DNA of 34,864 bases, taken from positions 1 through 34,864 of the forward strand of contig JAIXVP010000225.1 of assembly GCA_027482905.1 (NCBI GenBank), in the 5' to 3' direction. The stretch is from Opitutaceae bacterium (GTDB taxonomy: Bacteria; Verrucomicrobiota; Verrucomicrobiia; Opitutales; Opitutaceae). Below are positions 1 through 34,864 of this stretch, one piece after another. Below the pieces are notes generated by a model, which was not told the DNA's origin, did no database searches, and was given only the letters and a program-made list of their open reading frames with translations. The position numbers and the translations under genes were made by a program. Position 1 is the first letter of the stretch. The number at the start of each line of letters is the position of its first letter.

Positions 1-2
1 CC

Positions 3-602
3 CGGATCCGCCGGACGAAGTGGCTGCTGCGCTACATGCCACGGCGGGCGCGGTTCCACACCTATCCTTTGGTCGGTCGCTTCGCCGCCTTCGCCCGCAG
101 CCGGAGTTTTCTCTGGTCGTTTCAATACCCGCAGGTGCGCACCGCGATTTACCTCGGCTCCGTCCTCACCCTGCTGCCGGTGCTCGGCCAGGTGCCCATC
201 GCCTTCGGCCTTTGCCTGCTATTCCGGACCAACTTCATGATCCTGGGCGGCCTGCAATTCGCGAGCAACCTGCTGACCTTCCCGTTCATCCTCTGGGGCA
301 CCTACCACCTCGGCACCTTCGTGCTCGGCGCCACCGGCCTCGATTCCTTCGCGGGCCTCATCCCGCCGCCCTCGGCCGACCCGACGCTTTCGCCCGTCGC
401 GGGCGAATCGGCCGGCGGCTCCAGCGTCGGCCTCTACGTGAGCGCCTTCACCATCGGCGGCCTGCTCGCCGGATTGGTGCTCGGCGCGGTCCTGGACCTG
501 CTCTGGCGGCTCCTCGTGCTCCCCGCCGCCAAACTCCGTGCCGCCCGCCGCCCCATCACCGCGAGCGTCACGCCGCACGATCTGCCGCCCTCCGCCCCCT
601 GA
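3..602 (+). CDS. DUF2062 membrane protein, 5' end cut by the window edge
   Basis: The frame is open to the left edge, and the residues before the first internal ATG at 36 (RIRRTKWLLRY) read as normal protein, so the true start is probably outside the window. The visible part has a basic N-terminus (PRRARFHTYPLVGRFA), then a hydrophobic segment rich in GQVPIAFGLC and NFMILGGLQFASN, which is the pattern of DUF2062 membrane proteins. Two or three membrane spans are likely: about residues 35-65, 75-100 and 135-165 counted from the ATG at 36. Members of this family are small inner-membrane proteins of unknown biochemical function. The stop lies 11 bases before the next gene, a NamZ-like lipoprotein on the same strand, so the two may be cotranscribed. 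The family call is fairly safe; the function is unknown. Confidence 0.75.
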   Translation, partial: RIRRTKWLLRYMPRRARFHTYPLVGRFAAFARSRSFLWSFQYPQVRTAIYLGSVLTLLPVLGQVPIAFGLCLLFRTNFMILGGLQFASNLLTFPFILWGTYHLGTFVLGATGLDSFAGLIPPPSADPTLSPVAGESAGGSSVGLYVSAFTIGGLLAGLVLGAVLDLLWRLLVLPAAKLRAARRPITASVTPHDLPPSAP

Positions 603-613
603 CCCACCCGCCA

Positions 614-1960
614 ATGCTTCGGCCCATGTTCCGCGTTCCCCGTCCACTGCTCTGCCTCGGTTTGTTTTTCGTGGGCCTCTTCGGCTGCAGCAGCACCGCC
701 CCCACCCCGCCGCGCGCCGCCGCTCCGGCCCCGGTTCCGACCATCCCGCCCGTGCGGGTCGCGCCGGTCGCCGCGCCCATCCTGCTCGGCATCGACGTGC
801 TCGCGGCCGACGGCTTCCAAGCCGTGAAAGGCAAACGCATCGGCCTTCTGACCCACGCCGCCGGCGTGAACCGCCTCGGCCGCAGCACCATCGACGTGCT
901 CTACAAGGCCCCCGGGGTCGAACTCGTCGCCCTCTTCGCCCCCGAGCACGGCCTCGACGGCCAGATCAAGGCCAGCGTGAACTTCGGCGACGACCGCCAC
1001 GCCGGCACCGGCCTGCCCGTCTACTCCCTCCACGGCAAAAATCGCAAACCCACCGCCGCCCAGCTCAAGGGCCTGGACGCCCTCGTGGTGGATCTGCAGG
1101 ACATCGGCGTCCGCAGCTACACGTTCAACGTCGTGATGCGCTACGCCATGGATTCGTGTTTCACGCACGGCGTGGAGGTGATCGTGCTCGACCGCCCCAA
1201 CCCCCTCGGAGGCCTCAAGGTCGACGGCCCTCACCTCGACCGCGAGTGGATGAGCGGCGTCGGCGCCTTCCGCATCCCCTACGTCCACGGCCTGACCATG
1301 GGCGAACTCGCGCGCATGGCCGCCGAGGCCCCCGGCGTGCTCGACGTGCCCGAGGCGGTCCGCGCCAAGAGTCGCCTCACCGTCATCCCCATGCGCGGCT
1401 GGAAACGCTCCCTGCGCTGGCCCGAGACCGGCCTCAAGTTCGTGCCCACCTCGCCGCTGGTGCGGGATTTCCCCGCCGTCGTCGGCTACGCCATGACCGG
1501 CCTCGGCTGCGAATACAGCGGCTTCAAACACGGCGCGGGCAAGGACCACCCGTTCCGCGCCCTGAGCTACAAGGGCAAGACCCCCGCCCAGCTGAAGGCC
1601 GACCTCGACCGCCTCGCCATCCCCGGCGTCGGCTTCCGCCTGCTCCCGGTGAAGGACGCCGCCGGCCGCGCGACGACCGCGCTCTATGTCGACATCATGG
1701 ACTGGAACGTCTGGCGCCCGACCCAATTGAGCTTCGAGCTGATGCGCCTCGCGTGCCGCTACGACCCGCCCAACCCCTACGCCAAACTCGACGGCAAAAG
1801 CGTTCGCAGCTTCAACATCCACGTCGGCAGCACCGCGTGGTGGGAAGCCCTCGCGCGCGACGGCGCGAAGGTCGATATCGACGCCTTCGGGGCCGAGTGG
1901 GCCAAGCGCTGCGCCGCCTACCAGCGCCAGACCGAGCGCTACTGGCTCTACCCGCGCTAG
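614..1960 (+). CDS. namZ: NamZ-like lipoprotein (DUF1343), probable exo-beta-N-acetylmuramidase
   Basis: A protein of about 448 residues starting at ATG 614; a second ATG at 626 is equally possible. The N-terminus is a lipoprotein signal with lipobox LFGC, Cys25, followed by a Pro/Ala-rich linker to about residue 57. The rest matches the DUF1343 family: KRIGLLTHAAGVNRLG, then the hallmark APEHGLDG (Glu111-His112-Gly113), then GLPVYSLHG and VVDLQDIGVRSYTF. Characterised members (NamZ, family GH171) remove MurNAc from the non-reducing end of peptidoglycan fragments, and the Glu of the PEHG motif is thought to be catalytic. A lipid-anchored form fits cell-wall turnover in the periplasm. A frame in the same register is open further upstream, but that part overlaps the DUF2062 gene and looks non-coding. 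The stop TAG overlaps the stop of the convergent HAD gene. Confidence 0.85.
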   Translation: MLRPMFRVPRPLLCLGLFFVGLFGCSSTAPTPPRAAAPAPVPTIPPVRVAPVAAPILLGIDVLAADGFQAVKGKRIGLLTHAAGVNRLGRSTIDVLYKAPGVELVALFAPEHGLDGQIKASVNFGDDRHAGTGLPVYSLHGKNRKPTAAQLKGLDALVVDLQDIGVRSYTFNVVMRYAMDSCFTHGVEVIVLDRPNPLGGLKVDGPHLDREWMSGVGAFRIPYVHGLTMGELARMAAEAPGVLDVPEAVRAKSRLTVIPMRGWKRSLRWPETGLKFVPTSPLVRDFPAVVGYAMTGLGCEYSGFKHGAGKDHPFRALSYKGKTPAQLKADLDRLAIPGVGFRLLPVKDAAGRATTALYVDIMDWNVWRPTQLSFELMRLACRYDPPNPYAKLDGKSVRSFNIHVGSTAWWEALARDGAKVDIDAFGAEWAKRCAAYQRQTERYWLYPR

Positions 1961-2616
1961 GCCAGCAACTCGTCCGTGAGATCAGCCAGGGCGGGCGCGA
2001 CGAAGGGCGCCCCATGGGCCCGCAGTTCGTCGGCGGAATGCGTGCCGGTGGTGACGGCGAAGCAGCCGGCCAGGCCTCCGAGGCGCGCCGCATCCACATC
2101 CCACGGCGAGTCGCCGACCAGGGCGGTGGACCCCGCTTCGGCGCCGAGCGTGCGCAGCGCGTGCGCGGTGAACTCGGGCTGCGGTTTTAACCACGGCGTA
2201 TCGGTCGCGCCGATCACCGCCGCCACCAGCGGATCGAGGCCGAGGTGCGAGCAAACCCGCCGCGCGGAGGGGCCGTGTTTGTTGGTGAAGACGGCGCAGA
2301 CCGCCCCGGCGGCGTGGAGTTTTTCCAGCAACTCAAGCGCGCCCGGAAAAAGCACCGCGTCGTCGAGCATGGTGGCGTCCCAGTAGGCGCGGTAGACCGG
2401 CAGCGCCTCCTCCAACCGATCGGCGTAGGCCGGGCCGAGGGTTTTTTTCAGAGCCTCCGGCAGCCCGCCGCCGATGGCGCGCATCACCTCGTCGCGCGTG
2501 GCGTCGGGCAGACCATAGTGGCGCCGCACGTGGCTGTGGGCGCGATGGATGGCGGAAAAATGATCCAGCAGGGTGCCATCGAGGTCGAAGAGGACGGTGC
2601 GAAAACGCGGCGACAT
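1957..2616 (-). CDS. HAD-family phosphatase, phosphoglycolate-phosphatase-like
   Basis: A 219-residue haloacid-dehalogenase hydrolase starting MSPRFRTVLFDLDGTLLD. All four HAD motifs are visible: DLDGT near residue 11 (nucleophile Asp and acid/base Asp), VFTNKHG (motif II Thr) in the middle, the Lys of WLKPQPE (motif III) and GDSPWDVDAA (motif IV). The helical cap between motifs I and II, with GGGLPEALKKTLG, is the C1 cap of the Gph/beta-phosphoglucomutase group. A small phosphorylated metabolite is the likely substrate, for example 2-phosphoglycolate, but the exact one cannot be told. The gene converges on the NamZ-like gene and the two stops overlap in the palindrome CTAG. It is divergent from mlaE with a 79-base gap. 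Confidence 0.85.
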   Translation of the reverse strand: MSPRFRTVLFDLDGTLLDHFSAIHRAHSHVRRHYGLPDATRDEVMRAIGGGLPEALKKTLGPAYADRLEEALPVYRAYWDATMLDDAVLFPGALELLEKLHAAGAVCAVFTNKHGPSARRVCSHLGLDPLVAAVIGATDTPWLKPQPEFTAHALRTLGAEAGSTALVGDSPWDVDAARLGGLAGCFAVTTGTHSADELRAHGAPFVAPALADLTDELLA

Positions 2617-2695
2617 GCGCCAAGGGAGCGCGATGGACCGGGCGGGCGGCAAGGAATCGTTTGCGCGCCGCCGTTTCGCTTGCCCAACTGCGGGC

Positions 2696-3841
2696 ATGTC
2701 CCGTCCCGAACCGCTTCCCGTCGCGTCGCCCTGCGAGGCGTCCGTGCGTGTGGCGGAGACGAACGGCGAGATGCGCGTCACCCTCGGCGGCGTCTGGCGG
2801 GTGACGGCGGAAAAACCCGATTGGAGCCCGGACAAACTGGCGGCGAAACCCGCCGGCCTGCATATCGCGCTCGGAACCGACCTCGGCGAATGGGACAGCT
2901 CCCTCCTCCTCTTTATCCACGAGATCCGGAGCTGGGCGACGGAAGCGGGCGTGCGCTGCGAGCTCGACCACCTGCCGGAAGGCATGCAGTCGATGCTGCA
3001 ACAATTCACCCAGGCCTGCGAAAAATCCCGGCCGACCGACCGCACCGAAACGTTTGTCGCCACCGTGGGGTTGGCGGCGGCGGACGCCTGGGAAAAAACC
3101 CGCGAGATCGCGCGTTTCCTCGGCGAGTGCGTGCTCAGCGGCGTTTTCCTCGCCCGGAATCCGCGCAAGTTCCGCCTCCGCGACTGCCTGGAGGAAATCC
3201 AGCAGTGCGGCGCGATGTCCCTGCCCATCGTCAGCCTCATCAGCCTGCTGGTCGGACTCATCATGGCCTACCAGTCGGCGATCTTGATGCGGCAGTTCGG
3301 GGCCGACATCTACGTCGCGGACGCGGTCGGCCTTGTGATGGTGCGCGAGCTCGGCTCGATGATGACCGCCTTCATCCTCGCCGGCCGCACCGGCGCGGCC
3401 TTCGCGGCCACCCTGGGCAACATGCGCGCGAACGACGAGATCGACGCCCTCGAAACCCTCGGTATCCGCGCGGTGGATTTCCTCGTGCTGCCCCGCCTGG
3501 TCGCGCTCGGTCTGATGATGCCCCTGCTCGCGCTCTACGCCAATTTCCTCGGCATCCTCGGCGGCATGGTGGTGTCGCTCGGCCTGCTCGACATCCCGCC
3601 CGCCGCCTACTGGGTGCAGACCATGTCGGCCATCGACCTGTCCGACGTCGCCACCGGCGTGATCAAGGCCGGCGCCTACGGCGTGCTGGTGGGCCTGGCC
3701 GGTTGCCACCGCGGCCTGCTCGCCGAGCGTAGCGCGGCCGGCGTGGGCAAGGCCGCCACCTCGGCTGTCGTCATGGGCCTGCTCCTCATCATTATCGCCG
3801 ACGCGATCTTCGCGGTCGCCTTCAACGTCTTCGGACTCTGA
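2696..3841 (+). CDS. mlaE: MlaE-type ABC permease with N-terminal STAS-like domain
   Basis: A 381-residue inner-membrane permease of the MlaE/DUF140 family. Residues 1 to about 130 are soluble and resemble a STAS domain (GLHIALGTDLGEWDSS followed by an amphipathic helix), the role played by the separate MlaB protein in Escherichia coli. From about residue 165 come five or six membrane segments with family hallmarks: GLIMAYQSA, VRELGSMMTAFILAGRTGAAFAA split by short loops, NDEIDALETLGI and the PRLVAL segment. MlaE with MlaF and MCE proteins moves phospholipids between the two membranes. The start ATG at 2696 fits the edge of the conserved region; an in-frame extension upstream enters the divergent promoter region. 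Three bases separate this gene from the ATPase gene, so they are surely one operon. Confidence 0.92.
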   Translation: MSRPEPLPVASPCEASVRVAETNGEMRVTLGGVWRVTAEKPDWSPDKLAAKPAGLHIALGTDLGEWDSSLLLFIHEIRSWATEAGVRCELDHLPEGMQSMLQQFTQACEKSRPTDRTETFVATVGLAAADAWEKTREIARFLGECVLSGVFLARNPRKFRLRDCLEEIQQCGAMSLPIVSLISLLVGLIMAYQSAILMRQFGADIYVADAVGLVMVRELGSMMTAFILAGRTGAAFAATLGNMRANDEIDALETLGIRAVDFLVLPRLVALGLMMPLLALYANFLGILGGMVVSLGLLDIPPAAYWVQTMSAIDLSDVATGVIKAGAYGVLVGLAGCHRGLLAERSAAGVGKAATSAVVMGLLLIIIADAIFAVAFNVFGL

Positions 3842-3844
3842 GCC

Positions 3845-4672
3845 ATGGTCGCCGCCCAAAAACCCACCGCCGACACCCCCGACGCCCCCGCCGCCGTCGA
3901 GGCGCTCGGCATCGATTGCGGCTACGGCGGCGAACCGCTGATCAAGGACCTCAGCTTCGCGGTGAAGCGCGGGGAGATTTTTTTCGTCATCGGCGGCTCC
4001 GGCTGCGGCAAGAGCACCCTCCTGCGCCACCTCATCGGCCTGAACCGCCCGACGGCGGGCGACGTGCGTTTCTTCGGCCGCTCCTTCCTCGACGCCGACA
4101 CCACGCGGCGCCGCGACCTGCTCAAGACCTTCGGCGTGCTCTACCAGGGCGGCGCGCTCTGGAGCTCGCTCACCCTGATGGAGAACATCTGCCTGCCGCT
4201 GGAGGAATACACCACGCTCAACCCCCGCGAACGGCAGGAGCTGGCGGCCTTCAAACTCTCCCAGGTCGGCCTGGCCGGCTACGAGGGCTACTACCCGTCC
4301 GAGATCTCCGGCGGCATGAAAAAACGCGCCGGTCTCGCGCGCGCCCTGGCGCTGGACCCCGCGATCGTCTTTTTCGACGAGCCGTCGGCCGGCCTCGATC
4401 CCATCACCTCGCGCAAGCTCGACGAACTCATCCTCCAGATCCGCGACCTGCTCGGCACGACCTGCGTGGTGGTTTCCCACGAGCTGGACTCGATCTTCGG
4501 CATCGCCGACCGCGTGCTCATGCTCGACAAGTCCGCCCGCGGCCGCATCGCCCTCGGCGACCCACGCGCGCTGGCGGTCGAGAGCGAAGACCCGCGCGTG
4601 CGCGAGTTTCTCGGCCGCAACGCCCGGCCGGGCGAAAACGGCTTCGACAGCGCCGGCGCCCGCCCGCATTGA
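3845..4672 (+). CDS. mlaF: MlaF-type ABC transporter ATPase
   Basis: A 275-residue ABC ATPase that powers the MlaE permease. Walker A is GGSGCGKST at residues 50-58, the Q-loop is LYQGGALW at about 99-106, the signature is ISGGMKKRAGLARA starting at about 154, Walker B is IVFFDEPSAGLDP starting at 174 and the switch His is H212 in VVSHELDS. The LYQGGALWSSLT sequence and SGGMKKR signature are typical of the Mla/Ttg2A/Mkl subfamily and differ from other importers. It starts three bases after mlaE and ends 22 bases before the MCE gene. The N-terminal 18 residues are a low-complexity Ala/Pro extension. The assignment is secure; the cargo, phospholipid, is inferred from the family and the operon. 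Confidence 0.93.
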   Translation: MVAAQKPTADTPDAPAAVEALGIDCGYGGEPLIKDLSFAVKRGEIFFVIGGSGCGKSTLLRHLIGLNRPTAGDVRFFGRSFLDADTTRRRDLLKTFGVLYQGGALWSSLTLMENICLPLEEYTTLNPRERQELAAFKLSQVGLAGYEGYYPSEISGGMKKRAGLARALALDPAIVFFDEPSAGLDPITSRKLDELILQIRDLLGTTCVVVSHELDSIFGIADRVLMLDKSARGRIALGDPRALAVESEDPRVREFLGRNARPGENGFDSAGARPH

Positions 4673-4694
4673 CACCCTTTAACCACCCGTCGCC

Positions 4695-5714
4695 GTGAAA
4701 ACCAAAATCAGCCCCACCGTCGTCGGCCTCTTCGTGCTGGGCGCCATCCTGCTCGGCGTCATCGCGCTGTTCTCCTTCGGCGGGGTGAACTTTTTCTCCA
4801 AGCCCGAGCGCTTCGTGGTCTACTTCAACGAGTCCATCCACGGCCTCGACCAGGGCTCGCCGGTGAAGCTGCGCGGCGTGCGCATCGGACGCGTGGTGGG
4901 CATGAAGGTGCGCGCCATCCCCGGCGGCTCGGCCGACGAACCCCGCTCGGTCGTCGCGGTGGTGTGCGAACTCAGCCGGGACGTGGTCGCCAACGCCGCC
5001 GGCGAACCGGTCGACGTCTCCGACCGCGGCGAGTTGCAACACCTCGTGGACCAGGGTCTGCGCGCCCAGCTCGGCGTCATCGGCTACGCCACCGGCCTGC
5101 TTTACGTGGAGCTCGATTTCTACGACCCCAAGGCCTACCCGGCGCGCCCCCGCGACGGCGCCGGCGCCGAATACCTCGAGCTGCCCGCCGTGTCGTCGAA
5201 GAGCGCCGAGTTCATGCGCGGCCTGGAGGAGATCCTGACCGACGTGAAACGCATCGATTTCGCCGCCATGGGCGCGGAGATCCAGGGCCTGCTGGTCGAC
5301 ACCCGCCGGCAGATCAACGCCGCCGACCTCGCGCGCGTGTCCCGCGAGTGGGCCGACGCCGGCAAGGCCCTGCGCGGCTTCGTCGAATCGCCCGAGGCGA
5401 AACAGACGCTGGCCAACGCCGCCTCCGCCTCCGCCCGGCTCGACCACCTGCTCGCCGACCTCGAGAGGACGGTCGGGCCGAGCGGCGAGCAGCTCAACCT
5501 GGTGCTGTCCGAGGCCCGCACCGCCCTGTCCGATTTCACCGAGACCTCGACCGTGATGAAACGCTTCATCAACGCCCAGCAATACCTCGGCGACGACGCC
5601 TCCAAGGCCTTCGTCCGCCTCGGCGAAGCGGCGGCGGCGGTCGGCCGGCTGGCCGATTTCCTCGAGCGCAACCCCAACGCGCTGCTCAGCGGCCGCGCCG
5701 ACGAGGCCAAGTAA
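4695..5714 (+). CDS. mlaD: MlaD/MCE-family lipid-transport protein
   Basis: A 339-residue protein starting at GTG 4695 (reads MKTKISPTVVGLF). One membrane anchor spans residues 9 to about 28 (VVGLFVLGAILLGVIALFSF). The MCE domain follows at about 38-130, with the typical ESIHGLDQGSPVKLRGVRIG. After it comes a long helical region (about 180-320) that would form the MCE needle or a periplasmic coiled region. MCE proteins of this layout form hexamers on the periplasmic face and carry lipids to or from the MlaEF complex. Spacing of 22 bases from mlaF and 31 bases to the following lipoprotein gene supports a four-gene operon. No candidate MlaC or MlaA gene lies nearby. Confidence 0.9.
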   Translation: MKTKISPTVVGLFVLGAILLGVIALFSFGGVNFFSKPERFVVYFNESIHGLDQGSPVKLRGVRIGRVVGMKVRAIPGGSADEPRSVVAVVCELSRDVVANAAGEPVDVSDRGELQHLVDQGLRAQLGVIGYATGLLYVELDFYDPKAYPARPRDGAGAEYLELPAVSSKSAEFMRGLEEILTDVKRIDFAAMGAEIQGLLVDTRRQINAADLARVSREWADAGKALRGFVESPEAKQTLANAASASARLDHLLADLERTVGPSGEQLNLVLSEARTALSDFTETSTVMKRFINAQQYLGDDASKAFVRLGEAAAAVGRLADFLERNPNALLSGRADEAK

Positions 5715-5745
5715 ACCCAACCGCCACCCGGTCCCCATTTCCCGC

Positions 5746-6393
5746 ATGAAAACGCGCCGCCTTTCAACTTTGTCTCGTTCCTCCCTTCTCGGCTGCGCGG
5801 CGCTGGCGCTGGCGGGCTGCAGCCTGCTGCCCACGCCGAAGAAAGATCCGACCCGGTTCTACGTCCTCACCGGCCCGACCGCGACCGAGCTCAATACCGG
5901 CTACAAGAAAGGCCACCTGAAGGTCGGCGTGCGCAGCGTGACGGTCGCGCCCTACCTCGACGGCAAGACCATGATCGTGCGGCGCGGGCCCAACGAGATC
6001 GACTACCGCGACTACGCCCGCTGGGCCGAACCGCTGGCCACGGGCATCAACCGCATGCTGGTGGCGCGCCTGCACCTCTCGGATCGTGTGCAGCGGGTGT
6101 TTCCCCAGCCCTACCCTTTTGACACCACGCGCGACGTCGACGTGCACGTGAGCGTCCTGCGCTGCGAGGGCCTGGTCAAAGGGGACGGCACCGCCACGAT
6201 CAGTTTCATGTGCGGCATCGAGATGGTGCGCGCGGGCGAGCAGGCCGGCGCCGGCGAGGTGCTGCTGCGCGAGGTCTACGAGGCCCCCGAGACCCCGTGG
6301 CAAGAAGGCGACTACGCGGAGCTGGCGCGCCGCCTGAGCGAGGAAGTCGCGCGCGTCGCCGACCGCGTCCTGGCCGCGCTGCCGGCGGAGTAG
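5746..6393 (+). CDS. ABC-transport auxiliary lipoprotein, PqiC-like
   Basis: A 215-residue lipoprotein with signal peptide and lipobox LAGC, Cys25. The mature part begins with RFYVLTGPTA and continues with VGVRSVTVAPYLDGKTMIV and YRDYARWAEPLATGINRML. This matches the ABC_trans_aux/DUF330 family, whose best-known member is PqiC of Escherichia coli. PqiC-like lipoproteins sit at the outer membrane and serve as partners of MCE proteins. The family lipobox and the YARWAEPL core are clear, and the position directly after the MCE gene supports the role. It is the last gene of the operon. It replaces the missing MlaA/MlaC in this cluster, so the system may work more like Pqi, with MCE protein plus lipoprotein, than like E. 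coli Mla. Confidence 0.85.
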   Translation: MKTRRLSTLSRSSLLGCAALALAGCSLLPTPKKDPTRFYVLTGPTATELNTGYKKGHLKVGVRSVTVAPYLDGKTMIVRRGPNEIDYRDYARWAEPLATGINRMLVARLHLSDRVQRVFPQPYPFDTTRDVDVHVSVLRCEGLVKGDGTATISFMCGIEMVRAGEQAGAGEVLLREVYEAPETPWQEGDYAELARRLSEEVARVADRVLAALPAE

Positions 6394-6417
6394 CCGGCGG
6401 GGCGAGGTGAGCCGATA

Positions 6418-6780
6418 CTACTTCAATCCGCCCTCGTGGGCGGCGGGGTTTTGGAGCTGATCCTTCCAACCGAGGATCTTGGCCTGGGCGCCGAATTTCT
6501 CGGCGGTGGCTTTGTCGCCCTTCTCCATCCAGACGCGGGAAAGCGTGGTGTTGATGAAAAGGTCGTCGGGGCGGAGGGCGTGGGCGCGCTCGCCGGCGGC
6601 GAGGGCGTGGTCGAGGTCGCGCCGCGAAAAATGGATCTCCGCGAGCGCATGCCAGGCGTCGAAGCAGGCGGGCGCGGCCGCGGCGACGCGTTCCAGCTTG
6701 GCGATGGCCGCGTCGGCGTCGCCCATCGCGTGGTCGTAGCTGGCGTCGTCGATCAGGGTCTGGAGCTCGTCATCGGTCAT
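6418..6780 (-). CDS. Small TPR-repeat protein
   Basis: A 120-residue protein starting MTDDELQTLIDDASYDHAMG. It consists of about three tetratricopeptide repeats: around residues 13-40 (ASYDHAMGDADAAIAKLERV), 41-74 (AWHALAEIHFSRRDLDHALA) and 75-108 (FINTTLSRVWMEKGDKATAE). The pattern of small and large hydrophobics (W, G/A, Y/F, A, P) is typical. There is no signal peptide or membrane segment, so it should be cytoplasmic, and TPR proteins act as protein-binding scaffolds. It lies downstream of the adenosine deaminase gene on the same strand but is cut off by a likely terminator at 6806-6838, so it probably has its own promoter. It converges on the end of the Mla operon, 24 bases away. Partner unknown. 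Confidence 0.8.
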   Translation of the reverse strand: MTDDELQTLIDDASYDHAMGDADAAIAKLERVAAAAPACFDAWHALAEIHFSRRDLDHALAAGERAHALRPDDLFINTTLSRVWMEKGDKATAEKFGAQAKILGWKDQLQNPAAHEGGLK

Positions 6781-6805
6781 GCGGACACCATGGCCGAACG
6801 CGGAC

Positions 6806-6838
6806 AAAAGAAAAGCCGCGTCGCGGGGACGCCGCGGC
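6806..6838 (-). terminator. Intrinsic terminator after the adenosine deaminase gene
   Basis: Read on the minus strand, GCCGCG (6838-6833) pairs with CGCGGC (6820-6815) around a 12-base GC-rich loop, followed at once by TTTTCTTTT (6814-6806). A GC stem plus a U-rich tail, 16 bases downstream of the deaminase stop, is the classic form of a Rho-independent terminator. It is the clearest one in the window. Confidence 0.7.
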
Positions 6839-6853
6839 CGGTTCGTCCCCGAC

Positions 6854-8317
6854 TCACGGCGCGGCGGGAAACGAGAGGCCCCAATTACGGCGGGCGTAGC
6901 CGTAGGTGACCGGGCGGGTCGCGGCGGCGAGCTTCGCCAGCGCCTCCGCCGGCGTGCCTTCCGCCAGCGCGGCTTCAAAGCGGGCCAGACGGGTCTCGTA
7001 GTCGGCGAGCAACTTTTCCTTCGTGTCCGCCTCGACGAAACCATGACGCAGGGACGAACGGGCCAGGCCGGTGAGCTCGGCCCAGGACAGGTTAAAGAGG
7101 GTCACGGCGGTGTAGTATTCATCCGTCAGGTTGCTGTCCCACATGCCGCGGTCGTCGGTGTTCAACCCGCAGGGCACGCCGGTGCGGAGAAACTCCGGAA
7201 ACGGATGCTTCGCCAGGTCGGGGGTGTATTGGAGCAGGCGATTGGAGATGAGGTTGACCTCGACGTAGGCGCGTTGGCCGCCCTGGAGCAGCAGGAGGGT
7301 GTCGGGGTCCTTGAGCAGGTTGACGCCATGGCCGATGCGGGTGGCGCCGAGCAGGAGCGTGTCGCGGATGTGGTGGTCGGGGCCGTCCATCTCGCCGGCG
7401 TGGATGGAGAGTTTGATCTCCGGATAACGCGCGCGCAGTTCGCGGAATTTTTCGAGGAAACGCAGCGGGTAGCCGAAGCCGTCCTCCTCAATGCCGGCCA
7501 GGTTGATCGCGACCCAGAGATCACGATGGGCATCGACCCAGGCAAAAGCCTCGGCGAGGCGACTCTCGGCGTCGGGCGCGAAACGCAGCACGGTGACCTG
7601 GAAACGCGGGATCACGCCACTGGCGGCGACGTCGGGTCGGGCCAGCAGGGCGCGCAAGCGGGGCAACGCGGCCTCGGGCGGGATGGGCGCGCCGGCGTTG
7701 TCGGCGAGGCCGTTGAGGTCGAACTGGGTTTCGAGGTAACGCATGCCCTCGGCGCCGTAGGCTTTGAGGTTTTCCGCCAGCAATTCCAGCCGCACGTCGG
7801 GGTTGCGCCAGAGCGGGATGAAGCGGGCCCAGATGACGTTAAAAAACTCCTTCCGGCCCTCGTCCGGCTGGTCAAGGCGGAGGCCGTCGAGCCAGATCTG
7901 GCGCTCGGCGTCGGTGAGTTCGCCCAGGGGGATAAACTCGGCGCGGTCGGCGGGCGGCAGCGCCTCGTATTGATAACGGCGGATGGTGGCGAAGCGCTGG
8001 GCCGGATCGATCGCGGCGGCGGGCGAAGCGAAGCGGGCACGCACGTAGAAAACATCGCCGCCGTTGCGCGCCGGATCGGTGCCGAAGGCATAGAGCCACT
8101 CGGGCAGGTTCGAGCCGGCGAGGTGGTTGTGCAGGTCGCCGCCCTTCGGCAGGGCGTAGAGCAGGGTGTAAAGCGCGGCCGGCTCGGCGGCGGCGCGCAG
8201 GGCCCGCCAGCGCGCCTCGGTCACGGCCGGGGCGGCGGCGCGGGCGGAGACCCCGAGCAGCAGAAGAAAGACGAAAAAGCGGACGACGCGGGCGGGCGCG
8301 AAAACGGGGAGGACCAT
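6854..8317 (-). CDS. Exported adenosine deaminase-like enzyme
   Basis: A 487-residue member of the adenosine/AMP deaminase family. The N-terminus is a signal peptide (basic [14 protein letters not shown], cleavage near ARAAA at about residue 28), so the protein is exported. All metal and catalytic motifs are intact: LHNHLAGS with His63 and His65, HAGE at 306-309 (Glu309), RIGHG at 327-331, and LNTDDRG with the two Asp at 388-389. Exported members resemble the ADGF/CECR1 type, which deaminate extracellular adenosine to inosine and ammonia. Length (about 460 mature) is longer than cytosolic deaminases (about 340), again like ADGF. A lone gene ended by a terminator; likely nucleoside scavenging in the periplasm. 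Substrate (adenosine or a relative) is from the family, not seen. Confidence 0.85.
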
Positions 8318-8411
8318 CGGCCGCGTCCAGCAGACCGGGTGCCAGCCGGACGCCGGCGCGCGGCGCGCGCTTTTCCCCGGGAGGTGCGTTGACGCCGTCG
8401 CCCGTCACCGC

Positions 8412-9401
8412 ATGGTTTTGCCCGACCCCATGAGCGACTTTTTCTCCGCCACGCAAGTATCGGCCGCCCGCGAGAGCCTACACAAGATCCGCGAATCGAT
8501 GCGCGGCACGATCAAGGGCAAGGACACCGTGCTCGACCAGGTGTTGACCGCGCTGGTCGCCGGCGGACACGTCCTGATCGAGGATCTGCCCGGCGTGGGC
8601 AAGACCACCCTCGCCTACGCCCTGGCCCGCTCGATGGATTGCGTCTTCTCGCGCATCCAATTCACCAGCGATCTGTTGCCCAGCGACGTAACCGGCGTGG
8701 CGATCTACGACGAGACGATCAAGGAGTTCGTGTTCAAAAAGGGTCCGGTCTTCGCCAACATCGTGCTGGCGGACGAAATCAACCGCGCCACGCCCAAGAC
8801 CCAGTCCTCGCTCCTCGAGGTCATGGATCGCGGCAAGGTCACGGTCGACGGCCAGGCCCACGCGGTCGGCGCGCCCTTCATGGTCTTCGCCACCCAGAAC
8901 CCGGTCGACTACGAGGGCACCTTCCCGCTGCCCGAGAGCCAGATGGACCGCTTCCTGATGCGCCTCCACATGGGCTACCCGCAGGCGGCGGACGAGCTGG
9001 AGATCCTGCGCAGCACCCGGACCGGCTACGACGCGATCGCGATGGAGCCGGTGGTGACCCGTTCGGACATCCTGCAACTCCAGCAGCTCGCGGCCCACGT
9101 TTTCATCGAGGACACGGTGCTCGACTACATCCTACGCATCGTCGGCGCGACCCGCACCGAGGCCGATTTCCGCGCCGGCGTGTCGGTGCGCGGCGGCCTG
9201 GCCCTGAAGCACGCGGTGCAGGCCCGTTCGCTGCTGGAGGGGCGCGACTTCGTGGTGCCGGAGGACGTCGCCGCGCTGGCCGTGCCCGTGTTGGCTCACC
9301 GCCTCACCCTAGTCCGTCCGGTCTCGGACGGCATGGAGGAGCGCCGCCTGGTCGTCGCGACCCTGAAGCGCATCATCGCCGCCGTCCCGCCGCCGGTCTG
9401 A
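8412..9401 (+). CDS. MoxR-family AAA+ ATPase
   Basis: A MoxR-type AAA+ ATPase of 329 residues from ATG 8412, or 323 from ATG 8430 (MSDFFSATQ), which fits the family start better. Walker A is GVGKTT at about 61-66 and Walker B is [11 protein letters not shown] at about 117-127. Further marks are the sensor region [23 protein letters not shown] and the arginine-finger-containing C-terminal lid ([15 protein letters not shown]). MoxR ATPases act as chaperones that load or activate partner proteins, usually DUF58 or von Willebrand A proteins encoded next door. That is the case here: a DUF58 gene starts 13 bases downstream. A TTGACG hexamer at 8389-8394 could be a -35 element, which would favour the 8430 start, but the matching -10 is poor. 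Confidence 0.92.
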
Positions 9402-9414
9402 GCGGCCCACCGCC

Positions 9415-10632
9415 ATGGTCACGACCGCCAAGCAATCCCGTCCGGCGGCGGGCGGTGCCGCCGCCGCGCCGGAGGGCTGGAGTCCCCCGGCGGCGGGTTG
9501 CACCGATTGGCAGGGCCCCTGGGCGGGCGCGAGGCGGCGCGGCCGGCGCTGGCGTTCCCTGCTCTGGTCGCTTCTGTATCCGCCGCGCGGACACCGCATC
9601 GCGCCGACCATCACCGGCGTGCTCCTGATCGCGGTGTCCCTCGGCATCGGCACGGCGGCCTACAACACGGCCAACAACATCCTCTTCATCACGCTCTCGC
9701 TGCTGTTGTCCTGCCTCATTCTCAGCGGCGTGCTCTCCTGGCTGAACCTCCGCGGGGTCGCCTGGCGGCTGCACCACGGCGGACCCTGGCGGGCGGGCCA
9801 GACCCAGACGGTCGCGCTCGAGCTGCGCAACAACAAGGGCCTGCTGCCGACCTACGGGCTGTGGTTCGATCTCGGGTCGCCCGCCGGGGACCAGCGCCGC
9901 CACCTCGAGATCCGGCTCGATCCGGGTGTTTCGACACGGCTGGAGTGGCCGGTGAAAGCGGAGCGGCGCGGCCTCCTCAGGGTGAGGCTGAAGGCGGTCG
10001 GATCGCTCTTCCCCTTTGGCTTCCTGCGCAAATCCGTCGCGTCCGAACTGGAGGCCGAGGTGCTGGTCTGGCCCGCCTCGGTGGAGTATCGCCGCCACGC
10101 GGAGGGCGCGGCCTGGCGATTGGTGCGGAGCCAGGGGCCGGTCAACCGGATCGGCCAGGAGGGCGACCTGCTGGCCCTGCGCCGCTACGCGCCCGGCGAC
10201 GCACCGCGCACCGTCCACTGGAAGGCCAGCGCACGTCTCCGGCACCTGATGGTGCGGCAGTTCTCGGCCGAGGGGCTGGAGGGCTTCTGCCTGCGGATCG
10301 ACACCGACGCGGCGGTCTGGCCGCGCGCGGAGCAGTTCGAGCTGGCCCTGTCCCTCGCCGCGACCCTGGCCGAGGATCTTTTCCGTCTGGAACGGCTCCA
10401 GGCGGTCGCGATCGACGACGAGCCGCCGCAGCCGGTGCGGCGCCTGCGCGACGTGGAGCATTTTCTCGACCGGCTCGCGCGGCTCGAGACCGCCGAGCGG
10501 CCGACCGGCGGGTCGCGCGCTCCTTTCGCGGCGTCCCCGGCCGCCGTCGTCCGCCGGGTCCTGCACCTTCAACCCCAGGGACCGCGCGGCGTCGCGGCGC
10601 TCCTCGATGGAAAACCCGCGGCCTCAGCTTAG
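9415..10632 (+). CDS. DUF58 domain membrane protein
   Basis: A 405-residue protein, second in the MoxR operon. Residues 1-60 are basic, followed by two membrane segments at about 62-80 (PTITGVLLIAVSLGIGTAAY) and 84-104 (ILFITLSLLLSCLILSGVL). The DUF58 signature is clear near 250-285: GDLLALRRYAPGDAPRTVHW followed by KASARLRHLMVRQF. DUF58 proteins are von Willebrand A-related and are the usual partners of MoxR ATPases; the biochemical role is poorly known, with links to envelope stability and stress. The last 26 bases overlap the start of the transglutaminase gene, which points to translational coupling. Confidence 0.88.
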   Translation: MVTTAKQSRPAAGGAAAAPEGWSPPAAGCTDWQGPWAGARRRGRRWRSLLWSLLYPPRGHRIAPTITGVLLIAVSLGIGTAAYNTANNILFITLSLLLSCLILSGVLSWLNLRGVAWRLHHGGPWRAGQTQTVALELRNNKGLLPTYGLWFDLGSPAGDQRRHLEIRLDPGVSTRLEWPVKAERRGLLRVRLKAVGSLFPFGFLRKSVASELEAEVLVWPASVEYRRHAEGAAWRLVRSQGPVNRIGQEGDLLALRRYAPGDAPRTVHWKASARLRHLMVRQFSAEGLEGFCLRIDTDAAVWPRAEQFELALSLAATLAEDLFRLERLQAVAIDDEPPQPVRRLRDVEHFLDRLARLETAERPTGGSRAPFAASPAAVVRRVLHLQPQGPRGVAALLDGKPAASA

Positions 10633-12916
10633 CCAGATCGAGCTCCAGCAGCTGCGCTGGTTCCTCGGCGGCCTGATCGGCGTGGTCTCGGCCTGGACCG
10701 TCTTCTACATGGAGGTGGACGCGCTGCTGGCGCTGGCGGTGATCACGCCAACGGTGCCGTTCTTCACCCTGTTCCCCCGCTTCTCGCGCGCCCTGCCGGC
10801 CCTCTTCCACCGCCTGGCCTTCCCGCTGATCGTCACCGTGTTCGCCCTCGACCTGTGGGGCAACCGCGAGCCCCTCCCGGCCATGATCCGGCTCGACCTG
10901 ATGCTGCTCGGCTACCGCTGCATCTCGCCGCGCGGCCGGCGCGAGGACCTGCAGCTCATCCTGCTCGCGCTCTTCGTGGTCGTGGTGACGGGCGTGTTCA
11001 CCGTCTCGCCCGCCTTCGTGGTGCAGATCCTCTTTTTCACCGGCGCCGCGCTCGGCCTGCTGCTCGCGGTCACGCTGTCCGACGCCCGCGCGGGCGGCGT
11101 GGCGGGCAACGCGGCGGGCTGGGAGCAGGTGAGCTGGCCCGACCTTTTCCGAAGGCTGCGGGCGGCGGCGGATCTGCGGGTGGTGGCCCTGGCCGGGGCG
11201 CTGTTCTGCGGCGTGGTGGTCCTGTCCGCCCTGCTCTTCCTCGCCCTCCCCCGCTTCGAGATCACCAACGACTTCTTTATCGACCGGCTGATCACCAAGA
11301 GCTCCCGCACCGGGTTCTCGGAAAACATCCTCTTCGGCGAGGTGAACAAAATCGCGCAGGACGGCGGCATGGCCTTCGCGGTGGACGTAAAAGATCCGGC
11401 GGCCGTGCCGGCGGAACTCTACTGGCGCATGCTCGTGCTCGACGAATATTCCGGGCAGGGCTTCCGCACCTCGGCCGGCCTGCGCAACAGCTTCCCGCCC
11501 GCGCGCGACAAGGCCATGGTCCACGGCGGCGCGGGCCGGGCGCGCGAGGACCGCACCACCTGGACCATTTACTACCAGCCGGGCGTAAGCCGCTACCTGC
11601 CGCTCATGGGCGGCTTCGGCCGGCTGCATTTCGGCGAACCCCAGGCCCTGGCCCAGAGCCCGGCGCTGCGCATCGCGGCGCTGCCCTCCGAACCGGCCAA
11701 GATGGTCGGCTACCGCGTCGAGGGCATGGACACCGACGGCGTGCTGCGCGACCGCCTCTTCGCCCGGGAGCACATCCTCCCCGCCTGGGACTCGCCCCGC
11801 GCGCGGATTTTTTTCAACCACGAAGCCACGCCTCGCGAGGCCGACGACGCCGAGGCGGCGACCGGCCGGGAGAGCGAAGGGAAGGAGCCCACCTTCCTGG
11901 AGTTGGGCGGCGTCGCCGCGGGGGACCTGGACAAGTTGCGGGCGTGGGTCGCGGAGATCGGCGGTCCCGGCGCGGGCGGACCCGATTTCGCTCGTCGCGC
12001 GGGCGCATGGCTCCAGGCCCGTCACACCTACAGCCTGGACTCCACCACGCCGGCCGGGGAGGGCGACGTCATCGTGCGCTGGATGGGCTCGCGCGAGCCC
12101 GGCCACTGCGAGCTCTTCGCCGGCAGCATGGTCCTGCTCGCCCGCTCCGCCGGCCACCCGACGCGCCTCGTCACGGGCTTCAAGGGCGGGGTCTGGAACC
12201 CGACCAGCGGCAGCATCACGGTGCGCAATTCCGACGCCCACGCCTGGTGCGAGATCTGGGACGAGGCGAACGGGTCCTGGGTGCGGACCGACGCCACGCC
12301 GGGCGGACGGATCACACCCGCGACCACCGCGGGCGCGCTCTCGGCCGGAGCCAGCCGGATGGAGCAGGACACCGGCTGGTCGGCGCGGCTCGATGGCCTC
12401 CGGGTCTTCTGGTATCGGCGCATCGTCAGCTTTGACCAGACCTCGCAACTCGAGCTGGTTCGCGGCACCAAGGATCAGTTGCGCACCATGCTGGTCGGAC
12501 TCCGCGAGCTGTTGGAAACACGCGTCCGCGAGCTGGTGGAGTGGCTGCGGCAGCCGTGGGATTTCCCGCGGATCTTCGGCAGCGCGGCGGCGCTCGGCGC
12601 GATCGTCGGCGGCGTCTGGTTCTGGCGCAGTTCCGGCCGTTCCCGGTGGATGGCGTGGCGCAGCCGCCGGGCCGCCTCCCACCGCCACGACCCGGTGCGC
12701 CGCGAAGCCTCGCGCTGGTTGGCGCGGTTGGAACGCCGCGCGCGAGCGACGGGTGCGGCGACCCCGCCCGAACTGGCCGGGACCCGCGAGCGCCTGCTCC
12801 GCCTGCGCTACGGCGCCCGGGAGGGCTGGGCGCCGCCCGCGGAGGTGTTCGCCGAGGCGAAACGCCGGCTGCGCGAGCTCGGCCGGGCCGGTCGAACGAA
12901 GCCCGCCGGGCGCTGA
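10607..12916 (+). CDS. TgpA-like membrane transglutaminase (DUF3488/transglutaminase-like)
   Basis: A 769-residue protein. The first ~215 residues contain six or so membrane helices (DUF3488 type). A long periplasmic part follows with a transglutaminase core: Cys501 in GHCELFAGSMVLLARSAG, His545 in NSDAHAWCEIW and Asp562 in VRTDATPG. These three form the expected catalytic triad, so the enzyme should be active. A last membrane helix lies at about 660-675 (AAALGAIVGGVWFW), with a basic cytoplasmic tail like DUF4129. TgpA of Pseudomonas aeruginosa has the same plan and is essential there; its substrate is unknown, with peptidoglycan or envelope proteins as guesses. With MoxR and DUF58 upstream this is a conserved three-gene set. 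The start ATG lies inside the preceding gene. Confidence 0.88.
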   Translation: MENPRPQLSQIELQQLRWFLGGLIGVVSAWTVFYMEVDALLALAVITPTVPFFTLFPRFSRALPALFHRLAFPLIVTVFALDLWGNREPLPAMIRLDLMLLGYRCISPRGRREDLQLILLALFVVVVTGVFTVSPAFVVQILFFTGAALGLLLAVTLSDARAGGVAGNAAGWEQVSWPDLFRRLRAAADLRVVALAGALFCGVVVLSALLFLALPRFEITNDFFIDRLITKSSRTGFSENILFGEVNKIAQDGGMAFAVDVKDPAAVPAELYWRMLVLDEYSGQGFRTSAGLRNSFPPARDKAMVHGGAGRAREDRTTWTIYYQPGVSRYLPLMGGFGRLHFGEPQALAQSPALRIAALPSEPAKMVGYRVEGMDTDGVLRDRLFAREHILPAWDSPRARIFFNHEATPREADDAEAATGRESEGKEPTFLELGGVAAGDLDKLRAWVAEIGGPGAGGPDFARRAGAWLQARHTYSLDSTTPAGEGDVIVRWMGSREPGHCELFAGSMVLLARSAGHPTRLVTGFKGGVWNPTSGSITVRNSDAHAWCEIWDEANGSWVRTDATPGGRITPATTAGALSAGASRMEQDTGWSARLDGLRVFWYRRIVSFDQTSQLELVRGTKDQLRTMLVGLRELLETRVRELVEWLRQPWDFPRIFGSAAALGAIVGGVWFWRSSGRSRWMAWRSRRAASHRHDPVRREASRWLARLERRARATGAATPPELAGTRERLLRLRYGAREGWAPPAEVFAEAKRRLRELGRAGRTKPAGR

Positions 12917-12959
12917 ACAATCCCGCGGCGCCGGGCCGGCGGCGAATCGCGCCGACCGT

Positions 12960-13961
12960 TCAGGCCGCCGCCTTCGACCGCGCCAGCCGGGCGGCCATCG
13001 CGCCGTGCAGGGTGAGTTGCAGCGGATGGTAGATGAGCAGAGGCAGCAAAATCAGTCCGGTGCGCGGGTCGCCGGCGAAGATAACCCCCGCCAGCGGCAC
13101 GCCGGAGGCGAGGGTCTTTTGCACCGCGCAAAACTCCGCCGCGATGCCGTCGCCCGCCTTCAGGCCCGCCGCCCGCACCAGCGCGCGCGTGGCGTAGGTC
13201 GCCGCCGCGAACAAGCCGCCGGCGATCGCCAGCGCCTCGAGCGGGAGCGTCGCGCCGTGCTGCGTCCAGACCTTGCCCTTGGAGGCGTCGCAGAAGGCCG
13301 CGAACACGATGAAGAGGATCACCGCCGTGCTCAGCGTCCCGAGCCGTTTTTTGTGCTTCGTGGCCCAGTCGCCCAGGCGCAGGCGCAACAGTTGCCCGAC
13401 CAGCAACGGCGCGAGGATCAGCTTCAACAACTCGACGATTATCCTGCCCGCGTCCACCCCGCCGCCCGCGTCGCCCAGGGTCACGCCCTGCAGGCCCATC
13501 GAGACGGCGAGCAGCGCCGGCGTGAGCACGATGCCGAGCAGGCTGGAAAGCACCGCGTTGCAGATCGCCCCGGCGATGTTGCCCCCCGCGCTGGCGGTTA
13601 GGACCGCCGCCGAGGAGACGGTCGAGGGCAGCACGCTCAGATAGACAAGGCCGATGCGCAGCTCGTCCGGCAACCAGCGCCCGACCAAGGCCGCCACCGC
13701 CAACCCGAGCAGCGGAAAACCCACGAAGGTCATGCCCTGCACCACGGCGTGCAAACGCACCTGGCCGATGGCCGCGCGCATCGCCGCCGTCGGAAGCAGC
13801 AGGCCCTGCAAAACGAAGATCAACCCGACCCCGAGCTTGGTCGTGAGCTCCGGGCGCAACCAACCGCCCTTGCTCGCGATGACCGGCGCGAACCACGCCA
13901 AGGCAAAGGCCACCGGCAGGAGGCAGATAAACCAGTGTTGCGCCCAGATCTTCTTGAACAT
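12960..13961 (-). CDS. Bile acid:sodium symporter-like carrier (SBF-like, YfeH type)
   Basis: A 333-residue integral membrane protein with nine or ten predicted helices. ATG 13961 (MFKKIWAQHWFICLLPVAF) is preferred over a TTG two codons upstream. Family marks are GVGLIFVLQGLLLP, the polar LPSTVSSAAVLTASAGGN crossing segment and a second inverted-repeat half with APLLVGQLLRL. This is the PF13593/SBF-like branch (E. coli YfeH), related to bile acid/sodium symporters; substrates of bacterial members are mostly unknown organic anions. It is convergent with the transglutaminase gene (43-base gap). It is downstream of the porin gene on the same strand, but a hairpin at the porin stop suggests separate transcription. 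Confidence 0.85.
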   Translation of the reverse strand: MFKKIWAQHWFICLLPVAFALAWFAPVIASKGGWLRPELTTKLGVGLIFVLQGLLLPTAAMRAAIGQVRLHAVVQGMTFVGFPLLGLAVAALVGRWLPDELRIGLVYLSVLPSTVSSAAVLTASAGGNIAGAICNAVLSSLLGIVLTPALLAVSMGLQGVTLGDAGGGVDAGRIIVELLKLILAPLLVGQLLRLRLGDWATKHKKRLGTLSTAVILFIVFAAFCDASKGKVWTQHGATLPLEALAIAGGLFAAATYATRALVRAAGLKAGDGIAAEFCAVQKTLASGVPLAGVIFAGDPRTGLILLPLLIYHPLQLTLHGAMAARLARSKAAA

Positions 13962-14031
13962 CTCCAACGCTTAAAGCCGCCCTCCGCCCCGCCGACAGCA
14001 CAAACCTCTGGTGTTTTCCGGCTTTCCGCCC

Positions 14032-14054
14032 GACCGGCGGCCCGCCGCCCGGTC
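14032..14054 (-). terminator. Hairpin at the end of the porin gene, possible terminator
   Basis: Plus-strand bases GACCGGCGG (14032-14040) can pair with CCGCCCGGTC (14045-14054) with one bulged C and a four-base loop. The hairpin overlaps the porin stop codon region and would be the end of the two-component locus. No U-run follows on the minus strand, so it could also just protect the 3' end of the messenger. Confidence 0.4.
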
Positions 14055-15411
14055 AGAAACGCACGCTCAACTGCACCGCCGCCGAGGGATTCAGCGATTC
14101 CGCCGCCGGCTGTTCATGCAGCACGCCCACCTGGGCTTTCAGCTGGGCGTTGGCCGCCAGACGCAAGGCCGGACCCGCCTCGAGCCGCCAGGCGTCGCGA
14201 CCCCAGCGCGCCTCGCCCCCGTCCGCCAGGCCGATCGGGACGAAGACTTGCTGGCTCCAGCGCGCGAAAACCGCCCAACGCGGCGAGACGCGCACCTTCG
14301 TCTCCAACGCATAGGCCAGGGTGTCGGCGTCCCCCAACCCCGGCACCGCGAAGCGCGCCGCCAGCGCCTCGCCCCAGAATTGGAAATGCCGCCACGCGTA
14401 GGTCAGGTCGAGGCCGGCCGTGGTTTGGGGGTGGTCGCCCCGGTCTCGTCCCACCCGAACCCGCCTCGCCCCCGGGGCGAGATAGGTCCCGTGCGCGACG
14501 GACAGCCCCAGCTCCCACGGCATGGCCGGCCGCCACCCCAGCCGGGCGGCCAGGGTCGGCTCCGCCCAGGCCTCCGCCGAACGGTCGTTCCACACGTCCG
14601 GTCGCGAGGAGAGCCCGCAATTCTTGAACTCCGCCGCGAGATCCCACCGGCCCGCTCCCGCCGCGACCGCCACCCCCGTGCCGTAGACCGCGCCCCACAT
14701 GATCGGGATGCGCAGTTCCTCGTCCTCGACCAGCGCCGCCGCGTCCCCGACCGGCGCGACATGCGCCCAACGCTCCAAAGTGGGCGCACGCCGGACCGCG
14801 GTGCCATCCCACAGCCCGGTCAGATTCTCCTGGGCCAGGGGGGCGGTGATGAAGGGGTAATCCCAGGCCGCATGGCGTTTCGCCCAACTGCCGAAAATCG
14901 TCGCGAACTGACCGGCCTGCACCACGAAACGCCGCTCCGGCCAGGGCGTGAACCGGAGCGCCGCCTCCTCCAGACGCAAGTCCAGCGGTTCGTCCGCCGG
15001 ATCAAAACCCCGGTCCGCCCGGAGCTGCGCCTGCGCGCGGATATGTTCGCCGATTCTCGCGTCGGCAAAGAGCAGCAGCACCGGACTGAACAACGTGTCC
15101 GCCTCGGGCCCGGTGTAGAGCAAATCGGCCGTCGGCTCGGGCACGAGATAGGTCGCGAGATCCAGCCGACCGGAAAACCTCAAACGCGCCGAGCCGTCCT
15201 CCGCCGCGAAATCAAGCGCACGCCCCACCTGGTCCGTGGCCTCGTCCCAATCCGCCCGCGCCACGCCGGCGTGCAGCAGGAGACCCGCGGCCACGACGGC
15301 GAGGAGCGGGCGAAAAGAAAGAGGGAGGAAACAAGTCACGGCGACCAAGGGGATGCGCGACGGGGCGTTTTCAGCATCGCCTCGTCGGTCCGCCCCGCAA
15401 GTCGCCGTCAT
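14053..15411 (-). CDS. Outer-membrane beta-barrel porin-like protein
   Basis: A 452-residue protein. ATG 15411 is chosen because AGGAG lies six bases upstream (15418-15422), the best ribosome site seen in this window. A long N-region precedes a signal peptide (SFRPLLAVVAAGLLLHAGVARA, cleavage before DWDEA near residue 53). The mature protein alternates hydrophobic and polar residues with many aromatic strand ends (RLRFSGRLDLATYLV, FVVQAGQFATIFGSWAKRH, AWRHFQFWGEALAARF) and ends in AVQLSVRF. A C-terminal Phe is the usual outer-membrane insertion signal. The phrase GQFATIFGSWAKRHAAWDYP is one I associate with unnamed porins near cupredoxin genes, but that is recollection. Probably the outer-membrane channel of the two-component locus; substrate unknown. 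Confidence 0.8.
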   Translation of the reverse strand: MTATCGADRRGDAENAPSRIPLVAVTCFLPLSFRPLLAVVAAGLLLHAGVARADWDEATDQVGRALDFAAEDGSARLRFSGRLDLATYLVPEPTADLLYTGPEADTLFSPVLLLFADARIGEHIRAQAQLRADRGFDPADEPLDLRLEEAALRFTPWPERRFVVQAGQFATIFGSWAKRHAAWDYPFITAPLAQENLTGLWDGTAVRRAPTLERWAHVAPVGDAAALVEDEELRIPIMWGAVYGTGVAVAAGAGRWDLAAEFKNCGLSSRPDVWNDRSAEAWAEPTLAARLGWRPAMPWELGLSVAHGTYLAPGARRVRVGRDRGDHPQTTAGLDLTYAWRHFQFWGEALAARFAVPGLGDADTLAYALETKVRVSPRWAVFARWSQQVFVPIGLADGGEARWGRDAWRLEAGPALRLAANAQLKAQVGVLHEQPAAESLNPSAAVQLSVRF

Positions 15412-15417
15412 CGCTTT

Positions 15418-15422
15418 CTCCT
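15418..15422 (-). promoter_or_regulatory. Strong ribosome binding site of the porin gene
   Basis: AGGAG on the minus strand, six bases before ATG 15411. It decides the porin start. Most other genes here have no such motif, so the porin is probably translated at a high rate. Confidence 0.75.
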
Positions 15423-15481
15423 TTGGTTTCCGGTCGGAAAACACGCACGCGCGGGACGGCGCACCCGGTCCTGCCGCAGGT

Positions 15482-16321
15482 TCAGGCGGGCGCAAACACC
15501 TCGGGTGGCGGCGGCTCCGTCAACCAGCGCGCGCGACCGGGTCCGGCCACCACCGCCGCCCGGGCCCGGCGCCGGGCCAGAAGGGCGAGCGTCTCCGGCG
15601 CGTCGGGCGCGAGCACGGCGATCCTCGCCAGCGCCGCCGCGTCCAGGGCCCGCGCGGCGAAGACCAGCACGGGCGCCGGCCCGCCTTTCTTCACGCCGCC
15701 GATCGCGGCCGCGCCGCTTCGGAGTTCGCCCAAGTCGGCGCGGATCGCCCCCGTGTCAGGCGAGTGGAGAAACAATCGTTCCGTGCGGCCTCGCACGCGC
15801 ACGACGTCGCCGGCCCGGACGGCGTAGTCCGGCGCGCCGCACCGGCCCAGCACAGCATGGACCCGGTCCAACGCATGCGCGGCGGCGAGATCGCCCGGTT
15901 CGAGATCAAGCGGCGCGAGCACGCGCAACCGTCGCCCCGTCAAAAGACGATACGCGTGCGCCAGGGTCGGCGCCCCGGGGGTCCCGCCGCCCCGCCGCAA
16001 ATCAAAACGGCCCGCGCTGCCGCGCGCCAAGGCGAGCGCCAGCCGGAGCACCACCCCCGTGCGAGGATCGAGAACAAGGGTGTCCCCCGGTTTGGCGGCA
16101 CGGAGACGCACGACGTCGTTGTCCGGCCTGTTCTCATCCCGAATCGATTCGCAACGAGCGATCTCAACCCGGGCGGCGGCGAGGGCCCTTCCGCGACCGG
16201 TCTCGGACCGCGCATCCAGCTCCAGTTGGATCCACGATTCGCAAGCCGGTCGCGCGCGCGACGTCCGGCGAAGGAAGCCGTCCGGTGACGGCACAACCAC
16301 GATGGACGGCGAACTCGACAT
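15482..16321 (-). CDS. Degenerate ApbE-like (FMN transferase fold) protein
   Basis: A 279-residue protein that I align by eye with ApbE, the FAD:protein FMN transferase. The order of segments matches: a helix-rich start (RALAAARVEIARCESIRDEN), LALALARGSAGRFDLRRGGG for the ApbE LARxTGGAFDPTVG, LDLEPGDLAAAHALDRVHAV for vDLGGIgKGYAVDRa, then YAVRAGDVVRVRG for vnaGGDvra.G. The strand VLVFAARALDAAALARIAVL stands in for the vtViAptAleADAldTalfvlG segment. The key residues are gone: the glycine pair of DLGG, the first Gly of GGD, the SG..R...iDPrTG block and the Asp-Thr of the metal site. There is no signal peptide. So it is either a non-catalytic relative or a new subfamily. An inverted repeat, a likely operator, lies 44 bases upstream. 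Confidence 0.6.
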   Translation of the reverse strand: MSSSPSIVVVPSPDGFLRRTSRARPACESWIQLELDARSETGRGRALAAARVEIARCESIRDENRPDNDVVRLRAAKPGDTLVLDPRTGVVLRLALALARGSAGRFDLRRGGGTPGAPTLAHAYRLLTGRRLRVLAPLDLEPGDLAAAHALDRVHAVLGRCGAPDYAVRAGDVVRVRGRTERLFLHSPDTGAIRADLGELRSGAAAIGGVKKGGPAPVLVFAARALDAAALARIAVLAPDAPETLALLARRRARAAVVAGPGRARWLTEPPPPEVFAPA

Positions 16322-16364
16322 GACTCACCGCTAAATCGATCCACGCACCCCGCTAGGGAAGAAT

Positions 16365-16382
16365 CGTAACGGCGCGGTTACG
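16365..16382. promoter_or_regulatory. Inverted repeat CGTAAC-N6-GTTACG, candidate operator (site 2)
   Basis: Arms CGTAAC (16365-16370) and GTTACG (16377-16382) with a six-base spacer. On the minus strand the core reads GTAACCGCGCCGTTAC and matches 13 of 16 bases of the site at 19666-19681. It sits nine bases past the kinase stop and 44 bases before the ApbE-like start, where an internal promoter for the ApbE-like and porin genes would be. Inferred binding site for the response regulator. Confidence 0.55.
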
Positions 16383-16390
16383 AGACGCTC

Positions 16391-18121
16391 CTACCCGTCC
16401 GCCGTCTCCGGCAGCGTGAACTCGAAGACCGTCCACTCGGCGTCGGAACCAAGCAACCGCACGTCGCCGCCGTGCAAACGCGCGAGATGGCGCGCGAGAT
16501 CCAACCCGAGGCCGTAGCCGGGGGTATCGCCGCCCGCCTCGCCGCGATGGAAACGCTCGAAGATTCGCTCCCACGCCTCGGGCGGCACCGGGTGGGGGGC
16601 GGTGTTCGCGACGCGCAGCGCGACGTTCCCGGCGGCGCGCCCGGCCCACAACCGCACCCGGCCGCCGGGCCGGTTGTATTTGACCGCGTTCTCCAATAGA
16701 TTCTGCAACACGACCGTCAGATAACGTTCCTCGCCCGGCACCGGCAGCGAGCCCGCGATCTGGTTGTCCAGATCCAGCGCCTCCGCCGCCGGCAGCATGC
16801 TGGCGTCGTCGAGCGCGGTGGCCGCCACGGCCGCCAGGTCCACCGTCCCGGCGCGGACCCGCAGGATGCCCGCGTCGAGCCGGGAGAGCAGCAGCAGCGT
16901 GTCCAGGATGTGCGCGAGCCGGTCGGTCTGGCGGAGAAGCTCGCCCACCGCCTCGCCTCGTGGTGGCGCGGCGCCGCCGGCCCGGCCCAATTCCTCCAGA
17001 CCCAGCCGCAGAACCGCCACCGGGGTCTTGAGCTGATGCGAGGCGTCGGCCGCGAAACGGGCCGCACGCGCGAGCTCGGCCGAGGTGCGATCCAGCCGCG
17101 TCTCCGTCTCGCTCCGCAGCGCCCGTTGCGTCTCGGAGTCCCTCGCCAGCCGCCCGAACCAACCGGAAAAGCGTAGCGTGAGCAGGCCGCTGACCGCGCA
17201 GCCCGCGAGCACCAGAAACACCCCCGCCGCCGTGATTTGCCAGGTGATCGCACGCTGGCGCGCGATCAGGCCGTCCAGCGCGACGAGACGAATGCGGTGG
17301 ACCGCGGGATAGGCCTCGCCGGCGTTGACGGACTCGATCTCCAGGCGATGGGGCCGGCCCGCCAGTTCCAACTCCTCGATGGAGGCGTCCGGGCGGAGGG
17401 CGGGAAACCCGGCCAGGCGCCGCGCGAGGTCGGCCCGGATGGGCTCGGCCAAACCCGGGGCGTGCAAACGCCCGTCCACCCAAAGCGCGTGGGCGGAATC
17501 CGCCGGCGCCAAATCGACCGCAAATCCGAGGACCAACACGCCGAGCAGGCGCCCGGTTTCACGGGAAACAACGGGGACGGCAAGCAGTTCGGAGGCGCGG
17601 TCCGGTCCTTCGCCCGCGGCGGAAATCACCGCCCCGTAGGCCGGCCACCGGTCGAGACGGGCGGGCGCGAGCGCGGCGAGTTCATCGGCGCTCGCCTCCC
17701 CGGGGGCCGTCGGGGACACGGGCGGGATGAGCCGGCCCCGCGCGTCCAGAAACCGATAGAAACGGGCGCGGAGAGTGCGGACCGCGCCGGCATCCGGCGC
17801 CGGCGCGAAAAGATCCCGCAGCTCGTCGTCCGCCGCGAGGTAGAGCAGGTCGAGGGCGTCGTCCTCCAGCGCCGCGTGGATACGCGGCCGTCCGGCGAGG
17901 GCGCGGGCGCGGTCGGCCAGCGCCTCGCGACGCAGGCGCAACAGGGCCTGGGCGGCGGCAAACTCGGCCCGGTGCCCGCGATCCGCCTCCTCCGCCTGCG
18001 CCTGCCCCAGTTGCCCGCGCGCCGTCACGATCCCGGCCGCGACCACCAACGCCACGATCACGCTCATGGCCGCGAGCAGGCGGCGCGCGAAACGCCGGGT
18101 CTCCCGCGCCGCCGCCGGCAC
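16391..18121 (-). CDS. Membrane sensor histidine kinase with Cache-like periplasmic domain
   Basis: About 576 residues if started at GTG 18121, which has GAGG five bases upstream and lies just past the preceding stop; a TTG at 18172 or an ATG at 18066 are alternatives. TM1 is at about 16-33 (LLAAMSVIVALVVAAGIV) and TM2 at about 295-317 (ITAAGVFLVLAGCAVSGLL). Between them lies a ~255-residue periplasmic domain. The segment ELLAVPVVSRETGRLLGVLV resembles Cache sensor domains. The kinase core is complete: H-box ADASHQLKTPVAVL with His near 362, N-box LQNLLENAVKYNRPGG, G-box GYGLGLDLARHLARLHGG. It should autophosphorylate and pass phosphate to the regulator encoded upstream. The signal is unknown. 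Confidence 0.88.
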   Translation of the reverse strand: MPAAARETRRFARRLLAAMSVIVALVVAAGIVTARGQLGQAQAEEADRGHRAEFAAAQALLRLRREALADRARALAGRPRIHAALEDDALDLLYLAADDELRDLFAPAPDAGAVRTLRARFYRFLDARGRLIPPVSPTAPGEASADELAALAPARLDRWPAYGAVISAAGEGPDRASELLAVPVVSRETGRLLGVLVLGFAVDLAPADSAHALWVDGRLHAPGLAEPIRADLARRLAGFPALRPDASIEELELAGRPHRLEIESVNAGEAYPAVHRIRLVALDGLIARQRAITWQITAAGVFLVLAGCAVSGLLTLRFSGWFGRLARDSETQRALRSETETRLDRTSAELARAARFAADASHQLKTPVAVLRLGLEELGRAGGAAPPRGEAVGELLRQTDRLAHILDTLLLLSRLDAGILRVRAGTVDLAAVAATALDDASMLPAAEALDLDNQIAGSLPVPGEERYLTVVLQNLLENAVKYNRPGGRVRLWAGRAAGNVALRVANTAPHPVPPEAWERIFERFHRGEAGGDTPGYGLGLDLARHLARLHGGDVRLLGSDAEWTVFEFTLPETADG

Positions 18122-18128
18122 GACCGCC

Positions 18129-18788
18129 TCAGGGGAGATCGACACGAAGGGTTTGTCCGGCGGTGATTTCAACGGGAAGGGCGCGCGTGGTGCGGCTGTC
18201 GATCCAGGCCTTGAGGATGAACCGGCCCGCCGGCGCGCCTTCCAGGCGGAATCTGCCTTCGGCGTCGGTCACCGCGAAAAACGGCGTATCGAGCACGAGC
18301 ACGGCGGCGCGCATGTGCTCATGGATGTCGCAGCGCAGGGTCACCAGCCCCGCCTGGTCGAAGATCTGGAAGGGCGTCGCCGCCTCGTCCGCGCGGTAGC
18401 GACCGAGATCGAAGCGCTTCGGGCGCGAAAAGGAGAAGACGTTGTGATAGGTCTTGTCCTCGTTCGGGAATTCGACGCGCGTGCCCACCCGCACCGGCAG
18501 CAGACCGGGGATGAAGGCGAGATCGCGTTGCACGATGCGCGCGACCGGCGCGGCGACGTCCGGCGGAAAGGAGCCTTCAAGGTAGACCACCGCGCGGGGC
18601 GGGTCGGTCCGCACCAATCCGGGCTCGACGATCAATTCATAGCGAGAGCTCGGCTCCGGGACCGCCGCGGCGGCGGGCAGGGCCACGCGACCCTCCACCG
18701 CGCCGGTGGCGGGCGCGTTCTCCTCCGCAGGGACGCGGACGAAAAACAAGAGGCAGGAAAACAGAAGGCCGAGGCGGGGGAGGCGCAT
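18129..18788 (-). CDS. Secreted cupredoxin-like protein, plastocyanin/MauL-like
   Basis: 219 residues from ATG 18788; a TTG at 18815 would overlap the regulator stop. Signal peptide at 1 to about 20 (LPRLGLLFSCLLFFV). The middle is a cupredoxin-like fold: VRVGTRVEFPNEDKTYHNVF with His115, then VTLRCDIHEHMRAAVLVLD with Cys153, His156, His158 and Met159. His, Cys, His and Met in this order are the ligands of type 1 blue copper sites. The C-terminal third (FAVTDAEGRFRLEGAPAGRF) looks like a small carboxypeptidase-regulatory-like beta-sandwich. Proteins of this type are often annotated as methylamine-utilization (MauL-like), but no other mau gene is here. It sits between the regulator and kinase genes, so it may be a periplasmic partner of the sensor or a copper/electron carrier. 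Confidence 0.75.
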   Translation of the reverse strand: MRLPRLGLLFSCLLFFVRVPAEENAPATGAVEGRVALPAAAAVPEPSSRYELIVEPGLVRTDPPRAVVYLEGSFPPDVAAPVARIVQRDLAFIPGLLPVRVGTRVEFPNEDKTYHNVFSFSRPKRFDLGRYRADEAATPFQIFDQAGLVTLRCDIHEHMRAAVLVLDTPFFAVTDAEGRFRLEGAPAGRFILKAWIDSRTTRALPVEITAGQTLRVDLP

Positions 18789-18811
18789 GGACGGAAAGGC
18801 GGGGACCGGTT

Positions 18812-19498
18812 TCAACCCGCGGGCGGCCGGACCTGGAGGACGTAGCCGACGGAGCGCACGGTGTGGATCAGGGCGGGCAGTCCGGGCGGATCGATTTTTC
18901 GCCGCAACCGGGTGACCAGAATTTCCACCGTGCGCGTGTCATACCGGTGATCGCGCCGCCAGATGCGCTCGGTGATCTCGGCCCGGGAGAACACTCTTCC
19001 CGGCTCGAGCATGAGCAGGTGGAGGAGCTCGAATTCGCGCGGGGTGAGCTCCACCGGCCGGCTCGCCCGCGTGACCTGCCGGGAGGCCACGTCGGCGTGC
19101 AGATCCGCCACCGCGAGCCGCTGGACCGCCGCCACCGGCGCGCCGCGGCGGCCCAGCGCCTGCACCCGCGCGACCAGCTCCTCCAGCGCGAAGGGTTTGG
19201 CCAGGTAGTCGTCCGCCCCGGCGTTGAGGCCCGCCACCCGGTCCTCGATGTCGCCCCGGGCGGTGATGATGAGCACCCGGGCGAAGCACTTGGCCTCGCG
19301 CAGCCGGGCCAGGACCCGAAGTCCGTCCAACGAGGGCAGATTCAGATCGAGGACGACCAGATCGGGCCGCTCCGCCAAAACCAACGCCACCGCCTCCGCC
19401 CCGTCGTGCGTCGCCCGCACCTCGTGTCGCTCGCGCCGCAGGGCCGCGACGACGTGGCGCGAGAGCGCGAGTTCGTCTTCGACCACGAGGATGACCAT
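18812..19498 (-). CDS. OmpR/PhoB-family response regulator
   Basis: 228 residues. Receiver domain 1-115 with acidic pair E7/D8 (VVEDEL), phospho-acceptor Asp51 (VVLDLNLPSLDGL), Thr79 (IITARGD) and Lys101 (DDYLAKPF). The winged-helix DNA-binding domain at about 130-225 has VELTPREFELLHLLM, RVFSRAEITERIW, TRTVEILVTRLRRKID and VRSVGYVL. All residues for phosphorylation and DNA binding are present, so it should be a transcription activator or repressor. It is the first gene of the run regulator, cupredoxin, kinase, ApbE-like, porin. A 16-base near-palindrome lies 167 bases upstream and again before the ApbE-like gene; these are candidate binding sites. The reading frame stays open upstream into murJ, but ATG 19498 starts exactly at the receiver domain. 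Confidence 0.92.
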   Translation of the reverse strand: MVILVVEDELALSRHVVAALRRERHEVRATHDGAEAVALVLAERPDLVVLDLNLPSLDGLRVLARLREAKCFARVLIITARGDIEDRVAGLNAGADDYLAKPFALEELVARVQALGRRGAPVAAVQRLAVADLHADVASRQVTRASRPVELTPREFELLHLLMLEPGRVFSRAEITERIWRRDHRYDTRTVEILVTRLRRKIDPPGLPALIHTVRSVGYVLQVRPPAG

Positions 19499-19677
19499 GA
19501 AGGGATCGCTAACCGAACCGGGGCCGGGCGCAAGCGCGTCGCCGGCGGGCGATTCGGGCGGCGCGGAAAAACAAGGAGGGCACGTGGCAATCATGGCGGA
19601 CGCGGGCGTGGTTGCCCGCCGAACTCCAGCCTCGGCTCCGGACTCCGCCGGGAAAGGCCGAGATGGTAACCGGAACG
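19499..19677. other. Leader region between murJ and the response regulator gene
   Basis: 179 bases with no gene. It contains a perfect hairpin, GCGGGC (19602-19607) and GCCCGC (19614-19619) with a six-base loop, but no U-run. This is either a weak end for the murJ transcript or a regulator leader structure. The candidate operator at 19665-19682 overlaps its upstream edge. I see no convincing -35/-10 pair. Confidence 0.35.
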
Positions 19678-19682
19678 TTACC
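19665..19682. promoter_or_regulatory. Inverted repeat GGTAAC-N6-GTTACC, candidate operator (site 1)
   Basis: Arms GGTAAC (19665-19670) and GTTACC (19677-19682) with a six-base spacer. The core GTAACCGGAACGTTAC matches site 2 (16366-16381, minus strand) at 13 of 16 positions. It overlaps the murJ stop codon and lies 167 bases upstream of the response regulator start, so it could control the whole two-component locus. Inferred binding site of the regulator. Confidence 0.55.
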
Positions 19683-21282
19683 CGCCGCCGGACTCCCGGG
19701 CGCGACCGAGTTTGCGGCGCACCAGGGCCGCCAGCTCCTCGCGGCCCTCCACGCGCAAGCCCCAGGCGACGGCGGCGAACACCGTCAGGCCCGCCACCAC
19801 GCAGATCGCCAGCCCGGCCGCGTCGCGCCAGACCCCGGGCCCGAGCGCGTTCTCCCAGCCGCGCCGGACGAGGTCGACCACCGCCGCCATCGCGGCGGCG
19901 GCCGCCATGACCCGCGCCAGATGCCGGCGCAGCGGACCAAAGCCCAGCGCGGGCGCGAATCGGACAAGGCGATGTTGGAGGTAGGCGGCCTGAACCCCGA
20001 CCGCGAGAGTGGCCGCGAAGGCCAGTCCGGTGACCCCGAAAGGTCCCATCAAGGCGAGGCTGGCGACCACGTTGGTCAGAAAACTCCAGATCGCCGCGCG
20101 AACCGGGGTGCGGGTGTCCTTGTGCGCGTAAAAGGCCCGCAGCGCGAGGCTGACGAAGGCGAGGCAGGGCAGCGCCAGCGCACCCACCCCGACCACCGGC
20201 GCCATCATCGCGGTGTCGGCGGCGGTGAAAGCCCCGCGCTGGAACAAAACGCGGCTGATCGGCCCCGCCAGCACCGCCAGGCCGAAGGCGGCCGGGACGT
20301 TGATGAGCAGGATCAGGCGCATGCCCTGCCGGTAGTCGGCCGCGAGCAAGTCCGGCCGCCCATCCGCCGCGTGCCGCGCGATGCGGGGAAAGAACACCGT
20401 CGAGACCGCGATGGCGAAAACGCCGATGGGCAGCTCCATCAGGCGGGTGGACAGGTTCAAAATGGTCGCGGCGGCGTCGTTCACCGACAACGCGAAGAGC
20501 CGCGAAAGGGTGGTGTTGACCAGGTAGATGGCGGAGCTGAAAAGCGTCGGGATCATGAGCAGCGCGATCTGCCGCACCCCCGCGCTGCGCGCCGGCGTGA
20601 AACTCGGACGCCAGCCGAGCCGCATGAGCGCGAGTCCCGGGACGATCATCTGGAGCGCCCCGCCGAGGAGCACGCCCGCGCAGAGCCAGTCCATCCGTCC
20701 GGCCGGATCGCCCGCCGCGACGCGCCAGACGCCGAGCCCCAGCAGGCCCATCGCGGAGAGGTTGAGCCAGACCGGGTTCAGCGCGGGTTCGAGAAAATGT
20801 CCGCGCGTCTGCAAGGCCGCGCTGAAGACGGCCGCGAGGCACACCGTAACGAGATAGGGGAAAAGCACCGCGCCCAGGCGCGCCCCCGCCGCCCAGCGCG
20901 CGACGGTGTCGGGCGCGATTCCCGCCGCCTCCAACCGGGGCGCCCACCAGCCGTGCGCGCCGAGCCCCAGCATGGCGAGCAGCACGATCACGCCGGTCGC
21001 GAGCAGGGTCCAGCTGGCGACCTCGCTGACCAGCCGGCGGGCGCCGGCCTCGCCGTTTTTCCGGGTCTCCTCCTGGAGGGTGGGCACCAACGCGGCGGTG
21101 AGCGCGCCCTCGCCGAGCAGGCGACGGAAAAGATTGGGCAACGTGAAGGCGGTGGCGTAGGCCGACGCCAGGGCGGTGGTGCCGAAGACGGCCGTGATCG
21201 CCATTTCCCTCGCCAGACCGAGCACGCGCGACGCCATCGTCACCCCCGACACGATCCCGACGTTGCGCAGCGCTTGACCCAT
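19678..21282 (-). CDS. murJ: Lipid II flippase MurJ
   Basis: A 534-residue protein of the MOP superfamily with about 14 membrane helices. The start MGQALRNVGIVSGVTMASRV at ATG 21282 is typical, and the upstream in-frame extension is not membrane-like. Family marks are SRVLGLAREM, AYATAFTLPNLFRRLLGEGA, ALVPTLQEETR and the later FALSVNDAAATILNLSTRLM region with the PIGVFAIAVSTVFFPRIARH stretch. MurJ moves lipid II across the inner membrane for peptidoglycan synthesis and is essential in many bacteria. It is divergent from the peptide-transporter operon. Downstream on the same strand comes the two-component locus, whose candidate operator overlaps the murJ stop. Confidence 0.93.
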   Translation of the reverse strand: MGQALRNVGIVSGVTMASRVLGLAREMAITAVFGTTALASAYATAFTLPNLFRRLLGEGALTAALVPTLQEETRKNGEAGARRLVSEVASWTLLATGVIVLLAMLGLGAHGWWAPRLEAAGIAPDTVARWAAGARLGAVLFPYLVTVCLAAVFSAALQTRGHFLEPALNPVWLNLSAMGLLGLGVWRVAAGDPAGRMDWLCAGVLLGGALQMIVPGLALMRLGWRPSFTPARSAGVRQIALLMIPTLFSSAIYLVNTTLSRLFALSVNDAAATILNLSTRLMELPIGVFAIAVSTVFFPRIARHAADGRPDLLAADYRQGMRLILLINVPAAFGLAVLAGPISRVLFQRGAFTAADTAMMAPVVGVGALALPCLAFVSLALRAFYAHKDTRTPVRAAIWSFLTNVVASLALMGPFGVTGLAFAATLAVGVQAAYLQHRLVRFAPALGFGPLRRHLARVMAAAAAMAAVVDLVRRGWENALGPGVWRDAAGLAICVVAGLTVFAAVAWGLRVEGREELAALVRRKLGRARESGGG

Positions 21283-21588
21283 GATTTGAGGGCGCACCGT
21301 CGCGGGCGGCCCCGGGGCTGACAAGCCCGCAGAACGCGTGGGTGCCCGGCGGGCCGGCCACAAACGCCGACAACGTCCGCTTTGATTCCTGCTCCAGCCG
21401 GACCGAAGCCTTGCGCGCAAATCGGTTCACCTCGACTTTCCGCCATTCGGTGGCGCGTGCCGATCGGAGCCGGAAAGGCATACCTCCGCCCGCACCGTCG
21501 TCGTTTCCCCGGCACCGCCCCGATTTCTCGCTGTCCCCCGGCGGAGGCGCGCCGCATGCTGACGGTTGGCTCCGGCCGCCGACTCCTC
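21283..21588. other. Divergent intergenic region between murJ and the yej-type operon
   Basis: 306 bases without a supported gene. It must hold promoters for both directions. I see only a short stem (GGGCT at 21315-21319 and AGCCC at 21324-21328, loop GACA) and no clear -35/-10 pair. An in-frame ATG at 21556 would add 11 residues to the permease but looks unlikely. Confidence 0.4.
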
Positions 21589-22602
21589 ATGCGGGACTAT
21601 TTTCTCCGACGTTTCCTCCTGATCCCCCCCACCCTCCTGGGCATCACCCTGATCGTCTTTTTCCTCACCCGCCTCGTCCCCGGCGGCCCCGTCGAACGCG
21701 CCCTCGCCGCCGCTCGCCAGGCCGACACCGGCGCCCGCGCCAGCGTCGGCGCCAACACCGCCCTCTCGGCCGACCAGATCAAGCAGCTCGAACGGTTCTA
21801 CGGATTCGACAAACCCTGGCCCGCCGCCTACGCCGCCTGGCTGGGCAAGGTCGTGCGCGGCGATCTCGGCTCGTCCTACATCTACCACCAGCCGGTCTGG
21901 ACCATCATCGCGTCCAAGTTCCCCATCTCGATCTACTACGGCTTGCTTTCGACCGTCCTCACCTACGCCATCTGCCTGCCCCTCGGTGTGCTCAAGGCCG
22001 TGCGCCACCGCACCCCCTTGGACAACATCACCTCCGTCGTCGTCTTCGCCGGCTACGCGGTGCCCGGCTACGTGCTGGGCAGTCTCCTGCTCTTCATCTT
22101 CGCCGCCCGCCTTGAATGGTTCCCGCTCGGTGGTTTCGTGAGCGACGACTTCGCGTCCCTGAGCCTCGGCGCCAAGGCCCTCGACCTCGCCCGCCACACC
22201 GTGCTGCCGCTGTCCGCCTACCTGGTGGGCTCCTTCGCCTTCACCACCCTGCTGATGAAGAACCATCTGATGGACAACCTCGCCGCCGACTACATGCGCA
22301 CCGCCGTCGCCAAGGGCGTGCCCTTCCGCGCCGCCGTCTTCCGCCACGCCCTGCGAAACTCTCTGATTCCGCTCGCCACCACCTTCGGCCAAAACCTCGG
22401 TCTGGTGCTCACCGGGTCGTTCCTGATCGAGGTGGTCTTCGACATCGACGGCATGGGCCTGCTGGGCTTCAAGTCCCTCGTCGACCGCGACTACCCGGTC
22501 GTGCTCGGCATCCTGCTCCTCTCCTCCGGCCTCCTGCTGGTGGGCAACCTGATCTCGGATCTCCTCGTCGCCGCCCTCGATCCCCGCATCCGCTTCAACT
22601 GA
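21589..22602 (+). CDS. yejB: Peptide ABC transporter permease, YejB-like
   Basis: 337 residues from ATG 21589 (MRDYFLRRFLLIPPTLLGIT). Six membrane helices of the DppB/OppB permease fold: TM1 at 9-27, a periplasmic loop carrying GFDKPWPAAYAAWLGKVVRGDLGSSY-type sequence, then the ABC-permease core. The coupling-loop EAA motif reads DYMRTAVAKGVPFRAAVFRH. The LVPGGPVERALA start and long first loop are typical of YejB, the microcin C/oligopeptide importer permease, more than of DppB. It is first in a five-gene operon: yejB-like, yejE-like, binding protein and two ATPases. Function: uptake of oligopeptides or similar compounds. Confidence 0.88.
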   Translation: MRDYFLRRFLLIPPTLLGITLIVFFLTRLVPGGPVERALAAARQADTGARASVGANTALSADQIKQLERFYGFDKPWPAAYAAWLGKVVRGDLGSSYIYHQPVWTIIASKFPISIYYGLLSTVLTYAICLPLGVLKAVRHRTPLDNITSVVVFAGYAVPGYVLGSLLLFIFAARLEWFPLGGFVSDDFASLSLGAKALDLARHTVLPLSAYLVGSFAFTTLLMKNHLMDNLAADYMRTAVAKGVPFRAAVFRHALRNSLIPLATTFGQNLGLVLTGSFLIEVVFDIDGMGLLGFKSLVDRDYPVVLGILLLSSGLLLVGNLISDLLVAALDPRIRFN

Positions 22603-22605
22603 CCA

Positions 22606-22643
22606 TTTCCGCGTTTCCGTTTTCCAAGTTTCCGCTTTTTCCG
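22606..22643 (+). repeat. Five TTTCC(G) repeats in the gap before the yejE-like gene
   Basis: TTTCC begins at 22606, 22614, 22621, 22629 and 22638, four of the five followed by G. The steps are 8, 7, 8 and 9 bases. The array fills the 48-base gap between the two permease genes and ends seven bases before ATG 22651. A shorter run of the same type (TTTTCCGGCTTTCCGCC) lies near 14015-14031. No known element is recognised. Confidence 0.6.
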
Positions 22644-22650
22644 CCGTCCC

Positions 22651-23715
22651 ATGCCCCTTCGCCTTGATCCGATCACCCGCAAAAAGCTCCGGCGCTTTCG
22701 CTCGCTGCGGCGCGGTTACTGGTCGTTTCTGGTGCTCGCCGGGCTCGTGGTGTTCGCCTGCGTGGCGGAGCTCTTCGTCAGCCAGCGCGCGCTCGTCGTG
22801 CGCCACGAGGGCCGCTGGTTTTTCCCCACCTACGGCGGCATCCTGCCCGGCCGGACCTTCGGCCTGGATTACGATTGGGAGACGGACTACCGCGACCTGC
22901 GCACCCGCCTCGGCGCCGACCCCGCCGCCGCCGCGCGTGGCGATTTTGTGCTCCTGCCCTTCGTGCCCTACGGCCCGATCGAAAACTGTTACCCGGACCA
23001 GTTTTTTAAGCCCCGCGCGCCCGACCTCGCCCGCCGGCATTTCCTCGGCACGGACACCCAGAACCGCGACATCCTCGCCCGCCTGGTCTACGGTTTTCGC
23101 CACGCCTTGATCTTTGCCGCCTGGTTCGTCGCCGGGGTCTACGGGCTCGGCGTGCTCCTCGGCTGCGCCATGGGCTACTACGGCGGCGTCTTCGATCTGC
23201 TGGTGCAACGCGTGATCGAGATCTGGTCGAACATCCCCTTCCTTTACCTCGTCATCATCGTGGCCGCGTTGGTCAAACCCGGCCTCGGGTGGCTCGTCGC
23301 CATCAACGTCGCCTTCGGCTGGATGCACCTGACCTACTACATGCGCACCGAGACCTACAAGGAGAAGGCCCGCGACTACGCCGCCGCCGCCCGCGTGCTC
23401 GGCGCCGGCGATGCCCGCATCATCCTGCGCCACATCCTGCCCAACACCGCCGCCACCCTGGTGACCTTCATCCCCTTCACCGTCGCCGGCGCCATCGGCT
23501 CGCTCACCGCGCTGGATTTTCTGGGCTTCGGCCTCCCCGTGCCCACCCCGAGCTGGGGCGAGCTGCTCAGCCAGGGCACCAAAAACCTCACCCTCGCCCC
23601 TTGGATCGTCCTGTCCGCCTTCTCCGCCATGACCTTGGTGCTCATTCTCGTGACCTTCGTCGGCGAGGCTGTGCGCGAAGCCTTCGACCCGAAAAAATTC
23701 ACCCTCTACCGCTGA
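22651..23715 (+). CDS. yejE: Peptide ABC transporter permease, YejE-like
   Basis: 354 residues. The N-terminus RLDPITRKKLRRFRSLRRGYWSF and the long first periplasmic loop (RHEGRWFFPTYGG..., DYRDLRTRLG...) identify the YejE branch rather than DppC. A later FLGTDTQNRDILARLVYG starts the permease core with the DTQGRDV-type motif. The EAA coupling motif is DYAAAARVLGAGDARIILRH. Six membrane helices in all. It pairs with the YejB-like subunit to form the pore. The C-terminus EAVREAFDPKKFTLYR is typical of YejE. It ends 20 bases before the binding-protein gene. Confidence 0.9.
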   Translation: MPLRLDPITRKKLRRFRSLRRGYWSFLVLAGLVVFACVAELFVSQRALVVRHEGRWFFPTYGGILPGRTFGLDYDWETDYRDLRTRLGADPAAAARGDFVLLPFVPYGPIENCYPDQFFKPRAPDLARRHFLGTDTQNRDILARLVYGFRHALIFAAWFVAGVYGLGVLLGCAMGYYGGVFDLLVQRVIEIWSNIPFLYLVIIVAALVKPGLGWLVAINVAFGWMHLTYYMRTETYKEKARDYAAAARVLGAGDARIILRHILPNTAATLVTFIPFTVAGAIGSLTALDFLGFGLPVPTPSWGELLSQGTKNLTLAPWIVLSAFSAMTLVLILVTFVGEAVREAFDPKKFTLYR

Positions 23716-23735
23716 AACCGCCCCCAATCTTCCCG

Positions 23736-25742
23736 ATGCTCCTCCGCCGCCTCCTCGCCGCCTCCTGCCTAATCCTGCTCGCCGCCTGCTCCGGCTCCAA
23801 AGACCCCGCCGCGCCCGCCGCCGCCGGCGGAACCGACTCGCCGGCGGCCATCGACAACACCGCCGAGGTCCAGGCCTACTACGCCGCCCACCCGGATTTC
23901 TTCGTCGTCAAAACCCCCGCCGACCTCCCCGCCGACCTCGCCTGGACCGACGCCGGCGACCTGCCCGAGATCGGTTCTCCCGACCGCGTCCGCGGGGGCA
24001 CCTGGAACGAGCGCATCCAGGACTTTCCACCCACCCTGCGCATCGTCGGCCCCGATTCGAACAACGGTTTCCGCAACTACCTGCTCGACGACTACACCTT
24101 GAGATTCGGACACCTCCACCCCGACGTGGCCGGCCCGCATCGCCATTTCCCCGCCCTCGCCGAGGCCTGGGCGGTCGACGCGCCCAACCGCACCGTCTAC
24201 GTGCGCCTCGACCCCAAGGCCCGCTGGAGCGACGGCCCGCCCGTCACGACCGACGACGTTTTCTTCATGTTTTGGCTCTACCAGAGCAGCTACATCCAGG
24301 CCCCGTGGTATAACAACTGGTATGGCATCGGCGAAAACTACGTTCGCGTGACCCGCTACGACGAACGCACCTTCGCCGTCACGATCAAGGAAGCCCGGCC
24401 CGACATGCTCGCCCGCGTGCTCGAGCTGTCCCCCGCGCCGCGCCATTTCTACCGCGAGGTCGGCCCCGATTTCCCCACCCGCTACAACTGGCGATTCGTC
24501 CCCACCACCGGCCCCTACGTCCTTACCCCGGCCGAGCAACAACGCACCCTCACCAACCGCAACTCCATCACCTTCGAGCGCCAGTCCGACTGGTGGGCGA
24601 ACGACAAACGCCAGTTCCGCTACCGCTTCAACCCCGCCCAGCTCCGCCTCCGCGTCATCCGCGAGACCCCGACCGCCTGGGAGGCCTTCCTCGCCGGCGA
24701 GCTGGAGGCCTTCGGCATGAACCTCGCCGAATACCACTACGATCGCCTGCCCGACACCGACCCGCGCGTGACCCGCGGCCTCATCCACAAGAGCACCTTT
24801 TTCAACGACATCCCCCGGCCGAACTACGGCCTCTGGATGAACACCGCCCGCCCTCTCCTCGCCGACCGCGAGATCCGCCTCGGCATCCAATACGCGCTGA
24901 ACTGGCAGCTCGTGATCAAGCAGTTCTTCCGCGACGGCTACAGCCGCCTGAACACCCCGTCCGACGGCTTCGGGGACATGAGCCACCCGACTCTCCGCGC
25001 CCGTCCCTTCGACCTCGCCCTCGCCGGCGAACACTTTGCCAAGGCCGGCTTCCGCCGCCGCGGCCCCGACGGCATCCTCGTGAACGACGCCGGCGCGCGC
25101 CTCTCCCTCACCCTGAACAACGGCTACGAGGTCCTCACCCCCGTGCTCGTCATCCTCCAGCAGGAGGCGCGCAAGGCCGGCCTCGACCTCCAGATCGAGA
25201 CCCTCGACTCCTCCGCCTCCTGGAAAAAGGTGCAGGAGAAGAACCACGACCTGGCCTTCGCGGCCTTCAACGTCGGCGTCGAACCCTTCCCCCGCTACTG
25301 GGAAAACTACCACTCGAAGAACGCCTACGACCAGGCCTTCCTCGCCGACGGCGTCACCCCCAACCCCGAGCGCAAGTTGAAGGTCCAGACCAACAATCTC
25401 CAGACCATCGCCATCCCCGCGCTCGACGCCTTGATCACCCGCTACGACCGGTCCGAGAGCCTGGACGAGATGCGCGGCCTCGCCCGCCAGATCGAGGAGA
25501 TCCTTTACGAGGACGCCTCGTTCTCGCCGGGCTTCGTCCGCCCCTTCTACCGCGTCGCCACCTGGCGCTGGGTGCGCTTTCCGGAAAATTTCAACGTCCG
25601 TTTCTCGACCGACCCCTTCGAGCAAAACCTCCACTGGCTGGACGAACCCGCGCGCCCCGAAACCCTCGCCGCCCGCCGCGACGAATCCAAATCCTTCCCT
25701 CCCTCCGTCCGCAGCTACGAACAGTGGAAGGCCAAGGAGTAA
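23736..25742 (+). CDS. yejA: Peptide-binding lipoprotein of the ABC transporter, YejA-like (SBP family 5)
   Basis: 668 residues with lipoprotein signal MLLRRLLAASCLILLAAC (Cys18), so a membrane-anchored binding protein. After a linker, RGGTWNERIQDFPPTLR starts the family 5 fold. Further marks are HFPALAEAWAVD, VYVRLDPKARWSDGPPVTTDDVFF and NNWYGIGENYVRV, and the C-terminal GFVRPFYRVATWRW stretch is like YejA. This family binds oligopeptides or microcin C-like compounds and delivers them to the permease. Unusually for the set, it is encoded after both permease genes; E. coli yejA comes first. A long open frame in the same register extends upstream into yejE, but the lipobox fixes the start. Confidence 0.88.
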   Translation: MLLRRLLAASCLILLAACSGSKDPAAPAAAGGTDSPAAIDNTAEVQAYYAAHPDFFVVKTPADLPADLAWTDAGDLPEIGSPDRVRGGTWNERIQDFPPTLRIVGPDSNNGFRNYLLDDYTLRFGHLHPDVAGPHRHFPALAEAWAVDAPNRTVYVRLDPKARWSDGPPVTTDDVFFMFWLYQSSYIQAPWYNNWYGIGENYVRVTRYDERTFAVTIKEARPDMLARVLELSPAPRHFYREVGPDFPTRYNWRFVPTTGPYVLTPAEQQRTLTNRNSITFERQSDWWANDKRQFRYRFNPAQLRLRVIRETPTAWEAFLAGELEAFGMNLAEYHYDRLPDTDPRVTRGLIHKSTFFNDIPRPNYGLWMNTARPLLADREIRLGIQYALNWQLVIKQFFRDGYSRLNTPSDGFGDMSHPTLRARPFDLALAGEHFAKAGFRRRGPDGILVNDAGARLSLTLNNGYEVLTPVLVILQQEARKAGLDLQIETLDSSASWKKVQEKNHDLAFAAFNVGVEPFPRYWENYHSKNAYDQAFLADGVTPNPERKLKVQTNNLQTIAIPALDALITRYDRSESLDEMRGLARQIEEILYEDASFSPGFVRPFYRVATWRWVRFPENFNVRFSTDPFEQNLHWLDEPARPETLAARRDESKSFPPSVRSYEQWKAKE

Positions 25743-25773
25743 CCCAATCGCCGGCCCACCCTGCCTAAGATTC

Positions 25774-25806
25774 ATTTTCGTGTTCTTCGTGTGTTTCGTG
25801 GTTAAC
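25774..25806 (+). repeat. Three 9-base TTCGTG repeats plus GTTAAC before the first ATPase gene
   Basis: Units ATTTTCGTG, TTCTTCGTG and TGTTTCGTG run head to tail (25774-25800), followed by GTTAAC (25801-25806), eight bases before ATG 25815. The same layout with two units lies before the second ATPase gene at 26843-26866. This is lower in GC than the surroundings and is not part of a gene. Confidence 0.65.
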
Positions 25807-25814
25807 CCCCTCCG

Positions 25815-26816
25815 ATGTCAGCCCCGCCGATGGCCGACCTCCTGACCGTCCGCGACCTCGCCGTCGCCTTCGACACCGACGCCGGCCTCCTCCGGGCGGT
25901 CGACGGCGTCAGCTTCGCCATCCCGCGCGGCCGCACCCTCGGACTGGTCGGCGAATCCGGCTGCGGCAAAAGCGTGACCGCCCTCTCCCTGCTCGGGCTC
26001 CTGCCCCGCCCCTCCGGCCGCATCGTCGGCGGCTCCATCCAATTCGAGGGCGCCGACCTCGCCGCCGCCACGCCGGGCGAGCTGCAACGCATCCGCGGCG
26101 GCCGCATCGGCATGGTTTTCCAGGAGCCTATGACCGCCCTGAACCCCGTCCACCGCATCGGCCGGCAGCTCGCGGAGGTATTTCTTCTGCACCGCACCCG
26201 CGACAGACGCGAAGCCGCCCGCCTCGCGGTCGAGATGCTCGCCAAAGTCGGCATTCCCTCGCCCGAGATTCGCGCCCAGGACTACCCGCATCAGCTTTCC
26301 GGCGGCATGCGCCAGCGCGTCGTCATCGCCATGGCCCTGGCCTGCTCGCCGGCGCTGCTGATCGCCGACGAGCCCACCACCGCGCTCGACGTCACCATCC
26401 AGGCCCAGATCCTCGACCTGCTGCGCGGCCTGCAACGCGAACTCGGCATGGCCATCCTGCTCATCACCCACGATCTCGGCGTCGTGGCCGAGATGTGCGA
26501 CGAGGTGGTCGTGATGTATGCCGGCCGCATCGCGGAAAAAGGTCCGGTCGAGGCGATCTTCGCCCGCCCCACGCACCCCTACACCCGCGGCCTGCTCGCC
26601 GCCGTCCCGCGCCTGGAAGCGGAGCGCAAATCCCGCCTCGCCACCATCCCGGGCCTCGTGCCCGGCCTCGCCGAGATGCCCGCCGGCTGCCGCTTCGCCA
26701 ACCGCTGCGCCCACGCCGCCCCCGTCTGCGCCGCCCCGCCCCCCATCGAAACCATCACCGAGGGCCAAACCGTCGCCTGCCACCGCTGGCGCGAAATCCC
26801 GAGTTTGAAACCCTGA
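25815..26816 (+). CDS. Peptide ABC transporter ATPase (OppD/DppD-like; first half of YejF)
   Basis: 333 residues. Walker A GESGCGKS at about 50-57, Q-loop [14 protein letters not shown], signature [16 protein letters not shown], Walker [17 protein letters not shown] and switch His in [10 protein letters not shown]. The C-terminal oligopeptide-type extension has [13 protein letters not shown] and a Cys-rich tail ([14 protein letters not shown]) typical of OppD/DppD proteins. In E. coli the partner YejF fuses two such ATPases; here they are separate genes. Start ATG 25815; an alternative at 25830 (MADLLTV) fits the domain edge as well. It is preceded by the TTCGTG tandem repeat. Confidence 0.9.
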
Positions 26817-26842
26817 ATACAAAACGCCCGTGATCGCCCGGC

Positions 26843-26866
26843 CCTTTCGTGTCTTTCGTGGTTAAC
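26843..26866 (+). repeat. Two 9-base TTCGTG repeats plus GTTAAC before the second ATPase gene
   Basis: Units CCTTTCGTG (26843-26851) and TCTTTCGTG (26852-26860) are followed by GTTAAC (26861-26866), six bases before ATG 26873. It is the second copy of the element at 25774-25806, sharing TTTCGTGGTTAAC in a row. Confidence 0.65.
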
Positions 26867-26872
26867 TGCCCC

Positions 26873-27853
26873 ATGTCCTCCGCCCCCCTCCTCGAAGTCC
26901 AGGACCTGCGCATGCACTTCCCCGTGCGAGGCGGGGTGTGGCGGCGCGCCCGCGCCTGGTGCCGCGCGGTCGACGGCGTGTCGCTCACCCTCCGTTCCGG
27001 CGAGACCCTCGGCCTCGTCGGCGAATCCGGCTGCGGCAAGTCCACCCTCGGCAAGGCCATCGTGCGCCTGCACGCGCCAACCGCCGGCCGCATCCTGTTC
27101 AACGGCCTCGATCTCGCCCCGCTCGGCCAGCGCGCGCTCAAGCCCCTCCGCCGCGAACTCCAGATGGTCTTCCAGGATCCCGGCGAGTCGCTCAACGCCC
27201 GCCACTCCGTCGGCGAACTGCTCGCCGAGCCGTTCATCATCCACCACATCGGCACCGCCGCCGACCGCCCCGCGCGCGTCGCCGCCCTGCTCGACCGCGT
27301 GGGCCTGCCGGCGTCCGCCGCCGACCGGTTTCCCTTCGAGTTCTCCGGCGGCCAGCGCCAGCGCATCGGCATCGCCCGCGCCTTGGCGTTGAACCCGAAG
27401 CTCATCATCTGCGACGAGCCGGTCTCCGCCCTCGATGTGTCCGTCCAAGGTCAGATCTTGAACCTGCTGCTCGATCTGCAACGCGAGCTGGGCCTCGCCT
27501 ACCTCTTCATCGCCCACGACCTCGCGGTGGTGAAACACGTGTCCGACCGCGTCGCCGTGATGTATCTCGGCCACATCGTGGAAACGGCCGACGCCGACGC
27601 GCTCTACCGACGCGCCGCCCACCCCTACACCCGCGCCCTCATCTCCGCCATCCCGGTGGCCGAGCCAGGCCACCGCTCCACCCGCGTCGTGTTGAGCGGC
27701 GACGTCCCCTCGCCCATCCACCCGCCGAGCGGCTGTCCCTTCCATCCGCGTTGTCCCCACGCCACGGAGCGCTGCCGCGTCGAAAAACCCGTCCTGCGCC
27801 AGCCGGACCCGGCCCGCCCAGACCACCAGGTCGCCTGCCACTTCGATCTCTGA
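26873..27853 (+). CDS. Peptide ABC transporter ATPase (OppF/DppF-like; second half of YejF)
   Basis: 326 residues from ATG 26873 ([20 protein letters not shown]); a GTG at 26849 would place the repeat element inside the gene and is rejected. Walker [13 protein letters not shown]-loop [17 protein letters not shown], signature [20 protein letters not shown], Walker [17 protein letters not shown], switch His in [16 protein letters not shown]. The OppF-type tail has [12 protein letters not shown] and the Cys cluster [14 protein letters not shown]. It forms a heterodimer with the preceding ATPase to drive the YejB/YejE-like pore and closes the operon. It is convergent with the Ig-domain gene (36-base gap). 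Confidence 0.9.
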
Positions 27854-27889
27854 ACCGATCCCGCGCCGCCCCGGCCCGTCACACCCGGG

Positions 27890-29404
27890 TCAAGGCTGAC
27901 TATAAACGAAGCCGCCGGACTGATACACGATGTAACCGACGCTCGAAGCCTTGCCACGCAGGGAGTAGGTGCCGGTGGTCGCGGTGGTGAACTCAAAACG
28001 AAAATCGATGACGAACGCGACTCCGTCTATCTTGGTTTCGCCGCGAAACGTCACCGTCGTCGGCGACACCCACTTGAACGACTTGTAGGTCAGGCTTATC
28101 CGACTGTTGTCATCCAGATCCCGATATCCCAGCCGGCCATCCTTCAGGAGCGTATAAACCTCGTTCACGTAGCCGCCATCGCCATCGATATCGGTCCAGG
28201 ACCCGTTGAGGCGGAAAGCCGCGTTCGGGATCGCCGTATAGGGCGCGAGGCTGACATCGACCTGCACCGGCTTGGTCGGGACGCTTCCCTTGGCGTTGAT
28301 CACCCGCACCGCGTAGAGTCCCGTATCCGAGATTCTTGCCGGCGAAATGGTCAACGACGACAGCACGGCGTCGGGAATGTCCTTGCCGTCCTTGGTCCAC
28401 TGGAAACTCGGCGCCGGGAAGCCGCTCGCCACGACCGACAACACGTGGCTGTCGCCGACGCGCAGCCGCGCCGCCGCCGGCCCCTGCACGATCTTGGGGC
28501 CCGCCGTAACCACCAGCGGGAAGGGATCGCTGGTGGCGCTGCCCAACGAATTGGTGACCACGACTTCGTAGGAACCCGCGCTGGCGAGCGTCGGGGTAAA
28601 AACATACGCGGGCGAACGCGCGCCGGAAATCGCCTTGCCGTTGAAGCGCCATTGATACTTCGGCGCGGGAAAACCCAGCGCGAGGGCGTCGAGCCGGGCG
28701 CGCACCCCCGCGGCGACCTCCGTGGGTCCGGGCGCCAGCACCAAGACCGGGATCGAACGCACCACCACCGAGGCCGGTTTGCTCGGCACGGTGCCGGCCG
28801 CGTTGCTCACCCGGACGGTGTATTTGCCCGCGTCGTAAACCGACGCCTCCGCCACGGCATAGGTCGCTCCGGTCGCCCCTTCGATCGCGGTGTCACCCAG
28901 AAACCATTGAAAGGTCGGTGCCGGCACGCCGGTCGCCACGACGCTCAAGTTCAGGGGCGCGCCGGCGTCGAGCGTGACGCTGGCCGGCGGGGTGGTCACG
29001 CGCGGCGGCGTCCACACCGTGAGTCGCGCCGTCCGGCTGGTGGCCGTGGCGCCTTCGCGGTTGGTCACCACCACGTCGTAGTTGCCGTCCCGGGCCGGCT
29101 GGGCGGTGACGGTGAAAACGGCCCGCTTCGCCGCGTCGCCGGGGATCGCCTCGCCGTTGAAACGCCATTGGTATTTCGGCGCGGTGCCGGGCTCCGCCAA
29201 GACCACCGTGAACGAGGCTTTCTTGCCCGCCACCACGGTGAGGTCATCCGGCCCGGAGACGATGTCCAGGGCGTTCGCGGACAGCCCCGCCGCGAAAAAC
29301 GCCACGAGGAAGGCAAAGGCGGATAAAACACTTCGCAGGCCACTGTGCGGGAGTTCGGAGCGCACGGCGCTGATACGAGAGATCTGCATGATACCCCACT
29401 TCAT
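27890..29404 (-). CDS. Secreted protein with four Ig-like domains and a unique C-terminal domain
   Basis: 504 residues from ATG 29404; MQIS at 29389 is an alternative. Signal peptide ending near residue 45 ([16 protein letters not shown]). Four immunoglobulin I-set-like domains follow at roughly 47-130, 133-215, 220-302 and 306-388. Each has the W of the F/YQW strand ([40 protein letters not shown]) and the DxGxYxVxVxN strand ([44 protein letters not shown]). Domains 1 and 3 are closest. Residues 395-504 ([20 protein letters not shown], then beta-rich) fit no family I know. Probably a surface or extracellular adhesion or scaffold protein; no anchoring signal is seen. Confidence 0.82.
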
Positions 29405-29565
29405 CCCCTCATCATCTACGTCAAATCAAGCAGACAGTCCGAACCTAGGTTACATTTTACAAAAACACCGTCCGCACCCCGATTCGGCTCCGTAGTTAAG
29501 CTGCGACAAAGGGTTTAACCCCATACCGAAGCCGACGCCGCAGGACTAGGCTGTGGGCAGATCCC
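29405..29565. other. Divergent promoter region between the Ig-domain and PRC-barrel genes
   Basis: 161 bases, poorer in GC than its surroundings, with no gene. It must drive the Ig-domain gene leftward and the PRC-barrel gene rightward. The near-palindrome GGGTTTAACCC is at 29511-29521. A candidate -10 for the leftward gene is listed separately; none was found for the rightward gene. Confidence 0.45.
29454..29459 (-). promoter_or_regulatory. Candidate -10 box (TAAAAT) for the Ig-domain gene
   Basis: TAAAAT on the minus strand matches the sigma-70 -10 consensus at five of six positions, directly preceded by TG. It is about 50 bases before ATG 29404. No good -35 lies at the right distance, so the call is weak. 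Confidence 0.35.
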
Positions 29566-30630
29566 ATGAAACTTCCTTCCCTCCTTTTCGTCGGCGCCTT
29601 GCTGAGCGGCTTCGTTATCTCGCCCGTCCTCGCTCAAACCGGCGCGGAAACCAGACCCGAACATGAACGCTTCGGCGCGGAAAAATCCATCCGCCGCATG
29701 GGCCACATCGAAATCATGAACCACCAAGGCGTCCGGCTCGGCCGCATCAAGGACCTCGGCTTCGATCTGACCAACGGCCGCATCGTCGAGGTGTTTGTCG
29801 TCTCCGGAGAATTCCTCGGCTTCGGCGGGAAGATCGTCGCCGTGCCGCCCGCCGCGCTGGTTTCCAACCCGAAGGGGGACACCTACCGCGTCGACATCGA
29901 CAAGGCCGCCTTCGCGGCGATGCCGGGCGTGAGGTTTTCCGGTTGGAACGAGGTCGGGCGCGAAGAACGCATCGCCGCCGCCTACCGCCGTTTCGGCCAG
30001 ACGCCGTTTTTCTTGGTTAACGACGAGATCTCCGACCCGAATTCCGAGCATCCCAAGGTCGCCCTTGGCTACATTTTCCGGGCCGACAAATTCCTTGGCC
30101 TGCCCGTGCACAACCTGCGCAACGAGCCCTTGGGCAAAATCGATTCCATCGGGCTCGATATTCCTGCGGGCATTGTAAAAAAAATCGTCGTCGTCTCCTC
30201 AGACAGCATGGGCACTCGCAGCGTCATCCCGGCCCGTTCGCTGCGCTTCAACGCGGCGCGCGACCGGCTCCTCTTCGACGACAGCTCCATGCCCTTCGCC
30301 GATCAACCCCATCTGGTGTTCACGCCCGCCGCCTTTGGAAACCCCGCCCATTCCGAGGAGGAAAGCTACCGTGGACCGCGCACCGACGTGCCGCTCGAAC
30401 AAGGCACCGCGCGCCGCGACCGCGATCGCACCGCACAGATCCGGAAAAACCTCCGCGCCGCAAAAATCGCCGGACTCGAGTTCGAGGTCGGCACCCTCAA
30501 CAGCCGGACCACCCTGCGCGGCCGGGCAGGCTCCGAGGCCGACAAGGAACGCGCCGGCGCCATCGCCATCGCCGCCTCCCGATTGGAGTTGGTGGACAAC
30601 CAGATCACCGTCACTTCCCCCGCCCCTTAA
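29566..30630 (+). CDS. Secreted protein with two PRC-barrel domains and a BON domain
   Basis: 354 residues with a signal peptide (MKLPSLLFVGALLSGFVISPVLAQ, cleavage near 24). A first PRC-barrel lies at about 45-110 (MGHIEIMNHQGVRLGRIKDL, then DLTNGRIVEVFVVSGEFLG) and a second at about 165-235 (FRADKFLGLPVHNLRNEPLG, KIDSIGLDIPAGIVKKIVVV). After a charged linker, a BON domain fills about 285-354 (TAQIRKNLRAAKIAGLEFEV, TLRGRAGSEADKERAGAIA). PRC-barrels are small beta-barrels that bind proteins or RNA, and BON domains bind membranes or phospholipids. The combination in an exported protein suggests an envelope stress or membrane-associated role. The stop lies 11 bases from the convergent signal peptidase gene. 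Confidence 0.83.
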   Translation: MKLPSLLFVGALLSGFVISPVLAQTGAETRPEHERFGAEKSIRRMGHIEIMNHQGVRLGRIKDLGFDLTNGRIVEVFVVSGEFLGFGGKIVAVPPAALVSNPKGDTYRVDIDKAAFAAMPGVRFSGWNEVGREERIAAAYRRFGQTPFFLVNDEISDPNSEHPKVALGYIFRADKFLGLPVHNLRNEPLGKIDSIGLDIPAGIVKKIVVVSSDSMGTRSVIPARSLRFNAARDRLLFDDSSMPFADQPHLVFTPAAFGNPAHSEEESYRGPRTDVPLEQGTARRDRDRTAQIRKNLRAAKIAGLEFEVGTLNSRTTLRGRAGSEADKERAGAIAIAASRLELVDNQITVTSPAP

Positions 30631-30641
30631 CGTCCGAACGG

Positions 30642-31940
30642 TTATGGCGCCACGCCCCAACGCTTGGTGAACGGATAATAGATGAAGAGCGGCCGGCCGA
30701 CCACATCCGCCGCCGCCACCGTGCCCCAGTAACGGCCGTCGAGACTGTTGGCCGAGTTGTCGCCCAGCGGCAGGTATTGGCCCGGGGCGATCACCACCTC
30801 GGCGCCGTCCTTGAACATCCCCTCCGGACGGTAACCCACATAGCGATCGGCCCGGCGGGCGTTTTTATCGAAGGCCGGCGCACCCGTGATCGGCTCGCCG
30901 TTGCGGTAGAGCGTATAGTCCGCGATGCGCAGGGTGTCCCCGGGCACGCCGACCAGGCGTTTGATGTAGTAGCTCTCGACCTGTTTGCCGGTGGCATCGA
31001 CCATGTAGCGGCTCTTTATGTTGTCGGTGCGGAAGACAAAGCCCTGCCCGACCTGCGGTCGGACAAAGTGGTAGCTCAGGCGGTCCACGAAAAGCTGGTC
31101 GCCGGTCAGGATGTCGAAGGACACCACGCGGTCGCCGGCCTTGAGGACCTTGCCCGTGCGCAGGAAGTAGGCGCGTTGCACGCCGGAAGAGGTGTTGATC
31201 TGCGCGGCGACCAGCTCGCCGCTCTCGCGCTTGGCGTTGACGATCTCGCTGAGCGAACGCGTGTCCCCCGGGAAAAACGTGTCCCGCAGCACCCAGTCCA
31301 TGTCGAAGTCCAGCGGCACGCGCACGTCGACCGGGTGCTCGCCGACAAAAAGCCGATAGTGGCGAAACCGGGCCGGCAGGACCAACCACGAGCGCCCCGG
31401 CTCCTCCTGGTAGGCGACGATTCCCCGACCACCGCCCAGCGGTAGCAACACCTCCCCATCCACCGGCGCGTCCACCCGGCGCGGGCTGGCCCCGACCGCC
31501 GCCAGGTCAAACACCCGCCGCAGGGCCGACGGCTCCTCCGCCCGCGTGGCGTAGACCTGGCCGGTCATGCCGTAGTAGGACGGCCACATCGAGTTGGTCG
31601 GGATCTTGAAGGGCTGCACATAGAAGGCGCGCAGGCCGAGGATGACGATGGCGGCGACGAGGAAAAACTCCACGTTCTCGACCAGGCCCGACTTGGGATA
31701 ATGCGAACCGCCGGTGCGGCGCAGCACGGCCTCGAGGCCGTCGATGCCGAGCTTCAGCCGCGCCGTGTCGGCCTTCTCGCGCACCAGCCGCCGCACGTCG
31801 CCGGCGGCGGCTTGCAGGGCGGCGAGGTCGCCGGCGGGCAGGACATCGCGGCGGTAGTTGAAAACCTTGTCGGCGAGTTCGAGCCAGTCGGCGGCGAGGC
31901 GGCGGGTTTTTTTGTGCTGGGAGTCGAAGAGGCCGAACAT
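30642..31940 (-). CDS. lepB: Signal peptidase I with large insertion
   Basis: 432 residues from ATG 31940 (MFGLFDSQHKK). Residues 1-90 are a cytoplasmic, helical, charged extension. One membrane helix lies at about 90-107 (VEFFLVAAIVILGLRAFYVQ). The catalytic Ser is Ser117 in IPTNSMWPSYYG, and the general-base Lys is Lys327 in YYIKRLVGVPGDTL. Box E reads LGDNSANSLDGRYWG. All catalytic boxes are intact, so the enzyme should cleave signal peptides on the periplasmic side. The Ser-Lys distance is about 210 residues compared with about 55 in E. coli LepB; the extra ~150 residues (about 150-285) are beta-rich. Divergent from the YhbY-like gene. Confidence 0.9.
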   Translation of the reverse strand: MFGLFDSQHKKTRRLAADWLELADKVFNYRRDVLPAGDLAALQAAAGDVRRLVREKADTARLKLGIDGLEAVLRRTGGSHYPKSGLVENVEFFLVAAIVILGLRAFYVQPFKIPTNSMWPSYYGMTGQVYATRAEEPSALRRVFDLAAVGASPRRVDAPVDGEVLLPLGGGRGIVAYQEEPGRSWLVLPARFRHYRLFVGEHPVDVRVPLDFDMDWVLRDTFFPGDTRSLSEIVNAKRESGELVAAQINTSSGVQRAYFLRTGKVLKAGDRVVSFDILTGDQLFVDRLSYHFVRPQVGQGFVFRTDNIKSRYMVDATGKQVESYYIKRLVGVPGDTLRIADYTLYRNGEPITGAPAFDKNARRADRYVGYRPEGMFKDGAEVVIAPGQYLPLGDNSANSLDGRYWGTVAAADVVGRPLFIYYPFTKRWGVAP

Positions 31941-32022
31941 GGATGGGGAGAAGACAGCACTGCACGCGAAGGGAGCCCCGGGCGGAAGGAAATTCCCTTT
32001 TGCCAAGCGCCCCGCCCGTGCC

Positions 32023-32319
32023 ATGCCTCGACGCATGTCCGACAACACCCTTGGCGATGAACTCAAGACGCGGCTGCTCGCCCACGGCGAGAAGCTCGAG
32101 GTCGCCTTTCAGATCGCCGAAGGCGCGCTCACCCCGGAATTCTACGTCGGCCTCGCAAAGGCGTTCAAGACGCGCGATCTGGTCAAGGTCCGCCTCCTCG
32201 CCACGGCGCGCCCGACCCGCGCCGGCTTGATCGCCCACCTCGTCAAACACGGCGCCTGCACCTACGTGGGGATGCAGGGCCGAGACGCCCTGCTCTACCG
32301 GCCCCTCGCCGGGGTGTGA
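32023..32319 (+). CDS. YhbY-like CRM-domain RNA-binding protein
   Basis: 98 residues from ATG 32023, or 94 from ATG 32035 (MSDNTLGDELK). The single domain resembles the CRM/YhbY fold: AHGEKLEVAFQIAEGALTPE corresponds to LkPvvqIGkkGlte, FKTRDLVKVRLLA to ahELIKVRvl, and ends with YVGMQGRDALLYRP, matching vIGrvlvLYR. The GKKG loop of YhbY, which contacts RNA, is replaced by AEGA, so this is a divergent copy. YhbY binds the pre-50S ribosomal subunit. The small basic protein here may act on RNA too. It starts 82 bases from the divergent lepB gene and ends before a hairpin shared with the convergent EamA gene. Confidence 0.72.
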   Translation: MPRRMSDNTLGDELKTRLLAHGEKLEVAFQIAEGALTPEFYVGLAKAFKTRDLVKVRLLATARPTRAGLIAHLVKHGACTYVGMQGRDALLYRPLAGV

Positions 32320-32326
32320 CCGACCG

Positions 32327-32346
32327 GCATCGCCGTTGCGCGATGC
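32327..32346. terminator. Hairpin between convergent YhbY-like and EamA genes
   Basis: GCATCGC (32327-32333) and GCGATGC (32340-32346) pair perfectly around a six-base loop, eight bases after the YhbY-like stop and 20 bases from the EamA stop. The placement between two converging genes suggests a two-way terminator; no U-run follows on either side. Confidence 0.45.
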
Positions 32347-32366
32347 GACTCCCGCCTTGCCTGCGC

Positions 32367-33236
32367 TCAGGCGCGACCAGCCGCCGTGGAGTTGGGTTCG
32401 GCCGACTCCGCCACCCAGACGGCGGCGGCGAGGAGGACGAGACTAGCGCCGAGGCGGGTCAGGTCGGCGGGCTCGCGGAAAACGAGGAGCGACAACGCGA
32501 CGCCGAGGGGGATCTTGGCGTTGTTCAAGGCCGCCAAGGTGCCGGGGTTGACCTTGGGCAGAGCGAGGTTCCAGAGGAAAAAACCCGCGCCGCTCGCCAC
32601 CACGCCGAGGAAGGCAAGAACCAGCCATTGTTCGCCGGTGGGCGCGAAGGACGACCAACGCACGAGCGGGCCGGCGACGACGGCGGTGGCCGCGAAGCCG
32701 CCGAGGGCGAGCCAGGCGAACAAGGCGTGGTCCGGCAGATGGGCAAGCGCCGGACGGGTGCGCTGGTAGGCGACCTGCCCGGCGGCGAAACAAAGGTTGG
32801 CGCCCTGCACCAGCAGGAAGCCGATCATCACGTCGGCGGTGCCGACCGCGCGCGGCACGACCACCGCGGCGCCGATGACCGAGAACAGGGCGGCGAGGCC
32901 GTGGCGTGGGCGGAGGTGGTTGTTCAAGGCCGAGTCGAGCAGCACGACGTAGAGCGGCGTCAGAATGGTGAACAGGAAGACCTCGTGGCCCTGGAGAAAA
33001 CGAAACGCCTGCAGGTAGAGCAGATACATGACGCCGAACTGGAACGCGCCGATCGCGGCGAGCCAGGCGGCGGTGGAACGCGCGACGAGCTTCGGACGAA
33101 GAAACGGCGCGAAGACGAGGAAGGTCAGCCCGAGCCGGATGGTCGCCACGGCGGGCGACGGCAGGTCGCCGAGGAAGTGTTTGATCAGGCCGGGCGAGAA
33201 GGCCCAGAGCAGGGAGACGGCGAGGAGGAGGAGCAC
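32367..33236 (-). CDS. EamA-family drug/metabolite exporter
   Basis: 289 residues, about ten membrane helices in two EamA repeats (about 1-128 and 140-278). The start is GTG 33236; no ATG is near and the preceding gene ends 28 bases upstream. The first repeat opens AVSLLWAFSPGLIKHF and has ATIRLGLTFLVFAPFL. The second has FAAGQVAYQRTRP and closes with LNNAKIPLGVALSLLVFREP, the usual end motif. EamA proteins export amino acids, nucleosides or metabolites; the substrate is not readable. Probably cotranscribed with the helicase gene upstream. Confidence 0.85.
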   Translation of the reverse strand: MLLLLAVSLLWAFSPGLIKHFLGDLPSPAVATIRLGLTFLVFAPFLRPKLVARSTAAWLAAIGAFQFGVMYLLYLQAFRFLQGHEVFLFTILTPLYVVLLDSALNNHLRPRHGLAALFSVIGAAVVVPRAVGTADVMIGFLLVQGANLCFAAGQVAYQRTRPALAHLPDHALFAWLALGGFAATAVVAGPLVRWSSFAPTGEQWLVLAFLGVVASGAGFFLWNLALPKVNPGTLAALNNAKIPLGVALSLLVFREPADLTRLGASLVLLAAAVWVAESAEPNSTAAGRA

Positions 33237-33264
33237 GACGAAAGAGGGTGGCGGGCGGCGGATT

Positions 33265-34864
33265 CTATTTACGGAAGAGATCGCCGAGGGCGCCGAGGGA
33301 TTTGAGCGGGGCGTTTTTCTTGGTGCCGGTGGTCAGGACGCTCAGGGGCGGGGCGGCCGGTTTGGCGGGCGCAACGGGCTTTGGCGCGGCGCCGGAGCCG
33401 GTGGGCGTCGCGGCGGCGGATGCGGCGGCGAATTCGCGTTCGAGACGCTGGGGGCTGACGGCCTCGGCGGTGCCGAGTTCCTGGGCGAAGAGGCTCACGC
33501 GATACTCCTCCACCAGCCAGTAGCGGGCGTCGGAGCGCGGCAGGGCGCGTTGGCGCGGCAGCCAAGGCGAGAGGGCGCGGCTGCGTTCGGCCTCCTTGAC
33601 CGGGCTTTGGCGCCAACGGTCGGCGCGGAGTTTGAGGGCCTTCAAGTAGCGCGGCAGGTGGGTGAGACGCGGGTAATCGATCTCACGCAGAAGAGTCTTG
33701 GGCAGGAGCTGGGCGAGGTCGCCGGCGAGGGTCGGGTAGGCGGCGGGATGGACTTCGAGGGCGGAGCGCAGGGCGAACACCTCGCGCAGGGTGGCGACGA
33801 GTTTCGGGCCGGTGGTGCGCAGATCGTGGCGGGCCTGGACGAGGGCGGCGGCGAAGTTTTTCTGGGTCGGCTCGGCCACGCGTTCGGGGCCGCAGAGCCA
33901 GCGCTGGAGCAGACCGGCGGCGTCCTCGGTCAGCTGGTTGAGCGAGCCGTAGGTCGCGAGCAGGGCGCCGAGCTCGCGCAGGCCGCGCAACTCCTTGTGC
34001 AGGAAGTTCAGCTCGTGCCGAAGCTCGAGCTCGAGCAGGCGGCCTAGGGCGGGGCGGGTCCAAGCGGCGGCGTCCTCGGGGGAGGCGGCGAGCCGCAAGG
34101 CGACGCCGGTCGGGCCGATCTTTAGCGCGGGATGGGCGTGGATCGTCAGGCCGTTTTGGATACAGACATCGACCGGGCCCGGCAGCCGTTCGCCGAAGGT
34201 CCACGCCATCTGGTCGGGTTTCTCCCATTGCTCGCGGGCGCGGCGCCAGGCGGCGGGGGCGTCCTGGGCCACGCGGGCGGAGGCGTGGCGGCGGTGCTCG
34301 GCGAGGTGGCGGGCGAGCTCGTCGAGGTCGCGGGCGGCGAAGAGTTCCCGGCCCTGCTCGTCGACCACGCGGATGCGGACGCGCAGGTGTTCCGGCAGCG
34401 GCTTGTCGTCCCAGACGGAGGCGTCGAGGCGTAAGGGAAACCGTTCCGCCAGGCAGGCGGCGAGGGCGTCCGGCAGGGATTCGCGCCGGTCGGTCAGGCG
34501 GTCGCGGGCGGCGACGGCGGCGGCGAGTTGTTTCACCGTCTCGGCCAGGGGCACGAAGAGGCGGCGGGCCTCCTTGGGCAGGGCGGACAGCAGGTGTTCC
34601 ACCTTCAGCGCGAGGTGGCCGGGAACGGCCCAGTCGAGCGCGATGGGGGTGAGGCGCTCGGCGTCGGCCGGCGAGATTTCGAGCGTCACGCCGTCGTCCG
34701 GCTGGCCGGGGCGGTAGGTGTAGGTGAGGGGAAGGGCGCTCTGGCCGAGGGGGAGCGCGGCGGGGAAAGCGATCTCGTCGACCGGAATGCTGGCGGGGTC
34801 GCGCAGGTCGTCGGGCGCGAGCATCAGGAAATCCGGATACTTGGCGCGGCGTTCGCGCACGAGG
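33265..34864 (-). CDS. hrpA: ATP-dependent RNA helicase HrpA, C-terminal part, cut by the window edge
   Basis: About 530 residues of the C-terminal part, open to the right edge; the 5' part with the DEAH helicase core is outside. The visible region matches the DUF3418 C-terminal domain of HrpA: FLMLAPDDLRDPASIPVDEI, YTYRPGQPDDGVTLEI, ALDWAVPGHLALKVEHLLSA, LPKEARRLFVPL, and late YLKALKLRADRW followed by RYWLVEEYRVSLFAQELGT with a VSPQRLEREF block. The last ~75 residues (SAAATPTGSGAAPKPVAPAK...) are a low-complexity tail ending in LGDLFRK. HrpA resolves RNA structures and rescues stalled ribosomes in E. coli. The N-terminal catalytic part cannot be judged here. Confidence 0.88.
   Translation of the reverse strand, partial: LVRERRAKYPDFLMLAPDDLRDPASIPVDEIAFPAALPLGQSALPLTYTYRPGQPDDGVTLEISPADAERLTPIALDWAVPGHLALKVEHLLSALPKEARRLFVPLAETVKQLAAAVAARDRLTDRRESLPDALAACLAERFPLRLDASVWDDKPLPEHLRVRIRVVDEQGRELFAARDLDELARHLAEHRRHASARVAQDAPAAWRRAREQWEKPDQMAWTFGERLPGPVDVCIQNGLTIHAHPALKIGPTGVALRLAASPEDAAAWTRPALGRLLELELRHELNFLHKELRGLRELGALLATYGSLNQLTEDAAGLLQRWLCGPERVAEPTQKNFAAALVQARHDLRTTGPKLVATLREVFALRSALEVHPAAYPTLAGDLAQLLPKTLLREIDYPRLTHLPRYLKALKLRADRWRQSPVKEAERSRALSPWLPRQRALPRSDARYWLVEEYRVSLFAQELGTAEAVSPQRLEREFAAASAAATPTGSGAAPKPVAPAKPAAPPLSVLTTGTKKNAPLKSLGALGDLFRK

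Follow-up and report, generated by a model that had tools for sequence, protein, structure and literature searches.

Inverted repeats or palindromes have been reported for several OmpR-type response regulators, including AgrR, CusR, CopR and PcoR (PMC7380067, PMC11195947). The AgrR box of Cupriavidus metallidurans reads ATKACA-N4-TGTMAT, and positive autoregulation has been reported for this regulator (PMC7380067). The CusR/CopR/CzcR palindromes are AAAATGACAAnnTTGTCATTTT in E. coli and ATTCATnnATGTAAT in P. paraeruginosa (PMC11195947). Known flavinylation clusters combine DUF3570, ApbE, thioredoxin-like and DUF4266 members (PMC8238504). Here, we describe two palindromes at a two-component locus of an Opitutaceae bacterium, within a stretch of 34,864 nucleotides that we call the window. 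An earlier note on this DNA had regarded an inverted site as unusual for an OmpR-type protein. Given the published examples it is not, and the GTAAC-N6-GTTAC geometry found here equals that of the reported OmpR-type boxes (PMC7380067, PMC11195947). From the sequence, we consider it very likely that the response regulator whose gene lies between the two palindromes uses both of them as operators. The sites and genes of the locus are:

19666..19681, minus strand: candidate operator site B, facing the regulator gene, GTAACGTTCCGGTTAC
18812..19498, minus strand: OmpR-family response regulator, the proposed binder (Pfam Response_reg 3.6e-28, Trans_reg_C 3.1e-26)
18129..18788, minus strand: cupredoxin-like protein (from the predicted fold), exported to judge by its N-terminus, with a putative C-terminal carboxypeptidase-regulatory-like domain
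16391..18172, minus strand: sensor histidine kinase with a predicted periplasmic double-PAS (dCache-like) sensor (HisKA, HATPase_c)
16366..16381, minus strand: candidate operator site A, facing the ApbE-like and porin-like genes, GTAACCGCGCCGTTAC
15482..16321, minus strand: ApbE-like protein, first gene past site A (Pfam ApbE 1.2e-6, 28.7 bits; cut-off 25.6)
14053..15411, minus strand: porin-like protein (the 'porin' label comes from the earlier note)

The earlier note had placed GTAACCGGAACGTTAC at 19666-19681 on the plus strand and its partner at 16366-16381 on the minus strand, with identity at 13 of 16 bases, and we found the same. Its 6-base arms had to be corrected: bases 6 and 11 are unpaired in both sites, and each is a 16-bp inverted repeat whose 5-base arms enclose a 6-base spacer (5+6+5). 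This layout, a 16-bp inverted repeat with half-sites about one helical turn apart as in AgrR-, CusR- and CopR-type operators, is found in the window and in relatives alike. No third copy is present in the window, as had been noted by eye; with up to three mismatches there are eight matches against 5.4 expected, of which four are sites A and B, each counted once per strand, while the remaining four all carry three mismatches. The described placement also holds. Site B lies upstream of the regulator (167 bp to its ATG at 19498) and overlaps the MurJ stop codon (19678-19680), while site A lies before the ApbE-like/porin pair, 9 bp beyond the kinase stop and 44 bp ahead of the ApbE-like ATG at 16321.

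Many random hits across the genome, which the earlier note had said would count against the sites, were not seen: in the whole host assembly (4.35 Mb; 86.85% complete, 457 contigs) exact GTAAC-N6-GTTAC occurs only twice, as sites A and B, 3.3 kb apart, and a reversed control pattern has no exact match. When one mismatch is allowed, the host genome gives 18 matches and the control 20; the exact pair alone therefore stands out, and no further targets can be named there. Two unrelated palindromes could lie close together by accident, and the window's base composition does predict about 0.8 exact sites in a genome of this size (0.0064 in the window). However, the probability of two random sites falling within 3.3 kb of each other is about 0.0015, and conservation in relatives is far above random expectation.

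That conservation emerged from an unbiased scan for 5-mer inverted repeats (spacers of 0 to 12) over 80 named Verrucomicrobiota loci, in which GTAAC with a 6-base spacer ranked first (64 versus 0.45 expected from base composition). On fixed similarity thresholds, 42 of the 80 loci have a site in the core zone, and each of the 59 alternative orderings of the half-site letters reaches three at most. Among 252 genomes of the family, a site is present in 62 of the 67 with the cupredoxin versus 36 of the 185 without it; relatives are not statistically independent. Nor are the sites lost in close relatives, the other danger that had been named; of 57 genomes searched (own genome included), six have a close orthologue of the cupredoxin gene, and in all six an exact site adjoins the cluster. 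Rarity in the host assembly, the enrichment, the cupredoxin association and the permutation test together lead us to reject an accidental pairing, whose probability we put close to nil.

Counts of site placement use 72 sites from the 80 named loci, the window, L062-L066 and L070 (73 with L065, which shares a contig with L135). The sixth paired base (A and T) occurs in 24 of the 72 and is absent from both window copies; A or T stands beside the arms on at least one side in 63 of the 72, and at neither window site. A gene start facing away lies within 150 bp of 55 of the 72 sites, versus 11.7% of random positions; genes of relatives are open reading frames picked crudely with weight on homology, and some of their starts are therefore wrong. 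Downstream genes encode the regulator, the cupredoxin, DUF3570, cytochromes, and plastocyanin-like, ferritin-like and Ig-domain proteins. Sites recur before the regulator gene in relatives (L135, L131, L177, L123, L180 and L201-L204), which fits autoregulation. The earlier proposal of autoregulation plus an internal promoter for the ApbE-like and porin genes is thereby supported.

Gaps in this pattern count against the operator reading, and some bear on whether another regulator, encoded elsewhere, binds the sites and controls cluster and regulon. No site with up to one mismatch was found near the core genes in 21 of the 62 loci having at least 200 nt beyond the distal end (four of them, L124, L137, L164 and L166, have a more remote site). 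G044 has a more divergent cupredoxin (9.9e-44), and its 20 kb (L067) contain no site. A site with up to one mismatch is also missing from four (L206, L207, L209 and L210) of 11 regulator loci, which represent 10 genomes without a cupredoxin match at 1e-40 plus G212; L207, L209 and L210 do contain cupredoxin sequence. The narrower pattern occurs in just two of these 10 genomes. Clusters without a site would suit a distant regulator, as would the 36 genomes that have sites and no cupredoxin match. Yet in L201-L204, where the cupredoxin is gone and, in three cases, the kinase matches by its catalytic part only, a one-mismatch site persists 58-76 bp upstream of the regulator. Furthermore, the regulator gene itself lies behind 5 of the 72 sites, and the site geometry is that reported for OmpR-type boxes. 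We regard a regulator encoded elsewhere as unlikely, and favour the one encoded between the sites.

Possible promoter signals accompany the palindromes. For a profile we used 54 oriented sites, omitting L065, sites lacking a gene start or having one on each side, sites too near contig ends and repeats of identical stretches. A T recurs at positions +18 and +26 of the oriented sites, as does an A/T pair resembling a -10 element at +50/+54. Site B, read toward the regulator, carries the T at +18 and CTTT from +25 to +28 (19653-19656); site A, read toward the ApbE-like and porin-like genes, carries T at both +18 and +26. Many relatives look the same. After reduction to 46 sites, A at +50 occurs with T at +54 in 17 (2.4 expected); this possible -10 element is a lead and not a test, as the pattern was noticed in the profile before counting and the sequences are related.

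The palindromes might instead be intrinsic, perhaps two-way, terminators, with hairpins and A/T tracts ending the porin, kinase or MurJ transcripts. Many relatives' sites do lie 10-30 bp beyond a stop codon, and some sites have AAA and TTT on either side. However, pairing within the central hexamer is in no clear excess (18, 19 and 18 of 54, against 19.3, 15.1 and 16.0 in shuffles), and GTAAC outnumbers every permutation of its letters, so that sequence is kept and not pairing alone. Sites stand between divergent genes in L135, L131 and L145 (by crude gene calls), the pattern occurs nowhere else in the host assembly, and the window copies have no T tract. A stem with compensatory change followed by a T tract was not found, although some relatives have TTT flanks. 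Hexamer pairing, fixed letters, divergent placement and genome-wide rarity led us to set terminators aside as very improbable.

The proposed binder has the receiver and Trans_reg_C winged helix of the OmpR/PhoB family, both Pfam models scoring far above cut-off. Against the heavy-metal regulator model NCBIfam TIGR01387 (cztR_silR_copR) it reaches 194.2 bits, below the cut-off of 279.2, as do the orthologues in L064, L065 and L168 (206.0, 210.3 and 212.5); this is the best model for those three and the third for the window regulator. In a fold search, the predicted fold of the cupredoxin-like protein matches amicyanin/plastocyanin, and H115, C153, H156, H158 and M159 are invariant across 46 sequences, an indirect hint of a copper link. 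Its CarboxypepD_reg match is under cut-off, and a search of solved-structure sequences with its profile gave only weak matches. The kinase sensor model (pLDDT 89) gives dCache-type matches, with query-length TM-scores of at most 0.46 among the 50 listed; 'dCache-like' denotes a predicted fold class, not a ligand. The porin-like protein had no match in a Pfam search. Its homologues adjoin the kinase in L062, L063, L064 and L066 (42-45% identity), making it a conserved kinase partner.

Observed directly are the sites, how they are conserved, where they lie and which regulator travels with them; the palindromes are probably the docking sites of this regulator, conserved across Verrucomicrobiota before copper, haem and flavin electron-transfer genes. 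After presumed phosphorylation by the neighbouring kinase, a dimer of the regulator would occupy both GTAAC half-sites from a single face of the DNA, just upstream of a weak -35 region, most likely activating transcription. Site B would then govern the regulator-cupredoxin-kinase genes, making the regulator autoregulated, whereas the ApbE-like and porin-like genes would answer to site A, and each set would presumably form an operon. In other Verrucomicrobiota, the genes under the orthologous regulator would encode envelope and extracellular proteins, many for electron transfer, with copper or redox state as the presumed signal. One likely signal would tie together envelope proteins that are still little understood: cupredoxin, DUF3570/ApbE, multihaem cytochromes, TIGR03118, ferritin-like and Ig-domain proteins. 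More speculatively, there could be a phylum-wide, three-part system in which a blue-copper-like periplasmic protein, whose gene adjoins those of the regulator and kinase, signals copper or redox state to the dCache-type kinase, and the regulator, through GTAAC palindromes, activates envelope electron-transfer genes (DUF3570/ApbE, multihaem cytochromes and plastocyanins, for flavin, haem and copper). If this doubtful scheme were true, Verrucomicrobiota would have a candidate for a regulator dedicated to extracytosolic electron transfer.

What is new here is the operator sequence and regulon, which are testable for a two-component system common in Verrucomicrobiota; the inverted layout was already known for AgrR, CusR and CopR. 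A literature text search for the motif found no paper, and none of the publications listed for regulators in Verrucomicrobia or Opitutaceae was about this system by title. As in known flavinylation clusters, DUF3570 and ApbE occur together in 17 of 87 loci, always with the thioredoxin-like or DUF4266 family, and a site precedes DUF3570 in five loci (L062, L101, L124, L137 and L138) and at four further places (L227, L229, L230 and L238). The window differs in that no reading frame belongs to the DUF3570 family and there is only a weak ApbE-like gene. In the main text of the flavinylation paper, 'cupredoxin' does not appear and 'two-component' appears once (PMC8238504).

In contrast to the CusR/CopR/CzcR systems, no copper efflux genes were seen among the scanned site targets. 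Those systems have ATGACA where GTAACA stands here (PMC11195947), and the window regulator falls under the curated heavy-metal cut-off. Control of the regulator's own gene and of adjacent ones, as proposed here, is a shared feature, and the CusR box of E. coli combines an ACA-N4-TGT core with flanking AAA and TTT (PMC11195947), much as some of the relatives do with their soft consensus AAAGTAACA-N4-TGTTACTTT. AgrR is a silver-resistance regulator (PMC7380067), whereas the genes here encode envelope proteins and the operator is a candidate; the outer bases also differ (ATKACA versus GTAACA), and the window copies have no sixth paired base. Nevertheless, AgrR is likewise an OmpR-type regulator with a 16-bp inverted repeat in a 6-4-6 layout (PMC7380067), and the relatives' consensus, GTAACA-N4-TGTTAC, shares T, A, C and A per half-site with its box.

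Two copies of the inverted repeat GTAAC-N6-GTTAC are present in the window, at 19666-19681 (site B) and 16366-16381 (site A). Their arms measure 5 bases, not the 6 given in the earlier note. Site B overlaps the stop codon of MurJ, which lies upstream of the cluster, and is 167 bp from the regulator ATG. Site A lies 9 bp after the kinase stop, with the ATG of the ApbE-like protein 44 bp further on. An SBF-like transporter is found downstream of the cluster, which reads:

18812-19498, minus strand, OmpR-family response regulator
18129-18788, minus strand, cupredoxin-like protein
16391-18172, minus strand, sensor histidine kinase
15482-16321, minus strand, ApbE-like protein
14053-15411, minus strand, porin-like protein

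Fold searches with predicted models gave a likeness to amicyanin and plastocyanin for the cupredoxin and a double-PAS (dCache-like) sensor class for the kinase. Cupredoxin residues H115, C153, H156, H158 and M159 are invariant among 46 sequences (the window plus 45 of the 80 loci scanned below). Regulator D51 occupies the aspartate position typical of OmpR-type regulators, numbered as AgrR D51 in the portion of PMC7380067 consulted. The regulator fell under the cut-off for the best 25 of 101 NCBIfam families, the heavy-metal model among them; among the matches listed, 13 of its 25 nearest plasmid relatives (46-48% identity) are annotated as heavy-metal regulators. The ApbE-like protein, which may be a diverged form, scored 28.7 bits against Pfam ApbE (247.1 for the ApbE of locus L101) and matched no NCBIfam model at 0.001. 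The host genome has two further cupredoxin paralogues (G000:C430:25094-25642, locus L073; G000:C448:1267-1683, locus L074; 40 and 44% identity), and the 18 and 12 kb surrounding these contain no GTAAC palindrome, even when one mismatch is allowed.

The earlier note had considered that such sites might be scattered at random across the genome or lost in close relatives; neither was observed. The exact pattern occurs only twice in the 4.35-Mb assembly, both times in the window (reversed control, 0; about 0.8 expected per host genome from window base composition). Allowing one mismatch gave 18 matches versus 20 for the control, so near-sites are uninformative in this genome. An exact match was present somewhere in 33 of 57 genomes searched (own included). 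A close cupredoxin orthologue (E at or below 3.8e-75) is present in six genomes (G000, the host itself; G008, of the same genus; G017; G021; G027; G031), all of which keep an exact site beside the cluster, and two exact sites are found there in the window and in G021. The next cupredoxin down (G044, 9.9e-44) has no site in its 20 kb (L067).

The cupredoxin was used to fetch 80 named loci, the best 80 of 132, which total 953 kb and carry titles naming Opitutaceae, Spartobacteria, Chthoniobacterales, Udaeobacter and other Verrucomicrobiota. In these we counted all 5-mer inverted repeats with spacers of 0-12 and ranked them against base-composition expectation. GTAAC with spacer 6 ranked first (64 observed versus 0.45 expected; 49 of 80 loci), followed by AGTAA/8, AAAGT/12 and TAACA/4. 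These three seem to extend the same motif and give a soft consensus of AAAGTAACA-N4-TGTTACTTT. In the core zone, the DNA near the core genes, the exact site was present in 42 of 80 loci, and each of the other 59 half-site letter permutations in at most 3. Of the 62 loci whose distal flank was long enough, 21 had no core-zone site at up to one mismatch.

By crude gene calls, a neighbouring gene is directed away from 70 of 73 sites, and its start lies within 150 bp in 55 of 72 cases, versus a rate of 11.7% for positions drawn at random from these loci. Among 46 oriented, thinned sites, T is found at +18 in 83% and at +26 in 74%, and 17 combine an A at +50 with a T at +54 (2.4 expected; this pair was spotted first and tallied afterwards). 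Both window sites have the T at +18 and +26, and site B has a CTTT block. The profile of the 46 is what one would expect of a palindrome with its centre near -53 from a putative transcription start, upstream of -35 and -10 elements. In L109, L155 and L168, a second element, GTCTAACCTTGTAACG (TATAACG in L168), lies about 50 bp after the first site, with a small repetitive protein behind.

The gene directly behind the site is the regulator in 5 of 72 cases and the cupredoxin in 3. Others include genes for DUF3570, a TIGR03118 protein, cytochrome c, a haem-binding protein, two plastocyanin-type Copper-bind proteins, a Ferritin_2 protein, and Ig-domain and repeat proteins. Poorer-fitting targets are a PAS histidine kinase (L159), a PQQ_2 protein (L106), a polysaccharide deacetylase divergent from the regulator (L131), and proteins that no Pfam family matches (two from L070, a single one from L066, and from L112 one that is directed toward the site); targets in L109 and L174 have sub-threshold Pfam matches only. 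At 18 further hand-chosen sites, part of them less than 4 kb from a cluster, 10 neighbour proteins were scanned. Among them are DUF3570, three multihaem cytochromes in which CXXCH is paired, CHRD, PEP-CTERM and Ig-domain proteins, CotH, an aldehyde dehydrogenase and a protein that matched nothing. Of the 87 loci compared, 17 have both the DUF3570 and the ApbE family. According to the part of PMC8238504 consulted, DUF3570 is flavinylated by ApbE, in clusters holding a thioredoxin-like protein and DUF4266. Locus L170 has four GTAAC palindromes within 3.7 kb (12344-16047), each ahead of its own gene: two of the genes are plastocyanin-like, one encodes a cytochrome c and one belongs to the TIGR03118 cluster. 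The arrangement resembles a series of one-gene units that share a regulator.

Across 252 genomes, a narrower pattern, GTAACRNNNNYGTTAC, was present in 62 of 67 genomes with the cupredoxin (E at or below 1e-40) versus 36 of 185 without (Fisher p 4e-27, which overstates independence, the genomes being related). It averaged 2.24 versus 0.26 sites per genome (control, 0.48 versus 0.43). Note that the host scored as a miss, because both window sites fall outside this pattern. It was found in 2 of 10 genomes where the regulator was matched (E at or below 1e-60) and the cupredoxin was not, and in all three with the cupredoxin and no regulator match. Regulator loci were compared: those of nine of these ten genomes and of G212 were fetched, and L070 stands for the tenth genome, G026. 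A site at up to one mismatch was present in 7 of these 11 (L201-L205, L208, L070) and absent from L206, L207, L209 and L210; L207, L209 and L210 do contain cupredoxin sequence. Since chance alone often yields one-mismatch sites in A+T-richer DNA such as this (a calculation for 50% G+C gives about 0.3 per 11 kb), placement carries the weight. In L201-L204, from two genera, where the cupredoxin was not found, such a site precedes the regulator by 58-76 bp (about 0.006 expected per 200 bp). The kinase match is limited to the catalytic part in L201, L203 and L204, and the L202 contig stops just beyond the regulator. These four loci are our best evidence that the regulator, not a cupredoxin-linked factor, would read the site. 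In L201 (788-803) and L202 (5296-5311), a C/G pair, not A/T, flanks the spacer (TAACC-N4-GGTTAC), on one side only in L203 and L204; this is possibly a shift in regulator specificity.

Judged from sequence comparison, the palindromes are a real, conserved putative operator, most likely of the adjacent regulator. Conservation, placement and regulator association support the earlier proposal of autoregulation plus an internal promoter. It may also be that the system is dedicated to controlling envelope electron transfer, the cupredoxin acting as sensor partner; we judge this bolder reading less likely than not. In the published text consulted, the AgrR box is a 6-4-6 inverted repeat, ATKACA-N4-TGTMAT, with CopR and PcoR as further inverted-repeat cases (PMC7380067); Pseudomonas CusR, CopR and CzcR have one palindrome in common and E. 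coli CusR prefers AAAATGACAAnnTTGTCATTTT (PMC11195947); E. coli CusR and HprR have a target in common (PMC8249747); and Acidithiobacillus caldus RsrR, termed EnvZ-OmpR-like, binds a 19-bp inverted repeat (PMC9861516). As far as literature searches show, the motif sequence, lineage and regulon are new. The mechanism is of a known kind: the motif has the layout of the AgrR, CusR and CopR boxes as described there, so this kind of inverted operator is already known, here with GTAAC half-sites.
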